Shown here: positions 1 to 62,414 of the stretch, piece after piece
Layout: each line of letters starts with the position of its first letter
How positions within the stretch are numbered: position 1 is the first letter of the stretch
NCBI GenBank assembly: GCA_905478325.1
Contig: CAJQIB010000001.1
Span: forward strand, 1 to 62,414
DNA from: an uncultured Flavobacteriales bacterium
GTDB taxonomy: Bacteria > Bacteroidota > Bacteroidia > Flavobacteriales_D > Sanyastnellaceae
Direction of reading: 5' to 3'
DNA length: 62,414 bases
The notes under the pieces: generated by a model
The model's database searches: none
Seen by the model: only the letters and a program-made list of their open reading frames with translations
Told to the model about the DNA's origin: nothing
Position numbers and translations under genes: made by a program

Positions 1-1
1 C

Positions 2-2020
2 AACGATGGCGATTTCGACTGTTTCTTAACGAATCACTCCACAGACATGACGCTGCTGGAAAACGATGGCAACGGGTACTTTACAGACATTACAGTGGGC
101 TGCGGAATGGAGTACAGTGGCTTTGTTTTACAGGCGAAGATGACCGATTTCGACAACGATGGATTTGTTGATGTTGTGATGGGAGGAGGTGTGCACGCTT
201 ATTTCCACAACAACGGAGACGGTACGTTTACTCAAATGACGGTTTTTGCAGCTGGAGACACCATGCACAGTTTTGCTGTGGGCGATGTGAACCGTGATGG
301 ATTTGCTGATTTGTATGCGAGCTATGGCAACGGTTACAATTCACCTGACAATGGCAATGATGACATTCTGTGGTTGAACACAGGAAATGACAACCATTGG
401 ATTTCGTTTGATTTGGAGGGTATTGTATCCAATATGGATGCTGTGGGTGCGACTGTCATCATTACAGGTGGCTTTGGAACTCAAATACGGGAAATTCGAG
501 CAGGTGAGAGTTATGGCATTGTGAACACATTTGCATGCATGTTCGGTTTGGGAGACAACACGGAAGTGGAAACAGTGACGATCAATTGGCCTAGCGGAAC
601 GGTGACAACATTGGACAATCCCGCGATTGATCAATACCACACCTTATTGGAAGCGCCTTGCATGACTTCGGTTTCCGTTGCGGCGGCCGGTGCAACCAAT
701 CTCTGCCCGGGAGAATCTGTTGTGATTGATGTAGCCGGTGAATTCACTTCCTACAATTGGTCCAACGGAGGCGATGCCTCTTCTCTAGAAGTTACTGAAG
801 CAGGTAACTACAGTGTCACGGTATATGATGCAGATGGCTGTGCAGCTGTCTCTGAAATCATTAGCGTAACGGTTGTAGAAGCTCAAACGCCGGAAGTAAT
901 GGTGTTGGGAGAGCTTTCATTCTGTTCAGGATCTTCAGTTGAACTTGTTGGACCAAATGGCACAGAATGGATGTGGTCGAACAATGAAACTACACAAGGC
1001 ATTGTCGTGATGGAATCCGGAACGTACTCTCTTTCCTTGTTGGATGAATGTGGCAATGAGAACATTTCCGAAATGTTTGTGGTGGAGGTCTTAGACACTC
1101 CCGAAGCACCGGTCGTAGAAGGACAAGAGTTGACGGAATCGGGCTCAGTAGTCTTAACGGGAACATCGTACAATTTGCATTGGTTCGAAACAGAAATGTC
1201 AACAGAGGCATTGGCTGTAGGCCCGACTTTCGAAACACCGGTCATTACTGAATTGACGACGTATTGGGTGGAAGATCGTTCAGCCGGAAATATGGTCGAG
1301 GCGCAAGGTGGTCGCACGGAGCAAGGTGACGGTCAATACCACGACAACAGCATACGTTGGTTGGTTTTCGATGCGGCCGAAGACATCGTGATCCACAGTG
1401 TGGATGTATTTGCCGATGGCGCGGGCGAACGTGAAATCGGCGTCATTGATTCCGATGGCAATGTTGTTTCGACTGCAACGGTTCAAGTTGCAGATGGAGC
1501 AAGCACCGTGATCATTGATTTGGAAGTACCAGCGGGTGAGGGATATGGATTGCGTTCATTGGATGAAGATCCTCAGTTGTGGCGTGATGGACCGGGCAGT
1601 GGCATCGATTATCCATATGCATTGGGCGATCTCGCGACGATTCAACAAAGCACAGCCGGTGGAAACAATGCGTACAATTACTATTACTTCTTCTACAATT
1701 GGGTTGTACAGACTCCGTTTGTTGCATGTGTTTCTGAGCGGGTTCCCGTAACCATTTCTTTTGTGGGCATTGAAGGTTTAGACGAAATCGGTTTTGCGTT
1801 GTATCCGAACCCGACAAACGGATTGGTCCAATTGACATGGGATCGTTCTTCACAGTCACAAATGTCATATCGTTTGCTGGATGCATTCGGCCGGGTCGTT
1901 AACCAAGGGTTGGTCCAAGGAAACGAACTGATTGACTGGACTGGTTTAGCGGCGGGTCACTACACGTTCGTAGCTGGAGAAAATGGCACTTCTGGTTCGC
2001 TCCAGGTCATCATTCAATAA
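2..2020 (+). CDS. Secreted VCBS/FG-GAP repeat protein with ASPIC/UnbV domain and T9SS tail (5' partial)
   Basis: The reading frame is open to the left edge, so the true start lies outside the window. The first ~120 codons carry FG-GAP/VCBS-type calcium-binding motifs (DFDNDGFVDVVMGGG, DVNRDGFADLYASYG) expected to form beta-propeller blades. An ASPIC/UnbV domain follows (about 370-640; NHWISFDLEGI, GLGDNTEVETVTINWPSG). Next come Ig-like/PKD-like modules (about 680-1090) and a beta-sandwich region. The end (about 1780-2017) is a T9SS type A sorting domain with YPNPTNG, LLDAFGRVV and AAGHYTFVA. This predicts export through T9SS and anchoring to, or release from, the cell surface. Function is unknown; adhesion or surface binding is likely. 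The minus-strand gene at 41596-43440 shares the VCBS plus UnbV core but not the T9SS tail. Confidence 0.85.
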   Translation, partial: NDGDFDCFLTNHSTDMTLLENDGNGYFTDITVGCGMEYSGFVLQAKMTDFDNDGFVDVVMGGGVHAYFHNNGDGTFTQMTVFAAGDTMHSFAVGDVNRDGFADLYASYGNGYNSPDNGNDDILWLNTGNDNHWISFDLEGIVSNMDAVGATVIITGGFGTQIREIRAGESYGIVNTFACMFGLGDNTEVETVTINWPSGTVTTLDNPAIDQYHTLLEAPCMTSVSVAAAGATNLCPGESVVIDVAGEFTSYNWSNGGDASSLEVTEAGNYSVTVYDADGCAAVSEIISVTVVEAQTPEVMVLGELSFCSGSSVELVGPNGTEWMWSNNETTQGIVVMESGTYSLSLLDECGNENISEMFVVEVLDTPEAPVVEGQELTESGSVVLTGTSYNLHWFETEMSTEALAVGPTFETPVITELTTYWVEDRSAGNMVEAQGGRTEQGDGQYHDNSIRWLVFDAAEDIVIHSVDVFADGAGEREIGVIDSDGNVVSTATVQVADGASTVIIDLEVPAGEGYGLRSLDEDPQLWRDGPGSGIDYPYALGDLATIQQSTAGGNNAYNYYYFFYNWVVQTPFVACVSERVPVTISFVGIEGLDEIGFALYPNPTNGLVQLTWDRSSQSQMSYRLLDAFGRVVNQGLVQGNELIDWTGLAAGHYTFVAGENGTSGSLQVIIQ

Positions 2021-2035
2021 GAAAACGTGATATTG

Positions 2036-2076
2036 AGAACGGCAGTGCACTTTGGTGCGCTGCCGTTCTTATTTTT
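2036..2076 (+). terminator. Rho-independent terminator after the UnbV gene
   Basis: A 15-bp stem (AGAACGGCAGTGCAC paired with GTGCGCTGCCGTTCT, one T-G wobble) closes a TTTG tetraloop and is followed by TATTTTT. It starts 16 bases after the stop codon at 2020. It should insulate the downstream methyltransferase gene. Confidence 0.85.
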
Positions 2077-2085
2077 AGCAATCTC

Positions 2086-2862
2086 ATGGTTCAAATTATC
2101 ATTTCCATTCTGACTCGATTCGTTCCGCGCCATCGGTTGCATTCGCTGTCTCATTGGAGCATTTTGCGCATTGCGTTTCTGTGGCACGGTCGACGTTTTG
2201 AAGACCCCATTTCCGGAAAGACCTACCGAAAAATGTTGCCTTATGGCCGGATGCATTCCAGACCCAATGCGCTTGCTCCCCATAGCTTATCGTTGGAACG
2301 TCACCGAACCCTTTGGCTTTACTTAAAGCGAGAAACAGACTTCTTTCAAAAACCTGCTCGGATGTTGCATCTTGCTCCAGAGTATTGTTTCCTGGGGCTG
2401 TTTAAAGAAATGAGTCATCTCGATTATGTCACTGCGGATTTGAATTCACCATGGGCTGATCATCACTTTGATGTGCACGATATCCCGTTTGAAGAAGGAT
2501 CGTTTGATGTGATTATGGGCAACCATTTGCTCGAGCATGTGGAAAATGATCTTCGCACGTTACAGGAGTTTTACCGGGTGATGAAGCCGGGTGGATGGGG
2601 TATTTTCCAGGTCCCCATTGATATGAATAATCCAACGACGCAGGAAGACCCATTGGTGACAGACCCAAAAGAAAGAGAACGACTGTATTGGCAAAGTGAT
2701 CACGTTCGCTTGTATGGCTATCAAGGCTATGTAGAACGATTGGAGGAAGCGGGATTCACCGTAGAAACGGTGAACTATGGTGATGTCTTGGGCGAAGAAC
2801 TCGTGGAGCGTTACTGCTTGGGAAACGAGCGGATGATGTACGTCGCTAGAAAGCCGGCCTAA
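2086..2862 (+). CDS. Class I SAM-dependent methyltransferase (Methyltransf_11-like)
   Basis: 258 aa. The SAM-binding Rossmann core is recognisable: MLHLAPEYCFLGLF replaces the usual glycine-rich motif I, VTADLNS gives the acidic residue for ribose binding, and FDVIMGNHLLEHVENDL plus YRVMKPGGWGIF are typical post-I and motif IV segments. The first ~50 residues are basic and resemble a small metal-binding/linker segment found in this family. The substrate cannot be told from sequence. It stands alone between a terminator and the convergent IMPACT gene, and no clear -7 box was found in front of it. Confidence 0.8.
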   Translation: MVQIIISILTRFVPRHRLHSLSHWSILRIAFLWHGRRFEDPISGKTYRKMLPYGRMHSRPNALAPHSLSLERHRTLWLYLKRETDFFQKPARMLHLAPEYCFLGLFKEMSHLDYVTADLNSPWADHHFDVHDIPFEEGSFDVIMGNHLLEHVENDLRTLQEFYRVMKPGGWGIFQVPIDMNNPTTQEDPLVTDPKERERLYWQSDHVRLYGYQGYVERLEEAGFTVETVNYGDVLGEELVERYCLGNERMMYVARKPA

Positions 2863-2891
2863 AGGTCTGTTTTTGAGGTCAAATCTTAGCG

Positions 2892-3500
2892 CTATTCTTC
2901 GATTCGAACTTCAGGGATCAGAGATAACGCTGCAATGACCTCACCCATGGAACTGCTCCTTGTTTCAATTTTCATGACGCATGTCAATTGGAAATCAGGA
3001 GTGAGAGGAGTGAGCCGCAATCGCTTCATCAACGACATGACAGGACCTAACTGGGCATAGGGAAATGTCAATGAAATGGATGATATCAGGTGTCGTTGAA
3101 CAATGTTGCCCGTTGAGATGGCTTCATTGGTGGCCTCTCGATACGCTTCAATTAATCCGCTTACGCCCAACTTCGTTCCGCCAAAATAGCGGACGACAAC
3201 TCCCATGCATTGCGTGATGTTGTGACTTCGCAGGGCTCCTAGAATGGGCGGGCCCGCTGAGTTATTGGGTTCTCCATCGTCATTGGCTCTCCATTCTTCT
3301 CCTTGGGCTCCAAGTCGGTAAGCAAAAGCGAGGTGTCCAGCTGTTGGATGTTGAATGCGGATTTCTTCTAGTAATTCTTTGACTTGTCCCGCATGCACAA
3401 GTGGAAACACGTATCCAAAATGCTTTGAGCCTTTGGCCTTGAATAGTCCCTCGCAAGGCGCCTCAATGGTCAGGTATTGATCTTCTCGGTTGCTTTCCAT
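2892..3500 (-). CDS. YigZ/IMPACT family protein
   Basis: 202 aa, normal length for the bacterial YigZ family (UPF0029). Diagnostic motifs are seen: KGSKHFGYVFPL near the N terminus, HLAFAYRLG, NDDGEPNNSAGPPILGAL and VVVRYFGGTKLGVSGLIEAYREA. The C-terminal ~60 residues fit the small ferredoxin-like domain of the family. The biochemical role is not settled in bacteria; eukaryotic IMPACT interacts with the Gcn1 pathway. It follows the CapD-like gene by 8 bases on the same strand and is probably cotranscribed with it. Confidence 0.9.
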   Translation of the reverse strand: MESNREDQYLTIEAPCEGLFKAKGSKHFGYVFPLVHAGQVKELLEEIRIQHPTAGHLAFAYRLGAQGEEWRANDDGEPNNSAGPPILGALRSHNITQCMGVVVRYFGGTKLGVSGLIEAYREATNEAISTGNIVQRHLISSISLTFPYAQLGPVMSLMKRLRLTPLTPDFQLTCVMKIETRSSSMGEVIAALSLIPEVRIEE

Positions 3501-3508
3501 AGATCGGC

Positions 3509-5398
3509 CTATACCTTGGCATGGATCGAATCCATCGCCGCCTTCTCTTCGGGGATGTACTCCGGAATCAACGCTTTAAGGAGCTCGGAAGTGGCTCGGT
3601 GATCTCCGCGTTTTGAAAGCAGAAGGTGCAATTGGTTCACACTAGACTCCGACATGTTGGCCTCAGTTTGGGCCCGCATAATTTTAGGGTGGTGCGTTGC
3701 TAAAAGGGACTCGCGCGCGCCAAGGAGCTCTTCATGTAGTTTTTCTCCAGGACGCAGTCCCGTGATTTGAACATCTATGTCGCGGCCTTTCTCAAGTCCG
3801 GCCAAAGCAATCATTTTGTAGGCCAAATCCAAAATCCGAACGGATTCGCCCATGTCAAAAACGAACAAGTCATCACCTGTACCCATGGTGCCAGCCTCAA
3901 GAACAAGAGACACCGCTTCAGGAATGGTCATGAAGTAGCGCGTCACTTCAGCATCGGTGACCGTAATCGGTCCACCTGATTCAATTTGCTGCCGAAAGAG
4001 CGGGATGACGGAGCCATTGCTTCCGAGCACGTTTCCGAACCGGGTGATGATGCAGCGTGTGGCACTCTCATGCCCATGGAATCGCACCACCTTTTCAGCC
4101 AATCGTTTGGTTGCTCCCATGACGCTTGTGGGGTTGACGGCTTTGTCCGTAGAAATGAGCACAAACTTTTCGCAGCCGGCATGTTGTGCAGCGATCAGGG
4201 TGTTGTAGGTGCCCATAACATTCGTTTCGAATGCTTGCCACGGCTGGGCTTCCATCAGGGGCACATGCTTGTATGCCGCTGCGTGAAACACCATGTGCGG
4301 TTGGAAAGTCTCCAACGTTTTTGTCATTTGTTCACGATCACGCACGTCTCCAATTTGCAGTTGTACATGTTCAAGGATGCCCAATTTCTTGAGTTCCAAG
4401 TGTAAATCATGCATAGGGGTCTCGGCTTGGTCGATGGCCAAAACAGCGAGAGGCTTGTGCACGAGGATCTGCCTTACCAACTCAGAACCAATGGATCCTG
4501 CCGCTCCTGTAATGACAATGCGTTTTCCGAGAATGGAGGCAAAGGCATCCTCTTGATCGAGTTGGATTGTATCACGTCCCAAGAGGTCTTCAATGCGCAG
4601 TTCTCTAATTTGTCTGACTGACAGCTCTCCGTTTATCCAACGATTGACAGGAGGGACGTCTAGAGGACGCACACCATGGCGCAATGCCATGTCTACAATT
4701 TCTTGTCTTCGCTCTGTGTCGAGTGTTTGAACCGATAAGATGAGCCGGTCGATTTGTCTTGTAGCGAACAAACGATTGGCTTCCATCGCACTGAGAATAT
4801 CGATCCCATCCAATTTTTTTCCAACCTTGGTTGAGGCGTCATCTATAAAAGCAACAATGCGCATGCGATTTTCTCCAAGCTCGCGGTCGATCGCTTGTTT
4901 GGCAATGATTCCTGCTTCACCTGCTCCGAAAATCACTACTTGGGATTGGACTCCTGGAATCTTCCGGTTTTGCAGGTATAGCCACTTCACAACAAGTCGA
5001 CTGGCCACCATAGCGCCATTGGTTAAAAGCCACTCAATTCCCAGAATGGAAAATGGAATGATGTACAATCCATCGGCACCGTGTGCGCTCAGTCCGTTGA
5101 CCAGAGCAAAGACAAGTGTAGCGGATGTATTGGCGAGAAGTATGCGACGTGCATCCGCTATTCCTGTGTGTCGAATGATGCCCGCCGAGGTGTGAAATAG
5201 GGCAAAAGATCCGAAACGACCGAGCAAGAAAAGGGGGAGGAAGTTGAGCCAAATTTCCCATTCGTTTTGCGGAATGAAAAACTCAAAACGGAGTAAGGCC
5301 GCTCCAAAAAGCGCAGTGGCTGCGACACTAAGGTCCACGCCCATTACGATCCAACGGGGAGCATGTTTAGAAGGAAGGAGGGTGCGAAGCAATCCCAT
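3509..5398 (-). CDS. Membrane nucleotide-sugar epimerase/dehydratase (CapD/WbpM/FlaA1 family)
   Basis: 629 aa. The N-terminal ~130 residues hold about four hydrophobic helices. A first Rossmann-like domain (VVIFGAGEAGIIA) follows, then the SDR catalytic domain with the NAD motif ITGAAGSIGSELVRQIL. The active-site region AAAYKHVPLMEAQP and the ISTDKAVNPTSVMGATKR segment are typical of the UDP-sugar 4,6-dehydratases/epimerases of this family (WbpM, PglF, CapD), as is GLRPGEKLHEELL near the end. The role is making nucleotide-sugar precursors of surface polysaccharide at the inner membrane face. It lies between porT and the IMPACT gene in one minus-strand run. The exact sugar product is not predictable. 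Confidence 0.9.
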   Translation of the reverse strand: MGLLRTLLPSKHAPRWIVMGVDLSVAATALFGAALLRFEFFIPQNEWEIWLNFLPLFLLGRFGSFALFHTSAGIIRHTGIADARRILLANTSATLVFALVNGLSAHGADGLYIIPFSILGIEWLLTNGAMVASRLVVKWLYLQNRKIPGVQSQVVIFGAGEAGIIAKQAIDRELGENRMRIVAFIDDASTKVGKKLDGIDILSAMEANRLFATRQIDRLILSVQTLDTERRQEIVDMALRHGVRPLDVPPVNRWINGELSVRQIRELRIEDLLGRDTIQLDQEDAFASILGKRIVITGAAGSIGSELVRQILVHKPLAVLAIDQAETPMHDLHLELKKLGILEHVQLQIGDVRDREQMTKTLETFQPHMVFHAAAYKHVPLMEAQPWQAFETNVMGTYNTLIAAQHAGCEKFVLISTDKAVNPTSVMGATKRLAEKVVRFHGHESATRCIITRFGNVLGSNGSVIPLFRQQIESGGPITVTDAEVTRYFMTIPEAVSLVLEAGTMGTGDDLFVFDMGESVRILDLAYKMIALAGLEKGRDIDVQITGLRPGEKLHEELLGARESLLATHHPKIMRAQTEANMSESSVNQLHLLLSKRGDHRATSELLKALIPEYIPEEKAAMDSIHAKV

Positions 5399-5403
5399 CT
5401 AGG

Positions 5404-6123
5404 TTATCCTTCGAAGCAAAGTGACAGAATGAATGACCTTGTTTTTAAGGCTTCTAGAGGGCTTGAATACAAGCTTTCATCCTGAATTAAAACATTGCGT
5501 GTTCCAAATTCAAATTTACCTTCAATACTGAATTTGAAAAAAGGAAGGAAAAAATCTACCCCTGCACCGATATCCAGTGAGGCATTGCTGGACTCTAAAC
5601 GCAAGATAAAATCATTTTGTAATTGCTGATTGACTTCTTCTTGGGATTGCATGTCCTTGCTGATTTTACCACCAACAAGAGCGAATGCTGCATAGTTGCC
5701 AATACGATCAGTGCGCAATTTCAAAATGAGGGGAAAATCCAAGAAAACAGATTCGGTCCTCTTGACAACTAACTCTTGGCCTTGGGATTCTAAAAATCGA
5801 TATTCAAGAGCTCGATCTTGAAACGAGAGACCGGGCAGAAAGCGCAAATGGAAATTGGGAGTGATGTTCCATGATGCGATCAGAGCAAGGTTAAATCCTG
5901 CTTGAGGAGCATTGGCTATGCCGAGAAGGCTATCGGCAAAAGAGAATTCAGCACGGTGAAGAAGATTGAAATCAGAACGGTTCCCAGACAAAGCAAAGCC
6001 AAAATGATACGGCTTGGTGTCAAAGGCAGCTAGGTTCTTTCGACCTGCCTGAGCATGGGAGTCCCCAGCAGTTCCAAGAGTTAAAACCAACACGAAGAGG
6101 ATGCCAATTGCTTTTTGTATCAT
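5404..6123 (-). CDS. porT: PorT-type outer-membrane beta-barrel protein (type IX secretion)
   Basis: 239 aa with a signal peptide ending near ...GDSHAQ. The rest alternates in short beta-strands ending in an aromatic/hydrophobic C-terminus (RSFILSLCFEG), as in the PorT/OmpW-like barrels of Bacteroidota. Length and layout (GRKNLAAFDTKPYHFGFALS, DFPLILKLRTDR, FKFSIEGKFEFGTRN) match PorT, needed for assembly of the T9SS outer-membrane machinery. A -7 box TAGCTTTG lies at 6149-6156, giving a leader of about 20 bases. Another porin-family barrel is possible, but PorT is the best fit, and several T9SS cargo proteins are encoded in the window. Confidence 0.8.
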   Translation of the reverse strand: MIQKAIGILFVLVLTLGTAGDSHAQAGRKNLAAFDTKPYHFGFALSGNRSDFNLLHRAEFSFADSLLGIANAPQAGFNLALIASWNITPNFHLRFLPGLSFQDRALEYRFLESQGQELVVKRTESVFLDFPLILKLRTDRIGNYAAFALVGGKISKDMQSQEEVNQQLQNDFILRLESSNASLDIGAGVDFFLPFFKFSIEGKFEFGTRNVLIQDESLYSSPLEALKTRSFILSLCFEG

Positions 6124-6148
6124 GCCAAGGAGTGCATCAGTGTATGTC

Positions 6149-6156
6149 CAAAGCTA
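6149..6156 (-). promoter_or_regulatory. Putative -7 box (TAGCTTTG) of porT
   Basis: Perfect TAnnTTTG on the minus strand, 25 bases before the porT start codon. No convincing -33 TTTG is seen at the expected distance. Confidence 0.45.
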
Positions 6157-6196
6157 CAAACGAAGCGGACGATGTAACATTGTTCGCGCATTCACT

Positions 6197-6742
6197 TTAG
6201 TGTGACCAAATACGTTGCCAAATCAAGTCCATCAAAGCAGCGGAGAAAAGACTGACAAATAGCCACATCAAAAGGGACAAACCAATGAAGAAGACAGGGG
6301 AGTAAAACACATCCAAATTGTTCATTTGTGTTTTCAAAACATCTTCGCGAGAGAGATGGGATAACTCGGGTTGCGCTGCCTGCAGGCTTTCAAAACTGCT
6401 TGAGTTTCCGAGCGCTTGCTGCACCTGTTCGATTTGGCTTCGCTTTTGATTTTCGAGTGCGCCAGGGGCGATGATATAATACCAAAGGCCCATGGCTACT
6501 GATACAAGAAGGGCATGACGCGCTGTACTTTGAGCGCTGCTCTTCCAACGATCAAGAAAATGTTCCTCTTGGGATTGAAAGCCAGCACGTGCTCCGTACA
6601 CGGCAAGAGCAATGAACGTTGTAAAGTGCCACAGCACACCCATCGTGATGGAAGATTCCCAAGGAAGAGTTCCCAGTCCGTAAAGCTTAAGTGCGAACCA
6701 CCCCGCCAATCCGATCAGAGAAATGGCACTGGATTTACCCAT
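6197..6742 (-). CDS. DUF4199-like membrane protein
   Basis: 181 aa with about four hydrophobic helices (near residues 5-22, 33-50, 75-92 and 150-172). A central loop is rich in Gln, Ser and Glu between helices three and four. This arrangement matches DUF4199 proteins, common in Bacteroidota and of unknown function. The start codon overlaps the end of rho by 8 bases, so translation is probably coupled to rho. The family assignment is moderately sure; no function is proposed. Confidence 0.7.
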
Positions 6743-8714
6743 TCATAGAGGTCAAGAAGTCATCATTGCTCCGAGTCTGCTCCATGCGCTCCTTCATGAA
6801 TTCCATCGCCTCGATGCTATTCATGTCAGCAAGGTGCTTGCGTAAAATCCAAATTCTTTGCAAAGTCTCCTTGTCCAATAAGAGATCCTCTCTTCGAGTT
6901 CCTGAAGACAAAATATCGATTGCAGGGAATATGCGACGGTTGGAAATTCGACGATCCAATTGCAGTTCCATATTGCCTGTTCCTTTGAACTCTTCAAAGA
7001 TGACCTCGTCCATTTTAGAACCCGTATCGGTCAATGCAGTCGCAATGATCGAGAGGGATCCGCCATTTTCAATGTTTCGTGCCGCACCAAAGAACCGCTT
7101 CGGCTTTTGCAATGCATTCGCCTCAACACCGCCACTCAATATTTTCCCTGAGCTTGGAGAGACGGTATTGTAAGCACGTGCTAAACGTGTGATGGAGTCC
7201 AAAAGGATGCAAACATCATGTCCACACTCAACCATGCGTTTGGCTTTTTCAAGAACCAAGTCAGCAATTCGGACATGCCGGTCAGCAGGCTCATCAAACG
7301 TTGAGGCAATGACTTCCGCGTTGACACTCCGTTTCATATCGGTCACTTCTTCTGGTCGTTCATCGATCAGCAAGATGAGGAGATACACTTCTGGGTGGTT
7401 CAATGCGATCGCATTGGCAACATCCTTCAACAAAGTCGTTTTACCGGTCTTTGGTTGGGAGACCAACATGCCACGTTGCCCCTTGCCGAGAGGAGCAAAC
7501 AAATCCATTAAACGAGTGGAAATGTTCCCTCCACGCGTGCTCAAATTGAAACGCTCTTGTGGGAAGAGAGGAGTCAAGAACTTAAAAGGAATCCGATCAC
7601 GTACCCATTCCGGTGATCGTCCGTTGATACTGACGACATCGATGAGAGGATAAAACTTCTCGCCTTTTTTTGGAGGACGAACTTTCGCAGTAACCGAGTC
7701 TCCAGTTTGTAACGAAAATTGCTTGATTTGACGCGAAGTCACATAGACGTCGTCGGGGGAATTCAAATAGTTGTAATCGGCTGACCTCAAAAAGCCAAAG
7801 CCTTCTGTTTGAATCTCAAGCACGCCTTCAGCCGTGATGATGCCATCAAAATTGAACCCGTGTTCTTCCGGTTCGCTTTGGTAGCGATCACGTCGTTCGT
7901 TGCCTCGGTTGTTTCTTGCGTTTCGGTCTCCTCGGTCGTTTCGATTGTTCCGATTATTTCGATCGTTTCGGTCGTTCCGATCGTTCCGGTCGTTCCGGTC
8001 GTGCCGATCGTTTCGGTCTCCCCGGTCTCCTCGGTCGTTGCGGTTATTTCGATCGTTTTTGGAAGGTCCGTCGTTCTTAGACGGTACTTCATTCGTTGAA
8101 GAGCCATCGTTTTTAGAAGGTCCCTCGCTCTTGGTCGAGTTATCGTTCTTAGCAGACGGTTCGTTTTTGTTTTCTTGCTTACTGGATTCAGCATTTCCTT
8201 TTGAAGAATCGCGTTTGGTCTCGTTGCGGTTTCCTTTCGCACTGGACCCTTTCGATTCTGAACGCCCCTCAGTTTTGTCCTTGTTTGGACTGTCGTCTGA
8301 GGCCTCAGTACGGCTGTTTTTCTGACGTTGATCTCTCCGCTCACGCATCGCATCGCCTGCCTTTCGTTCATCAGGTCGTGATGCCTTTTCTTGAACAGCG
8401 TCTTCACCTGACTTTGCTGAACCTTCGACAGGAGTCTTCTTCGGACGGGGCTTTCGGGCAGCAGCTGTCTTCTCGGGCTTGGCAGAATCGTCTGATTTAG
8501 GAGATGACTTGGCTGGAGATTTCGATGCCGTCTTCTCCGGTGCAGCCGTCTTTCCTTTTTTTGGTAATGCACCGGGACGCAAGGCTTGCTCATCCAAGAT
8601 GCTGTAAACCAGGTCTTGCTTCTTCAATTTGTCTGCGCGCTGTAGGCCTAACTTGTTCGCAATTTCTCTGAGATCAGAGACTTTTTTGCTATTCAATTCT
8701 ATGATGTCGTACAT
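6735..8714 (-). CDS. rho: Transcription termination factor Rho with long disordered insert
   Basis: 659 aa, far longer than the ~420 aa of E. coli Rho. Residues ~5-45 form the Rho_N/SAP-like helical domain. Residues ~50-290 are a charged low-complexity region (Lys, Ser, Glu, then Asn-Asp-Arg repeats). The RNA-binding cold-shock-like domain follows ([22 protein letters not shown]), then the RecA-like ATPase with Walker [13 protein letters not shown], Walker [19 protein letters not shown] and the Q/R-loop region. Long inserts are common in Bacteroidota Rho and have been linked to condensate formation in Bacteroides. The start is ATG at 8714; the in-frame TTG three bases upstream is less likely. 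The gene is followed directly by the DUF4199-like gene. Confidence 0.97.
7925..8062 (-). repeat. Imperfect 9-bp tandem repeat encoding Asn-Asp-Arg in rho
   Basis: On the plus strand the unit reads about CGTTCCGAT/CGTTTCGGT and repeats more than ten times, broken by variants. On the coding strand it gives a run of NDR, NNR and GDR triplets inside the disordered insert of Rho. Such repeats can change copy number by slippage in units of three codons without breaking the frame. Confidence 0.8.
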
Positions 8715-8856
8715 CAAGTGGGGGAGTAAAAAAAAAAGGGAGGTTCAAGAAAATTCGATGTTGACCTTTGAATTGGTCATCGCCCGTGCCTCATACAGTA
8801 TGCAGACCCGAGAACCGTTGCAATTATACGCATTCTTTTGTCATAAATGGAAAGAA

Positions 8857-9366
8857 TTAGCGAATAGACTCCAATTCGACGACTTCAAGATTTTCAATCA
8901 ATCCCGATTGCACATCAAATCTGAGCATCGTTCTAATTCGGTGAAATCCATGTTTTCCTGCGGCTCCAGGATTGATGTAGAGTCCTCCCCATGACGCGTC
9001 TTTCTCGACGCGGAGAAGGTGGCTGTGTCCACAAATGAAAACATCGGGCTGATGGGTTTTTAGCATGGATCGGATTCCTTTTTCGTATCGACCAGGTCGT
9101 CCACCAATGTGGATCATCAGGACTTTGAGTCCTTGGACGTCCCATTCAATCCATTCGGGCAGTTCGGAACGCATCGTGTGGTCGTCGATATTGCCATAGA
9201 CCGCTTTGACGGGTGCAATTTTAACGAGAGCGTCGAGCACATTGAATCCTCCAATGTCTCCAGCATGCCAGATCTCATCGACCGATTTCAAATGGTGTTG
9301 CATGCGTTCATCCCAATGCCCGTGAGTGTCAGAAAGCAAGCCGATGCGTACAGAGGATTTAGGCAT
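8857..9366 (-). CDS. YfcE/MJ0936-type metallophosphoesterase
   Basis: 169 aa, full length for this family. The metal-binding motifs are in order: LLSDTHGH (DxH), HAGDIGG (GD), YGNIDDH (GN.DD), and ICGHSHLLR (GHSH) near the C-terminal third, followed by INPGAAG. These proteins hydrolyse phosphodiester substrates using two divalent metals; the physiological substrate is usually unknown. It is divergent from the PorE-like gene, with only 42 bases between the start codons. Confidence 0.92.
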   Translation of the reverse strand: MPKSSVRIGLLSDTHGHWDERMQHHLKSVDEIWHAGDIGGFNVLDALVKIAPVKAVYGNIDDHTMRSELPEWIEWDVQGLKVLMIHIGGRPGRYEKGIRSMLKTHQPDVFICGHSHLLRVEKDASWGGLYINPGAAGKHGFHRIRTMLRFDVQSGLIENLEVVELESIR

Positions 9367-9396
9367 GGGGTTTGATGCGTCAATGTGTTCACACCC

Positions 9397-9404
9397 TAAA
9401 TTCG
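9397..9404 (+). promoter_or_regulatory. -7 box TAAATTCG, four bases before the start codon
   Basis: TAAATTCG is followed by AGGC and then the ATG at 9409. A -33 TTTG lies at 9371-9374, 22 bases upstream. The spacing predicts a leaderless mRNA for the PorE-like gene. Confidence 0.6.
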
Positions 9405-9408
9405 AGGC

Positions 9409-11358
9409 ATGAGAAAATCAATGTGTAAATATCAGGCTTGTCTGCTTGTGGGAGCACTCTTGTTTTTGGTTTCGTTGTCATACGGTCAGGATGGCATGCA
9501 CAAGCCTTCCAAAAAAACGCAGAAAGGTTTCGATGCGGCTGTTGAAGCTTACATGGCAAATGATGCAGGACTGGCGTTAGAGTTGGTTTCGGAAGCGATC
9601 GAAAGAGACCCCTTGTATTTTGATGCGTGGATGTTGCATGCGCAGTTGACTGAACGCATTGGAGATTTTGGGACCTCAGCGCAATCCATGTCAAACGCTA
9701 TGGAATTGAAGCCAGCTGCACGTGAGAAATGGGGCGTGAAATGGTGTGGATTGCTGCATCGTTCAGGTCAGTATATAAAAGCGTTGGAGATTTGGGATTC
9801 CTTGAGTGATGATGTGATCGATGCGAGTCGCACAGACCATCAATTGTTGGAGGCTTCGTTGTTGTTTTCGGTTCAAACAATAGCAGAACCAGAAGACGTG
9901 GTTGCTTCCCCGTTAAAGGGAGATGTAAACACCAATAGTGCCGAGTATTATCCAGCCATTTTTGTTTCCAGCGATCGCATGATTTTCACGCGTCAAGTCG
10001 GAGCCGATGGGCGCTTCCAGGGTCAAGAGGATTTTTATGAGGCGAGAGAAGTCAATGGTCTTTGGCAGGATATGGGGCCAATTCGTGGTGTGAATACACG
10101 GGGAAATGAAGGAGCTCCAGCGGTTAGAGGAGATGGTCGCAGATTGATTTTTACAGCTTGTGAGACCTTAAAAGACGGCTATGGGCCACGTCAAGGCAAG
10201 GGGTCATGCGATCTCTTTGAAACACGATGGAATCCTTCGACTCAGCGCTATGAGGAGGAGGTGAATTTGAGCGCCTTGAACACCCGATACTGGGAGAGCC
10301 AGCCTTCGCTGAGTGCTGACGGTAGTCAAATCTTTTTTGTGCGTGCACAACGCAATGAGGCCGGAGAGATGGAACAAGATATTTGGTTCAGCACCCGATT
10401 GAATTCAGGAGAGTGGGACAAACCTCAACGGTTGACAGACACGATCAACACACCAGGTCGGGAGGAAAACCCTGTGCTGCACCCTGATGGCAACACGCTC
10501 TATTTTGCTTCGGACGGCCATCCAGGCTTAGGGGGTTTAGATTTGTTTGTGGCACGCAAGAGCGAAGCAGGTGAATGGATGGCTCCAGTAAATTTGGGGT
10601 GTCCAATCAATACGAATGGAGATGAGAATAGCTTGCAGGTTTTTCCAAACGGACGACGTGCCTTGTTTGCCAGTGATCGCAATCAACCGGGAAATCTTGA
10701 TTTATGGGAATTTGAGTTGCCAGAGAAAATGCAGGCAGAGGAGGTCTTCCAGTGGTCAGGTCATGCATTCAATGTTGTTTCAGGACTTCCTGTGCAGGCC
10801 GAGGTCGTTGTACTCAACTCGGCGGGAGTCCCTTTATTTCAAATGGTCAGTGATCCGAAGGATGGCATGTTTTCATTGCCCATTGTGAAGGATGAAGTGC
10901 TCACATTGCAAGTGAGTCATCCAAACTATGCCTTTTACAATCGCTCTTGGGTACCCCGTAAATCGGAAGCGGACAGGTCCAACGTTGTCGTGGAAATACC
11001 GATGACTCCTCTTGAGGTGGGGACGGTACTTTTATTGCGAGATGTTCATTTCGAAACAAATTCAGCCATGCTGGATGAAGTGTTTCAGCCTGAATTGAAG
11101 CAGCTTCTGACCACCTTATTGGGAGCAAATATCCGGATTCAAATTGTCGGGCATACCGATGATCAAGGGACGGAAGGCTTCAATATAGAGTTGAGTAAGA
11201 ATCGTGCGACAAGTGTTTCCACCTACCTGCATTCAAATGGAATCGAATGGGATCGTATGGAAATTCTAGGAAAGGGCTCACTCGAACCTCTTGTCCCCAA
11301 TGACTCTGAAGCGAATCGCGCCTTGAATCGTAGGACAGAAATAATTGTTATTGATTGA
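9409..11358 (+). CDS. PorE-like OmpA-family envelope protein (TPR, beta-propeller, CRD, OmpA)
   Basis: 649 aa. A signal peptide ends near SLSYGQ. Residues ~35-130 are TPR-like helices. Residues ~160-440 hold five PD40/WD40-like blades (NEGAPAVRGDGRRLIFTAC, ENPVLHPDGNTLYFASDG, LQVFPNGRRALFASDR). Residues ~450-535 form a carboxypeptidase-regulatory-like beta domain. Residues ~545-649 are an OmpA C-terminal peptidoglycan-binding domain (VHFETNSAMLD, GHTDDQG, LSKNRA, NRRTEI). This four-part order matches PorE, which tethers the T9SS to peptidoglycan. The final segment overlaps the convergent TonB receptor gene by 11 bases. Many Bacteroidota encode several proteins of this type, so it may be a paralogue of PorE. 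Confidence 0.88.
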   Translation: MRKSMCKYQACLLVGALLFLVSLSYGQDGMHKPSKKTQKGFDAAVEAYMANDAGLALELVSEAIERDPLYFDAWMLHAQLTERIGDFGTSAQSMSNAMELKPAAREKWGVKWCGLLHRSGQYIKALEIWDSLSDDVIDASRTDHQLLEASLLFSVQTIAEPEDVVASPLKGDVNTNSAEYYPAIFVSSDRMIFTRQVGADGRFQGQEDFYEAREVNGLWQDMGPIRGVNTRGNEGAPAVRGDGRRLIFTACETLKDGYGPRQGKGSCDLFETRWNPSTQRYEEEVNLSALNTRYWESQPSLSADGSQIFFVRAQRNEAGEMEQDIWFSTRLNSGEWDKPQRLTDTINTPGREENPVLHPDGNTLYFASDGHPGLGGLDLFVARKSEAGEWMAPVNLGCPINTNGDENSLQVFPNGRRALFASDRNQPGNLDLWEFELPEKMQAEEVFQWSGHAFNVVSGLPVQAEVVVLNSAGVPLFQMVSDPKDGMFSLPIVKDEVLTLQVSHPNYAFYNRSWVPRKSEADRSNVVVEIPMTPLEVGTVLLLRDVHFETNSAMLDEVFQPELKQLLTTLLGANIRIQIVGHTDDQGTEGFNIELSKNRATSVSTYLHSNGIEWDRMEILGKGSLEPLVPNDSEANRALNRRTEIIVID

Positions 11359-13414
11359 ACTTCCAAACCCAGGATGCCCAATAGGTTCTTCCGGGAGCAG
11401 GGTTGTAGTGCTTTCCACCAAAAGCATTGATTTGAAGCCAGTTGGAGTACTTCGCGTCGAAGACATTCCGCATACCCAACCGCCAAGTATTTTGACTTTT
11501 CGTGAATGAAAAAGCCACATCTGATCGTTGATAGGCCGGAGCCCATCGGGTTAACGCATCGTTCAAGGGCGTGCGATCATTCCATAGATGGTTCCATTGG
11601 AACTGGAAGGAACGCTTGCGATAAACCACGGATGCTCCTGCTGAATTGAGAGGAGTGCCCGGCAATTGTTCCAACACGGGATCGAAACGGTGTCGGTTCA
11701 TATTCCCGTGAATTTCCATTTCCAGAACGTGTCCAGGTGAGAAGCGTTGGATACTGCGAAGACTGCCTTCTAAGCCTTTCATAGAAAGTCCTTCTACATT
11801 GGCTAAAAAGAGTCCGTCATTTTCGCCTTTCACCTGAGCAATGCCGTCCTGAATAACTTGGTGATATGCATTGAATGACCAGTAAAAGGAAGCGGTGTTA
11901 CGATCGTGTGATCCTTTCCAACTCAGTTCCCACGTTTTCGCCTGTTCGGCGCGCAAATTGGCAAAATCATTGGTCGATGGATCCACGATTTCAAACGTGT
12001 TGGGTTGGCTAGAACCCTCTGCATACTGTAACGAAATACTCTGGGCTGATTCGAACGTATAGCTCAGTCCAATACGTGGAGCCCATTGTATTGTCGTGTA
12101 ATCCTCTTCGTAGGGTACCAGAGTCGGTTCTTGTTGATCAAACAGCCCTGTGGTGGATCGTGACAGCCATTCAGCGCCCAACTGTACATCAAAGAGCCAT
12201 GACGACTCGACTTCGAGCCGAACACCCGATCCAACCCATAGGTTGTGGTTGGTTGACTCGATTTGATAGCGTGGGGGCAATTCCGGAGCAATCAAATCCG
12301 ATTCGTCAATCGTGACTTGTTCGAAGCGAGCAATGGCGGACTGGTCCCATGTCAGTGTTGTCCGGGAGTTGAGTGCTCGGGAAGCTCCGCGCCACCAGCG
12401 AACAGAACCGTTGAGCTCTTGTTCTTCCTTGAGCCCTTGATAAAATGGAGAGGTGCCAAATGGATTGTACTTGTCGCTCGCTTGTGCAAACGCCCAGAGG
12501 CCATTTTTAGCATGTTGATGTGTTGCCGTTCGACTCCAAGCGAGCCAATAGCGGTCTCGCTCAACATGAGCGTCGTATCGAAGCCCCGGTGCGGTCGTAG
12601 GTTCGAGTTGCGCTTGCTCCTCAACGATTGACCCGGGCAAGTCCCAAGATGCCTGAAGCAGTCCAGTCCAGACGTGGTGCAAGATATGGGGTTGAGATAG
12701 CCAGCGTTTGTGTACTTCTAAAGTGCGCTTCTGATTGCTTTCTTGATCGCGAAATCCAGGGTTGTCAGACCACGAACTTTGCAAGTTCCAATCGCTAGAA
12801 GTGTTGCTTTCTGTAATCGAAAACCCCGATTCCATTGCCAATCCAGATGGTGTTTGATCGGATCTGCCTGTAGAGCTCAACCGAGTCATAGATCGCACGC
12901 GAAATCCTGTTTTCGCACCACTGAATGGAGCTTGAGAAGACGCGACAAGGGCACCGCCATATCCACCTCCAAAGATCGCCCCCGTTGGCCCTAAAAGGAC
13001 TTCCAAACGGTGCATCCATTGGGGATTCCACAATTCGATAGGAGACGTTCCACCTGCTCCTGTAAGAACAAACCCATCGCAAAGCATGTGGATGTTCCGC
13101 ACAGCAAATGGTGAACGCAACCCGCTACTTCGCATTTGAATGCGACGCGATCCACCGACACCTCGTGTTTCCATTTTAACCCCGGGCAGCATGTTGAGGG
13201 CATCTTCAATGTCAGGTGACACGCCATTTTGCAACTGTAATGCGCCGATGGCATACAGTGCTCCGGGAGCTCTTTGAACAGGAGTGGGGATGCGGAGTAC
13301 CTCCACGATCGCTGCGTCAACGCGCAGCGTATCGATGGGTTTTTGTCCAAAAACAGTTCCAGAAAGTGTACAAAGAAAAACCCCCGTCCAACTCCTCCTC
13401 CAATGCTTACCCAT
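11348..13414 (-). CDS. TonB-dependent outer-membrane receptor
   Basis: 688 aa. A signal peptide is followed by a plug domain (LNMLPGVKMETRGVGG, RMSSG-type segment, RNIHMLCDGFVLTGAG, GPTGAIFGGGYGGALV). The rest is a long beta-barrel ending in an aromatic residue region (RTYWASWVWKFNQ). It lacks the carboxypeptidase-like N-terminal extension of SusC and has the size of siderophore/metal-complex receptors. It lies 13 bases behind the PQQ-type dehydrogenase gene, so the two are probably one operon. The ligand is unknown. Confidence 0.9.
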   Translation of the reverse strand: MGKHWRRSWTGVFLCTLSGTVFGQKPIDTLRVDAAIVEVLRIPTPVQRAPGALYAIGALQLQNGVSPDIEDALNMLPGVKMETRGVGGSRRIQMRSSGLRSPFAVRNIHMLCDGFVLTGAGGTSPIELWNPQWMHRLEVLLGPTGAIFGGGYGGALVASSQAPFSGAKTGFRVRSMTRLSSTGRSDQTPSGLAMESGFSITESNTSSDWNLQSSWSDNPGFRDQESNQKRTLEVHKRWLSQPHILHHVWTGLLQASWDLPGSIVEEQAQLEPTTAPGLRYDAHVERDRYWLAWSRTATHQHAKNGLWAFAQASDKYNPFGTSPFYQGLKEEQELNGSVRWWRGASRALNSRTTLTWDQSAIARFEQVTIDESDLIAPELPPRYQIESTNHNLWVGSGVRLEVESSWLFDVQLGAEWLSRSTTGLFDQQEPTLVPYEEDYTTIQWAPRIGLSYTFESAQSISLQYAEGSSQPNTFEIVDPSTNDFANLRAEQAKTWELSWKGSHDRNTASFYWSFNAYHQVIQDGIAQVKGENDGLFLANVEGLSMKGLEGSLRSIQRFSPGHVLEMEIHGNMNRHRFDPVLEQLPGTPLNSAGASVVYRKRSFQFQWNHLWNDRTPLNDALTRWAPAYQRSDVAFSFTKSQNTWRLGMRNVFDAKYSNWLQINAFGGKHYNPAPGRTYWASWVWKFNQ

Positions 13415-13427
13415 CTATGCTATCGAT

Positions 13428-14822
13428 TCAATGTTGAACTTGAAAAGTTCGAGTGATTGTGCCGCCTTGATGCTGCACGAGTACAAAGTAAGAGCCTCCT
13501 GACCAGTTGGACACATCTACGCGGAGTTCTTTCTTGAGGACATTGCCTTCAGTCATCAATTGACCGTTGTATGAGAAGACCTGGTAGGAACCCTCGGTAT
13601 TCTCAGGAAAGAGGAGATTGAAGTACGCGCTGGTGGGATTTGGGAAGAGTCCCAATTCGAATTCTGATGCTGCCGGACCGGCAACGCCCGTTCCGAACGC
13701 TTCATTTCGAAACTCTTTGATGATGTTCGGCCCACTTCCTGGATACGATGTGCCATTGAGAGCGACATATACAGATCCCGTATTCGGGTTGACAGCAACA
13801 TCTCGAACGCGTTGATTGAAGCTCGAGAAATACTGATCTTCACTGGTAACGCTCAATCCGTCTTCGCTGAGGTGGAGAACACTGAGGCGCTCGTATTGTC
13901 CGCCTAAACCACCCAATACGGACATCAAAACGCTGTTCTGCCATTCTGGAATGGCTTCGTGGTTGTAAAACTCAATGCCATTGACAGCGATGCAAGGTGA
14001 CCAGGCATCGAGCGGTTCGACTACATCATTTTCCGCGCAAAAAGTTTGCTCTGCAGACGTGTTGCAAAACCCTTCGACATTTGGCCAGCCGTAGTTTCCA
14101 CCGGCCGTTACAATGTTGAACTCGTCATTTGAGTTTTGTCCATGCTCCGAGCTATAGATGACGCTATTTTCACCGAGAGCCAAGCCTTGGCTGTTCCGGT
14201 TTCCAAAGGTGTAAACCAGTGAATTTGGGAAAGGGTTGTCATCGGGAACAGATCCATCCAGATTGAGACGAAGCGTCTTGCCCTGAAGTGAATTCATGTT
14301 TTGAGAATTGGATGATGATCCGACATCTCCCGTGGTCATGAGCAAGGTATTGTCCGGCAATACAAGCAGTCGACTTCCATTGTGGATGCCGCCCGCTTGG
14401 ATAGTGAGAATTGCCTCTTCATTGACCAATTCGCTTCCATTCCATTCAAACGAACTCAAGTGCTCGATGCCATTGCCTCCATTACCAGTGCAATAAACGA
14501 TGTAGACCAACGGTGTGTTGTCCCAATCCGGATGCATGGCCATGCCCAACATTCCAGGTTCTCCATTGCCACCATTCATGACGGTCTTTTCCAACACGAC
14601 GGTGTAATTTCCTGAGGCCGGGTCAATGCGCAGCACTTCACCCTTGCGAGAAGTCATCCAGAGATGGCCGTCTGGCCCCCAAAGAATTTCCCACGGGATT
14701 TGGACACCTGTGACCAGGTCGTATTCTGTTAGAGTTGTATTGCCTACTTCCCAAGTGGGTTGAGCGAGGGCAGCCAAGGATACCACCAAGGCTAGGAGAA
14801 CAAAATTCAATTTCTTAAGCAT
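13428..14822 (-). CDS. PQQ-dependent sugar dehydrogenase-like secreted protein with T9SS tail
   Basis: 464 aa. A signal peptide ends near ALAQ, followed by a six-bladed propeller of the glucose/sorbosone dehydrogenase family: PWEILWGPDGHLWMTSRKG, EPGMLGMAMHPDW, GDVGSSSNSQN, SLQGKTLRLNLDGS, NRNSQGLALGENS, SEHGQNSNDEFN, GGNYGWP. Soluble members oxidise aldoses with PQQ; other members have no proven substrate. The last ~75 residues are a T9SS sorting domain (LFPNPTSAYFNLLFP, YNGQLMTEGNVL). The start ATG sits exactly four bases after a TACCTTCG box. It is the first gene of a two-gene operon with the TonB receptor. Confidence 0.88.
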   Translation of the reverse strand: MLKKLNFVLLALVVSLAALAQPTWEVGNTTLTEYDLVTGVQIPWEILWGPDGHLWMTSRKGEVLRIDPASGNYTVVLEKTVMNGGNGEPGMLGMAMHPDWDNTPLVYIVYCTGNGGNGIEHLSSFEWNGSELVNEEAILTIQAGGIHNGSRLLVLPDNTLLMTTGDVGSSSNSQNMNSLQGKTLRLNLDGSVPDDNPFPNSLVYTFGNRNSQGLALGENSVIYSSEHGQNSNDEFNIVTAGGNYGWPNVEGFCNTSAEQTFCAENDVVEPLDAWSPCIAVNGIEFYNHEAIPEWQNSVLMSVLGGLGGQYERLSVLHLSEDGLSVTSEDQYFSSFNQRVRDVAVNPNTGSVYVALNGTSYPGSGPNIIKEFRNEAFGTGVAGPAASEFELGLFPNPTSAYFNLLFPENTEGSYQVFSYNGQLMTEGNVLKKELRVDVSNWSGGSYFVLVQHQGGTITRTFQVQH

Positions 14823-14826
14823 GAAG

Positions 14827-14834
14827 CGAAGGTA
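14827..14834 (-). promoter_or_regulatory. -7 box TACCTTCG with -33 TTTG, four bases before the start codon
   Basis: On the minus strand TTTG (14859-14856), 21 bases, TACCTTCG, CTTC, ATG. This is the clearest full promoter in the window and implies a leaderless mRNA for the sugar dehydrogenase gene. Confidence 0.7.
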
Positions 14835-14870
14835 ATGACGCTTTCTTTGTCAGAACAAAAACAGGACGAT

Positions 14871-15395
14871 ATGAATCATTTTAAGGAGCCATTTTCAATA
14901 GTAATGCTGTTCTTGTCGTGCTTTTTGGCAATGCAAACCAGCGCCCAAACACCGGATTGGATGTTTGCCCTTGAAGGAACGTATGTCGGACGGTTGGAGA
15001 TTTTGGACAGTGAAATTCTGGCTACTCATGATATTCGACTCGACGGATTGCGCAATGGAAGTGAGGATGGATTCGTATTGCAATTTGCAATTTCTGGAGA
15101 CGATGGAATTCGAGAACGTGTAGAAATGTGGAGTTGGGATGCGCAATATGAGCAAGTCAAGATGACCTCCCTAGAGGACAATAAGCCGGTGTCATCAACG
15201 TGGTTTGTGGACAATACGGGACCGCAGGTTGTGATGAGTCGGGGAGGTAGTGAATCGGGACGTGCCGTGCTCATCGAGTTGCGCATTCAGCGCTTGCCTG
15301 GCCAACTCCGTATGGACCGATTGATCAACGACGGGAGTGGTCAGTGGGAACTTCGCGACCGCTATGTCTTAGACGAAGCCGTGATCGAGGATTGA
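14871..15395 (+). CDS. Small secreted protein of unknown function
   Basis: 174 aa from the ATG at 14871, chosen because it opens directly with a signal peptide (MNHFKEPFSIVMLFLSCFL...SAQ). An upstream in-frame ATG at 14835 would add 12 polar residues in front of it. The mature part is a compact beta-rich domain of about 150 residues (LEGTYVGRLEILD, VEMWSWDAQYE, WELRDRYVLDE) that looks like a calycin- or DUF1579-like small barrel. I do not recognise the family with certainty. It is divergent from the sugar dehydrogenase gene and convergent with the GH13 lipoprotein gene. Confidence 0.7.
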   Translation: MNHFKEPFSIVMLFLSCFLAMQTSAQTPDWMFALEGTYVGRLEILDSEILATHDIRLDGLRNGSEDGFVLQFAISGDDGIRERVEMWSWDAQYEQVKMTSLEDNKPVSSTWFVDNTGPQVVMSRGGSESGRAVLIELRIQRLPGQLRMDRLINDGSGQWELRDRYVLDEAVIED

Positions 15396-15401
15396 ACGTC
15401 C

Positions 15402-17771
15402 TTAAGAGGTAGCCGATGCCACGTCCAATGCCATTGTCGATGCTGCAGGCACTTCAATGATATTCTGCTCAATCGGATTTTTCCCGATCAGTACACGATA
15501 GACTTCTTGCTGCGGGTTGGATAGAAGCACCGCGTCGTTTGTGGTGTTGATCACAACCACTGTCTCCTCATTCAGATAGCTTCGTCGAATCTCCAAAACA
15601 CCTGGTTCGATTTCTCGATATGCCGTTTGGCCATAGAGCATGCTCATGCGGCTCCGCCGCAGGTGGATCCAATCGGAGGTGTTTTGCCACGCCGCCGTTT
15701 CGGATTCATTCCAGTCATCAAAGCGCATCATTCTTCTATTGTCAGGATCATTGCCACCAACGTCTGCAATCTCGTCCCCGTAATAAATGCAAGGAATGCC
15801 TGGAGTGGACATCAAAAATGCCATCAGGTAGCCCATGCGTACATAGCCATCGGTTCCCTGGTGCTGGATGTCACGAGTCCATCCGGCCAATTTGGTGTCT
15901 TCACCTGGGAATAGAGAGCCGTCGGCCAACGAGGCAAAACGCGGCCTGTCTTGGTTGCCGGTAATGTTGCCCATGAGGTGATGTGCTCCATACACGTGCA
16001 AACTTTGATTCGCGACATCAATCAAATCGGACAAGGAGCCTTGAGGGTCGGACAAAGAGGCGACCAATGCATCGTATAGGTTGAAGTCAAATTGGGCGTC
16101 GAGCATCCCCGAGGAGATATATTGAGCGATGAGTTCAGGGCTTCCATACGTCTCTCCAATTTGGAACAAGGGCGTGTGGCTGCCATCTGAACCGGTGCGC
16201 TTCATCTTAGCCGTCAATTCCCGCCAAAAGCGTTCAGGGATGTGTTTGGTGGCATCGTGACGGAATCCATCGATATCGGTCTGATGAACCCACCACATGG
16301 CGCTGTCTGTCATAGTATGGACCACTTCGGGCCGCTCCAAATCCAAGGTCGGCATGAAGGTGTCAAACCAGGTCGTTAGACGCTGTTCGTCCCATAATTG
16401 GGTATTCATGGTTCCATCAGGCAAGTAAAGGGAGGTCACCCAATCCGGATGCTGCTGGTACACAGGATGTTCTTGGTGCACATGGTTGGCTACATAATCA
16501 ACCAGGATGTTCATGCCGCGATCGTGGATGTCATCCACCAGGCCATGGAATTCGTCCATGCTTCCAAAACGAGCATCTGTGCCACTGGATTGGATGGGCC
16601 AATAGCCATGGTAGGCACTGAACTTACTGGTTAATTCTGTGCTTGGATCAGTCCAAAACCCCCAAGCATCTTTGGGATTCGGCGTGATGGGGGAAACCCA
16701 AACGGTGTTGGTCCCCAAAGAATCGAGATAACTCAATCGATTTTGAATCCCTGCAAAATCCCCTCCCTGATACTGCGCGCGCGGGTGGATCCCGGGGTCG
16801 TTTGTAGGGAGGTCATTTTGGCGGTTTCCGTTGGCAAATCGGTCCACCATCAAGAAATACATGACCATCGCATGCCGGTCACTTCGACTCAAGTCTTCCG
16901 CATTTGAAATGGGCATGCCTTGATTCAAAGGGATCACGACCTCTTGGCTACGTTGGTCTTGGGTATGGGCCCAAAATTGGATGTGTGAGCGGTCTTTTCC
17001 GAAAGCGATCGATGGAATACCTATGGATACGAGACCCGTTGAATCGGCCTGGCCAAAGGCAAAAAGTTTGGAGTCCCAAAAACCATGGACCAGTGCTCCT
17101 GGGGAGGTGGTGATGAGAAACTTCGTGGTACGGCTTTTGGATCCAATCGTGCGCACCGAGATAGGTAGATTGGCGGTCTCATTGCCTACTTGTAAGATGG
17201 AGTTGAGGGCCCCAAATCCATTGGGAATGCTGTTGGTGTTGGTGGGGTCTGCTTGTTCTTGACCATCGATGATCAATTGATACGCATGCTTTCCGCGAGG
17301 GAGCGTAAAAGGACACGTCCAACCCGTGCCATCATATGTGAGTGGGCTCGCTGTCGAACTCCACCCGTTCATGGCACCTTTTAAGAAGATTGATTGTGCA
17401 TTGTCATACCCATCCAAGCGAAACTGGACCTGTTCCATTTCAGATGGAAACACAGGGATTTCCCAGTGGTCTCCATTGGACCAAATGGCCAATACCCCGA
17501 GACCTCCTTGGGGTTGTTGGTACAGTGTGACCTTCCCGTTCTGTGAATTCTCGGTTGGCAGAATGTTGACTTTCCGACGTCCATAAAAAACAGAATCTAT
17601 CAGCAATTCATTCCCAAGAAAGTCATCCAAAACGACAGCCGTTGAGTCTGAAAGAAGCTGAATAGGCGTGAACGGTTGTTGCAGGTTATATCTTCCGTTT
17701 TCAGTTTTACATGCTCCAAGTAAACCGAAAATGATCAAGGTCGAGACTCCTGAGATGATGCGCAGGTTCAT
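15402..17771 (-). CDS. GH13 alpha-amylase/neopullulanase-type lipoprotein (SusA-like role)
   Basis: 789 aa from the ATG at 17771, whose ATGA overlaps the stop of the preceding gene; an in-frame TTG two codons upstream is less likely. A lipobox LLGAC puts the lipidated Cys near residue 21. N-terminal beta domains include a CBM48-like segment (IFLKGAMNGWSSTASPL, LPRGKHAYQLIIDG). The GH13 barrel shows region I DYVANHVHQEH, region II GFRHDATKH (nucleophile Asp), region III IGETYG (acid/base Glu) and region IV GNQDRPR, with Gln in place of the usual His. It should cut maltooligosaccharides or pullulan-type links. It is the last gene of the starch operon. Confidence 0.92.
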   Translation of the reverse strand: MNLRIISGVSTLIIFGLLGACKTENGRYNLQQPFTPIQLLSDSTAVVLDDFLGNELLIDSVFYGRRKVNILPTENSQNGKVTLYQQPQGGLGVLAIWSNGDHWEIPVFPSEMEQVQFRLDGYDNAQSIFLKGAMNGWSSTASPLTYDGTGWTCPFTLPRGKHAYQLIIDGQEQADPTNTNSIPNGFGALNSILQVGNETANLPISVRTIGSKSRTTKFLITTSPGALVHGFWDSKLFAFGQADSTGLVSIGIPSIAFGKDRSHIQFWAHTQDQRSQEVVIPLNQGMPISNAEDLSRSDRHAMVMYFLMVDRFANGNRQNDLPTNDPGIHPRAQYQGGDFAGIQNRLSYLDSLGTNTVWVSPITPNPKDAWGFWTDPSTELTSKFSAYHGYWPIQSSGTDARFGSMDEFHGLVDDIHDRGMNILVDYVANHVHQEHPVYQQHPDWVTSLYLPDGTMNTQLWDEQRLTTWFDTFMPTLDLERPEVVHTMTDSAMWWVHQTDIDGFRHDATKHIPERFWRELTAKMKRTGSDGSHTPLFQIGETYGSPELIAQYISSGMLDAQFDFNLYDALVASLSDPQGSLSDLIDVANQSLHVYGAHHLMGNITGNQDRPRFASLADGSLFPGEDTKLAGWTRDIQHQGTDGYVRMGYLMAFLMSTPGIPCIYYGDEIADVGGNDPDNRRMMRFDDWNESETAAWQNTSDWIHLRRSRMSMLYGQTAYREIEPGVLEIRRSYLNEETVVVINTTNDAVLLSNPQQEVYRVLIGKNPIEQNIIEVPAASTMALDVASATS

Positions 17772-18619
17772 TCGCAATCTAAAAACGAGATGAACTGATA
17801 GTAAGAAGGAGGTCCAGGAGGATACGTAAATCCTTCTCGAACGATGTAAAAGATAATTTCACTGAGAGTTTCTCCTTCCGCCAAATCAGCAGCGAAAAAA
17901 TCCTCAGGAATCATGGTTGTCCTGAATTTACCGTCGCCCAAAGAAGTCAACTTCAATTCAGGTGTTGAGGTCACCATTTCCAAGGGTACGTATTCATATT
18001 CGGTGAACAAGTCCACTTTGCCGAGCAGATAGAGGTAACACTCATCCTCACCCATGTCTTGCAATCCTTCATATTGCACCTCTTTGTCGTTGTTGTAGGT
18101 CAACGTGAGGTAATCATCGCGTTCCCGCAATTCAGGAAAGATACAGATGCGGCCATTGCACAATTCAGGAACGATATCGACATGCATGTCTTCGGATTTG
18201 GCCTCAAAGGCAAAACCTTCCATCGCCATACCACTTCTCAATTTGGCCAAACACGAGATGCCTCTCGAGAAAAGCGTGGGGCCATCCACACCATAATAGT
18301 CAGTGGGTACAAAGGTCATAGCATACAACTTGGGTCCCACTTTGGTCAATGCTTGGTGGTCTGCGGAGTTGTCCCAATCGCCATTGCCGGCAGCTGGACC
18401 TGAAGGGTTCCAAGTCCATAAGTACAACGTCGTATCTGGAAAAGCATCGAGAATTGCTGACAAACCGTTGCCTTGAATTCCATCTTCGCTTTGATTCATG
18501 TCGATGAACAAGGTCATTTCAGAATTGGCATCGGTGGGAGATGGCAAAACGTAGGCTTTCTGAGCATGCGCTAGGAAAGCAGGAGACACGGCCAGTAGAA
18601 TGGTGAGTAGCTTCTTCAT
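17768..18619 (-). CDS. Secreted starch-operon protein in SusE/SusF position
   Basis: 283 aa from the ATG at 18619. An in-frame TTG three codons earlier, overlapping the previous stop, is disfavoured. A signal peptide ends near FLAHAQ. There are two beta-rich halves: TLYLWTWNPSG with a W-rich segment in the first, and LYLLGKVDLFTEYEYVPLEM in the second. It sits between the small lipoprotein and the GH13 lipoprotein, where SusE/SusF-type glycan-binding proteins are found. The conserved aromatics would suit starch binding, but I cannot assign a named family with confidence. It overlaps the next gene by 4 bases (ATGA). Confidence 0.7.
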   Translation of the reverse strand: MKKLLTILLAVSPAFLAHAQKAYVLPSPTDANSEMTLFIDMNQSEDGIQGNGLSAILDAFPDTTLYLWTWNPSGPAAGNGDWDNSADHQALTKVGPKLYAMTFVPTDYYGVDGPTLFSRGISCLAKLRSGMAMEGFAFEAKSEDMHVDIVPELCNGRICIFPELRERDDYLTLTYNNDKEVQYEGLQDMGEDECYLYLLGKVDLFTEYEYVPLEMVTSTPELKLTSLGDGKFRTTMIPEDFFAADLAEGETLSEIIFYIVREGFTYPPGPPSYYQFISFLDCE

Positions 18620-18624
18620 GAGAA

Positions 18625-19128
18625 TCAATTGATTCGGTTGAATTCGAACGTGTAAATATTGGTGGGCGCATCGTTGCAGTCCCTTCTGTACTCAATCCGC
18701 ATGGATTGGTCAAAGCTCCGTACCATGCCCCCTAAGTTGTACTGTAGGGTGTCGGAGACTGTGTAGAGCTGTAAATAACTTGGAAACAAATCATCATCAA
18801 ACCCCCAGGTTCCGCCCTCACCGAAGTAATTCTTTCCCAATTCAATGGCTACGGAATAGTTGCGGTTGGCATCAAATGTGATTTGCAAAGGCGTTGCGAT
18901 TCCATCGAGAAAAAAATCACTAAGATCGCGGGTCTCCTTAATGGGGCTGTTGAGGTCTTGTTGTGTAAAGGCCTGGAGTTCCCAGGTGCCGATCATGCCC
19001 TCGACCTTGTCAAATGGCTCGCCCAATTCACCGGTAACCTCAGGTTTGCAGGAATTCAAAGCGACAAGGAGTGTACTGCAGACGAGTAAGGTCAATGCAG
19101 CGGTAAAGCGTGTGGATTGTAGCATCAT
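18625..19128 (-). CDS. DUF5004-like lipoprotein of the starch operon
   Basis: 167 aa. A signal sequence ends in a lipobox (VALNSC), so Cys ~27 would be lipidated. The mature domain opens with GMIGTWELQAFTQQDLN, a lipocalin-like beginning seen in DUF5004 and related Bacteroidota surface lipoproteins, and ends in IYTFEFNRIN. It lies 9 bases after susD and is very probably a component of the SusCD surface complex or a glycan-binding accessory. No ligand can be read from sequence. Confidence 0.72.
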   Translation of the reverse strand: MMLQSTRFTAALTLLVCSTLLVALNSCKPEVTGELGEPFDKVEGMIGTWELQAFTQQDLNSPIKETRDLSDFFLDGIATPLQITFDANRNYSVAIELGKNYFGEGGTWGFDDDLFPSYLQLYTVSDTLQYNLGGMVRSFDQSMRIEYRRDCNDAPTNIYTFEFNRIN

Positions 19129-19137
19129 GATTTCTAT

Positions 19138-20502
19138 TTAAAGACAACCGCCTTCTTCGTTGAGGACGAAGCCGTCCACCGTGTTTTCTGAATTGGAGAA
19201 TTGAAGTGACATTCCTGGACAATCCCAAGAGGCATCCCGAATGAGAATGTCTTCGCCCATGGTTCCTCTGCGTAACAATTGGTCCGTCCAATGGCCTTCA
19301 CCCGCAGTTTCTTTTCGGAATTCGTCACGAGCGGCATCTCGGATTTCTTCAGCCGTAGCTGACTCTGGTAAAATAAAATTACCGGGTCCATACGCCCGAT
19401 CTCGAATGGCATTGATGTCGGCAATGGCCGTGGACAATTCCAAACCGGTTTCAGCCAATGCCTCTGCACGAATGAGATGCATTAAGGTCAAGTGTGCCAA
19501 TGGAATGTTGAAGTATTCTTTGTTGTTGAATCGATTGCAAAGCGCTCGAGTACCGGAAGTATACCATTGAGAGCGTGCGTCACCTGCTCCAGAAAGGCTC
19601 ATGAAGAACGCAAAGTCTTCACTGAATGCCAATTGGGGAGAGCTCGTATTGTCTGAACGCAGATTGTCACGAAACCAAGAGCTCCTAAAATCATTGGGTT
19701 GGCTGACAATTCCAAAGACTGTTTCAGTGTTGATCATGTCCGTTTCAAAACGGTCGAGGTCCTCGTCCAGCGTGAAGTCTCCTGATTCAATGATAGAAGA
19801 AGCATACGATGCGGCCAGGGCATAGTCTCCCATTAAAAAATGAATTTGAGCGAGATATGCGCGAGCGGCATGTTGCGTCGCGTACACACCATTGGTCGCA
19901 GGCAAATTCTGCAAGGCAAAGTTGAGGTCCTCAACAATCGCCGTGTAAACGGCGCCGACAGGAGCACGTGGCAAAGGGTCTTGACTAGACTCGAGGCGAA
20001 GCGGTACACCGGGATGGCTATTGTCCGGCGTGTATCCGTATGGCCGCGCATAGATTTTCACAGCTCCCCAATGGCAAATGGCCCGTACAAATCGAGCTTC
20101 TGCTTCAAGACGAAGTTCATCGGTTGCCGTGAGGTCCGTGACAAATTGAAAGTTCTCAATGAGGACATTTGAACGGTAAATCGCATAATAGAAGTCGGTG
20201 TATGCACCGCCATTGATACCGGTAAAAAAAGTGGTCTCGCGGTTGTAAACTGCGGTAAAGTCCAGGCTATTATCGGGTGCTCCAAAATTGGGGCCGCGCA
20301 ATTCGTTGATGATTTGAACGCGACCACCATAGAGGTTGGCCAAGACGTCATAGGTACTAACCAGCAGCCGTTGTAAGTCATCCGTGTCTTGAATGGCGTC
20401 TTCGGCCAAGATGACATCCCCGGGTTCAAATTCAAGGAGCCGGTCACATGAGATGGCAGCCATCGCAATGCCAGCAAGAAGGAGGAGGTGTTTCATTTTC
20501 AT
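19138..20502 (-). CDS. susD: SusD/RagB-family starch-binding outer-membrane lipoprotein
   Basis: 454 aa. A lipobox AISC gives the lipidated Cys at about residue 19. Typical SusD features follow: TYDVLANLYGGRVQIINELRG, YYAIYRSNVLIENF, EARFVRAICHWGAVKIYARPYG and PRAPVGAVYTAIVEDLNFAL (TPR-like helices), HAARAYLAQIHFLMGDYALAA, and a C-terminal segment KEYFNIPLAHLTLMHLIRAEALAE. It would form the lid on the SusC barrel and bind starch oligosaccharides. The gene starts 12 bases after susC. The specificity is inferred from the two flanking GH13 genes. Confidence 0.93.
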   Translation of the reverse strand: MKMKHLLLLAGIAMAAISCDRLLEFEPGDVILAEDAIQDTDDLQRLLVSTYDVLANLYGGRVQIINELRGPNFGAPDNSLDFTAVYNRETTFFTGINGGAYTDFYYAIYRSNVLIENFQFVTDLTATDELRLEAEARFVRAICHWGAVKIYARPYGYTPDNSHPGVPLRLESSQDPLPRAPVGAVYTAIVEDLNFALQNLPATNGVYATQHAARAYLAQIHFLMGDYALAASYASSIIESGDFTLDEDLDRFETDMINTETVFGIVSQPNDFRSSWFRDNLRSDNTSSPQLAFSEDFAFFMSLSGAGDARSQWYTSGTRALCNRFNNKEYFNIPLAHLTLMHLIRAEALAETGLELSTAIADINAIRDRAYGPGNFILPESATAEEIRDAARDEFRKETAGEGHWTDQLLRRGTMGEDILIRDASWDCPGMSLQFSNSENTVDGFVLNEEGGCL

Positions 20503-20514
20503 GATAAGCTGGGA

Positions 20515-23500
20515 TTAAAATGTGGTCGATATCGACAACGTGATCGCCCGTTCCTGCGGTGGCGTCAAATACGTCACGTTTGGACTCATGTTGCGGTCTT
20601 GTGCATTTTCGAAATCACGAACAACTTCGGGGTCAAGGCCTGGAAAATTGGTGATTGTCAGCAGGTTGGTTGCATTCAAAGCAATGCGGCACGCTGACAT
20701 CGTTGATCCCGGAGGCAAGGGAACGGTGAACCCGAGAGTCACGTTCCGCAAACGGATATACGAGGCATCGTAAATGAACAAACTGGTATTCCACCATGGA
20801 AACCCAGAAGGCAAACTGTACGTCGTCTCGTCCAAGGTGAGTCTTGGGTAGGTCGCCTCATCTCCCGGTTGTCTCCACCGGTCCAGCTTTTCTTCTCGCA
20901 TATTCCATCCTGTCACGACACCCAGTTGCCTTTTTGCAGAGGAATCGAAGATTTTAGCTCCAATGCTAAAGGTGGCCAAGCCGCTGAGGTCCCAGTTCTT
21001 GTAACGAAAGGTGTTGTTCATTCCACCAATGACGTCCGGCAGTCCGTCACCCACATATTTACGGATGTCGTTGCTGTATTCGTAGGTCTCGTTGCCGTCG
21101 AGGTCCAAATAAACAGGAAGCCCCGTTTCAGGATCAACATGGCTGTGTTCTACCAGGTAAAAACTCCCGACAGGTCGGCCTACGATGACGCGCGAATCAT
21201 TGGTTCCGCCACTGACGGCATCGGGTGTGTAGTTTCCGATATTAATCAGCTCATTGTAATTGCGTGCAATGTTCAAGTCTGTATTCCACTGCAAGTCTCC
21301 GGTCAAGTTTCTGGACTTAATGGAGAATTCAACCCCGCGATTGAGGATGGTGCCAACATTGTCCCAAAAGTTGGTGAACCCCGTGCTCGCTGGTGTGCTG
21401 ACATTCATGAGGACATCTGTTGAATACTTGTGGTAGCCTGCGAGCTCTAAGGTGACCCGGTCTTGCCACAGTCCCATCTCTACACTGGCATCAACCGTTC
21501 GGGATGTTTCCCATCGCAAGAAGGGGTTTTCCGGTTGAATCGGGTAAAGAATGGAGTCTCCTGCATATGTGTTGCCATTGTTTGCGGGTGAGTAGGTGCC
21601 GAATCGCGCGTAATCAGGCAACGCTGCATTTCCAGTAAGTCCGATACTCGTTCGAAATTTCAAGAAATTCACGTGCCTCGAAGAGAACCACGACTCATCA
21701 GAAATGACCCATCCTGCGGACAATGAAGGAAAGAATCCGTAGCGACTCTCCCGGCCGAAACGAGAGCTTCCGTCTACACGGGCTGTCGCTTGAACGAAAT
21801 ATCGGTCTTTCAACGCATAGTTGACTCGTCCGAAGTACGACAAGAAGCTATGCTGCGAAGGCAAGTTGACCGTTCTGTTGACATTGGCAGCATCATCTGA
21901 GAGGGAATCGTTTTCAAAAATGGGCCCGTCCACTTGTCCGTAAAACAAGCCATATCCATAGTTGTCCGTACGTTGAAACTCACTGCCTACGAGGAAATTC
22001 AACGTCTGGGTGTCATCCAATTCCAACAAATAATCGGCGGTGGCGCTGTAATTCCAGTTGAGAACATAATTCGCATTGCGATTGGCGCTCCCGAGATCCG
22101 AGGTGATCGACAAGGCTCCTGGATTGAACAGGTCCTCCTTGAGGTGCATGTAGTCAAAGCCCCCTGATAGTTTGACATGAAGGTCTTTGAGGGGAGTCAA
22201 TACCAATTGTGCGTTGTTGATGGAACGGTCCTCTGTATTCTTCCATTGCTTCAATTCACGAACGGCGACTGGATTCTTTGTGGTTCCCCATTCATCAAAC
22301 CACAAGAAATATTCTCCCGCTTCATTGGTAACAGTACCATTGGCATCCACTTGATCCTCTAAATAGCGAACGGGGTAGTACGGCAGCGCATTGGACATGG
22401 CATCTCCCAATCCGCCTGACCAAGCCGCATCAATGCGGTTGTTTTGACCTCGGCTCAGGGATGAACTTAAAATGACCTTGGCCCAAGGTTTTGGGGTCCA
22501 ATCAAAATTGACTCGAGCGCTCGAGCGATTGTAGCTGTTGCCAAGCAAGTAGCTTCCGTTGTTGTCTTGTGAAACGCCCGCATACAGGTTGTAGCGGTAA
22601 CCGCCATGCCGGACTCCAAAGTTGACGTTTCCTTTGGTACCGAGACCGGTTGTTTCGTCGACCCAATTGGTATTGGTCTGCAACGCCTGGAGGTACGCCT
22701 CTTTACGTGTCAGCGGATCATCTGATGACGACGTCAAGTTCGGAAGCCAGACATATCCGGTTCCGCCGTCATTTTCCCATGCTTCTTGTCGCAGGGTCAA
22801 ATACGACTCGGTGTCCATCATGTTGGGGCGCGTGGCGGGTATGCCGAATCCTGCGCGTGTGCTAAATTCAAAAGAAGTTCCTTTTCTTCCGCGTTTTGTG
22901 GTAATCAAGATGACCCCATTGGCTCCTCGTGACCCGTAAATTCCAGTCGCAGCGGCATCCTTGAGGATTTCCACAGATTCGATGTCGTTGGGGTTGATGG
23001 AAGCCAGAGGATTGTTATTGAAGGCTCCTGAATTTGCTCTCAAGAAATATTCTTGGGTAATGGGAATGCCATCAATGACGTAAAGCGGGTCACCGGCAGC
23101 GGAGACAGAAGCGACTCCCCGCACGCGAATCAAGGACGCTGATCCGGCTACACCCGAGGATTGGCTCACTTGAACACCGGCGGCTTGGCCCTGAAGTGCG
23201 GCTTCAAAAGAAGGTGTTTGGATTCCTGTGATTTGTTTGGCAGAAACCTGAACAATGGATCCTGTCACTTCTTTTTTACGCTGGACACCATAGCCCACAA
23301 CGACAACATCCTCGATCATCACCGCATCTTCCTCCAAAACAATGGACCATTCGATGGAGGTGTTTTGAATGTCAACGGAGCGTTTTTGCGTGAGGTATCC
23401 AATGAATGAGAAGGAGACCTGATGGCTTCCTTTTGATAGGGACAGCGAGAAGCTCCCGTCCATTCCTGCGAACTGACCATCCGTTCCATCGACAATAACC

Positions 23501-23616
23501 GAGGCGGAGGGCAAGGGATTGCCTTGCGCATCGACGATTGTACCGCTCAACGTTTGACCGAAGCCAATAAGCGGACTGCTCAGGATGAGCAAAAGGAGAA
23601 TTGATTTTAAGCGCAT
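20515..23616 (-). CDS. susC: SusC/RagA-family TonB-linked outer-membrane transporter
   Basis: 1033 aa from the ATG at 23616; the in-frame TTG seven codons upstream would put extra charged residues before the signal peptide. After the signal peptide comes a carboxypeptidase-like domain (SGTIVDAQGNPLPSASVIVDG). The SusC plug follows (IEDVVVVGYGVQRKKEVTGS, LYVIDGIPIT, VEILKDAAATGIYGSRGANG), then a 22-strand-type barrel ending in ERAITLSISTTF. It imports oligosaccharides into the periplasm with TonB energy. A perfect -7 box TAAGTTTG lies at 23635-23642, so susC may also have its own promoter inside the operon. Confidence 0.95.
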   Translation of the reverse strand: MRLKSILLLLILSSPLIGFGQTLSGTIVDAQGNPLPSASVIVDGTDGQFAGMDGSFSLSLSKGSHQVSFSFIGYLTQKRSVDIQNTSIEWSIVLEEDAVMIEDVVVVGYGVQRKKEVTGSIVQVSAKQITGIQTPSFEAALQGQAAGVQVSQSSGVAGSASLIRVRGVASVSAAGDPLYVIDGIPITQEYFLRANSGAFNNNPLASINPNDIESVEILKDAAATGIYGSRGANGVILITTKRGRKGTSFEFSTRAGFGIPATRPNMMDTESYLTLRQEAWENDGGTGYVWLPNLTSSSDDPLTRKEAYLQALQTNTNWVDETTGLGTKGNVNFGVRHGGYRYNLYAGVSQDNNGSYLLGNSYNRSSARVNFDWTPKPWAKVILSSSLSRGQNNRIDAAWSGGLGDAMSNALPYYPVRYLEDQVDANGTVTNEAGEYFLWFDEWGTTKNPVAVRELKQWKNTEDRSINNAQLVLTPLKDLHVKLSGGFDYMHLKEDLFNPGALSITSDLGSANRNANYVLNWNYSATADYLLELDDTQTLNFLVGSEFQRTDNYGYGLFYGQVDGPIFENDSLSDDAANVNRTVNLPSQHSFLSYFGRVNYALKDRYFVQATARVDGSSRFGRESRYGFFPSLSAGWVISDESWFSSRHVNFLKFRTSIGLTGNAALPDYARFGTYSPANNGNTYAGDSILYPIQPENPFLRWETSRTVDASVEMGLWQDRVTLELAGYHKYSTDVLMNVSTPASTGFTNFWDNVGTILNRGVEFSIKSRNLTGDLQWNTDLNIARNYNELINIGNYTPDAVSGGTNDSRVIVGRPVGSFYLVEHSHVDPETGLPVYLDLDGNETYEYSNDIRKYVGDGLPDVIGGMNNTFRYKNWDLSGLATFSIGAKIFDSSAKRQLGVVTGWNMREEKLDRWRQPGDEATYPRLTLDETTYSLPSGFPWWNTSLFIYDASYIRLRNVTLGFTVPLPPGSTMSACRIALNATNLLTITNFPGLDPEVVRDFENAQDRNMSPNVTYLTPPQERAITLSISTTF

Positions 23617-23634
23617 CAAATAAGGTTTACGAGG

Positions 23635-23642
23635 CAAACTTA
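23635..23642 (-). promoter_or_regulatory. Possible internal -7 box (TAAGTTTG) upstream of susC
   Basis: Perfect TAnnTTTG, 18 bases before the susC ATG, in the 63-base gap behind the amylase gene. No good -33 element is visible, so it is only a candidate internal promoter. Confidence 0.35.
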
Positions 23643-23679
23643 TGGATTCAAAAAAATATACACCGTAGAAACAGTATCA

Positions 23680-26559
23680 TCAATGAACAATGACCCGCTG
23701 AGTATCCATCCGGCCATCATGCACGAGCTGAATGAAATACAATCCAGCGTTCCAATCAGCAACGGAAATGGTGAACTCAGTCGTTCCATCATGCCAAGGT
23801 GTAACGTTTTGTCGGGAAATCAGTTGACCGGTGGTGTCCAAGACTTTCAATTCACAGTCATTCAATGACTGTGATGAGAATGAGCAATGGATGATGTTCG
23901 AGGCAGGGTTGGGATGGAGATTAAACTGAAGGTCAGAACCGGCATGTGCGCTGATCCCGTTGGTTATAGGTGAGGCGATGTCGGCGTCCAAAAACACATG
24001 GTACTCGCCTGGAGCGAAATCCATAAACGCATTCACATCCGAAACGTCAAAGGATGTCCCTGTAAAGTAGTCGTACCACATTCCGGTATGCTGAAACCCC
24101 GGAATCATGCTCAAGTCGGTCACCTTAAAGTTGGCAACAATCACGGCATTGAGATCGATGCCATTGATGAGAAGTCGCTTTCCATACCCTCCAACATCAA
24201 AGTTGTAGTTGTTTGAAGTGAAAGGGTCGGGATACGTTGTTTTTAGATGAGCCAATCCCGAGATGACCTCGTGGATGCGATAGCGATTCGCATTGTCTCG
24301 ATAATCCCATCGGACAGGTTTGGCTTCTGTGCGGCAATTTTCGCTGATGGTCGTACCATCACTGCACGTGTTGATGCTGTAATCGTACCCCAACTCTTCA
24401 AATTGATAGAGCATTTTAGGCCCAGGAAGTGGGATGTTGAAGCACTGCAAGGCTTCCATGCGAGCCAAAGCCGTATTCAAGTCGGAAACTTGGTAACCAC
24501 CGTCGCCATTTCCAAATGAAAGTGCCTTATAGATCAAGCGCTCTTCATCGTGGCTTTCTGGATAGCTTACTACGTGGGGGGAGGACATGCCCTGTTCCTG
24601 ATAATTCGCCCAATTGAAATTGGATCCATAGCCCATCAAAGCTTCGGAATATTCATGGGACGTATTGGCCCAAACCATGAAGCCATCTTCGACCAAGGCT
24701 TGCAATTCACTGTTGTCAGTCCAGTGTTCTAGGATCATGTAGATGCCAGGGTCGGAGCTCCACACGTGATCCGCATAGTTGTTGAGGATGTTGATCCGGC
24801 TTTGGTCATATCCATTGCCCCAGCCGGAGGTTTGGGTCATGCCTTTTGAAAAGTCCAATCGGTATCCGTCCACATGATATTCATTGATCCAATAGGCCAA
24901 TGTTCGTTTCATGAAGGCCACTGTGGCCCCGCTTTCGTGATTCCAATCATAAAACCACGTTTCCGGTGATGGCGACACTTCATTGAACCACGGGTTGCTC
25001 GCAGCTGGTTGATTTTCGGCATCGTTCCAATACATCTCGAGAAATGGATTGGGGGTGTCCGCATGATTCAATGCAACATCTAAAATGACAGCGATTCCAC
25101 GTTCATGGCAAGCATTCACGAGCGATTTAAACGCGTTTTTCGTTCCATAAGCTTTGTCGAGTGCCAAATAGAATGTGGGGTTGTATCCCCAGCTGTCGTT
25201 TCCATTGAACTCATTGATTGGCAGGAACTCGATGGCGTTGATCCCCAGCCGATCGAGATAATCTAAGGTGTCCAATATGGTCTGGAAATTGCGTTCTTCA
25301 GTGAAGTCGCGAACGAGCAATTCATACACAATCAATTGGTCGTTTTCTGGTCGCTGAAATTCTGCATCGCTCCAAGGGTAGTCTTGTTGCGCTGTTTGAA
25401 ACACGGAAACGGGCTTGTTCTCCGTCAGCATGTTGGGAAAGGGCATCAAATCCGGGTAGGTCGATTCTGAAATCCAGCCATCATTCCATGGATCCAAGAC
25501 CACTTCTGAATACGCATCTGCGACCCGCATGTCGTCGGGCATGATGTGGTAGTGAAATCGATATTCTTGGCCGGGTGTTAAGCCGGTGAGGTCAATCCAG
25601 TAACGCGACTGATCTGGAGTGGGCGTCATCAAGTAATCGTAACTCAGTTCCCAATTGTTGAAGTCTCCCACTGCGAATACGTGCTCTTTTGACGGGGCAT
25701 ACAATTGAAGCCGTACACTCGTGTCGGAGAGATACTTGATACCATCTTCAGATCCATTGGGTGGCCAAGCAGTGACAGGACTGCCGGGCAACACAGTCAG
25801 TGTCGCTGAATCCGAGGCCACAGAACTGCCATTGTCTGCTACCATCAGCAGGTTGTATTGCCCTGCATCCAAGGCCTCAAAATCATACGTCAATGAGGTT
25901 CCTGAAGCTGTCGTCACCGACTCTTCATTGATGAACAATTCCATTTCACTCGCTTCCGAAGCTTGTCCGGAAATAGCAAGCGATTCTCCAATTCCTAAAA
26001 CGGCATACCCAAGCTCAGGCGTTTGGATGGAAACAGAAAAAGCACCGGTACTGACTTCATAAAAGATGTCTGAACCATCCGCGTTACGCCCCACGAGACT
26101 TCCCGATGCATTGCGAAATACCATGGCTAAGTTTTCGATGCTGACACCATCAGGAATCCCATAATATGCTGCCAAGGTCAACCCGTTGAAATCGAAAGAA
26201 TGGACTCCGCTGCCTTCAGGATTCAGAACGTACTCAGCATCGCTCACACCCCATGTCGTTTGCACAAACTGCCAATCGCTTGGACCTGAACTTTCACTGG
26301 TAATGACACCCGTATGAATGTAGACGGGAATAACGCCTTCCAATTCGCCGTTGCCTAACCCGCTGTCGAAGTAGAGGGTGACCAGGTCGTCAGCTGTGGG
26401 GAAAGCGGGATCTGTCCAAATCACTTGTCCGGATGCGTTTTGAGCAAATAGAACACCTGTGAAGAACCAAAGGAAGAGGTTTAGGCGGGCTGCTTTCGCT
26501 ATGCGAGACACCGTGTTTTTGGTCAAATTTGACGTCTGCTGAATCGTTATCGTGTTCAT
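23680..26559 (-). CDS. Secreted multidomain GH13 alpha-amylase with T9SS tail
   Basis: 959 aa. The signal peptide has an unusually long n-region and ends near FAQNASGQ. Beta domains follow, including a CBM48-like one (LQLYAPSKEHVFAVGDFNNW). The GH13 barrel shows region I DVALNHADTP, region II GYRLDFSKGM (nucleophile Asp), region III MILEHW (acid/base Glu) and region IV YPESHDEER. The last ~85 residues form a T9SS sorting domain (LHPNPASNIIHCSF, VLDTTGQLISRQ, WNAGLYFIQLV). The enzyme should act on starch outside the cell. Its ATG overlaps the CotH stop codon (ATGA, 26556-26559), so the two are translationally coupled. Confidence 0.94.
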   Translation of the reverse strand: MNTITIQQTSNLTKNTVSRIAKAARLNLFLWFFTGVLFAQNASGQVIWTDPAFPTADDLVTLYFDSGLGNGELEGVIPVYIHTGVITSESSGPSDWQFVQTTWGVSDAEYVLNPEGSGVHSFDFNGLTLAAYYGIPDGVSIENLAMVFRNASGSLVGRNADGSDIFYEVSTGAFSVSIQTPELGYAVLGIGESLAISGQASEASEMELFINEESVTTASGTSLTYDFEALDAGQYNLLMVADNGSSVASDSATLTVLPGSPVTAWPPNGSEDGIKYLSDTSVRLQLYAPSKEHVFAVGDFNNWELSYDYLMTPTPDQSRYWIDLTGLTPGQEYRFHYHIMPDDMRVADAYSEVVLDPWNDGWISESTYPDLMPFPNMLTENKPVSVFQTAQQDYPWSDAEFQRPENDQLIVYELLVRDFTEERNFQTILDTLDYLDRLGINAIEFLPINEFNGNDSWGYNPTFYLALDKAYGTKNAFKSLVNACHERGIAVILDVALNHADTPNPFLEMYWNDAENQPAASNPWFNEVSPSPETWFYDWNHESGATVAFMKRTLAYWINEYHVDGYRLDFSKGMTQTSGWGNGYDQSRINILNNYADHVWSSDPGIYMILEHWTDNSELQALVEDGFMVWANTSHEYSEALMGYGSNFNWANYQEQGMSSPHVVSYPESHDEERLIYKALSFGNGDGGYQVSDLNTALARMEALQCFNIPLPGPKMLYQFEELGYDYSINTCSDGTTISENCRTEAKPVRWDYRDNANRYRIHEVISGLAHLKTTYPDPFTSNNYNFDVGGYGKRLLINGIDLNAVIVANFKVTDLSMIPGFQHTGMWYDYFTGTSFDVSDVNAFMDFAPGEYHVFLDADIASPITNGISAHAGSDLQFNLHPNPASNIIHCSFSSQSLNDCELKVLDTTGQLISRQNVTPWHDGTTEFTISVADWNAGLYFIQLVHDGRMDTQRVIVH

Positions 26560-28865
26560 TGCACAAGGATGGTGTGTGACTGGGGTGAGCTCGGTTCCAA
26601 TAGGTTCCAGTGCACAATGTATGCACCGGGTTGAAGAAGATTGCCTGGAATTCGGGAAGACTCTCCGGCTGCAATGTGCACGCCATTGGACTGGTATAAA
26701 TTCCAGACGTTGGAATGCGGCATTGAAATCGGCTGACCCGCTCGATGTGGGTTGTTAGGATGCCAAGGGGCCTCAAGCGATGCGGTTTCGGATACGACAT
26801 TCTCCATGTCTCCATTGGGAGCGTTGGGTGTCGGAGGGGTGTCGGTAAATAGGAAAAACCAGGTCCAAGAGGGTGCTCCGTCTGTTGTCCTCCCCCAACT
26901 CGCATTGGGAGCTGCACCATTCCAATGCGCCGAGTCGATCAGACGCCAGGCGTCGGCGTCCATCGTCGTGATGAACACATCGCCGCTGTCAGCGTCCAGA
27001 TGAAACGGAGCGTGAAGGGGCCCGTCTTCAACATCATCATCACAATAAAACACCACGTGCTGACCGGGGTCGAGCGTGACATTCGGCAGAGACCATCGGT
27101 TTGGCCAGTCGAGGCGGTTGGTGAGATAATGATAACTCAGGTTGATGGGCGCGTTGCCTGCGTTGTACAATTCTACCCAATCGGCATACCCGCCGGCTTC
27201 ATCCTGCATGAAACTGTTGTTGAGCGGCATGGCCTCGTTAATCACCAAGCCATTGCTGAGTGATGCATTCCAAACTTGGCGAGATGTACACGGCGATTGC
27301 ACCGCATTGTTCTCAGACTCAGCGACCACTGTCCACCAGGCATGCGCACTGCCATTCATCGGGATCTCAGCTTCCCAGAGGCTCCCAAACTCGCTGGATT
27401 CAACCAGTGACAAAGGATAAGACACGTTGGAAGTGGCCTCCATTTGAACGTCAGCATGGATGGAGTTGATTGTGTTGCCCTCAGTTGATGCAATCCATGC
27501 ATGAACGGTGAGCGTGTCATTGACCAAGGGGCTCGGCGCCCACGCAGTCAAAGAAAGCGGACCCCATTCGAGGGCTTCATCCAATTGAATGTCGGCCCAA
27601 AATTGCCGGCTCTCCATAAACGGTACAATTCCCCATGCCACGTGTCCGCCCCAATTCTCGGACAATGCAAGGGTGAAATCATCGGCATCGAAGCCATAGT
27701 CCATGGTGTAAAATGAGTCATCCGCAATGGAAATGCCGATCGTGGATTGGATCACTTCACCCCGGGCTTGCATCCAATCCAGTGTGTAGGTCTCATCCAT
27801 GAGCTGCCGCATGAAATAAGTGAATGCCGTTTTATACGCTGGAACAGCCATCAAGCGTGTATACAAGGGTCTGTCTGATGCATCCGTCCAGCTGTAAGGG
27901 TCTTGGTTGGTCCATTCTCCAAACCATTGAATACCCAATGCATTGTCAGCGTCGTAAGGAATGTAAACGATGCGCTGGTCTTCAGGCCTGTGGTACAGGT
28001 AGAAGTTGTTTTTATTCCCAATGTAATTGTCCCAATGGCCACAGAGGATTTCAGCGGCAGCAATCTTCAGATAGCCGTAAACATCAAAGACATCTTCAAG
28101 AGCGCAGGGAAGCGACTCCAAGGGTTCGTTGTTCAGGACATCGATGAATTGAGCCAAGGCACCGTAGTGGTCTTCCGCTACATTGGTCTTCAGGTCATAC
28201 ACGCGGTCTTCGCTCCAGCTCGGTGTGAATTTGTAATCCTCACCGGATGAACCTTGGTAGGTGAGATTGGCAGGATAGGTGCACTTCCACAGATTCCCAT
28301 GATCTTGAATAAACCGTTTTTCTAGCCACTCTTCATCGATGTGTTCGAGGTTATAGTAGAGCCCATGGTACACTCCGTTGACGAATAAATTGACGTGATT
28401 GCTTCTGGAGACAGGCAAGCCAGCGTCGCGCATGCCTTCCCAAATCAAGCGCGCTCGGATGACGCTCGGGTCGTTGTGCTCTCCATTGAGATTCATTTTC
28501 TCAATACCTTCCCAAGACCCGCCGGGATTGAACGTGTTGAACGAGATTTTAAATGACTTTTTATCTGCGGCTCTTGACGTGTTTCCGCGCAGACGAAATC
28601 CGATGTTCGAAACGGTATCGGTGCTACCCGCTGATTGAAAAATAAAAGAGGCAGGATGCTCTTCATTGGAATACCAGTTGGACTCCTCATACATCCATTC
28701 CAGAGCTTCTCCGCATTCAATGTGAATGGTGGGCAGGTCATTCTGAACAAAGGGCACACCGTTAGCAGGATGAGGTAACATTCCTTGAGCAACGGCCGTG
28801 GATCCAGACTGAAGGTAGCCTGCAAAAAAAAGCAGGAAGAAGCAGCAGCGAGCGGAATCCTTCAT
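26556..28865 (-). CDS. Secreted CotH kinase-family protein with lamin-tail domain and T9SS-like tail
   Basis: 769 aa from the ATG at 28865 (an in-frame TTG lies five codons upstream). The signal peptide is followed by the CotH domain: FRLRGNTSRAADKKSFKISF, MNLNGEHNDPSVIRARL, NHVNLFVNGVYHGLYYNLEH, then the catalytic-type segment HWDNYIGNKNNFYLYHR with IVYIPYDADNALG. Residues ~545-680 contain a lamin-tail domain (LVINEAMPLNNS, YADWVELYNAG, LDPGQHVVFYCDDD). The last ~45 residues (LYQSNGVHIAAGE, LLQPGAYIVHWNL) resemble a T9SS sorting signal. CotH proteins are atypical kinases that can phosphorylate proteins. Here it is the second gene of the starch operon, 45 bases behind the regulator; its target is unknown. 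Confidence 0.9.
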   Translation of the reverse strand: MKDSARCCFFLLFFAGYLQSGSTAVAQGMLPHPANGVPFVQNDLPTIHIECGEALEWMYEESNWYSNEEHPASFIFQSAGSTDTVSNIGFRLRGNTSRAADKKSFKISFNTFNPGGSWEGIEKMNLNGEHNDPSVIRARLIWEGMRDAGLPVSRSNHVNLFVNGVYHGLYYNLEHIDEEWLEKRFIQDHGNLWKCTYPANLTYQGSSGEDYKFTPSWSEDRVYDLKTNVAEDHYGALAQFIDVLNNEPLESLPCALEDVFDVYGYLKIAAAEILCGHWDNYIGNKNNFYLYHRPEDQRIVYIPYDADNALGIQWFGEWTNQDPYSWTDASDRPLYTRLMAVPAYKTAFTYFMRQLMDETYTLDWMQARGEVIQSTIGISIADDSFYTMDYGFDADDFTLALSENWGGHVAWGIVPFMESRQFWADIQLDEALEWGPLSLTAWAPSPLVNDTLTVHAWIASTEGNTINSIHADVQMEATSNVSYPLSLVESSEFGSLWEAEIPMNGSAHAWWTVVAESENNAVQSPCTSRQVWNASLSNGLVINEAMPLNNSFMQDEAGGYADWVELYNAGNAPINLSYHYLTNRLDWPNRWSLPNVTLDPGQHVVFYCDDDVEDGPLHAPFHLDADSGDVFITTMDADAWRLIDSAHWNGAAPNASWGRTTDGAPSWTWFFLFTDTPPTPNAPNGDMENVVSETASLEAPWHPNNPHRAGQPISMPHSNVWNLYQSNGVHIAAGESSRIPGNLLQPGAYIVHWNLLEPSSPQSHTILVQ

Positions 28866-28910
28866 GAGCTCAGACTTCAATGACGCTTTGAAAAGACGTT
28901 CTCACGGGGT

Positions 28911-29624
28911 TCATTCCGAAATTTCATTGGGATTGAAGCTAAATAGCTGGGCTGGCTTGTGCATGACGCCCTTCTGCTTCTCGTTGAGTGGAACCACGTG
29001 TGGCATGCGCTTCACGTTCTTTCGGAAATTTCGCTTGTCGAATTTTTTATCCAAGACCAATTCATACAACGCCTGAAGCTGGCTCAACGTGAATTTCTTA
29101 GGAAGCAATTCGAAACTGATGTGATGACTTTCAAGTTGTTCACGCAATGCTTCAAATCCGGATGAAAGAATTTCGTTGTGGTCAAATGCAAGGGCAGGAA
29201 TATCATTCAAATCAACCCAATGCACACTTCCTGCAAATGATGCGGGTTTCGGAGAAAAATCTTGAAGGCTCACCAACCCAAAGTAAGCTACTGTGATGAC
29301 TCGTTGATCAGGAAGTGTCCTTAACGACTGAAGCCATGCCCGATCCTTGGCATCTTGAACCCGCGTCGGATCTCCAAAAGCATGAAATTGTTTCAGATAA
29401 ATGCCATTGAGTTGTGTCAATTCCAATAGAACACGTTTGGCCGCTTCAAGCAAGCCTTCGTTGATGAGAATCAGGTCGCCTGGAAGCTGTGGCTGGGATT
29501 TGATATCCAGACCCAGTCCGTTGTTTGGAAGCTGTTGGTTGATCAAAAGGACCTTCAAACCGTTGTCGTCATAACCAAAGATTACGCAATCAACGGAGAT
29601 GTGCAAAGCATCGTGTTCCATCAT
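28911..29624 (-). CDS. NrtR-family Nudix-like transcriptional regulator
   Basis: 237 aa from the ATG at 29624. This start is favoured over ATG 29639 because it is followed by a second Met and lies exactly four bases behind a TACTTTCG box. Residues ~1-140 form a Nudix fold (HISVDCVIFGYDDNGLKVLLI, LPGDLILINEG), but the Nudix box is degenerate: LLEAAKRVLLELTQLNGIY lacks the catalytic REXXEE glutamates. The C terminus is the winged helix of NrtR regulators (KKFTLSQLQALYELVLDK, FDKRNFRKNVKRM, KPAQLFSF). Relatives sense ADP-ribose or sugars such as arabinose (AraR of Bacteroides). As first gene of the starch operon it is the likely regulator of both divergent operons. Confidence 0.9.
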   Translation of the reverse strand: MMEHDALHISVDCVIFGYDDNGLKVLLINQQLPNNGLGLDIKSQPQLPGDLILINEGLLEAAKRVLLELTQLNGIYLKQFHAFGDPTRVQDAKDRAWLQSLRTLPDQRVITVAYFGLVSLQDFSPKPASFAGSVHWVDLNDIPALAFDHNEILSSGFEALREQLESHHISFELLPKKFTLSQLQALYELVLDKKFDKRNFRKNVKRMPHVVPLNEKQKGVMHKPAQLFSFNPNEISE

Positions 29625-29628
29625 AAAG

Positions 29629-29636
29629 CGAAAGTA
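29629..29636 (-). promoter_or_regulatory. -7 box TACTTTCG of the regulator/starch operon
   Basis: TACTTTCG, then CTTT, then the ATG at 29624. No TTTG-like -33 element is recognisable; the region 41-55 bases before the start holds the GTGTA-N5-TACAC inverted repeat instead, which would suit an activated promoter. Confidence 0.55.
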
Positions 29637-29664
29637 CATCTTTAGTTCTCAATTCGCTCGTTAT

Positions 29665-29679
29665 GTGTATTAATTACAC
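29665..29679. promoter_or_regulatory. Inverted repeat GTGTA-TTAAT-TACAC, candidate operator of the starch locus
   Basis: Perfect 5-bp arms around a 5-bp AT spacer, in the 133-bp region between the regulator and pfkA. Its centre (29672) is 48 bases from the predicted start of the regulator mRNA (29624) and 50 bases from the predicted start of the pfkA mRNA (29722). The placement upstream of both -33 regions suggests a dimeric activator serving both directions. The natural candidate is the adjacent NrtR-type protein; this link is inference. Confidence 0.6.
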
Positions 29680-29685
29680 TAAGTC

Positions 29686-29717
29686 TTGGATTCGGAATTA
29701 AACTCAACGTATATTCG
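29686..29717 (+). promoter_or_regulatory. Promoter of the pfkA-gapA-kinase-pgmB-GH65 operon
   Basis: TTG at 29686-29688, a 21-base spacer, and TATATTCG at 29710-29717. This gives a leader of about 51 bases before the pfkA ATG, unlike the leaderless genes of this window. Confidence 0.5.
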
Positions 29718-29772
29718 CCCGCCGTATCAACTGCTCAACAACTGTGCAGGCTATACAATAGGAACCGAGAGC

Positions 29773-30744
29773 ATGAAGAAAATTGCCGTTTTAACTTCAG
29801 GAGGCGATGCGCCTGGCATGAATGCTGCAATTCGAGCAGTCGTTCGAGCAGCTGTTTACCATGGATGTGAAGCTGTTGGGGTGTTTCAGGGGTATCAGGG
29901 ATTGATTCAAGGTGACTTCAAACGCTTGCATGTTCGATCTGTGGCTAAAATTCTTGGACGTGGAGGCACGATTTTGAAATCAGCGCGTTGTCAGGAGTTC
30001 AGAACGGAAGAGGGACGAAGGAAGGCGCACCAGCAACTTTTGGAGCACAATGTGGAGGCGCTTGTCGTCATTGGAGGCAATGGTACCTTCGAGGGGGCGA
30101 TGCATTTTTATAAAGAAACGGGATTTCCTGTCATTGGTTTGCCGGGAACGATAGACAACGATCTCTCTGGTTCGGACTTCACCATTGGTTTTGATACGGC
30201 AACCAACACGGTCGTTGAAGCCGTCGATAAAATTCGTGATACGGCAGACAGCCACAACCGGTTGTTTTTTGTAGAGGTGATGGGCCGTGACAGTGGATTT
30301 ATCGCGCTGCATGCAGGAATTGCAACCGGTGCAGTTGCTGTTATGACCCCGGAAACAGGTATTTCGATACAAGAGCTTGTCGATATTTTGGACCGAGGAC
30401 AAGCGTCGAACAAGACATCTTCGATTGTGATTGTGGCGGAAGGGCATCCTGAGGGTGGGGCCTATGACATCGCGAAAAAGGTGCATGAATTGGATCAACG
30501 CTATGATACGCGAATCACTGTTTTGGGGCATTTACAAAGAGGAGGGGAGCCGAGCTGCTTTGATCGTTTGCTGGCCTCCAAGTTGGGAGTTGCGGCTGTA
30601 GAAGGATTGCTTTCTGGAAAACGCAATGTCATGGCGGGCATCATCAATGATCAGTTGGTCTACTTTCCTTTTGAGGAAGTCATTGTAAACAAAACACAGG
30701 AATTAGAGGATGAGGTGCGGCTTGCTCGCATTCTGTCCATTTAA
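29773..30744 (+). CDS. pfkA: 6-phosphofructokinase (PfkA type) with GGNG variant
   Basis: 323 aa from the ATG at 29773, which begins with the family N terminus KKIAVLTSGGDAPGMNAAIR. Other signatures: GGTILKSARCQEF, the catalytic PGTIDNDLSGSDFTIGFDTA, DKIRDTADSHNRLFFVEVMGRDSG, and VLGHLQRGGEPSCFDR. It converts fructose 6-phosphate to the 1,6-bisphosphate. One key position differs: the normal GGDG loop (Asp103-Gly104 in E. coli numbering) reads GGNGTFEGA. The Gly that marks ATP over pyrophosphate use is kept, but the Mg-binding Asp is Asn. It is the first gene of the plus-strand operon; gapA follows after 27 bases. Confidence 0.95.
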   Translation: MKKIAVLTSGGDAPGMNAAIRAVVRAAVYHGCEAVGVFQGYQGLIQGDFKRLHVRSVAKILGRGGTILKSARCQEFRTEEGRRKAHQQLLEHNVEALVVIGGNGTFEGAMHFYKETGFPVIGLPGTIDNDLSGSDFTIGFDTATNTVVEAVDKIRDTADSHNRLFFVEVMGRDSGFIALHAGIATGAVAVMTPETGISIQELVDILDRGQASNKTSSIVIVAEGHPEGGAYDIAKKVHELDQRYDTRITVLGHLQRGGEPSCFDRLLASKLGVAAVEGLLSGKRNVMAGIINDQLVYFPFEEVIVNKTQELEDEVRLARILSI

Positions 30745-30771
30745 GAAATTGAACGATTTATTGAAAAGATT

Positions 30772-31755
30772 ATGAAGAACATTGCAATCAACGGGTTTGG
30801 TAGAATTGGTCGCTTAGCGTTTCGACAATTGTTGGACCGTGAAGGTGTGCGTGTTGTCGGAATCAATGACTTGACCGATGTGAACACGTTAGCTCATTTG
30901 CTAAAATTTGATAGTGTTCATGGCCGTTTTGCAGGTGAAGTATCAGTCTCAGGAGGTCACCTTGTTGTGAACGGTGAAACGATTCACATTACCGCTGAGA
31001 GAAATCCTGCTGATTTGCCATGGAGCACATTAAAAGTTGATGTAGTCGTCGAATCCACAGGTGTTTTTGCAACCGCTGAAAAAGCGGGATTGCATTTGGA
31101 AGCAGGCGCTGGCAAGGTGGTCATCAGTGCACCGGCCAAGGGAGATTTGAAGACCGTTGTTTTGGGGGTCAATGACCACATCTTAACTGCGGATGATCGC
31201 ATCGTATCCAACGCTTCCTGCACAACGAATTGCTTGGCTCCAATGGCCAAGGTTCTTGATGATTTATATGGAATTGACCACGGCTTTATCACGACGATTC
31301 ACGCGTATACGGCTGACCAACGTTTGCAAGATGCGCCACACAGTGATTTGCGTCGCGCTCGTGCTGCTGCCTTGAGCATGATCCCTACATCAACAGGAGC
31401 AGCGAAGGCTGTGGGATTGGTGTTGCCACAGTTGGCGGGTCGATTGGATGGCTTGGCCATTCGTGTACCGACTCCAACAGGGTCCGTGACAGATTTGACT
31501 GCAATTTTGAAAAAGCCCGCTACCGCGGCAGAGGTGAATGCTGCAATGAAGCACGCATCCCAGGGTGCTATGAAGGGAATCCTTGAATATTCTGAAGATC
31601 CTCTTGTATCTGTCGATATCGTTGGCAATGGTCACTCATGCATCTTTGATTCAGGCCTGACCTTGGCAACGGGAACGACTGTAAAGGTGTTCGGTTGGTA
31701 TGACAATGAGGCGGGTTATGCCGCTCGGGTTGCCGACTTGGTTGGACGCATTTGA
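30772..31755 (+). CDS. gapA: Glyceraldehyde-3-phosphate dehydrogenase, type I
   Basis: 327 aa, close to the usual ~333. The NAD-binding start INGFGRIGRLAFRQ, the catalytic motif NASCTTNCLAPMAKVL (Cys ~150), HAYTADQRLQDAPHSDLRRAR, PTSTGAAKAVGLVLP and the C-terminal WYDNEAGYAARVADL are all present. The enzyme oxidises glyceraldehyde 3-phosphate with phosphate. Lying between pfkA and sugar-phosphate genes of a starch locus, it may be a copy induced on carbohydrate, separate from a housekeeping copy elsewhere. Confidence 0.97.
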   Translation: MKNIAINGFGRIGRLAFRQLLDREGVRVVGINDLTDVNTLAHLLKFDSVHGRFAGEVSVSGGHLVVNGETIHITAERNPADLPWSTLKVDVVVESTGVFATAEKAGLHLEAGAGKVVISAPAKGDLKTVVLGVNDHILTADDRIVSNASCTTNCLAPMAKVLDDLYGIDHGFITTIHAYTADQRLQDAPHSDLRRARAAALSMIPTSTGAAKAVGLVLPQLAGRLDGLAIRVPTPTGSVTDLTAILKKPATAAEVNAAMKHASQGAMKGILEYSEDPLVSVDIVGNGHSCIFDSGLTLATGTTVKVFGWYDNEAGYAARVADLVGRI

Positions 31756-31804
31756 TTTTTAAAGAATTAGGGGAGGGCTAGATTTTATACCTGATACGAT
31801 TACG

Positions 31805-32674
31805 ATGAATATTCTCATAGCTGATAGTGGATCTACAAAGTGTGATTGGATGGCCATTGATGCCGCAGGTCAGGTTTTGGGGGAATTCAACACCATGGGG
31901 TTCAATCCTTACTTCCACGACGCGAACCTGGTCGCAAAGGTGATGATGGATACGCCAGAGGCTGTCGAGATGGCTTCTGACGTTGATCGCGTCTACTTTT
32001 ATGGCGCTGGCAGCAGTTCAGAGTCCTTGTGCGCTGTAATTCGCGACGGATTGGAGCGGGTTTTTCCGAATGCGACGGTGTTAGTGGGGCATGATTTGGA
32101 TGGAGCTGCTTACAGCACGTACGAGGGCGAACCTGCGATTACGTGTATAATTGGTACGGGATCCAACTCGTGTTTTTTCGACGGTGAAACAACGTCTGAA
32201 GTTGTTCCTGCCTTGGCTTATATCTTGGGTGATGAAGCCAGTGGTTCTTGGTTTGGAAAACGCTTACTCACGTCTCATTTTTACCACAAATTGGACCCAA
32301 TGGTCCAAGAGGACTTTGTGAAGACCTATGGGTTCTCAAAAGATGATATTGTAAATCGGGTGTACAAGGAGCCCAACGCCAATGTTTTCTTGGCCTCGTT
32401 TATGACGTTCATTGGTCGCCACCAGGATGTTCCTCAAATTATATCGCTTTTGGAAGAAGGTTTCCAGGCATTTGTTGACGCGCACATTAAGTGTTACGAC
32501 AATTACAAGGATGTGCCGGTTCACTTTGTAGGCTCAGTAGCCTATCATTTTCAACCTGTTCTGAGGCACGTGTGTGAGCGTGAAGGGATACGAGTAGGTC
32601 AGATCATCAAGCGTCCTATTGACGGGTTATCTTCCTACCACGTTCAGTATATCTTGTCAGAAAACCAAGCTTAA
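31805..32674 (+). CDS. BadF/BadG-family sugar kinase (N-acetylglucosamine kinase-like)
   Basis: 289 aa with the ASKHA nucleotide-binding elements in order: phosphate-1 ADSGSTKCDW, phosphate-2 CIIGTGSNSCFF, and adenosine motif VHFVGSVAYHF; LGDEASGSWFGKRLL is typical of the N-acetylglucosamine kinase-like branch. It should phosphorylate a hexose with ATP in the cytoplasm. In this operon it is the best candidate for phosphorylating the free glucose released by maltose phosphorolysis, since no glucokinase or ROK kinase is in the locus. Only 4 bases separate it from pgmB. Confidence 0.88.
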   Translation: MNILIADSGSTKCDWMAIDAAGQVLGEFNTMGFNPYFHDANLVAKVMMDTPEAVEMASDVDRVYFYGAGSSSESLCAVIRDGLERVFPNATVLVGHDLDGAAYSTYEGEPAITCIIGTGSNSCFFDGETTSEVVPALAYILGDEASGSWFGKRLLTSHFYHKLDPMVQEDFVKTYGFSKDDIVNRVYKEPNANVFLASFMTFIGRHQDVPQIISLLEEGFQAFVDAHIKCYDNYKDVPVHFVGSVAYHFQPVLRHVCEREGIRVGQIIKRPIDGLSSYHVQYILSENQA

Positions 32675-32678
32675 TCGC

Positions 32679-33338
32679 ATGACCTTCAAAGGATGCCTAT
32701 TTGATTTGGATGGAGTCATCGTTGACACAGCCTCGCATCATTTCGTGGCATGGAGAACGTTGGCAGATGAATTGGGCGTTCCGTTTGATGAGTCGGACAA
32801 CGAAAAACTCAAAGGGGTTTCGCGCGTAGATAGTCTGGAGTTCATTCTTCAGAAGGGAAACTTGGTATTGGATTCCAATACCAAGCTGAGGTTGATGGAG
32901 AAAAAGAATGCGCATTACCTCGGGCTAGCCGCACAAATTCAACCGTCAGATGCCTTGCCAGGAATCGTCGCCTTGATCGATGAACTGAAAGTATTGGGCG
33001 TAAAAATTGGTTTGGGCTCTTCTTCCAAGAATGCAGAGCAGATTCTCTCCAAGTTGGGTTTGCTCGATGCGTTTGACACCATCGTGGATGGAAACCATCT
33101 AACATTATCGAAGCCAGACCCTGAAGTTTTCTTGATGGGAGCCAATGCTTTGGGGCTTCTTCCTGAAGAATGCCTCGTTGTGGAGGATGCTTCAGCCGGC
33201 GTTCAGGCGGCAATTTCCGGAGGTTTTTGTGTTTTGGGTATTGGTCGAAAAGAAGAACTTGGACAGGCCGATGCGGTTGTTTCAGGTTTAGGTGACCTGA
33301 ATTGGTCTGAAATTCAGAACTTGCTCACTCACAAGTGA
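32679..33338 (+). CDS. pgmB: Beta-phosphoglucomutase
   Basis: 219 aa from the ATG at 32679. HAD-family motifs: FDLDGVIVDTASHHFVAWR (nucleophile and general acid Asp), GLGSSSKNAEQIL (Ser), LSKPDPEVFLMGA (Lys) and VVEDASAGVQAA (metal Asp). The cap segment LKGVSRVDSLEFIL is typical of beta-phosphoglucomutase rather than general HAD phosphatases. It converts beta-glucose 1-phosphate from maltose phosphorylase into glucose 6-phosphate. The GH65 gene follows after 13 bases. Confidence 0.94.
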   Translation: MTFKGCLFDLDGVIVDTASHHFVAWRTLADELGVPFDESDNEKLKGVSRVDSLEFILQKGNLVLDSNTKLRLMEKKNAHYLGLAAQIQPSDALPGIVALIDELKVLGVKIGLGSSSKNAEQILSKLGLLDAFDTIVDGNHLTLSKPDPEVFLMGANALGLLPEECLVVEDASAGVQAAISGGFCVLGIGRKEELGQADAVVSGLGDLNWSEIQNLLTHK

Positions 33339-33351
33339 TGCAGCTGAATTC

Positions 33352-35655
33352 ATGTCAAAATTGGTGAATGACCCGTGGTGTCTGATTGAATCGGAATGGA
33401 ATTCTGAATCAGTCCGTTCTTCCGAATCTCTATTTTCTATTGGCAATGGTCGGTTTGGACAACGGGCGAATTTCGAAGAGCACTATTCTGGTGATTCGCA
33501 TCAAGGGAGCTACTTAGCCGGTGTTTATTATCCGGATAAGACACGAGTAGGCTGGTGGAAAAATGGCTATCCCGAATATTTTGCCAAAGTTCTCAATGCG
33601 ACGAATTGGATTTCCATAGACCTCTACGTTGACGGAGAGCGCGTGGATTTAAACGCCGTGTATACCGTGCACCAGTTCCATCGGGAATTGGACATGCGCG
33701 AAGGAGTCTTGAAGCGAAAATTTGAGGTGACCCTTCAAAACCAGTGCACTATTGTCGTCGAGTCGGAACGCTTTTGTTCAATGCACAGTCCAGAAACAGC
33801 CGCCATACGGTATGCTGTGCGGGCCGTCTCAGGTGCTATGCACGTTGAGCTGCGTCCGGGTATTGATGCCGACGTCAAGAATGAAGACAGCAATTGGGAC
33901 GATGCGTTTTGGAAAATACGTTCAGTAGAATCCCAGGAAGACGGAAGTGCCGCGGTTCTCAATGAAACGGAAAAGACACACTTTGAAACGGCTGCTGCGA
34001 TGAGAAATCGTGTTCGCACCATCCATGAGAAGGGAGAAACGGCAGTCTTGCCGTCGTCCAACTCCACTTCAACTCATGCTGGCGTGGTCGCTTACAACGC
34101 GTCGTTAAAAGCGGGAGAGACGGTGGTGTTAGAGAAATTTGTTGGGATTGCAACGTCCCTTCATCACGTGCATGGCCAGGTCTTGGAAGCGGCAAAGGTC
34201 GCTGCCAAAGACGCCGAGGGGCGGACGTATGCGACATTGTTGGATGAACACAAAAAGGCGTGGATGTCCATCTGGAATCACGGAGATATCGTGATCGACG
34301 GTGATGTGGGTGCACAGCAAGCCATTCGATTCAATATTTTTCATTTGAATCAGACGTACCGTGGAGATGACGCCAGGCTGAATATTGGTCCCAAGGGCTT
34401 TACGGGTGAGAAGTATGGTGGTGCGAGTTATTGGGATACGGAAGCCTACTGCCTGCCCTTTTTCTTGGCAGGGCACGAGAAAGGTGTAGCCAAACAGCTG
34501 CTTTTGTATCGCTACCACCATTTGGATCGTGCCATAGAGAATGCCGAGAAATTAGGGTTTTCTTGTGGAGCGGCATTGTACCCGATGGTTACGATGAACG
34601 GCGAGGAATGTCACAATGAGTGGGAAATCACCTTTGAGGAAATCCACCGCAACGGAGCGATGGTATACGCTATTTGGAACTACATCAATTACACGGGAGA
34701 CCAAGCGTATATGGCCGAAGCTGGTTTTGCTGTGATTCTTGGAGTTGCACGGTTTTGGGCCCAACGTGTGCAATGGTCTGAGCCGAAGCAAGCATACGTG
34801 ATCTTAGGTGTTACTGGACCGAATGAATACGAGAACAACGTCAATAACAATTGGTATACCAATTATTTGGCGGCCTGGTGCTTGCAATATGCTGCTGATT
34901 CTGCAGCGGCCTTGATGCAGAATGAGCCCGAAGTATGGGGCAAACTATGTGCTGAATATCAAGTCAATCCAGCGGGTGAAGTCGCGCGTTGGAAGGCCGT
35001 TGCTTCCGCAATGTATCAGCCGCGATTGGATGGCTCCAGTGTCTTTTTGCAACAAGACGGTTTTATGGACAAGGAGCAGCTAACCGCATCAGATATCCCT
35101 GCAGAACACCGCCCGATCAACCAGCACTGGAGTTGGGACCGTATCCTGCGATCTGTGTTCATCAAGCAAGCGGATGTCCTGCAAGGAATGTACTTTTTTC
35201 AAGATGATTTTAATCAGGAAGTGCATGAGCAGAATTATGCATTTTATGAGCCGAAAACGGTTCACGAATCCAGTTTGTCGCCCTGTGTGCATGCCATTTT
35301 GGCTTCTAAGCTTGGAAAGAAGGACGAAGCGTATGCACATTATTTGCGCACGGCGCGTTTGGACTTGGATGACTACAACAAGGAGGTGTACCAAGGGTTG
35401 CACATTACCTCGATGGCCGGTACGTGGTTATCTGTCGTAGAAGGCTTCGGTGGGTTTCGTGTGCGCAACGGAGTTCCGGAATTCAAAGGAGCGTTGCCCG
35501 CAAAATGGAATGCGCTTCAATTTTCTATGCTTTTCCGAGGGCGTCAATTGGAAATCCGAATTGATTCGGACGGTACCATGGTCACCCTCATCGTTGGAGA
35601 GACCTTAGAGGTAATGATAGACGGCGAGCTGCAGCGACTGCAACCCGCCGATTGA
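33352..35655 (+). CDS. GH65 glycoside phosphorylase, probably maltose phosphorylase
   Basis: 767 aa, full length for GH65. The N-terminal beta-sandwich (FSIGNGRFGQRANFEE) is followed by the (alpha/alpha)6 barrel with GGASYWDTEAYCLPFFL, ECHNEWEITFEEIHRNGAM and the catalytic acid region GVTGPNEYENNVNNNWYTN (Glu ~492), then KQADVLQGMYFF and a C-terminal beta domain. The NNVNNNWYTN version of the catalytic segment fits maltose phosphorylases better than trehalose or kojibiose phosphorylases. The reaction is maltose plus phosphate to beta-glucose 1-phosphate plus glucose, in the cytoplasm. The upstream pgmB uses the first product and the BadF-type kinase could use the second. Confidence 0.92.
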   Translation: MSKLVNDPWCLIESEWNSESVRSSESLFSIGNGRFGQRANFEEHYSGDSHQGSYLAGVYYPDKTRVGWWKNGYPEYFAKVLNATNWISIDLYVDGERVDLNAVYTVHQFHRELDMREGVLKRKFEVTLQNQCTIVVESERFCSMHSPETAAIRYAVRAVSGAMHVELRPGIDADVKNEDSNWDDAFWKIRSVESQEDGSAAVLNETEKTHFETAAAMRNRVRTIHEKGETAVLPSSNSTSTHAGVVAYNASLKAGETVVLEKFVGIATSLHHVHGQVLEAAKVAAKDAEGRTYATLLDEHKKAWMSIWNHGDIVIDGDVGAQQAIRFNIFHLNQTYRGDDARLNIGPKGFTGEKYGGASYWDTEAYCLPFFLAGHEKGVAKQLLLYRYHHLDRAIENAEKLGFSCGAALYPMVTMNGEECHNEWEITFEEIHRNGAMVYAIWNYINYTGDQAYMAEAGFAVILGVARFWAQRVQWSEPKQAYVILGVTGPNEYENNVNNNWYTNYLAAWCLQYAADSAAALMQNEPEVWGKLCAEYQVNPAGEVARWKAVASAMYQPRLDGSSVFLQQDGFMDKEQLTASDIPAEHRPINQHWSWDRILRSVFIKQADVLQGMYFFQDDFNQEVHEQNYAFYEPKTVHESSLSPCVHAILASKLGKKDEAYAHYLRTARLDLDDYNKEVYQGLHITSMAGTWLSVVEGFGGFRVRNGVPEFKGALPAKWNALQFSMLFRGRQLEIRIDSDGTMVTLIVGETLEVMIDGELQRLQPAD

Positions 35656-35660
35656 TTCAT

Positions 35661-36335
35661 TCATTCTGGTTCGGAAAGCCCCCACATGCTATTGGAGGCT
35701 CCGGGGGTGCCGCCTAGAGTAAACGAGGCGCCCCATGAGCTAGCGCTTTCGTTGGGAAGTCCCGTGTCCATCCACTCGAGGCTTGGCCCCATTCCATCGG
35801 GAGCCGTCATCCAGCCATCGCTGTCCTCATAGATCACTTGGTCGGCGAGCGAACCATCCCATCTTCGAAGGGTTATGGTTTCTCCTGTGTTATTCAGGCT
35901 CTGTCCGCTATTCCACTCGCACCAAGGAACAGTGGGGGGCATCATGGTGAGAAGAGAATCCGCATTGCGAGCAATCACAAAGAAACCTTGTGCGGGGATG
36001 CTGTCTTGCTCTTCAAACGTTTTGGTGACTCCACTGTCCATGGACCAATTGAACAGTGACACAGCGTGTGTCTCAAGGTTGTGCAATTCCAGAAACTCCC
36101 AGTCACTGTCGTTTCCTTGAAGTGAGCTTGGGTTGTAATGAATCTCAGAAATTTGAATGCTTGCATGCACAGGCTCCACAACCGTGCAAGAATCGCCATA
36201 GTGTGTCAACAAAAGTAAAATGTCATACAAATTCACGGTCATGTCATTGTTGACATCCCCGACACAGTCATTTTGTCCAATCATTGAACTGGGCAAAGCG
36301 GTCAAAACGACGCCCAGTATTTTCCATCCTCTCAT
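35661..36335 (-). CDS. Secreted lamin-tail-domain protein with dockerin-like N-terminal module
   Basis: 224 aa. A signal peptide ends near SMIGQ. A single dockerin-like segment follows at once (CVGDVNNDMTVNLYDILLLL). The rest is a lamin-tail domain (IQISEIHYNPSSLQGNDS, WEFLELHNLETHAVSLFNW, IPAQGFFVIARN, ETITLRRWDGSLADQVIYED). No T9SS tail is seen. It is convergent with the GH65 gene, with 5 bases between stop codons. The lamin-tail domain also occurs in the CotH protein of the starch operon. Function unknown. Confidence 0.75.
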   Translation of the reverse strand: MRGWKILGVVLTALPSSMIGQNDCVGDVNNDMTVNLYDILLLLTHYGDSCTVVEPVHASIQISEIHYNPSSLQGNDSDWEFLELHNLETHAVSLFNWSMDSGVTKTFEEQDSIPAQGFFVIARNADSLLTMMPPTVPWCEWNSGQSLNNTGETITLRRWDGSLADQVIYEDSDGWMTAPDGMGPSLEWMDTGLPNESASSWGASFTLGGTPGASNSMWGLSEPE

Positions 36336-36418
36336 GCTTTTGGTATTAAATTATTACCTCAAAGCAACGGACGGAAAGGACTGGTCTACTGTAAAATAGA
36401 CAGGTGGGGTGGCCTGAT

Positions 36419-37195
36419 TTACACGTGTAAATTGATGCTCACAGGACAATGGTCTGATCCGTGCACATCGGAGTGAATCGTGCTTTCACTCAAGCGAGGC
36501 ATCAAGCGGCTACTTGCCAGCATGTAATCCAACCGCCAACCTACATTTTTCTCACGTGCGCCGCCGCGATAGCTCCACCAGCTATAGCCCACTTGTTCTG
36601 GATGCGCTGCACGCCAGCTGTCTGTCAGGTCAACGTGATTCAATAAATGGGTCATCCCATCGATTTCGTCCTGCGTGTATCCCGGAGTCTTGTTGTAATT
36701 CGCCGCCGGACGAGCCAAATCAATGGCCTGATGTGCCACATTCAGATCTCCACAGCATATGATGGGTTTGCTTTGATCAAGCTCCTTCAAATACGCTGCA
36801 AATCGCACATCCCATTCTTTTCGAAAAGGCAAACGCTTCAATGCAGAAGATGAGTTGGGCGTGTACACAGTGATGAAATGAAAATCTTCGAATTCTGCCC
36901 GTAAAACGCGGCCTTCCTCATCCAAGTGCGGAACGCCAATCCCTGCCTGAACAGCAATTGGTGGAATCTTGGTCAGTATGGCGGTTCCCGAATAGCCCTT
37001 TTTGATTGCAGAACTGGAGTAGAGTTCATAGGCTTCAGCGCCATCGAGTCCAAACAAGGCCTCTCGAACCTGGTCATCTTGAGCCTTCGTTTCTTGCAGC
37101 CCAATGACATCAGGCGCCATCAATTTCAAGTCTTCAGAAAAATTCTTTTTTACAATGGCGCGGATGCCATTCACATTCCAACTAACAAGTTTCAT
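36419..37195 (-). CDS. xth: Exodeoxyribonuclease III / AP endonuclease
   Basis: 258 aa from the ATG at 37195, which opens with the family start KLVSWNVNGIRAI and overlaps the stop of the preceding gene (ATGA). An upstream in-frame start would add 11 residues that do not fit. Catalytic motifs: GLQETKAQ (metal Glu), GYSGTAIL, CCGDLNVAHQAIDL (Asp/Asn), and GSDHCPVSI (Asp-His). The enzyme cleaves DNA at abasic sites and degrades 3' ends during base-excision repair. Confidence 0.96.
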   Translation of the reverse strand: MKLVSWNVNGIRAIVKKNFSEDLKLMAPDVIGLQETKAQDDQVREALFGLDGAEAYELYSSSAIKKGYSGTAILTKIPPIAVQAGIGVPHLDEEGRVLRAEFEDFHFITVYTPNSSSALKRLPFRKEWDVRFAAYLKELDQSKPIICCGDLNVAHQAIDLARPAANYNKTPGYTQDEIDGMTHLLNHVDLTDSWRAAHPEQVGYSWWSYRGGAREKNVGWRLDYMLASSRLMPRLSESTIHSDVHGSDHCPVSINLHV

Positions 37196-38265
37196 GAGGG
37201 AGGGAGGGTATGGGGTCTGTTTTTCCAATGGTGCAGGAAGGTCAACGCTTCCGGAATGGTACAGGCATGATGGGGTTCGCTGTATTCCATCAAATGGGAC
37301 AGATAGACTCCGCCATTCGTGTATTCTGAAGCTTGCTCCATATTGATGAAATGCTGTTCATCAGGGCATGGATTGACACGCAAGAGTAAATACTCCTGTG
37401 ATTCAGGGCAGAAGCCCATCATCAAGGATCCTTCGTGATCATGCCCCAATTCAAATACAAGAGGAAGGTGCAGAAATCGGTTTTTCCATAACGGCATGTA
37501 GCCCATACTGAAATAGGGATAATGCCATTTACGGAACTGGATGCCTTCTTGTTTCAAGGCTTTTTCCAACCGACTCATGGCTTTTCGAAGTCCGAAGGCC
37601 AGCGTTTGCTTGGGGTCGTAATTCACATGGGAACCCCACCGTTTACTCGGTGTGTAATATTCCATGTTCCCCAATTGAAGCTTGTAGTCAAAGGAAGAGG
37701 GCTTGTCCAAAACATAGCCGGGATAATACCAACGTCTATGGGTCGATTGGCCAAATTCAATTTCTTTCAGCATGGTATAAATGCCCAAGCTGTAATCGGC
37801 GTATGCTTCGTCATACATGCCAATCAAAGAGGCCATGCTGCGTTCACCCAAGTCAAAGTAAGACGCTGCAATCAATTGATCTCCATCGAAGACGCAAATC
37901 TGCATCGTGTCAAAAACGGTTGAGTGAAATCCAGCGTGGAGGTACTCGTCCAATGTGGCATGAATGAACCCCTTAAAACGAGATTTGTGTTGCTCGTATA
38001 GCCGCTGGTGCTCATCACGAAGCGTCACTTCTCCGCAGGTAATTGTGAAGCGGTTCTCGACCCGACTCTTGATTTTTCGATGCCGCTTTTTGATGGAATA
38101 CTGATCCAGCCCCAATCGAATGTTGACCACCGAAAACACGTCGGCATCCACACACAATAAGTCCATCTTGTAGAGCATTACCGAGCCGCGAAACCAACCA
38201 GAAGCGAGGTACTGGTCGTAACGAGCGTGTGTGAGCTTTCGCGGAAAATGGGTTTGTACCAGCAA
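37192..38265 (-). CDS. Arginyl-tRNA--protein transferase-like (ATE/Bpt-type) protein
   Basis: 357 aa if translation begins at the TTG 38265; the next in-frame ATG is about 28 codons downstream and would cut into the conserved region. Motifs of the ATE C-terminal fold are present: TLDEYLHAGFHSTVFDTMQI, GDQLIAASYFDLGERSMASL, DYSLGIYTMLKEIEFG and RRWYYPGYVL. Family members transfer an amino acid from tRNA to protein N termini, marking them for ClpS/ClpAP; a clpS gene lies at 43596-43949. The N-terminal Cys cluster of classical ATE is not evident, so the activity is uncertain. Confidence 0.7.
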   Translation of the reverse strand: MLVQTHFPRKLTHARYDQYLASGWFRGSVMLYKMDLLCVDADVFSVVNIRLGLDQYSIKKRHRKIKSRVENRFTITCGEVTLRDEHQRLYEQHKSRFKGFIHATLDEYLHAGFHSTVFDTMQICVFDGDQLIAASYFDLGERSMASLIGMYDEAYADYSLGIYTMLKEIEFGQSTHRRWYYPGYVLDKPSSFDYKLQLGNMEYYTPSKRWGSHVNYDPKQTLAFGLRKAMSRLEKALKQEGIQFRKWHYPYFSMGYMPLWKNRFLHLPLVFELGHDHEGSLMMGFCPESQEYLLLRVNPCPDEQHFINMEQASEYTNGGVYLSHLMEYSEPHHACTIPEALTFLHHWKNRPHTLPPS

Positions 38266-38275
38266 GTCCGAGTGC

Positions 38276-39271
38276 TTAGTCTTTGGTTGCGTTGAGCAAT
38301 TCTTTCATTCCACCTACACTGCCCATGAGCCCGCTGGCTTCATACGGCATGAAGACAGTTTTACTGCCGACACCACCGTCGCGCAAAATTTGCTCCAAAG
38401 TCTCGATGTACCGCACCGCAATCAAATACTGAGTCGGGTCGGCTTTGGTGTCCGCAACCGCAATGGAAATGCGTCGAATGGCTTCGGCTTCAGCTTCAGC
38501 GATGGCCAATCGTGCTGTGGCTTCGCCTTCTGCTTCGAGAATGCGGGCTTGTTTCTGACCTTCGGCTTGATTGATTTCTGCACCTTTTTGACCTTCTGCT
38601 TCAAGAATAGCTGACCGCTTGGTGCCTTCCGCTTCAATGATTTGTCCACGACGTGTCCGTTCGGCCCGCATCTGCTTCTCCATGGCTTCCTTGATGTCCA
38701 CAGGAGGGTTGATGTCTTGCAACTCTACTCGGTTGACTTTGACGCCCCACTTGTTCGTGGCTTCGTCGAGAATAGCCCGTAGCTTCATGTTGATGGTGTC
38801 CCGAGAGCTCAGACATTCGTCTAGCTCCAATTCACCGATGATATTTCGCAACGTGGTCTGCGTCAACTTCTCAATGGCATTGGGAAGGTTGTTGATTTCA
38901 TACACGGCTTTGACAGGATCTACGATTTGAAAGTAAATCAAGGCATTGATCTCGGTGACCACATTGTCCTTCGTGATCACCCCTTGTTTTGGGAAATCAA
39001 AAACGGTTTCTCGCAAGTCAACACGCTCACGCATCTTGTATTGGGTGATTTGACGGCCGTCTTGAGATTCGAGCGTCATGCGCCAAGCGATGTCACGGGG
39101 ACGATCGACGATGGGAATGATGATGTTGATTCCTGCGCCAAGTGTGGTGCGGTATTTTCCAAGTCTTTCGATGACCAGGGCTTCACTTTGTCGGACAATG
39201 CGAACACCTTTGATGATGATGACAGCGGCCAGCAAAAAGACGAATGTGGCCAAAATAGTTGTGGCAGTCAT
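38276..39271 (-). CDS. SPFH/stomatin (paraslipin-type) membrane protein
   Basis: 331 aa. One N-terminal membrane helix (ATFVFLLAAVIIIKGV) precedes the SPFH domain (RQSEALVIERLGKYRTTLGAG, VNEINALIYFQIVDP-like, LDECLSSRDTINMKLRAILD, WGVKVNRVELQDINPP). A long Ala/Glu/Gln-rich coiled coil runs over residues ~195-270. This is the QmcA/paraslipin type. It overlaps the nfeD gene by 4 bases, the usual pairing for these two membrane-microdomain proteins. Confidence 0.93.
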   Translation of the reverse strand: MTATTILATFVFLLAAVIIIKGVRIVRQSEALVIERLGKYRTTLGAGINIIIPIVDRPRDIAWRMTLESQDGRQITQYKMRERVDLRETVFDFPKQGVITKDNVVTEINALIYFQIVDPVKAVYEINNLPNAIEKLTQTTLRNIIGELELDECLSSRDTINMKLRAILDEATNKWGVKVNRVELQDINPPVDIKEAMEKQMRAERTRRGQIIEAEGTKRSAILEAEGQKGAEINQAEGQKQARILEAEGEATARLAIAEAEAEAIRRISIAVADTKADPTQYLIAVRYIETLEQILRDGGVGSKTVFMPYEASGLMGSVGGMKELLNATKD

Positions 39272-39720
39272 GAGTTGGGGGTGGTTTGAACGATGAGGGT
39301 ATTGCTTTCGACACGGACGATGCGGACCATCGAGCCTACAGGGGGAACGTTATTTTCTGGCGTTTCCAATTCGGATCGCCAATCGTCGCCATCAATTTTA
39401 CAGCGTCCGAGTCCCGTTTGAGGATCGAACGCCTTGGTGACACGGGCTTTCTTGTCTATGAGAGCTTCGACGCCCGTTGCTGTGTCGGGTCCGGAGAATC
39501 CAAACCGCAAGGCCAAGGGGCGAAGAAAGACAAAAGCGATCAGGCTTGTTGCCGCTGTAACGGTGAGTTGCAAAGCGAAGCCGGCCCCGAGGCTAGCAGC
39601 CAATGCACCACCAAAAGCGCCTACGCCCAAACAGGCCAAAACGAATCCGGGGACGAATACTTCACAAATCAGCAACACGAGTGCCGCTGCTATCCATAGT
39701 TGCCAGTTTTCCCATTCCAT
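39268..39720 (-). CDS. NfeD-family membrane protein (short form)
   Basis: 150 aa. About three hydrophobic helices (WQLWIAAALVLLICEVFVPG, a Gly/Ala-rich segment, TAATSLIAFVFLRPLAL) precede a small OB-fold (EALIDKKARVTKAFDPQTG, VPPVGSMVRIVRVESNTL). It lacks the N-terminal ClpP-like protease of long NfeD. It works with the stomatin encoded just downstream. The ATG is four bases behind a TAACTTCG box and is the first gene of the nfeD-stomatin-ATE-xth operon. Confidence 0.92.
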   Translation of the reverse strand: MEWENWQLWIAAALVLLICEVFVPGFVLACLGVGAFGGALAASLGAGFALQLTVTAATSLIAFVFLRPLALRFGFSGPDTATGVEALIDKKARVTKAFDPQTGLGRCKIDGDDWRSELETPENNVPPVGSMVRIVRVESNTLIVQTTPNS

Positions 39721-39724
39721 GGGT

Positions 39725-39732
39725 CGAAGTTA
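39725..39732 (-). promoter_or_regulatory. -7 box TAACTTCG, four bases before the nfeD start
   Basis: TAACTTCG, then ACCC, then ATG at 39720. No -33 TTTG is evident. Confidence 0.5.
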
Positions 39733-39759
39733 AAGCGGAAACGTTGCATATTGGACGTT

Positions 39760-40233
39760 ATGAAAACGATGCAAGATTGGCTCGATGCCTATGGCGTTAG
39801 CCACCAAAACCCGATCAACAAACTATTTCATTGGATCTGCGTGCCTACCATCTTCGTCTCCCTGGTAGGGCTGCTCTCCCAAATCCCCATTCCAGAGCTG
39901 TTTGCAGCTGGTTGGGCTCCCTACTTGCATGCTGGTACAGTCTTGCTTTTGGGAGGATTGGTCTTTTTCATTCGCCTGAGTCCCGTCATGGCGATGACCA
40001 TGGCTGGCATCTCTGCGTGTTCATTGTATGGTGTGAAGCTGATCAACATGCAAACAGGCGACGCAGCGGGATGGTATTATTTCGCCGCGTTTGCCTTGGC
40101 GTGGGTCGGGCAATTCATTGGACACAAGATTGAAGGCGAAAAACCCAGTTTCTTTGACGACTTGAAGTTCCTCATGATAGGCCCGGCCTGGTTGGCAGGC
40201 TTTGTGCTTCAAAAAATGGGCATCCGTTATTGA
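39760..40233 (+). CDS. Mpo1-like (DUF962) membrane protein
   Basis: 157 aa from the ATG at 39760. Upstream in-frame starts lie over the nfeD promoter and add basic residues that do not fit. Four hydrophobic helices and the family motifs YGVSHQNPINKLFHWICVP (His near residue 13 of the motif) and GHKIEGEKPSFFDDLKFLMI are present. Yeast Mpo1 is an Fe-dependent dioxygenase acting on 2-hydroxy fatty acids; the bacterial role is not known. The 3' end overlaps coaE by 7 bases. Confidence 0.88.
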   Translation: MKTMQDWLDAYGVSHQNPINKLFHWICVPTIFVSLVGLLSQIPIPELFAAGWAPYLHAGTVLLLGGLVFFIRLSPVMAMTMAGISACSLYGVKLINMQTGDAAGWYYFAAFALAWVGQFIGHKIEGEKPSFFDDLKFLMIGPAWLAGFVLQKMGIRY

Positions 40234-40865
40234 ACCTGTTCGAGCAGCGTGGCGTGTATGGCCGTCACCTGCGGAATGAGCATTGCGTGAAGGCCATTGT
40301 CAATGCGGTGCTGCGCGCAATCTTCTCTTTGTGCATCAGTCCACTGGTGCTGCATCCGTTGCGCCACTTTTTCTTGCGTCCATCCGGATCGCTTCATGGC
40401 GCGCTCCATGCGCAATGATGAGGGTGCAGAAACGGTGATCACTTGGCGACAGTCAACGTGCGCCCCGCTTTCAAATAAAATGGCGGCTTCTCGAATCACA
40501 TAGGGCGAAGGAGAGTTGGATTGCATCCATGTTGTGAACGCATTTCGAATCAATGGATGTACCCATTGGTTCAATGTGGCCAGTCCTTCTGAATCCTGAA
40601 ACACCCGTTCCCCCAACAACGCTCGGTGAATATCGACGCAGTAGTCGTCTTCCATGACTGCGAGGTCTTGCCCGAACCGTTCCAAGACCCGATTTCGGAG
40701 TTCCGCGTGCATGCGGTACACCGTATGTCCTGCGGCATCGGCATCCCAGCGCGGGATTCCGAGGGACTCGAAGATCTGTCCCACGGTCGTTTTTCCACTG
40801 CCGAGTCCTCCGGTCAGTCCGATAATCGGAACAACATCTGCTGTGCTTGTGGAAAAGTCCTCCAT
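40227..40865 (-). CDS. coaE: Dephospho-CoA kinase
   Basis: 212 aa. P-loop GLTGGLGSGKTTVGQIFESLG, substrate motif IPRWDADAAGHTVYR, HPLIRNAF, IREAAILFESGAH and LRMERAMKRSG (lid Arg residues) define CoaE. It makes the last step of coenzyme A synthesis. The ATG is four bases behind a CACCTTTG box that mirrors the rpe promoter. Confidence 0.96.
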   Translation of the reverse strand: MEDFSTSTADVVPIIGLTGGLGSGKTTVGQIFESLGIPRWDADAAGHTVYRMHAELRNRVLERFGQDLAVMEDDYCVDIHRALLGERVFQDSEGLATLNQWVHPLIRNAFTTWMQSNSPSPYVIREAAILFESGAHVDCRQVITVSAPSSLRMERAMKRSGWTQEKVAQRMQHQWTDAQREDCAQHRIDNGLHAMLIPQVTAIHATLLEQVQ

Positions 40866-40869
40866 GCTA

Positions 40870-40877
40870 CAAAGGTG
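40870..40877 (-). promoter_or_regulatory. -7 box CACCTTTG, four bases before coaE
   Basis: CACCTTTG, then TAGC, then ATG at 40865. It forms one arm of an inverted repeat with the rpe box at 40897-40904. Confidence 0.5.
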
Positions 40878-40896
40878 AATGAAATGCGGGGAATCT

Positions 40897-40904
40897 CACC
40901 TTTG
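40897..40904 (+). promoter_or_regulatory. -7 box CACCTTTG, four bases before rpe
   Basis: CACCTTTG, then CTTC, then ATG at 40909. The two divergent boxes are 19 bases apart, so polymerase could hardly bind both at once. Confidence 0.5.
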
Positions 40905-40908
40905 CTTC

Positions 40909-41562
40909 ATGGGACATTTACTCGCACCGTCGATGCTGGCTTCTGATTTCGCGAATTTGCAACGCGATATGGAAATGATCAATGCCTCCGAGGCGGATTG
41001 GTTTCACTTGGATGTGATGGACGGGGTCTTTGTCCCCAACATCAGCTTTGGCATGCCCGTGATCGAAGCTATGGCCAAGCACGCAACCAAACCATTGGAT
41101 GTGCACTTGATGATTGTTGATCCAGATCGCTACCTCAAGACTTTTGCTGACCTCGGTGCCCGGGTCCTTACCGTGCATTTGGAGGCTTGCAATCACTTGC
41201 ACCGCACGCTTTCAGCTATCCGTGATTTGGGAATGCTCGCCGGAGTCGCCGTCAATCCTCACACACCGGTAGAGGGCTTGTCCGATGTCTTGAATGACCT
41301 GGATCTGGTGTGCTTGATGTCGGTCAATCCGGGATTCGGTGGACAGAAGTTCATCCCCAAGACCCTCGACAAAACCCGCAAACTGCGGAACATGATGAAC
41401 GAGGCAGGTTCCAATGCGCACATCGAAATTGACGGGGGAGTGGGATTGAACAATTGGAAGAGCCTGGTCGATGCCGGTGCCGATGTGCTGGTTGCTGGCT
41501 CGTCGACTTTCAAGGCGGCAGATCCGCATGCGGCCATCCGAGAAATGAAGGGATTGAGCTAG
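40909..41562 (+). CDS. rpe: Ribulose-phosphate 3-epimerase
   Basis: 217 aa from the ATG at 40909, four bases behind the -7 box; an earlier in-frame ATG at 40879 would lie upstream of that box. Motifs: LLAPSMLASDFANL, WFHLDVMDGVFVPNISFG (metal His/Asp), DVHLMI, SVNPGFGGQKFIPKTLDK and IEIDGGVG. It interconverts ribulose 5-phosphate and xylulose 5-phosphate in the pentose phosphate pathway. Confidence 0.97.
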   Translation: MGHLLAPSMLASDFANLQRDMEMINASEADWFHLDVMDGVFVPNISFGMPVIEAMAKHATKPLDVHLMIVDPDRYLKTFADLGARVLTVHLEACNHLHRTLSAIRDLGMLAGVAVNPHTPVEGLSDVLNDLDLVCLMSVNPGFGGQKFIPKTLDKTRKLRNMMNEAGSNAHIEIDGGVGLNNWKSLVDAGADVLVAGSSTFKAADPHAAIREMKGLS

Positions 41563-41595
41563 ATCACTGAACACGTCTCGTCCAGACCGCCAATC

Positions 41596-43440
41596 TCACT
41601 CAGGGCACGCTACACCAAAGTCGGCCAGGAACCAGAGCAAATCAGGAATGTTGGTGATTCCATCTGAATTGATGTCGGTGGGGCAGTCATCAAGCTCAAC
41701 GCAAACCTGAGCCATAGAATCCCAAACGGTTCCCGGACCGCAACTCGCACTGTTGACAAAGCAATCAAAGAAACACGTGCCGTCATCAATCAGGGCTTCT
41801 GGCTCAAAATTACACGCTTCGGAATAAGTGCAGCCTTGGCAAGAGCCTCCCAAATTAGGGCAAGGGTTGAGGGCCGCGGCCTCGCCTTCTGTAAGCGTGT
41901 GAAGCTGGTCCACATCCAGACCATTCCACGTTTCGGAGCTTCCCGTGGGCCAGGTGACCACCACAGAGTCGATCGCTGTGACCTCGGCCAATCCAAAATG
42001 CAAAGCAGATTCAGATTGTGACAGGTAGTCTTCACCGAGGGCGGTATACGTGCGAAAAGGGGATGCGGGATGGTCACAATACACAGCGACCCAAGAGCCG
42101 ATTGCTTGGCTGTTGGAAACGATGCCTTGTAGCTCTATTTCAACCCAATGGTTGCTGTTGACTGTGACGTTCTCCCACATACGGATTTTGTGGTTTCCCA
42201 AATTGTGCACGGCAAAATCGATGCGCCCATCGCGATTCCAATCGGCTGACGCCACGGTGTGAGCGTTGGTAAAATCTTCTGGGAAGATGTCCGTTGAAGG
42301 AATGAAGAAAGCGAATCCGTTGTCTGTACCTCCATTTTCAAAGAAATGATTCAATTGATACGGCTGGGCGGGGAAGTGTTCGGCCACAAACGCATCCAAA
42401 TCGGTATCGTTGTCATAATCCATAAAACGTGCTCCCCATGTCCAGGATTCCGCCAAGAGCGATCCGAAATGGGTGTTCGTTATGTTTTCGAACTGAGCCG
42501 ACTCGGGATTGTAGGTCAATAACACGTCGGAACCCTGGGGTGTGTTGGTGATGAGGAAGTCCCGCCAGCCATCTTGGTTGATATCGCCTTCTGTCAAGGT
42601 CATCGCATCCAGAACCAAATCAAAGCCACTTGCAACGGAGAGGTCCTCAAAAGATCCATTGCCGTCATTGTGATAATAGGCATTGGGGTTCCACTTGTCG
42701 TTGGCTACGAGCAAGTCCGGCCAGCCGTCGAGATCTATGTCGTGGAAGAGTGTGGCAAGGGTCAATTGGATGCCATTGTCTAGTCCCGTCTCATCGGTCA
42801 CATCTGTGAAAAGGAATCCACCTTCGTTTCGAAACATTTTATTGGTGACAGCGGGCCATTCTTCCGAAGTCCCCGTGTTCCAAACATCCCACAAAGTCGA
42901 ATCTTCGGGGAGTCCCAATTCGTTCAGTTCGTCCACGTGATAGGCTCCTAAATACACATCGAGATCACCATCACGGTCGTAGTCCGACCAACTAGCACAC
43001 GAAGCTAGGGGCATGAAAAGGGGCAGGTTGCTCTCGCTGCTTCGGTCGGTCCAAAGCCCTTCATCGGTTTGCTCCAATAAGATCAACGGGGCGGCTTCTT
43101 GGGTGATGAAAAGATCCAAGTCACCATCATCATCGATATCCACCCATTGAATGCTTTTGCCCTCACCAGCGCAGACGGGAGCCAATTCGCTCTGAAGAAA
43201 TTGTCCTTCTGATTGTGTGTAGACGATGGTTGGCCCATTTTCTCGGCATGCAGTCACATCGGGCCAGCCGTCTTGATTCCAATCGGCCAAGGACAAGCCT
43301 GATCCCCACTGACCGAATGGATTGGTGTAGACCATATTTTGTTCAGGTGCAATGTTGACGAATCCTTGAGAGAGCAAAGCTGTTGTGGGAGCAAGGAACA
43401 TCCATCCCATGGCGATAAACGCAATAGACAGCCTGCGCAA
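41596..43440 (-). CDS. Secreted VCBS repeat protein with ASPIC/UnbV domain, Cys-rich ACNF module and dockerin-like tail
   Basis: About 614 aa from a TTG at 43440, chosen because it opens a good signal peptide (RRLSIAFIAMGWMFLAP...LLSQ). The frame extends to 43572 without an ATG, so the start is uncertain. Several VCBS motifs follow (ADWNQDGWPDVTACREN, DYDRDGDLDVYLG, DIDLDGWPDLLVAN, DYDNDTDLDAFVAE). Then comes the ASPIC/UnbV domain (HWVEIELQGIVSNSQAIGSW, SVVVTWPTGSSETW). The end has one Cys-rich module (CQGCTYSEACNFEPEALIDD) and a dockerin-like segment (DINSDGITNIPDLLWFLADF) instead of a T9SS tail. Surface binding is a guess. It follows clpS on the same strand. Confidence 0.8.
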   Translation of the reverse strand: MRRLSIAFIAMGWMFLAPTTALLSQGFVNIAPEQNMVYTNPFGQWGSGLSLADWNQDGWPDVTACRENGPTIVYTQSEGQFLQSELAPVCAGEGKSIQWVDIDDDGDLDLFITQEAAPLILLEQTDEGLWTDRSSESNLPLFMPLASCASWSDYDRDGDLDVYLGAYHVDELNELGLPEDSTLWDVWNTGTSEEWPAVTNKMFRNEGGFLFTDVTDETGLDNGIQLTLATLFHDIDLDGWPDLLVANDKWNPNAYYHNDGNGSFEDLSVASGFDLVLDAMTLTEGDINQDGWRDFLITNTPQGSDVLLTYNPESAQFENITNTHFGSLLAESWTWGARFMDYDNDTDLDAFVAEHFPAQPYQLNHFFENGGTDNGFAFFIPSTDIFPEDFTNAHTVASADWNRDGRIDFAVHNLGNHKIRMWENVTVNSNHWVEIELQGIVSNSQAIGSWVAVYCDHPASPFRTYTALGEDYLSQSESALHFGLAEVTAIDSVVVTWPTGSSETWNGLDVDQLHTLTEGEAAALNPCPNLGGSCQGCTYSEACNFEPEALIDDGTCFFDCFVNSASCGPGTVWDSMAQVCVELDDCPTDINSDGITNIPDLLWFLADFGVACPE

Positions 43441-43595
43441 CTTCGAGATGAATTGCGGTTGAATCGAAACGAAAACGCGCCGAAGAGATGGACTCACACT
43501 GATGTTGTTTTCACACTGCCAGCATTTTAGCAGGCAGAGAATCCAAGATAGCGCAATTGGTGCAGAGTGCAATACACCTGACGAATGCTCGGGAA

Positions 43596-43949
43596 TTAGG
43601 CTTCGATTTCAGCTGTTAAGTCGGCACTCAACAATTTGCTGCACTTGGGCTCAAGATCATCATAGGCACCGGACATCACGGTGCACTTCCCCTTGAAGTG
43701 AACCAAGAGGGCGCATTGTTCAGCTTGTGCCGCCTCGTGGCCGCAAACTGAGACGAGCATTTCAATGACATGATCAAATGAGTTGTGCTCGTCATTGTAC
43801 AGAACCAATTGCCAACCATCCGCGGTAGCCTCGTCCAACAGGGTTTCTTCTGCAACTTCAGTCTCTACCGCACACGTTGACACCGCATGTGTTGAACCGA
43901 CGCATGTGCCGTTGTTGGTCATTGAAAGGGAGTGTTCTGCAATGTTCAC
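43596..43949 (-). CDS. clpS: ATP-dependent Clp protease adaptor ClpS
   Basis: 117 aa from the GTG at 43949, which is exactly four bases behind a perfect TATTTTTG box; an internal ATG nine codons on is the alternative. The conserved core WQLVLYNDEHNSFDHVIEML, CGHEAAQAEQCALLVHFKGK and the Asn-Asp that position N-degrons are present. ClpS hands N-end-rule substrates to ClpA/ClpC. The ATE-like protein at 37192-38265 could create such substrates. Confidence 0.94.
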   Translation of the reverse strand: MNIAEHSLSMTNNGTCVGSTHAVSTCAVETEVAEETLLDEATADGWQLVLYNDEHNSFDHVIEMLVSVCGHEAAQAEQCALLVHFKGKCTVMSGAYDDLEPKCSKLLSADLTAEIEA

Positions 43950-43953
43950 TGCG

Positions 43954-43961
43954 CAAAAATA
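43954..43961 (-). promoter_or_regulatory. -7 box TATTTTTG, four bases before the clpS GTG start
   Basis: TATTTTTG, then CGCA, then GTG at 43949. Perfect TAnnTTTG; it supports the GTG start and a leaderless mRNA. Confidence 0.6.
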
Positions 43962-44026
43962 GAAAATATAAAAGCATCCACTGGTGCATCAACAGAACAT
44001 TTCGCCCTGATATGGGTTTTTTTAGC

Positions 44027-44776
44027 ATGGACAAATCAAAAGTTCTTCTGATGCACCAACCTTCTGCGCATGGTCTGGTGCCGTTTTTGGAGCGTGCTGG
44101 ATACGCTGTGCATGCAGCGGAAAAACCTGAAGATGCTGCCATTTCACTCTTAGAGCACGAACCTGAAGTGGTGATTTGGGATGTCAATCTGAACAGAATG
44201 TCGGAATGGAACCGATTGCACGCGATGCTCAAAAGCAGAACTCCTTTGGTTTCTGTGAACCAACTGAAAAGTTGGGACGATTCCGAAAATGGACTTGGAG
44301 CGGATAGCGTGTTGTCAGCGAGCATCGGAGAGCCTCATGCCTCTGGTCCAAATTTGAGCGAAGCATTGGAAGCGTCTTCACAAACAGAAGGGGCCATTGA
44401 CAACCCTGATGCACTGCTAGGGAAGTTGTCACAGCTCTTGTCGAAGTCAAAGGGTGACATTCGGCATTTTTACACCAAGGTGGGCAACAAACTGCGTCGT
44501 ATTGAATTGTCTGACATTCGATTTATACAAGTAGAAGGGAAGTACAGCACCATCCACTTAGAGAGTCGGAATTACCACATCAAAAGTTCCCTGAACGATA
44601 TGCTGCACTTGCTTTCTTCGAATGAATTCGTGCGGGTGTCTCGCAACAATGTGGTGAATTTGGAATTCATTGAGCACATCGATGTCTTCCAAAGTACCGT
44701 GCGCATCGGAAATGACGATGTTCCAATCAGTCGGACATACAAAGAGAACCTGATGCGCTTTGTTCAACTGATGTGA
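44027..44776 (+). CDS. LytTR-type DNA-binding regulator with degenerate receiver domain
   Basis: 249 aa from the ATG at 44027; ATG 44012 would add five residues. Residues ~1-115 resemble a response-regulator receiver (KVLLMHQPSAHGLVPFLERA, VVIWDVNLNRMSEWNRL). The paired acidic residues that normally follow the first strand are replaced by MHQ, so phosphorylation by the usual mechanism is doubtful. After a Ser/Glu-rich linker, residues ~150-249 form a LytTR domain (FYTKVGNKLRRIELSDIRFI, EGKYSTIHLESRNYHIKSSL, FVRVSRNNVVNL, VPISRTYKENLMRFV). It is divergent from clpS and no histidine kinase is adjacent. Targets unknown. Confidence 0.85.
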   Translation: MDKSKVLLMHQPSAHGLVPFLERAGYAVHAAEKPEDAAISLLEHEPEVVIWDVNLNRMSEWNRLHAMLKSRTPLVSVNQLKSWDDSENGLGADSVLSASIGEPHASGPNLSEALEASSQTEGAIDNPDALLGKLSQLLSKSKGDIRHFYTKVGNKLRRIELSDIRFIQVEGKYSTIHLESRNYHIKSSLNDMLHLLSSNEFVRVSRNNVVNLEFIEHIDVFQSTVRIGNDDVPISRTYKENLMRFVQLM

Positions 44777-44832
44777 TGAAGGGAGGGTCTTGAATATCTG
44801 ACGATGGACCGCCGAATCTGAAGCTTGCCGAT

Positions 44833-44840
44833 TAACTTTG
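44833..44840 (+). promoter_or_regulatory. -7 box TAACTTTG, four bases before glnS
   Basis: Perfect TAnnTTTG, then TGGC, then ATG at 44845. Leaderless arrangement. Confidence 0.6.
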
Positions 44841-44844
44841 TGGC

Positions 44845-46533
44845 ATGTCAAATCAGGATGCTGTGGAAGGGGACGAGTCGAAAAAGCCGTTGAACTTCAT
44901 TGAGCAAAAAATTGAAGCCGATATCGCCGATGGTAAAAACGGCGGGCGAATTCTGACACGGTTTCCGCCAGAGCCCAATGGCTATTTGCACATTGGACAT
45001 GCAAAAGCCATCTGCGTGAGTTTTGGCCTTGCTGCGAAATATGGCGGAATCACAAATCTTCGCTTCGATGATACCAATCCTGAAAAAGAAAGTGTAGAGT
45101 ACGTCGATGCCATTCGCCGGGATGTTACGTGGCTTGGTTTCGATTGGAAAGGAGGAGAATACTACACGAGCGATTACTTCGGAAAACTCTATGAATTTGC
45201 GCTGCAACTGATTGACCAAGGTCAAGCTTATGTGGACAGCCAGACAGCGGAGGAGATGGCGAGTCAAAAAGGCGCTCCTGGAACGCCGGGTACTGCAAGC
45301 CCACACCGTGACCGTGGCGTCGAAGAGAATCGTCAGTTGTTTGAAGAGATGAAAGCGGGAAAGCATGCTGAAGGAAGCTATGTTTTGCGCGCACGTATCG
45401 ACATGGCCAATGATAACATGCTCTTACGGGACCCCGTGATTTACCGCATTAAATTCATCGATCACCACCGCACTGGAAAGGATTGGGTGATTTACCCGAT
45501 GTACGATTTTGCGCATGGACAATCCGATTCGATCGAAGGCATTACGCATAGCTTGTGCTCTTTGGAGTTTGAGAATCACCGCCCTTTGTACAATTGGTTC
45601 ATCGAGTCGTTGGGGATTTTTCCGAGCGAACAAACTGAGTTTGCTCGATTGAACTTGAATTACACCATCATGTCCAAGCGAAAATTGCTTCGCTTGGTTG
45701 AAGATGATGCCGTAGATGGATGGGATGATCCGCGGATGCCCACTATAAGCGGGTTGCGTCGTCGAGGGTACACCCCTGAAGCGATCCGTGAATTCGCGGA
45801 CCGGGTGGGCGTAGCTAAACGAAACAACACCATTGATGTCAGTTTATTGGAGTGGGCGTTGCGCGATGATTTGAATCGACGTGCCCCTCGTGCGATGGCG
45901 GTGCTGAACCCCATCAAACTGGTTGTCTTGAATGTTCCATCCGGAGAGGTAGAATGGCTTCAAACAGACAACAATCCGGAAGATCCAGAAGCGGGTTCGA
46001 GGATGTTGCCTTTTGGACGGGAGCTGTGGATGGAGGCGGATGATTTCAAAGTGGATGTCAACAAGAAGTGGTTTAGACTTGCCCCAGGACGAACGGTCCG
46101 CCTGAAGTCCGCTTACATTGTCGAGTACGTAAACCACATTGAAGACGAACAAGGCCAGGTTGTGGAGGTTCATGTGAACCGTGTGGCCAATAGCAAAAGT
46201 GGCGAGGACACGTCAGGCGTCAAAGCCAAAGGAACACTGCATTGGGTGGCTGCATCGCATGCCGTCACATCAGAAGTGCGGCTTTACGACCGGCTGTTTA
46301 TGAGTGCTGATCCAGAGGGTGGTGAAGACGCTAACTTCATGAACAACTTGAACCCGGATAGCCTGCAGATTTTGTCAGGGTGCAAGCTGGAACCGAGTTT
46401 AGGCGACGCGGCAGTAGGAACGGTTTATCAGTTTACCCGATTGGGTTACTTCACAGTGGATTCGAAATATTCGAAACCTGACAAGCTCGTCTTCAATAGG
46501 GCGGTGACACTCAAAGACGGCTGGAAAGGCTAA
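44845..46533 (+). CDS. glnS: Glutamine--tRNA ligase
   Basis: 562 aa, near the ~555 of E. coli GlnS. Class I signatures: FPPEPNGYLHIGHAKAI (HIGH), NLRFDDTNPEKE, YDFAHGQSDSIEGITHSLC and NYTIMSKRKLLRLV (KMSKS equivalent). The C-terminal anticodon-binding barrels follow (WLQTDNNPE, SAYIVEYVNH, VYQFTRLGYFTVD). It charges tRNA-Gln directly; the GHSLC segment and strong GlnS features separate it from a non-discriminating GluRS. The last 4 bases overlap the convergent cca gene. Confidence 0.96.
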   Translation: MSNQDAVEGDESKKPLNFIEQKIEADIADGKNGGRILTRFPPEPNGYLHIGHAKAICVSFGLAAKYGGITNLRFDDTNPEKESVEYVDAIRRDVTWLGFDWKGGEYYTSDYFGKLYEFALQLIDQGQAYVDSQTAEEMASQKGAPGTPGTASPHRDRGVEENRQLFEEMKAGKHAEGSYVLRARIDMANDNMLLRDPVIYRIKFIDHHRTGKDWVIYPMYDFAHGQSDSIEGITHSLCSLEFENHRPLYNWFIESLGIFPSEQTEFARLNLNYTIMSKRKLLRLVEDDAVDGWDDPRMPTISGLRRRGYTPEAIREFADRVGVAKRNNTIDVSLLEWALRDDLNRRAPRAMAVLNPIKLVVLNVPSGEVEWLQTDNNPEDPEAGSRMLPFGRELWMEADDFKVDVNKKWFRLAPGRTVRLKSAYIVEYVNHIEDEQGQVVEVHVNRVANSKSGEDTSGVKAKGTLHWVAASHAVTSEVRLYDRLFMSADPEGGEDANFMNNLNPDSLQILSGCKLEPSLGDAAVGTVYQFTRLGYFTVDSKYSKPDKLVFNRAVTLKDGWKG

Positions 46534-47948
46534 TCTGCTTTCACGGTCACGAGTCCCATGTCAGCCGCAATCCGGTGCATGAGTTTTCGAGCAGCTGCAA
46601 TCTCGTTGGGAATGTCACCCTCTAGGATGGCTTCCTTGATAGCGTTCTTGATCGTGCCGATGGGCTTGCTCGGTGGGATGCCGAACGTCTCCATAATTTC
46701 TTCTCCAGTCACAGGTGGCTGGAAATTACGCAGTTGGTCGTTTTCCTCGACTTCTTTCAATTGTAAGATCACCACCTCATAGTTGGCGAGATAACGTTTG
46801 ACCCGAGCTTCATTCTTTGAGGTGATATCGGCCTTGCACAAAATCATCAGTTGGTCGATGTCGTCACCGGCATCGAAAAGTAGCCTTCGAATGGCGCTGT
46901 CTGTGATTTGATTTTTGGTGAGTGCAATGGGTCTCAAATGAAGCAGGACCATTTTCTGGACAAACTTCATTTTGCCATCCAATGGCAATTTGAGTCGTTT
47001 GAAAATCTTGGGAACCATACGGGCTCCACGATCTTCATGTCCATGAAAGGTCCAACCGTGTCCTTTTTGGAATCGTTTTGTGGCTGGTTTGGCGATGTCA
47101 TGCAAGATTGCCGCCCAACGCAACCAAAGGCTCTCTGACTGATTGGCAACATTGTCAAGCACCTCCAACGTGTGGTAGAAATTGTCCTTGTGCCCAACGT
47201 TGTCTCGCCATTCAACCCCTTTCAACGCCGTCATCTCTGGAAAAAACCGTTCAAGTAAACCGCACTGATCCAATAGCTTGAATCCGACGGAAGGTTGGTC
47301 GCTTTGAATGATTTTATGCAGTTCCGTATGGATGCGCTCGTTTGAGATGATATCCAATCGGGAAGCATTGCGCTTGATTGAGGCGAGGTTTTCGGGTGTG
47401 ATTTGAAATCCGAGTTGGGTGGCAAACCGAACGGCTCGCAGCATACGCAGCGGGTCGTCGCTGTAAGTGATGTCCGGATCCAAAGGAGTTTGAATGCGCT
47501 TGGCATGCAGGTCTCCAATGCCATTGAACGGATCAATGAGTTCCCCAAACGTGTTGTGATTCAGGCACAGAGCCAATGCGTTAATGCTGAAATCACGGCG
47601 CTTCTGATCATCTTCAATGCTGCCGTCTTCTACAATGGGTTTGCGACTGCCGCGCTCATAAGATTCTTTACGCGCTCCTACAAACTCCACCTCCAAGTCT
47701 CCCAATCTGAACATCGCTGTTCCAAAGTTTTTGAAGACGGTTACTTTCCCAGCACGCATTGCCTTTGCGGCTTCATTGGCCAATTCAATTCCGCTCCCTT
47801 CGACCACGATGTCGATGTCTTTGGATGGTCGGTTCAATAAGAGGTCGCGCACATACCCTCCAATGGCAAAAACTTGCTGGCCATTTTTGTCGGCTATTGC
47901 TCCGATGGTGCGGAACAAAGGGTGGTAGAGGTCGTCAGAATAATTCAT
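46530..47948 (-). CDS. cca: CCA-adding tRNA nucleotidyltransferase / poly(A) polymerase-family with HD domain
   Basis: 472 aa. Nucleotidyltransferase motif FAIGGYVRDLLLNRPSKDID (metal Asp pair), RRDFSINALALCL, DPLRMLRAVRFATQLGF, and an HD domain (WAAILHDIAKPATK, HGHEDRGARMVPKI). The order fits the class II CCA-adding enzymes of Bacteroidota that carry an HD domain. The tRNA-Met gene at 59557-59630 lacks an encoded CCA, so this activity is needed. A -7 box TACCTTTG lies at 47969-47976. Confidence 0.94.
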   Translation of the reverse strand: MNYSDDLYHPLFRTIGAIADKNGQQVFAIGGYVRDLLLNRPSKDIDIVVEGSGIELANEAAKAMRAGKVTVFKNFGTAMFRLGDLEVEFVGARKESYERGSRKPIVEDGSIEDDQKRRDFSINALALCLNHNTFGELIDPFNGIGDLHAKRIQTPLDPDITYSDDPLRMLRAVRFATQLGFQITPENLASIKRNASRLDIISNERIHTELHKIIQSDQPSVGFKLLDQCGLLERFFPEMTALKGVEWRDNVGHKDNFYHTLEVLDNVANQSESLWLRWAAILHDIAKPATKRFQKGHGWTFHGHEDRGARMVPKIFKRLKLPLDGKMKFVQKMVLLHLRPIALTKNQITDSAIRRLLFDAGDDIDQLMILCKADITSKNEARVKRYLANYEVVILQLKEVEENDQLRNFQPPVTGEEIMETFGIPPSKPIGTIKNAIKEAILEGDIPNEIAAARKLMHRIAADMGLVTVKAD

Positions 47949-47968
47949 GCGTCAGCAGTCCAAGGAAT

Positions 47969-47976
47969 CAAAGGTA
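47969..47976 (-). promoter_or_regulatory. -7 box TACCTTTG of cca
   Basis: Perfect TAnnTTTG on the minus strand, 20 bases before the cca ATG, giving a short leader rather than a leaderless mRNA. Confidence 0.45.
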
Positions 47977-48005
47977 GTTGTGAGGGGACAATCACCGTGT
48001 CATGA

Positions 48006-48608
48006 TTAGGATCGAATGACACGAAATCGATTGTTTTCATCAAATTCAACCAACATGGAAGGTGCCTGGCTCGTTTTATTGTCCTGACCATGCACTCCGA
48101 CATAGTCAACCTCCGATTGGATCTCTTTCCCAACGTGTGAGAATAGCGCAGGACTTGCACCTCCAGATTTGTTCGCACTCGTAGAAACGAGCGGCCTTCC
48201 GAGGCCTTCAATGATAAACTGACAATAGGGGTCTTGGGTCAATCTGACGGCGCAAGCTCCCTGGTCATTGACCAGGGCAGGATGCAGGGCATACCGACAT
48301 TGGTTAGAAAAAGGAGCAAGGACTGTAAGCGGGCGATCACAAACCTCCATCAACTCCCAAGCTTCTTCAGGCAAGTGAGGTTGGATCACTTCCACCATGC
48401 GGGAGTTTGACGCTAACATCAGCATGGGCTGGTTCGTTGGACGCGCTTTGATTTCGAAAACGCGCTCTACGGCTGCAAGATTTGTTGCGTCAGCCGCGAG
48501 CCCCCAAACGGTATCCGTAGCGTGCAGGATTACGCCTCCATTTTTCAAACAAGCGATGGCTTTCAGGGCGTCCTCTTGCCAAGGAGCGCGGGCTTTTTTA
48601 CGGCTCAT
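48006..48608 (-). CDS. tsaC: L-threonylcarbamoyladenylate synthase (Sua5/YrdC family)
   Basis: 200 aa, YrdC domain only. Motifs: [71 protein letters not shown] and [15 protein letters not shown]. The KRP-type motif reads KARP. It makes the TC-AMP used for t6A37 of tRNAs. It overlaps purC by 4 bases and is probably in its operon. Confidence 0.92.
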
Positions 48609-49555
48609 GAGTTGTTAGAAATCCAAAGTTTCACGGCACGGTTTACATCTGCAACGGGGTCATCGGATGTGTCACCTTCGAAGACCATGCCTGTGACTTT
48701 TTCGTACAGCGCGATGTAGCGTTGGCTCACCGTCTGAACAAAGGTATCCGTGAGGTTCGGCATGGTCTGATTGTCCAATCCCATAAAACCGTTTTCCATG
48801 AGCCATTCTCGAACAAACTCTTTGCTGAGTTGCTGCTGCTGTATGCCTTCATTTTGTCTTTTCTCATAGCCATCAGCTATAAAATAGCGCGAGCTATCGG
48901 GCGTATGGATCTCATCAATCAACATCAGCTCACCCTTGAACAGTCCGAATTCATATTTGGTGTCCACCAAGATCAACCCGCGTTCCGCCGCCATTTCTGT
49001 GCCGCGTTGAAAAAGAGCGCGTGTTGTGCTTTCCAGTTGTGTGTAAAGCGCCTCAGAAACAATGCCGCGTTTCAAGATGTCTTCTTTGCTGATATCCTCA
49101 TCGTGTCCTTCCTCTGCTTTGGTCGCGGGGGTGATGATCGGTTCGGGAAATGGATCGTGTTCACGCAATCCTTCCGGCATGCTTACACCGCACAAGACAC
49201 GTTTCCCAGAAGCATAGGTTCGATGCGCATGTCCCGTGAGGTAGCCTCGGATGACCATCTCGAGTCGAATGGGTTGACAGGCGTGGCCTATGGTAATGTT
49301 CGGATGTGGCGTGTCCAATTTCCACGTAGGAATGATGTCCGAAACCGCATCGAGGAAATAGCTCGCTATACCATTGAGAACTTGACCTTTGTGTGGTATG
49401 CCTTTGGGGAGAATGACATCAAACGCGCTGATTCGGTCGGATACCACGGCAACCATGAGGTCAGAGCCGATGGCATACATGTCCCGGACTTTGCCGTGAT
49501 AGGCCGAAGTTTGACCCGGGAAGTTGAATTGAGAATGTTCGAGAGTTGAACGCAT
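48605..49555 (-). CDS. purC: Phosphoribosylaminoimidazole-succinocarboxamide synthase
   Basis: 316 aa, the longer (yeast Ade1-like) form. Motifs: [76 protein letters not shown] and [20 protein letters not shown]. It ligates aspartate to CAIR in purine synthesis. The upstream TTTACTTG at the four-base spacing is a poor -7 match, so the promoter is unclear. Confidence 0.96.
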
Positions 49556-49579
49556 GGTACAAGTAAAATAGACCGACTG

Positions 49580-50554
49580 TCAGTATTTTGTTCGAGGTGA
49601 ATCGTGTTGGGCAGCATCGGCTACCTCAAAGGCGTGAATGACGGCTCTAACCAACCGGTGTCGAACAACGTCTTCTCCGGTGAGTTGAACCATGCCAATG
49701 CCTTCTATGTCCTTGAGGTTCCTTTGAGCGTAGAGTAAACCAGACATTTGTTGTCGTGGTAAATCCACTTGAGAAACGTCTCCGGTAATTGCGAATTTGG
49801 CATCGCGTCCCATCCGGGTTAAGAACATTTTCATTTGAGCGACGGTGGTGTTTTGTGCCTCATCGAGAATGACGAAAGCTTTGTCCAACGTTCGCCCGCG
49901 CATGAATGCGAGTGGCGCAATTTCAATGACTCCCTTATCGATATGGTCTGCGACTTTTTCGAAAGGAAGCATATCGGTGAGTGCGTCATACAACGGTTGT
50001 AAATACGGATCGAGCTTCTCTTTCAAGTCACCGGGTAAAAAACCGAGATTTTCACCGGCCTCAACCGCAGGTCGTGTGAGGACGATTTTACGGACGCGCT
50101 TATCCTTGAGAGCTGATACGGCCATCGCGACAGCAGTGTATGTTTTGCCTGTACCAGCGGGTCCCACAGCAAACGTCATGTCGTTGGCTCGAATGGAGTC
50201 CACTAATAACTGCTGGTTGGGCGTTCGGGCAACGATGCGATATCCCCCTGGGCCAAAGACCAAGGTGTCATCCTTCTTTGATTGCCGCAATACCTCCGAT
50301 TCGTCAGCATTGAGAAGCCGGTAGATGTCATCGTCGCTCAATTTTTGATAGCGCTCTACATGCCACAAGAGCATCCGCATCACTTCGTCAAACCGACCTA
50401 AATCCTCCAAGGATCCCTTGGCGATAATGGTGTCACCGCGCGCAATGAGCTTCAGCGCTGGAAGCTGCTTTTGGATTAGGCGCCACTTTTCGTTGTCGTT
50501 GCCCAAGAGGATCAACGGATCAACACTTTGGATGGATATCTCTTTCTGTTGCAT
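49580..50554 (-). CDS. PhoH-family ATPase (PhoL type)
   Basis: 324 aa from the ATG at 50554; the GTG at 50581 in the same frame lies upstream of a TATTTTTG box and is unlikely. Walker A FAVGPAGTGKTYTAVAMAVS, KIVLTRPAVEAGENLGFLPG, and Walker B AFVILDEAQNTTVAQMKMFL, then FAITGDVSQVDLP. It is the PhoH/PhoL ATPase with an N-terminal KH-like segment, linked to ribosome and RNA metabolism. Confidence 0.93.
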   Translation of the reverse strand: MQQKEISIQSVDPLILLGNDNEKWRLIQKQLPALKLIARGDTIIAKGSLEDLGRFDEVMRMLLWHVERYQKLSDDDIYRLLNADESEVLRQSKKDDTLVFGPGGYRIVARTPNQQLLVDSIRANDMTFAVGPAGTGKTYTAVAMAVSALKDKRVRKIVLTRPAVEAGENLGFLPGDLKEKLDPYLQPLYDALTDMLPFEKVADHIDKGVIEIAPLAFMRGRTLDKAFVILDEAQNTTVAQMKMFLTRMGRDAKFAITGDVSQVDLPRQQMSGLLYAQRNLKDIEGIGMVQLTGEDVVRHRLVRAVIHAFEVADAAQHDSPRTKY

Positions 50555-50563
50555 ATGCGATGA

Positions 50564-50571
50564 CAAAAATA
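50564..50571 (-). promoter_or_regulatory. -7 box TATTTTTG of the phoH-like gene
   Basis: Perfect TAnnTTTG, nine bases before the ATG at 50554. A start site at the usual distance would leave a leader of about five bases. Confidence 0.5.
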
Positions 50572-50578
50572 GGTTTCT

Positions 50579-50586
50579 CACCTTTG
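50579..50586 (+). promoter_or_regulatory. -7 box CACCTTTG, four bases before a GTG start
   Basis: CACCTTTG, then CAAA, then GTG at 50591. Same box and spacing as rpe and coaE. Confidence 0.5.
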
Positions 50587-50590
50587 CAAA

Positions 50591-51409
50591 GTGTCAATTG
50601 CAACCATCACTTCTGACTTTGGCGAAGGAAGTCACTACACGGCCATTCTGAAAGGCGCGCTTTTTCAGCGTGTACCGGATATTCAGATCGTGGATGTAGG
50701 ACACACAATTCGCAAATTTGATGCCGTCGAGGCTGCGTTTATGCTGCGTTCGGTCTACCGGGAATTTCCCAAAGGCACGGTTCATCTGATTTGTGTGAGA
50801 AGTGCGGAAACTCCAGAAACACCTCACCGCGTGATGCTCTTACACGGTCAGTATTTCATCGGAGCGGATACCGGTGTGTTCCGATTGATTGCTGACCAGG
50901 AGCCTGAAGGCGTGTATGACTTGTCCGGCCTTCGGTATGATGTGGATGCGCCAACGTTTCCTGAAAGGGAGGTTTTTGTCCCTGCTGCGGCGCATTTGGC
51001 GCGCGGGGGCTCTCCAGATTTGATCGGTCGAAGAGTGGGCGAATTGCGACCAGCATCTTCAAAGCGATTGGCGCTTGAGGGCCACACGTTGATCGGTCAT
51101 GTTCAATTCATTGATTACTTCGGCAATGTCATTACGAACATCAGCCGAAAGGAATTCAAGGAATTTGGAAAAGGTCGGAAATTCGAAGTCGAGATGCGGA
51201 CACCGCGGATGGGCATTCGTAAAATTCACGACCACTACCAAGATGTGCCTGCGGGCGAGCGTGTGGCAGTTTTCAATCATGCAGGCTTCTTGGAGATTGC
51301 GATTAACAATCACAGTGCTCCGGGTGGTCGCGGTGGAGCTGATGCTCTTCTTGGGCTCAGTAGAGACCATCTGATTCGGATTCGATTCGAAGATGAAAAC
51401 ACGATTTAA
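50591..51409 (+). CDS. S-adenosyl-L-methionine hydroxide adenosyltransferase (DUF62)
   Basis: 272 aa from the GTG at 50591, supported by the -7 box four bases upstream and by the N-terminal family motif ITSDFGEGSHYTAILKG. Other signatures: IQIVDVGHTIRKFDAVEAAF, GTVHLICV, GADTGVFRLI and VFVPAAAHLARG, with DYFGNVITNIS and FNHAGFLEIAINN in the C-terminal domain. The enzyme splits SAM to adenosine and methionine using a water-derived hydroxide. Confidence 0.94.
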   Translation: MSIATITSDFGEGSHYTAILKGALFQRVPDIQIVDVGHTIRKFDAVEAAFMLRSVYREFPKGTVHLICVRSAETPETPHRVMLLHGQYFIGADTGVFRLIADQEPEGVYDLSGLRYDVDAPTFPEREVFVPAAAHLARGGSPDLIGRRVGELRPASSKRLALEGHTLIGHVQFIDYFGNVITNISRKEFKEFGKGRKFEVEMRTPRMGIRKIHDHYQDVPAGERVAVFNHAGFLEIAINNHSAPGGRGGADALLGLSRDHLIRIRFEDENTI

Positions 51410-51410
51410 C

Positions 51411-51719
51411 ATGGGGATTCTTCGCATAGTACGGATGGAGTTTGAGGAGCAATCTGTAGCGAGCTTTGACGTCCTTTTTCAAGAAATACATGAACGTATA
51501 CAAGCCTTTGATGGGTGCGAACGTGTGATGGTTTTGACTTCGACATCACAAGGAAACCAGCGCACGACCATGAGCTGGTGGAAGGATGAAGCGTCATTGA
51601 ATGCTTACCGAAAATCTGAATTCTTTGGTGCTGTGTGGCCCCGAACGAAAGCCCTGTTTTCAAAAGATCCCATTGCTTGGAGCATGGATTGGTCCTCTGA
51701 AATCGTGCGGCCCATCTGA
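51411..51719 (+). CDS. ABM-like (antibiotic biosynthesis monooxygenase fold) small protein
   Basis: 102 aa from the ATG at 51411, one base after the preceding stop; an ATG at 51393 would overlap the upstream gene by 17 bases. The ferredoxin-like pattern ILRIVRMEFEEQSVASFDV, VMVLTSTSQGNQRTTMSWW and SLNAYRKSEFFGAVWPRTKA is typical of the dimeric alpha/beta barrel family. No catalytic role can be assigned. Confidence 0.75.
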   Translation: MGILRIVRMEFEEQSVASFDVLFQEIHERIQAFDGCERVMVLTSTSQGNQRTTMSWWKDEASLNAYRKSEFFGAVWPRTKALFSKDPIAWSMDWSSEIVRPI

Positions 51720-51746
51720 TTCACTATTAACTTGCGCTTTCGCAAC

Positions 51747-54218
51747 ATGATCGCATTATTTCTCAAAGAATTACGGGGGTTTTTTAGCACGTTGATGGGC
51801 TACGTGGTTGTAGCTGTCTTTTTGTTGCTTCTAGGACTTTTTTTGTGGGTCTTCCCTGGTGATCGGAACATCTTAGATGCCGGTCAGGCTTCGTTAGAAG
51901 TCATGTTTGTTTGGTCCCCTTGGATTTTTATGTTTCTCATACCGGCCATCACAATGCGGTCTTTTGCAGAGGAACATCGCTCGGGTACGATGGAACTGCT
52001 GCTCACGCGACCTTTAGGAGAAGGTCAAATTGTAGTGGCCAAGTTCTCAGGAGCGTTTATGGTCATGGTTTTTGCATTGCTTCCAACGCTCTTGTACATC
52101 CCGATACTGGGTGAATTGGGACAGCCACAATGGAACTTTGATGCGGGCGCGATTCGCGGGAGTTACTGCGGACTGCTTCTCCTTGGAGCTGCTTTTACAT
52201 CCATTGGAGTTTTGGTGTCAACGTGGACACGCAATCCATTGGTGGCTTTTTTATTGACCTTGCTGCTCTTGGTTTTTGGCTTTATAGGATTCACGGCTTT
52301 GGGTCAGTTTTCGTGGCTGGGTTCTTGGGATCTAGCGTTCACTCAAATTGGAATGGAGGCGCATTATCGGGCCATGAGTATGGGGGTCCTGCATGCACGT
52401 GATTTGGTCTATTTTTTCGTGGTCATAGGAGTCAGTCTATGGACGGCCCGCTTGGCTTTGCTGTGGACGCGTGGTCAGAGACGCCAGGATGTGATTCAAT
52501 GGGTGTTGGGATTGGCCTTGGGAGGTGTTGCTTCGTTTGCGATTAGCTTGTTTCCAGCGCAATGGGATTTGACGGAGGAGAAGCGGCACACGCTCACGGA
52601 TTCAACACAAGATCTTTTGGCTTCATTGGACGATGAAGTATTTGTAACCTGTTATCTCGCTGGGGAATACCCCGCTCAATGGAAACGTCTTGAGCGCTCC
52701 ATTCGATTTCAATTGAATGAGTTTTCTGAGGCAGCCTCGGGCAAGATGCGTTTTCAATTCGTGAATATTTACGCTTCGGATGACCGGCAAACCATTGGTC
52801 AGAACGAGGAGAAATTATTCGAGCAGGGTTTAGGCTTTACGCGCATAGCGTTTGAAGAGAATGGCATCAAGGCTTTTCAAACGGTTTGGCCCGGAGCCAT
52901 TATCACATACAGAAATCGGAAGGAGACCATCCAGTTTTTCAAATCGGACATGCCTGAACCGACGGAATCAATGATCCAAGGTTCGATCAATGCCATTGAA
53001 TTTGAGGTGGCTTCTGCGATTCGTCGATTGCTCAGAGAGGAGCGACCAAGTATCGCTATGATTGAAGGGCATGGAGAATTGGAAGCTCCAGAGGTTGCTG
53101 ATTTTGTGATGGAGCTGGAGAGTGAGTACGATGTGTTTCGAGTGCGTATGAATGGTCAGTTGAATGTCTTGTCAGAAAGGTTGGAGGGCATGTCTTACCG
53201 CACCAATCGATTTGATTTGGCCATCGTGGCGAAGCCGGACTCCATTTTTGATTCAAAGGATCAGGTCATTTTGGATCAATTCATTATGAATGGAGGCAAG
53301 GTGCTTTGGCTGATCGATCCCATTCAGGCTGATATGGACAGTTTGGCTTCTAGCCAATACACCATGGGTACAACCAACGAGTTGGGTCTGTACGATCAGC
53401 TTTTCCAGTACGGAGTGCGTTTCAATCGGAACTTAGTCGTTGATGCGCAATGTGCACCCATTGCATTGGGAGCAGGCCCCATGGGGAATCAGCGCAATCT
53501 TCAGATGTTCAATTGGTATTTTGCTCCTGTAGCCATTCCTCAGGGAATGGGACATCCCATTACCACAAACTTGGATCCCATCCATTTTGACTTTGTTTCC
53601 AGGTTAGATACCGTAGGTACGAACTCTTCTATTCGAAAGACGGTGTTGTTGAAGAGCTCTGAAATGGCGCGTGAATACAAAGCCCCCGTTCGGATTTCAA
53701 GTAGCATAGTCGATTTAACGCCGGAATATTTCACGGAAAACCCGCTTCCGAATCAGCCGTTTGCGGTCTTGTTGGAAGGTGAATTCACGTCAGCCTTCAC
53801 CCATCGTCTTCCGGATACGTTGAGACGAGATGTCGACTTTGCTTTTCGAGATCGCAGCAAACGCACGGCACAAATTATGGTCGGTGACGGTGATGTTATC
53901 CGAAACAAGGTCAAGCAAGGCCCCAATGGTCCTATGATTTTGCCCTTGGGATACGATCGCTATTCTGGACGAGTGGTCTATGACAACAAAGAATTCCTCA
54001 ACAATGCTGTTAGCTATTTGCTGGATGACGTCGCTTCCATTTCGGTGCGGTCACGCAGCATTGCTTTGCGCCCTTTGCAACTAGAGCGTATTCGCCAGGA
54101 GCGTTCAGGTTGGCAGTTTATAGCGGTTGCACTCCCATTGTTTGTCGCGGGTATATTGGGATGGTTTTTTACATTTCTTCGCCGTCGCCGATACGCTAGG
54201 TCTTTCGAATCTCATTGA
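51747..54218 (+). CDS. GldF-GldG fusion: ABC-2 permease joined to the gliding-motility GldG domain
   Basis: 823 aa from the ATG at 51747 (a TTG lies five codons earlier). Residues ~1-235 match GldF, an ABC-2 permease with six helices (FLKELRGFFSTLMGYVVVAV, PAITMRSFAEEHRSGTMELL, LTRPLGEGQIVVAKF). Residues ~255-790 match GldG: a membrane helix (VLGLALGGVASFAISLF), then TEEKRHTLTDSTQDLLASL and a large periplasmic domain (IEGHGELEAPEVADFV, VLWLIDPIQADMDSLA). A final helix lies near 795-815. In Flavobacterium these are two genes, gldF and gldG, acting with GldA. No gldA is in the window. Confidence 0.88.
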   Translation: MIALFLKELRGFFSTLMGYVVVAVFLLLLGLFLWVFPGDRNILDAGQASLEVMFVWSPWIFMFLIPAITMRSFAEEHRSGTMELLLTRPLGEGQIVVAKFSGAFMVMVFALLPTLLYIPILGELGQPQWNFDAGAIRGSYCGLLLLGAAFTSIGVLVSTWTRNPLVAFLLTLLLLVFGFIGFTALGQFSWLGSWDLAFTQIGMEAHYRAMSMGVLHARDLVYFFVVIGVSLWTARLALLWTRGQRRQDVIQWVLGLALGGVASFAISLFPAQWDLTEEKRHTLTDSTQDLLASLDDEVFVTCYLAGEYPAQWKRLERSIRFQLNEFSEAASGKMRFQFVNIYASDDRQTIGQNEEKLFEQGLGFTRIAFEENGIKAFQTVWPGAIITYRNRKETIQFFKSDMPEPTESMIQGSINAIEFEVASAIRRLLREERPSIAMIEGHGELEAPEVADFVMELESEYDVFRVRMNGQLNVLSERLEGMSYRTNRFDLAIVAKPDSIFDSKDQVILDQFIMNGGKVLWLIDPIQADMDSLASSQYTMGTTNELGLYDQLFQYGVRFNRNLVVDAQCAPIALGAGPMGNQRNLQMFNWYFAPVAIPQGMGHPITTNLDPIHFDFVSRLDTVGTNSSIRKTVLLKSSEMAREYKAPVRISSSIVDLTPEYFTENPLPNQPFAVLLEGEFTSAFTHRLPDTLRRDVDFAFRDRSKRTAQIMVGDGDVIRNKVKQGPNGPMILPLGYDRYSGRVVYDNKEFLNNAVSYLLDDVASISVRSRSIALRPLQLERIRQERSGWQFIAVALPLFVAGILGWFFTFLRRRRYARSFESH

Positions 54219-54228
54219 ACACATTTGC

Positions 54229-55266
54229 ATGCATCGCAATCTTCGTCTCTTCTATTTCCTCCTTTTCGGTACAGCTCTTGCCGCAGGTTTGCGCTATTAT
54301 TCACAAATGCAATCGGCGGAGTTGGTCGGTTTTTCGGCTTCAGACTTTGCGGTAGTTGATACGGCATCAGTCAATCGCATTTTCATTGCGGACAAGGATG
54401 GCGGACAGGCGCTTCTTGAACGCATTCCAGGAGAAAAGTATTGGAGTCTCAATGGTAAACACAAGGCCAGAAAGGATGCCGTTGATTTGTTGCTCAAGAC
54501 CTTTAGGCGTGTAGCTGTGCAACGCCCTGTCTCAGAGTCGGAACTTGATAATGTCAATCGCTTATTGGCAGGTCGCGGTAAAAAAGTGGAGATTTACCAG
54601 GGTGGAGATCAGCCGGTGAAGACGTGGTACATCGGGACTGCTACGCAAAGTCACACGGGAACGTACATGGTCCTCGGTGACGGAGCAATGGGCATCGCAG
54701 ACGAACCCTTTGTCACGCACATGGAGGGGTTTACGGGGTTCTTGTCGACGCGTTTTTTCACGGAAGAAGTTGAATGGCGGTATACAGGGATGTTTGATTT
54801 CCCTTCGAATACGTTGCGAAAGGTTGAAGTGGTGTATCATGAAACTCCTGAATGGTCGCATACCATGGAGGTCGATTCTCTAGGTCAATTAACAGTCCTT
54901 CGATCGGGAGAATATTTGGATGCAATGGATACGTTGACCTGGCAAAACCGATTCAATCTCTTTCGGAAAATTCACTTGGAAACATTCAATAATCATTTGT
55001 CTCCAGAGGGGTTGGCAACGCTTTCGGCAACGAATCCCGCGCTGACCATGCGAGCTTGGAATTGGGATGACACGGTGCCAGAAAAAATCGAGCTGTTTTG
55101 GAAGGATCCGATCATGGATACTTACAACGATGCTGGTGAACTCAATCAGTGGGATGGTGCTAGGATGTATGCGCGGTATCGTGATGAGCTCGTGTTGGTG
55201 CAGCGCTTCGTGTTTGACGATCGCATGGCCGTTCCGGCGGATATCAAGAGCCGGCGTTCGCGTTAA
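54229..55266 (+). CDS. DUF4340-like membrane-anchored protein
   Basis: 345 aa from the ATG at 54229; upstream in-frame starts would overlap the GldFG gene. An N-terminal helix (RLFYFLLFGTALAAGL) is followed by an extracytoplasmic domain with DUF4340-type segments: DTASVNRIFIADKDGGQALL, YWSLNGKHKARKDAVDLLLK and TWYIGTATQSHTGTYMVLGD. DUF4340 proteins are often encoded beside GldG/ABC-2 genes, as here (10 bases downstream), which suggests one complex. The last 23 bases overlap the convergent glycosyltransferase gene. Confidence 0.82.
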   Translation: MHRNLRLFYFLLFGTALAAGLRYYSQMQSAELVGFSASDFAVVDTASVNRIFIADKDGGQALLERIPGEKYWSLNGKHKARKDAVDLLLKTFRRVAVQRPVSESELDNVNRLLAGRGKKVEIYQGGDQPVKTWYIGTATQSHTGTYMVLGDGAMGIADEPFVTHMEGFTGFLSTRFFTEEVEWRYTGMFDFPSNTLRKVEVVYHETPEWSHTMEVDSLGQLTVLRSGEYLDAMDTLTWQNRFNLFRKIHLETFNNHLSPEGLATLSATNPALTMRAWNWDDTVPEKIELFWKDPIMDTYNDAGELNQWDGARMYARYRDELVLVQRFVFDDRMAVPADIKSRRSR

Positions 55267-56386
55267 GTTCTTGAGTCATGGCTTTGGCCAAGTTGTTCCA
55301 AGAGTACTGCGTCCGCGCCGCATCGAACGCCTCAGACGAAACAGGCAGTGATTCGAGTACATTTTGAATTCCCTTCGCGAGTGCCTCCGGATCATTGGGC
55401 GGGCAGACAATTCCCGTTCCAGGAGTTTTGAGGTATTCAGACAATCCTCCCACATCGCTAGCGACGACCGGTATTCCATAGTGCAGAGCGATCGCTGTGA
55501 CACCGCTTTGTGATGCCGTTAGGTAAGGAAGGCAAACCGCATTGCACGCGCCGAAGAATGTTGGCAGCTCGGCATCCAAGATGAACCGAGTGTGCACGTG
55601 TACCTGCTCGGGGCTTCCTCCAGCGTCTATTAACGCTTGGTATGGCTTCCAATCATCATAGGATTCACCCGCTATGAGAAGATGGACCGGTTTGTCTCTA
55701 GAGCTTAGGAGTTCTTTGGCTCCAATCAGTGTTTTCAATCCCTTGTACGCACGAATGAGTCCAAAAAAGAGAACGACATCCGCTTCATCCTGTGATGGCA
55801 AGTGCAGCGCCGTCCGCGCATCCTGCATTGTTTTCAATTCGGGGTATTGATCGTAGAGGGGATGAAAAAAGACTTTAGAAGAGCGACTGGGCATAAGGTC
55901 ATGAACTCGACGGGCCACCTGCTCGCTCAGTGTCCACGTGATATCGACGCTCTTTAAAAATCGTTTTGTGAGCCAAACATCCCACATTTTCGCATCATGG
56001 GATGTGGCATTGTGCATAAGGCCAATGACCAATAGCCCGGGCCTTTTACGCTTCATCCGAGCAATGAGGTTGCCAAGTGCAGGAGTCAAAGCGGCATGCC
56101 AAAACGGAACGAGTAAGGCGTCAGGTCCCCATGCGAGTAAATGCTCAGCGGTGTGCTTCCATGTCCTTGGGTCAATTGAATCCAGGAGCGCTATTGGGCC
56201 GCTATCCAATTGGCCTCCTTGCGTAAGCTGAGACTGCCCCGGAAAGATTAAACGCGGATACTGTCGCTTCCAATTTGAACAATGCACTTCATGACCTTCT
56301 TCAAGAAGCGCCTCCGTTAACTTCTGATTGAATTGGGCGATTCCACCGCGGTAGGGAGGGAATGTAGAAGCGAAGGCAATGCGCAT
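55244..56386 (-). CDS. Glycosyltransferase of the GT4 type
   Basis: 380 aa from the ATG at 56386, four bases behind a CATTTTTG box; an ATG-like start five codons earlier precedes the box end and is unlikely. N-terminal FPPYRGGIAQFNQKLTEAL is the acceptor-side loop. The C-terminal Rossmann domain shows VVLFFGLIRAYKGLKTLIGA, LLIAGESYDDW and the donor-site segment VTAIALHYGIPVVASDVGGL with the E..... region LSEYL. It probably acts on a surface glycan or lipid-linked sugar. No other polysaccharide genes are adjacent. Confidence 0.9.
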   Translation of the reverse strand: MRIAFASTFPPYRGGIAQFNQKLTEALLEEGHEVHCSNWKRQYPRLIFPGQSQLTQGGQLDSGPIALLDSIDPRTWKHTAEHLLAWGPDALLVPFWHAALTPALGNLIARMKRKRPGLLVIGLMHNATSHDAKMWDVWLTKRFLKSVDITWTLSEQVARRVHDLMPSRSSKVFFHPLYDQYPELKTMQDARTALHLPSQDEADVVLFFGLIRAYKGLKTLIGAKELLSSRDKPVHLLIAGESYDDWKPYQALIDAGGSPEQVHVHTRFILDAELPTFFGACNAVCLPYLTASQSGVTAIALHYGIPVVASDVGGLSEYLKTPGTGIVCPPNDPEALAKGIQNVLESLPVSSEAFDAARTQYSWNNLAKAMTQELNANAGS

Positions 56387-56390
56387 ACCA

Positions 56391-56398
56391 CAAAAATG
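56391..56398 (-). promoter_or_regulatory. -7 box CATTTTTG, four bases before the glycosyltransferase
   Basis: CATTTTTG, then TGGT, then ATG at 56386. A TTG lies 19 bases upstream (56420-56418) as a possible -33. Confidence 0.55.
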
Positions 56399-56434
56399 CA
56401 CTTCAATTCAGCCTTTTCAACGTTTAGCAAGTCC

Positions 56435-56442
56435 TATCTTTG
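56435..56442 (+). promoter_or_regulatory. -7 box TATCTTTG of the thiolase operon
   Basis: Perfect TAnnTTTG, 22 bases before the ATG at 56465. A short leader is predicted. Confidence 0.45.
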
Positions 56443-56464
56443 ACCGAACCTTGGTTGAAATCTC

Positions 56465-57670
56465 ATGGACGCATACTTGGTAGACGGTGTGAGAACACCC
56501 ATTGGAAAATTTGGAGGAACCCTGTCAACGCTACGCGCAGACGATCTGGCAGCGCTTCCAATTAAAGCACTTTTACAAAACCATCCAAACCTGGATCCAC
56601 AGGCCATTGGCGATGTGCTCATGGGGTGTGCCAACCAGGCGGGAGAGGACAATCGAAATGTCGCTCGCATGGCGGGGTTGTTGGCTGGCTTGCCTCCGAC
56701 AGTCCCTGGTGAAACCATCAATCGATTGTGTGCTTCTGGCATGGCAGCAGCAGCGCATGCGTCGCGTATGCTTCATATGGGCGATGCCGAAGTGTTGATT
56801 GCGGGAGGAGTGGAGCATATGACGCGCGGTCCATGGGTTCTTTCAAAGGCTTCCCAACCTTTTGGCCGTGATAGCCAACTGCACGATTCGAGTTTTGGAT
56901 GGCGATTCATCAATCCACGAATGGAGGCGCTTTATGGCACAGAGGGGATGGGGCAAACGGCCGAAAACCTGGTGGATTTGCATGAGATTAGTCGTGAAGA
57001 CCAGGATGCGTTCGCTTGTTGGTCCCAAGAAAAAGCAGCGTTACATGCTGCGACGCGGCACGCTGAGTGCATGTCCGTGGAAATTCCTCAGCGAAAAAAG
57101 GATGCCCTCATTTTGAGTATCGATGAATTTGTGAAGCCGGGAACAACGGTTGAGGCATTGAGCCGTCTTCGACCTGCTTTTAGAAAGGAGGGAGGGAGTG
57201 TTACGGCTGGAAACGCATCCGGATTAAATGACGGTGCTGTTGCGCTTTTGATGGCCTCTAAAAAGGGGATGGCTGTGCACGGTTTGGAGCCATTGGCTCG
57301 TATCGTGTCTTCTGCGGTTGTTGGTGTGGAACCAAGAATTATGGGGATTGGGCCTGTTCAGGCTTCAAACCTCGCTTTGCAGAAGGCTGGGTTGACCATG
57401 GATGACATGGATTTAATTGAATTGAACGAGGCTTTTGCGGCACAAGCGTTGGCATGCACGAGAAGTTGGGGGTTGTCAGATCGCGATGAGCGCTTGAATC
57501 CAATGGGAGGTGCCATTGCTTTGGGACATCCACTGGGTATGACAGGGGCCCGTTTGGTGCTGACTGCGGCGAATCAACTGAAACGCTCGGGGAAGCGGTA
57601 TGCGCTTGCTACATTGTGCATAGGTGTGGGGCAAGGCTATGCTATGGTCATTGAAAATACAGCTGTGTAA
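56465..57670 (+). CDS. Thiolase (acetyl-CoA C-acyltransferase, PcaF/PaaJ-like)
   Basis: 401 aa. Nucleophile Cys in ETINRLCASGMAAAAHASRM (Cys ~89), GGVEHMTRGPW, GNASGLNDGAVALL, ELNEAFAAQALAC, catalytic His in GGAIALGHPLGMTGARL, and second Cys in ALATLCIGVGQGYAM. The long segment GRDSQLHDSSFGWRFINPRM and the PaaY-like next gene favour the 3-oxoadipyl-CoA thiolase branch (PcaF/PaaJ), but other acyl-CoA substrates are possible. Thirteen bases separate it from the next gene. Confidence 0.92.
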   Translation: MDAYLVDGVRTPIGKFGGTLSTLRADDLAALPIKALLQNHPNLDPQAIGDVLMGCANQAGEDNRNVARMAGLLAGLPPTVPGETINRLCASGMAAAAHASRMLHMGDAEVLIAGGVEHMTRGPWVLSKASQPFGRDSQLHDSSFGWRFINPRMEALYGTEGMGQTAENLVDLHEISREDQDAFACWSQEKAALHAATRHAECMSVEIPQRKKDALILSIDEFVKPGTTVEALSRLRPAFRKEGGSVTAGNASGLNDGAVALLMASKKGMAVHGLEPLARIVSSAVVGVEPRIMGIGPVQASNLALQKAGLTMDDMDLIELNEAFAAQALACTRSWGLSDRDERLNPMGGAIALGHPLGMTGARLVLTAANQLKRSGKRYALATLCIGVGQGYAMVIENTAV

Positions 57671-57682
57671 AGAAATCATCAC

Positions 57683-58282
57683 ATGATTCAGTCCTTCCGT
57701 GAAATGATTCCTGTGGTACATCCGTCGAGCTATGTCCATCCGATGGCCTTGGTCATTGGCCATGTCACGATAGGACCGGATTGTTATATTGGGTCAGGCG
57801 CTGTGCTGCGAGGAGATTGGGGGCGTATTGTTCTGGAATCGGGTTGCAACGTTCAGGAAAACGCCGTCTTGCATATGTTTCCAGGAGCCACAGTTCACCT
57901 GAAGAAAGGCGCCCACATTGGTCACGGAGCGATGATTCACGGGGCTACGATTGGCGAACAAAGCATGGTTGGAATGAATGCGGTGATTCTTGACGATGTT
58001 GAATTGGGCTCCGGTTCAATTGTCGGTGCCTTGGCCATGGTCAAAGCGAAGTCAATGTGGGATGAGCGCTCTTTAGTCGTTGGAAACCCTGCGAAATGTA
58101 TCGGTAAAGTTTCCGATGCCATGCTCGCACATAAAATTGAGGGAACTGCATTGTATCAGCGATTGCCTGCAGATATGATGGCGTATGCCGCAACGTGTGA
58201 AGCTCTGACAGAGGGCGATGCAGATCGACCGGGCGATTTCCCATCTTTCGATACGTGGCAAAGCCGCAAAGCAGAGGACTGA
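57683..58282 (+). CDS. Hexapeptide-repeat gamma-carbonic-anhydrase/PaaY-like protein
   Basis: 199 aa. A left-handed beta-helix of hexapeptide repeats covers residues ~15-150 (YVHPMALVIGHVTIGPDCYI, GAVLRGDWGRIVLESGCNVQ, HIGHGAMIHGATIGEQSMVG). The three His ligands of the family are in ENAVLHMF, GHGAM and MIHGA. PaaY is a thioesterase of the phenylacetate pathway; other close relatives are CaiE and gamma-carbonic anhydrases. With the thiolase it may act on CoA thioesters. It is in an operon with the genes on either side. Confidence 0.88.
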   Translation: MIQSFREMIPVVHPSSYVHPMALVIGHVTIGPDCYIGSGAVLRGDWGRIVLESGCNVQENAVLHMFPGATVHLKKGAHIGHGAMIHGATIGEQSMVGMNAVILDDVELGSGSIVGALAMVKAKSMWDERSLVVGNPAKCIGKVSDAMLAHKIEGTALYQRLPADMMAYAATCEALTEGDADRPGDFPSFDTWQSRKAED

Positions 58283-58284
58283 TC

Positions 58285-59046
58285 ATGGGGAAATCGGGAA
58301 ACCGGCAAGTTCAATTTAAGCAATTCACTGTGCGTGATGAGCGCTGCGCCATGAAGGTTGGAACGGATGCGCTGATTTTGGGAGCGTGGTGCGAGGTTGA
58401 AGAAGCATCGTCTGTTTTAGACATTGGAAGTGGTTCTGCCATAGTAGCCTTGATGCTTGCCCAACGAGCCAAAGACGCTCGCGTTGTAGCTGTAGAATTG
58501 GAGCAAAGTGCATTTGGTCAAGGGTGTGAAAATGTGGAGCAATCTCCTTTTTCAGGCCGCATCCAGTGTGTGAACCAAGAGATCCAAGAATTCTCACATG
58601 ACCCACGCTGGCAAAATAGCTTTGATGTAGTCGTTAGCAATCCGCCATTCTTCCACGGTAAGCCCAAGTCTCCGGATCCTTCTCGAAATTTAGCGCGTCA
58701 TGACGATACGCTCCCTTTGTTGGAGCTGTTAGATTCCGCAATGCGATGCATGCGTTCTTCGGGGAGATTCATGCTGGTTTGGCCAGCCGAAAGGAGGGAA
58801 GAGTTGTTTGCTGCTGCGAAAAGCAGAGGATTGAGCCTGGTCCGTGAAATGAGCATTCAAGGGACACCATCTCATGAGTCAACCCGTTTCTTGACGGAAT
58901 GGTCTTCTCAGTGTTTTGATGATTCGAAACGAGAAGAAATGAGCATCGAGAAGGGGCATCGCATCGAAGGTCAGGTGAACCTTACAGATCGCTATAGCGA
59001 ACTCATGAGGCCGTATGTGCTCGCTATCGAGTCATCAGGCGCCTAG
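58285..59046 (+). CDS. tRNA1(Val) A37 N6-methyltransferase-like (TrmN6/YfiC family)
   Basis: 253 aa from the ATG at 58285; a GTG at 58255 would overlap the previous gene by 28 bases. Motifs: FKQFTVRDERCAMKVGTDAL, SAM motif VLDIGSGSAIVALMLAQ, and the N6-adenine signature VVVSNPPFFHGKPKSPDPSR. It should methylate adenine in an RNA, most likely A37 of tRNA-Val. The last 12 bases overlap the convergent START-like gene. Confidence 0.93.
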   Translation: MGKSGNRQVQFKQFTVRDERCAMKVGTDALILGAWCEVEEASSVLDIGSGSAIVALMLAQRAKDARVVAVELEQSAFGQGCENVEQSPFSGRIQCVNQEIQEFSHDPRWQNSFDVVVSNPPFFHGKPKSPDPSRNLARHDDTLPLLELLDSAMRCMRSSGRFMLVWPAERREELFAAAKSRGLSLVREMSIQGTPSHESTRFLTEWSSQCFDDSKREEMSIEKGHRIEGQVNLTDRYSELMRPYVLAIESSGA

Positions 59047-59439
59047 CACCTGCTTTAAACGGTCTACTTGTGCAGACCACAGCTCTTTTGAGTCATCAAT
59101 TTCATCCTCTTCGGCAAAATCAGTGATCACAATCGCGGTGTCTCCGGTGAGGTCGTCAATTTTGATTCTAAACTCGAAGTAACTGGCTATTCCCGAATCT
59201 TCATCCTCAAGCCACCGAAATTTGATGAAGTCCTCGCGTTTTTTGCTAATGATTCGAGCACTTTCTTCACTGCCGTCCCAAATAAATGTGTGGATGTCCT
59301 TTGTTATATTGACATCATCACAAAACCATTCAGCTAGTCCGCTCGGAGTGCTGAACATATTGAACAAGACTCCTTTAGAACTATTGACAGGATACTCGAC
59401 CTGAAATTTCACTTTTTCCATCTCTACACTTCCGCTCAT
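59035..59439 (-). CDS. START-like (SRPBCC/AHSA1-type) domain protein
   Basis: 134 aa. The pattern KVKFQVEYPVNSSKGVLFNM, SGLAEWFCDDVNITKDIHTF, KFRWLEDEDSG and a C-terminal helix ELWSAQVDRLKQVLGA matches the short START-like proteins common in Bacteroidota. The hydrophobic cavity of this fold binds lipids or other small ligands; none is known here. It is divergent from the tRNA region. Confidence 0.88.
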   Translation of the reverse strand: MSGSVEMEKVKFQVEYPVNSSKGVLFNMFSTPSGLAEWFCDDVNITKDIHTFIWDGSEESARIISKKREDFIKFRWLEDEDSGIASYFEFRIKIDDLTGDTAIVITDFAEEDEIDDSKELWSAQVDRLKQVLGA

Positions 59440-59533
59440 GAGTTCCTAATGTACGGAATTAATGGCTTTCTTGGTTGCATAAAGAGAGGAATGAAAATTT
59501 AGGGTATGAATGCCGGCTCTTTGTTTAGATTCT

Positions 59534-59541
59534 TATATTTG
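59534..59541 (+). promoter_or_regulatory. -7 box TATATTTG of the tRNA-Met gene
   Basis: Perfect TAnnTTTG ending 15 bases before the mature tRNA, so a short 5' leader of about 11 bases would be removed by RNase P. Confidence 0.5.
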
Positions 59542-59556
59542 CGCCGCCTTAGACTT

Positions 59557-59630
59557 GGCGGGATAGCTCAGTTGGTTAGAGCGCAGGATTCATAATCCTG
59601 AGGTCGAGAGTTCAAGCCTCTCTCCCGCTA
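59557..59630 (+). tRNA. tRNA-Met (CAT), elongator type
   Basis: 74 nt cloverleaf: acceptor GGCGGGA paired with TCCCGCT (first pair G-U), D-arm GCTC...GAGC, anticodon stem AGGAT/ATCCT with CAT at 59591-59593, T-arm GAGAG/CTCTC with TTCAAGC. CCA is not encoded. The lack of a C1-A72 mismatch argues against the initiator tRNA. A tRNA-Ile2 (lysidine-modified CAT) cannot be fully excluded. Confidence 0.95.
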
Positions 59631-59640
59631 CAGATAAAAG

Positions 59641-59666
59641 CCTCTCCTCACGGAGGGGTTTTTTTT
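59641..59666 (+). terminator. Rho-independent terminator after tRNA-Met
   Basis: Stem CCTCTCC/GGAGGGG with a TCAC loop and eight T residues, beginning 10 bases after the tRNA. Confidence 0.88.
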
Positions 59667-59765
59667 GCTTTTACATGAAAAAACAATCAATTAGTCGATA
59701 GTATAATGTGATTAGAAGCATATATAAGTTAATTTCATCCTTCTTTAGAATGAACACAATAGCAT

Positions 59766-62414
59766 ATGCAGTTAAGAAGGCTCCTCACATTATTGCTCTT
59801 GTTGGTTATTGTTCAGCAATCAAACGCACAACTTTTAGGGCTTGTTGCTGAAGAACATGCTGTGTCATCTCATGGTGTGACGTACCGGTTTTATGCAGAA
59901 TTCAACGGTGAAGGATATAAAATAACCTCTGTTTTTGCGACTGAAGCCTATTTAAACAATCCTCCAATTTTAATCGAAACGGATGATCCAAGCGGTTTTT
60001 ATCAATCAACGCCGGGGTTTGACTTGGCTCAAGCAGTGAATCCCTTCTTTTTTGCGTTTTACCCTCAAATGGAATTTGACTCTTGGGTCACCATTGGAGC
60101 CGATGCAGGAGAAACAGGTGAGGTGCAAACAACAGGGTTAAATCCGCAATTCATAGCTTTCAACAACGGCGAGACGTTCTCAACTGACGGTTCTGAATTT
60201 GGAGGGCTTTGGTTTACGACGACTTCAAATCCCTTTTATTCAGAATCTGATGGCCGTGTGCTGCTTGCTCAACTAACGGTAACAGTGGGCCATGTGGCTA
60301 CTTTTCAGTGCAATGTGCAGTGGCGGGATTCTGAGGACAATTCAAACGAGAGTATAGGCTTGACTGCAACCGCAGGGGCTGTAGGAGGGGGATGTCTCTC
60401 CGAGTTGGCTTGCAATTACAATGCAGGAGCTTCATCGGATGACGGTTCGTGTGTCTTTCCTATTGATAATTTGCATGATTGCAATGGAGATTGCCTTGAA
60501 GACTTGGATGGAGATGGAGTTTGCAATGCAAATGAGGTTTTGGGGTGTGACAATGCCAATGCTTGCAATTTTGAATCGAACGCTACCGAAGATGACGGCT
60601 CATGCGTTTTGCCCAACTCGGGTTATGATTGCACTGGTGATTGCTTAATGGATTCAGATGGTGATGGCATTTGCAATGACTTTGAAGTGGTGGGATGCCA
60701 GAATGTGGTGGCCTGCAACTATGATGTGAATGCGACGGATTCTGGTTCATGCGTTTATGCTTCAAGCGGTTATGATTGCTCCGGTGTCTGTCTAGAAGAC
60801 GCTGATGGTGATGGGGTTTGTGACGAGTTTGAAGTGATCGGGTGTCAAGATGCAGCGGCTTGCAATTTCAATGCGAATGCCACTGAAGCTGGCGGCGAAT
60901 GTGAATTCCCATCTGGTTGCTCTTTCTGTTCGGGGGAAACCAATGGGTCGGGGACGGTCGTGAATGGGGATGCGGACAACGACGGCGTTTGCAATCAAGA
61001 TGAAATTTCGGGATGTCAAACACCAACGGCATGCAATTACAACACCCAGGCAACGGATAGCGGTTCGTGCACATATGCATTGGGTTGCGACTTGTGTTCG
61101 GGTGAAACGGACGGTTCCGGAGTCGTATTGGACTTGGACAGTGACAACGATGGAATTTGCAATGCAGATGAAATCTTAGGGTGCACGAATTCAGAGGCTT
61201 GCAATTACAGCAGCGCTGCAACCGATGAAAATGGGACTTGTTTGGTTGCAACAGGATGTGATTCTTGTTCTGGAGAATCAGATGGTTCGGGTACGGTGTT
61301 GGACGGAGACTCGGACAACGATGGAGTCTGTGATACCAATGAAGTAATTGGTTGCCAAAATAATGAAGCATGCAACTTCAATGCTGCTGCGACCGATTCA
61401 GGGTCATGCAGTTTTCCTGCTGCGGGATATAATTGTGCAGGTGACTGTCTGCAAGATGAAGATGGGGATGGCACGTGCGATGAATTCGAGGTGACGGGAT
61501 GTCTGTATTCAACAGCCTGTAATTATCTCAGTAGCGCAACTGATGACGACGGATCATGCGTCTTCGCGCAATCCGGTCAAGACTGCAATGGCAACTGCCT
61601 GTTTGACACCGATTCCGATGGCATTTGCGATCAACTCGAGGTGGTGGGATGTCTTGATGCGACCGCGTGCAATTACGACGGTCTAGCGACAGAGTCTGGT
61701 TACTGTGATTATCCAGAGAGCGGATTGGACTGTGAGGGGAACTGTTTGTTGGACTCTGACAGCGATGGTGTTTGTGATTCCGACGAAGTCAACGGGTGCA
61801 CGAATTCAACAGCCTGCAACTACACGAGTGCTGCAAGCGATGACGACGGATCTTGCACCTTCGCGCAATCCGGTCAAGACTGCAACGGCAACTGCCTGTT
61901 TGACACCGATTCCGATGGCGTTTGCGATGAACTCGAGGTGGTGGGGTGTCTGGATGGGACCGCGTGCAATTACGACGGTCTAGCGACAGAGTCTGGCTAC
62001 TGCGATTATCCAGAGAGCGGATTGGACTGTGAGGGCAACTGTTTGCTGGACTCGGACAGCGATGGTGTTTGTGATTCCGACGAAGTCAACGGGTGCACGG
62101 ATCCAACAGCCTGCAACTACACGAGTGCTGCAAGCGATGACGACGGATCTTGCGTCTTCGCGCAATCCGGTCAAGACTGCAACGGCAACTGCCTGTTTGA
62201 CACCGATTCCGATGGCATTTGCGATCAACTCGAGGTGGTGGGATGTCTTGATGCGACCGCGTGCAATTACGACAGTCTAGCGACAGCGTCTGGTTACTGT
62301 GATTATCCAGAGAGCGGATTGGACTGTGAGGGGAACTGTTTGTTGGACTCTGACAGCGATGGTGTTTGTGATTCCGACGAAGTCAACGGGTGCACGAATT
62401 CAACAGCCTGCAAC
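59766..62414 (+). CDS. Giant secreted Cys-rich repeat protein (3' partial), ACNY/DSDG modules
   Basis: At least 883 codons, open to the right edge with no stop. The start ATG at 59766 opens a signal peptide (MQLRRLLTLLLLLVIVQQ...NAQ). Residues ~25-205 form a beta-rich domain (VTYRFYAEFNGEGYKITSVF, FDSWVTIGADAGETGEV) seen at the head of large flavobacterial surface proteins. From residue ~207 on, 13 complete and one cut Cys-rich modules of ~45-50 aa follow. Each has GC..xxACNY/F, an Asp/Ser-rich DDGSC segment, DCNGNCL and an acidic DxDSDGxC loop like a thrombospondin type 3 calcium site. Three modules use a variant linker CSGETDGSG. The function is probably adhesion or a surface coat; no enzyme domain is visible so far. 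Confidence 0.88.
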   Translation, partial: MQLRRLLTLLLLLVIVQQSNAQLLGLVAEEHAVSSHGVTYRFYAEFNGEGYKITSVFATEAYLNNPPILIETDDPSGFYQSTPGFDLAQAVNPFFFAFYPQMEFDSWVTIGADAGETGEVQTTGLNPQFIAFNNGETFSTDGSEFGGLWFTTTSNPFYSESDGRVLLAQLTVTVGHVATFQCNVQWRDSEDNSNESIGLTATAGAVGGGCLSELACNYNAGASSDDGSCVFPIDNLHDCNGDCLEDLDGDGVCNANEVLGCDNANACNFESNATEDDGSCVLPNSGYDCTGDCLMDSDGDGICNDFEVVGCQNVVACNYDVNATDSGSCVYASSGYDCSGVCLEDADGDGVCDEFEVIGCQDAAACNFNANATEAGGECEFPSGCSFCSGETNGSGTVVNGDADNDGVCNQDEISGCQTPTACNYNTQATDSGSCTYALGCDLCSGETDGSGVVLDLDSDNDGICNADEILGCTNSEACNYSSAATDENGTCLVATGCDSCSGESDGSGTVLDGDSDNDGVCDTNEVIGCQNNEACNFNAAATDSGSCSFPAAGYNCAGDCLQDEDGDGTCDEFEVTGCLYSTACNYLSSATDDDGSCVFAQSGQDCNGNCLFDTDSDGICDQLEVVGCLDATACNYDGLATESGYCDYPESGLDCEGNCLLDSDSDGVCDSDEVNGCTNSTACNYTSAASDDDGSCTFAQSGQDCNGNCLFDTDSDGVCDELEVVGCLDGTACNYDGLATESGYCDYPESGLDCEGNCLLDSDSDGVCDSDEVNGCTDPTACNYTSAASDDDGSCVFAQSGQDCNGNCLFDTDSDGICDQLEVVGCLDATACNYDSLATASGYCDYPESGLDCEGNCLLDSDSDGVCDSDEVNGCTNSTACN
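61564..62414 (+). repeat. 297-bp tandem DNA repeat (2.9 near-identical copies) inside the Cys-rich gene
   Basis: Copies begin at 61564, 61861 and 62158, each beginning TCGCGCAATCCGGTCAAGAC and encoding 99 aa (two Cys-rich modules). By eye copy 1 and copy 3 differ at 3 of 257 bases, while copy 2 differs from copy 1 at about 15 of 297. The array continues beyond the window. The period is a multiple of three, so copy-number change keeps the frame. Confidence 0.92.

Follow-up and report, generated by a model that had tools for sequence, protein, structure and literature searches.

A conserved palindrome between divergent gene groups of an uncultured Flavobacteriales bacterium: very probable operator of an NrtR/AraR-type sugar regulator

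In this study, we asked what purpose is served by a short palindrome, GTGTATTAATTACAC, that lies at positions 29665-29679 between two back-to-back gene groups in an uncultured Flavobacteriales bacterium. The features discussed are collected in Table 1, with positions given for the window, that is, the whole stretch of 62,414 nucleotides that was analysed. Very probably, a sugar-sensing switch protein docks at the palindrome. This type of docking site is already known, and it is the set of genes under it that looks new. Taken as a whole, sequence comparison is best explained by the palindrome being an operator of the adjacent NrtR/AraR-type regulator over an alpha-glucan divergon, an assignment we consider highly likely.

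The preliminary description of this locus had called the palindrome the only perfect inverted repeat of its type found in the intergenic regions, and it is indeed the sole exact GTGTA-N5-TACAC in the window, where mononucleotide shuffles give an expectation of 0.06. Two matches with one mismatch are found at 33658, within the GH65 gene, and at 40707, within open reading frames of 212 and 106 amino acids, while up to two mismatches there are 23 matches against a shuffle mean of 11.8. The exact 15-mer is single-copy in the assembly (2.38 Mb, 59 contigs). We rejected rarity of the palindrome as evidence, since the window contains 82 perfect palindromes of 5-5-5 form when any sequence is allowed, and some such palindrome occurs in 12% of mononucleotide-shuffled intergenic sequences of 133 nt. 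The bare palindrome proves little by itself; what lifts it above chance is its conservation in relatives and its recurrence at metabolically related genes. In relatives the usual form is WWAGTGTA-N5-TACACTWW, from which the window site departs by one base (its TAT flank).

Table 1. Features of the divergon, with window positions
Feature	Position	Strand	Basis or remark
Operator core GTGTA-TTAAT-TACAC (GTGT-N7-ACAC)	29665-29679		Sequence, window and assembly counts, relatives
Extended operator TAT-GTGTATTAATTACAC-TAA	29662-29682		Comparison with relatives
Putative -33 element TTG, pfkA promoter	29686-29688	+	Predicted from sequence and consensus (passages of PMC6847099); just downstream of operator
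Putative -7 element TATATTCG, pfkA promoter	29710-29717	+	TAHHTTCG spacing in congeners
Putative -7 element TACTTTCG, regulator promoter	29629-29636	-	Predicted
NrtR/AraR-type regulator (Nudix-like domain and winged helix)	28911-29624	-	Pfam; likely start ATG 29624
CotH/LTD secreted protein	26556-28880	-	Family search; downstream of regulator
Secreted GH13 alpha-amylase	23680-26559	-	Family search
SusC-like TonB-dependent receptor	20515-23637	-	Plug and CarboxypepD domains
pfkA, ATP-dependent 6-phosphofructokinase	29773-30744	+	Family search; first gene of divergent operon
gap, glyceraldehyde-3-phosphate dehydrogenase	30772-31755	+	Family search
BadF/BcrA-type sugar kinase, N-acetylglucosamine-kinase-like	31805-32674	+	Family search; under curated cut-offs
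pgmB, beta-phosphoglucomutase	32661-33338	+	Family search
GH65 glycoside phosphorylase, maltose-phosphorylase-like	33352-35655	+	Family search

Among the nine scanned proteins of the locus, neither NAD genes nor arabinose genes were found. The CotH-kinase/LTD secreted protein between regulator and amylase occupies the same place in many of the relatives fetched. Promoters were read against the Flavobacterium johnsoniae scheme, in which, as set out in passages of PMC6847099, the -7 element is numbered T-12 to G-5 and the -33/-7 consensus is TTTG/TANNTTTG. With this numbering, the predicted pfkA start is 29722 and the palindrome centre (29672) lies at -50 from it; the predicted regulator start, 29624, coincides with the A of the probable start codon and places the centre at -48. 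The distances of 48 and 50 bases proposed in the earlier account were thereby reproduced. The start of the longest regulator reading frame (29639) overlaps the gene's own putative -7 box; a start at ATG 29624 (or 29621) and a near-leaderless mRNA are likelier.

To place the regulator, we compared it with characterised members of its family. The translation of 28911-29639 matches the Pfam families NrtR_WHD (1.4e-23), AraR_C (1.4e-07) and NUDIX (1.3e-04), all above gathering cut-offs, and Pfam and fold match agree on the arrangement that defines NrtR proteins, an N-terminal Nudix-like domain and a C-terminal NrtR winged helix. The AlphaFold2 model has a mean pLDDT of 85, and sequence and fold searches alike give BtAraR as the closest PDB structure (5dd4, E 4.6e-22 in the fold search). 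BtAraR (BT0354; PDB 5bs6, 5dd4, 5ddg, 5deq) is the NrtR-family L-arabinose repressor of Bacteroides; according to passages of PMC4666351, its crystal operator is GTGT-N7-ACAC, with protein contacts to the GTGT, and one of its gel-shifted sites is GTGTA-N5-TACAC. The window protein resembles it in its two domains, in a GTGT-N7-ACAC operator that adjoins the regulated sugar operon, and in its recognition helix, where all six residues checked (D178, K179, R180, N181, R183 and K184 of BtAraR) are identical. Across 65 orthologs, D178, R180, N181 and R183 are invariant, K179 is kept in 64, and K184 in 53 with arginine in the other 12. Such a helix, together with a GTGT-N7-ACAC operator near regulated genes, characterises the Bacteroidota AraR-type subgroup, to which the window protein belongs on both counts. 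Unlike BtAraR, with which it is about 31% identical when aligned by fold, the regulator is found with adjoining and operator-marked genes for starch, glycolysis and pyruvate dehydrogenase, not arabinose.

The ligand pocket differs as well. Of the BtAraR sugar-pocket residues, R86 and H131 are kept in 65/65 orthologs and F129 in 64, whereas R34 is glutamine in the window protein and in 51/65 orthologs, G48 is D or N in 65/65 and F49 is L in 62. A segment of about 15 extra residues follows R86, a pattern seen in 56/65 orthologs and in 0/19 distant homologues. Because the pocket is partly kept and partly changed, and carries this extra segment, a sugar-like but different ligand may be expected. 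With glutamine for R34 and no arabinose gene among the nine proteins scanned, the protein falls outside the L-arabinose regulators proper. It shares fold and domain order with the Shewanella NrtR (3gz5, 3gz6, 3gz8), an ADP-ribose-responsive repressor of NAD genes, and differs from it in the recognition helix (QGKSFRR in Shewanella) and in the ADP-ribose contact R98, a position that is D, E or N in 65/65 orthologs. As its score in the NCBIfam NrtR repressor model is 99.8, where the cut-off is 400, and no NAD gene is among the nine proteins scanned, it does not belong with the NAD-controlling NrtR proteins. Given the residues at the R98 position, ADP-ribose is an unlikely effector, and a sugar or sugar phosphate is the probable one. 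The same genome encodes a second NrtR-type regulator (L072 7432-8139, on G000:C21) with almost the same recognition helix; its neighbours, identified by eye, look like metK, metH and metF, and no GTGT-N7-ACAC lies within 350 nt upstream of it.

Conservation was followed in 100 genomes (the organism's own and 99 relatives), in 84 of which the regulator search gave a match. From the 86 stretches surrounding these matches, with neighbours mapped by tblastn, we took as divergons the 60 fetched loci in which a regulator match has pfkA or nagK opposite it at no more than 1.2 kb. This count excludes L087, where a distant homologue faces gap, and orthologue loci whose neighbour lies elsewhere or off the contig end (including L037, L038, L043, L049, L051, L065, L070 and L094). 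A core-perfect GTGT-N7-ACAC lies between regulator and divergent pfkA or nagK in 57 of the 60, and the full GTGTA-N5-TACAC in 29, while the scrambled controls CACA-N7-TGTG and TGTG-N7-CACA each occur in none. The exceptions are L056 and L057, with 7 of 8 core bases, and L069, which keeps the regulator-pfkA pair with no recognisable site. All 19 congeneric divergons, that of the window included, carry the operator. In an ungapped alignment of these on the core, pairwise identity is 39% in the left flank and 50% in the 7-nt spacer; the 100% identity of the 8 arm bases results from the choice of anchor, but three bases outside the anchor are also present in 19/19, namely the A at the fifth position and, in the right TNA, its T and its A. 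Two core-perfect operators, one nearer each promoter, occur in 5 of the 60 divergons (L042, L046, L048, L113 and L114). Where pfkA lies apart from the regulator (G028, G040, G055 and G058), the operator still precedes pfkA. The earlier expectation that syntenic relatives would keep the repeat against a drifting background is borne out, and the proposal of an NrtR-family sugar operator is well supported by these loci, by the BtAraR helix residues and by the shared GTGT-N7-ACAC layout.

Named homologues extend this picture. Among the matches listed, a core-perfect site lies within 500 nt upstream in 47 of 77 homologues (those with at least 100 nt upstream among the best 80 named records, with identity down to 41%), against 0/77 for the control; site-bearing homologues with the regulator-pfkA pair include Marivirga sericea and three Pedobacter. 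The nearest named record among these matches is the MAG Flavobacteriales bacterium ANT-22 (96% over the regulator), followed among named MAGs by Bacteroidetes bacterium casp40-mb.41 (88%). Of 19 homologues at 32-45% identity, 15 have K179 and 15 have R180, a helix so similar that another NrtR-type protein might read the same sites; yet no core-perfect site precedes the gene of any of the 19.

Beyond the divergon, WWAGTGTA-N5-TACACTWW gave 95 matches, spread over 38 of the 100 genomes, where the reversed pattern gave 3 (both summed from the table). None of the 95 falls in the 16 genomes that lack a regulator match. Only this stricter pattern told signal from control in genome-wide scans. The pattern TTAGTGTA-N5-TACACTAA was not enriched in the organism's own genome at up to 3 mismatches (3 forward and 17 control matches), and at 2 mismatches gave 63 forward against 69 control matches in 37 same-family genomes (summed). 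Likewise, relaxed GTGT-N7-ACAC was not enriched in the own genome (20 matches, 37 for the control); we inspected the window site and 14 new loci among these 20, and those inside genes (e.g. L223, L229) are taken as chance. The strict pattern is matched in only 5 of the 21 congeneric genomes (G000-G020), and the own genome's match is not the window site: it lies at L151 3703-3723 (G000:C26:9702-9722), next to genes for a GH92 glycosidase and for a secreted protein with no Pfam family.

Neighbouring genes were annotated for 61 sites among the matches listed, with the rows of G032, G041 and G051 left out and sites without a clear target (e.g. L167, L193) kept out of the target classes. An IPExxxVDY-pyruvate kinase operon adjoins the site in at least 11 genomes; gdhA, pdhA and pfkA are each found at least 5 times, pgi, GH31 and GH13 at least 4 times each, susC at least 5 times (once as second gene), starch-binding proteins at least 3 times, enolase and pdhB at least twice each and fbp at least once, the remainder being a few single genes and sites with no clear target. 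Family searches confirmed representatives of pyk, IPExxxVDY, pgi, pdhA, gdhA, eno, fbp, GH31, GH13 and the permease, while the labels of pdhB, susC and the starch-binding proteins come from similarity or from inspection by eye. The glutamate dehydrogenase sites would form an unexpected nitrogen link of the regulon; upstream of NADP-glutamate dehydrogenase the site lies 75-87 nt before the -7 box in 5 genomes (L156, L182, L208, L212 and L214).

At pdhA, a core-perfect site is present in 19/21 congeners, in 7/16 other regulator-bearing genomes (one of the seven, L345, lying past the projected start) and in 0/13 scored genomes without regulator, only 3 of which are from the same family. In 9 of those 16 genomes outside the genus, pdhA thus stands without a core-perfect site; G072 was left out for want of a full pdhA. 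In G016, which is 63% complete, the pdhA site is present, yet only a 41% regulator homologue was found. The pfkA site is likewise absent in all 13 scored genomes without an orthologue, a set mostly of other families, in which two (G026 and G045) carry a 43% regulator homologue and from which 4 of 18 genomes dropped out for lack of a pfkA match and G085 for a broken one. In G026 (L085 6473-10092), the homologue stands in one operon, on one strand, with nagK, gap and pfkA; its recognition-helix K179 is replaced by isoleucine and its pfkA lacks a GTGT-N7-ACAC site, so that a change of operator is possible. Further sites precede a sugar transporter in 11/19 congeners and a GluP-type hexose permease in 5/21; the window species has none upstream of its transporter and one in the intergenic region behind it. 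Pyruvate kinase was rejected as a target in the window's own genus, where 0 of 20 scored congeners carry the site.

How operator and promoter are placed relative to each other bears on the sign of regulation, and here we used TAHHTT[TC]G as the strict -7 box. A possible but lesser reading is that the regulator is a pure repressor that, like BtAraR, would occlude promoters everywhere until a sugar releases it, binding at -48/-50 blocking polymerase at both promoters of the divergon. BtAraR does release DNA on arabinose (passages of PMC4666351), and a strict -7 box stands 0-8 nt before the site at 7/11 pyk, 2/3 starch-binding-protein, 1/4 pgi and 1/4 susC genes. By eye, congeneric transporter sites also have a -7-like box about 7 nt downstream, and a second site with one core mismatch covers the regulator's own -7 box in 12/19 congeneric loci, the window species being without it, which suggests autorepression. 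Outside the genus, a loose -7-like box abuts the pfkA operator, in the repressor position, in 17/38 loci; it is strict in 4 of these 17 and has a G at -9, virtually absent from true -7 elements (passages of PMC6847099), in 8. In 7 non-genus loci a strict box lies 16-29 nt downstream instead, one of them (L113) having a loose abutting box as well. The repression case at pfkA thus rests mainly on loose boxes, and is firmer at pyruvate kinase. Uniform occlusion is also hard to square with the genus itself, where the operator lies at a near-constant distance from the strict pfkA -7 box (28 nt in 2 loci, 29 in 13 and 30 in 4) and where pdhA sites lie 60-61 nt upstream of TATATTTG in 18/19 cases and 72 nt, about one helical turn more, in one, beyond the range of simple occlusion. 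From the differing box positions inside and outside the genus, the operator has moved relative to the pfkA promoter between genera. A strict -7 box follows the site by 10-100 nt at 5/5 pdhA, 2/2 eno, 5/5 gdhA and 3/4 GH31 genes. Helical phasing of the operators is only suggestive (Rayleigh p about 0.006 at 10.25 bp, the best of 13 periods, from 25 hand-entered, non-independent points).

The preliminary description had proposed that one dimer at the single site activates both divergent operons. The 28-30 nt spacing at pfkA in 19/19 congeners and the near-equal distances of the centre from both predicted starts fit it, as do the starch-binding-protein genes of three congeners (L321, L332 and L333), where inspection by eye shows a loosely -7-like box at 29 nt from a site. 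The regulator side speaks against it: spacing to the regulator -7 box is 23, 24, 28 or 34 nt in congeneric loci (with no box found in L090), and the second site overlaps that promoter in most of them. Dual activation from one site is therefore unlikely. Least probable of all, and in our view improbable, is that the palindrome serves another factor, such as the second NrtR-type protein, whose recognition helix is nearly identical. Genes of such proteins have no core-perfect site upstream in any of 19 cases, while the site adjoins the orthologue studied here in almost every divergon and is missing at pfkA and pdhA in the genomes scored without that orthologue.

We return to the adjacent regulator as the protein that very probably reads the palindrome. 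As in BtAraR, each winged helix of a dimer would read one GTGT half-site, and a dimer seated between the promoters would control the regulator-cotH-amylase-susC genes in one direction and pfkA-gap-sugar kinase-pgmB-GH65 in the other. The same operator would serve further genes of central carbon and starch use: pdhA and the sugar transporter in this genus, and pyk, pgi, eno, pdhA, gdhA, GH31, GH13 and susC in sister genera. Because the operator recurs at both central-carbon and starch genes, the regulator probably couples the supply of starch-derived sugar to glycolysis and pyruvate oxidation. Judging from position, it would repress where the site sits just behind the -7 box (pyk and some starch genes) and probably activate where a fixed distance separates an upstream site from the box (in this genus at pfkA and pdhA; elsewhere at pdhA, eno and gdhA). 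The sequences show the site, its conservation, its company with the regulator, its agreement with the AraR operator and its neighbouring genes, and from these we infer binding, effector and the sign of regulation. Whether a Nudix-fold factor in this way governs glycolysis, pyruvate oxidation and alpha-glucan use, with operator position setting repression or activation and with targets and sign swapping between genera, is in our judgement about evenly balanced. The same even judgement covers its reach through this Flavobacteriales family and beyond, with an upstream site at fixed helical phase for activation.

Cra (FruR), CggR and HexR are glycolysis regulators of other phyla that act on pfkA, pyk, gap and pdh-type genes, and their protein families and operators are unrelated to the NrtR-type regulator. 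The regulator described here would fill the same role, as one factor on glycolysis and pdh-type genes. Within the Bacteroidota, XylR (BT0791) is likewise an NrtR-family sugar regulator, but serves the xylose genes of Bacteroides (passages of PMC3878776). In the open-licence literature, we found neither a glycolysis-controlling transcription factor in Bacteroidota nor an NrtR-type glycolysis regulator. The accessible part of RegPrecise 3.0 has Bacteroidaceae represent the Bacteroidota, and the available text of a study of marine Cryomorphaceae, which have simple alpha-glucan loci with GH13 and GH65, does not contain the word 'regulator' (PMC6794258).

In conclusion, the operator claim is strong, and the regulon is the more interesting point. 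If the wider reading is true, central carbon metabolism joins NAD and pentoses among the matters under NrtR-family control, with an NrtR-type factor that links PfkA, pyruvate kinase and pyruvate dehydrogenase to the uptake of starch, and this would offer a testable handle on switching between sugar and other carbon in polysaccharide-feeding bacteria. The operator motif would let the regulon be read from uncultured genomes, and in this family of mostly uncultured bacteria the regulator seems to tie starch eating to glycolysis.
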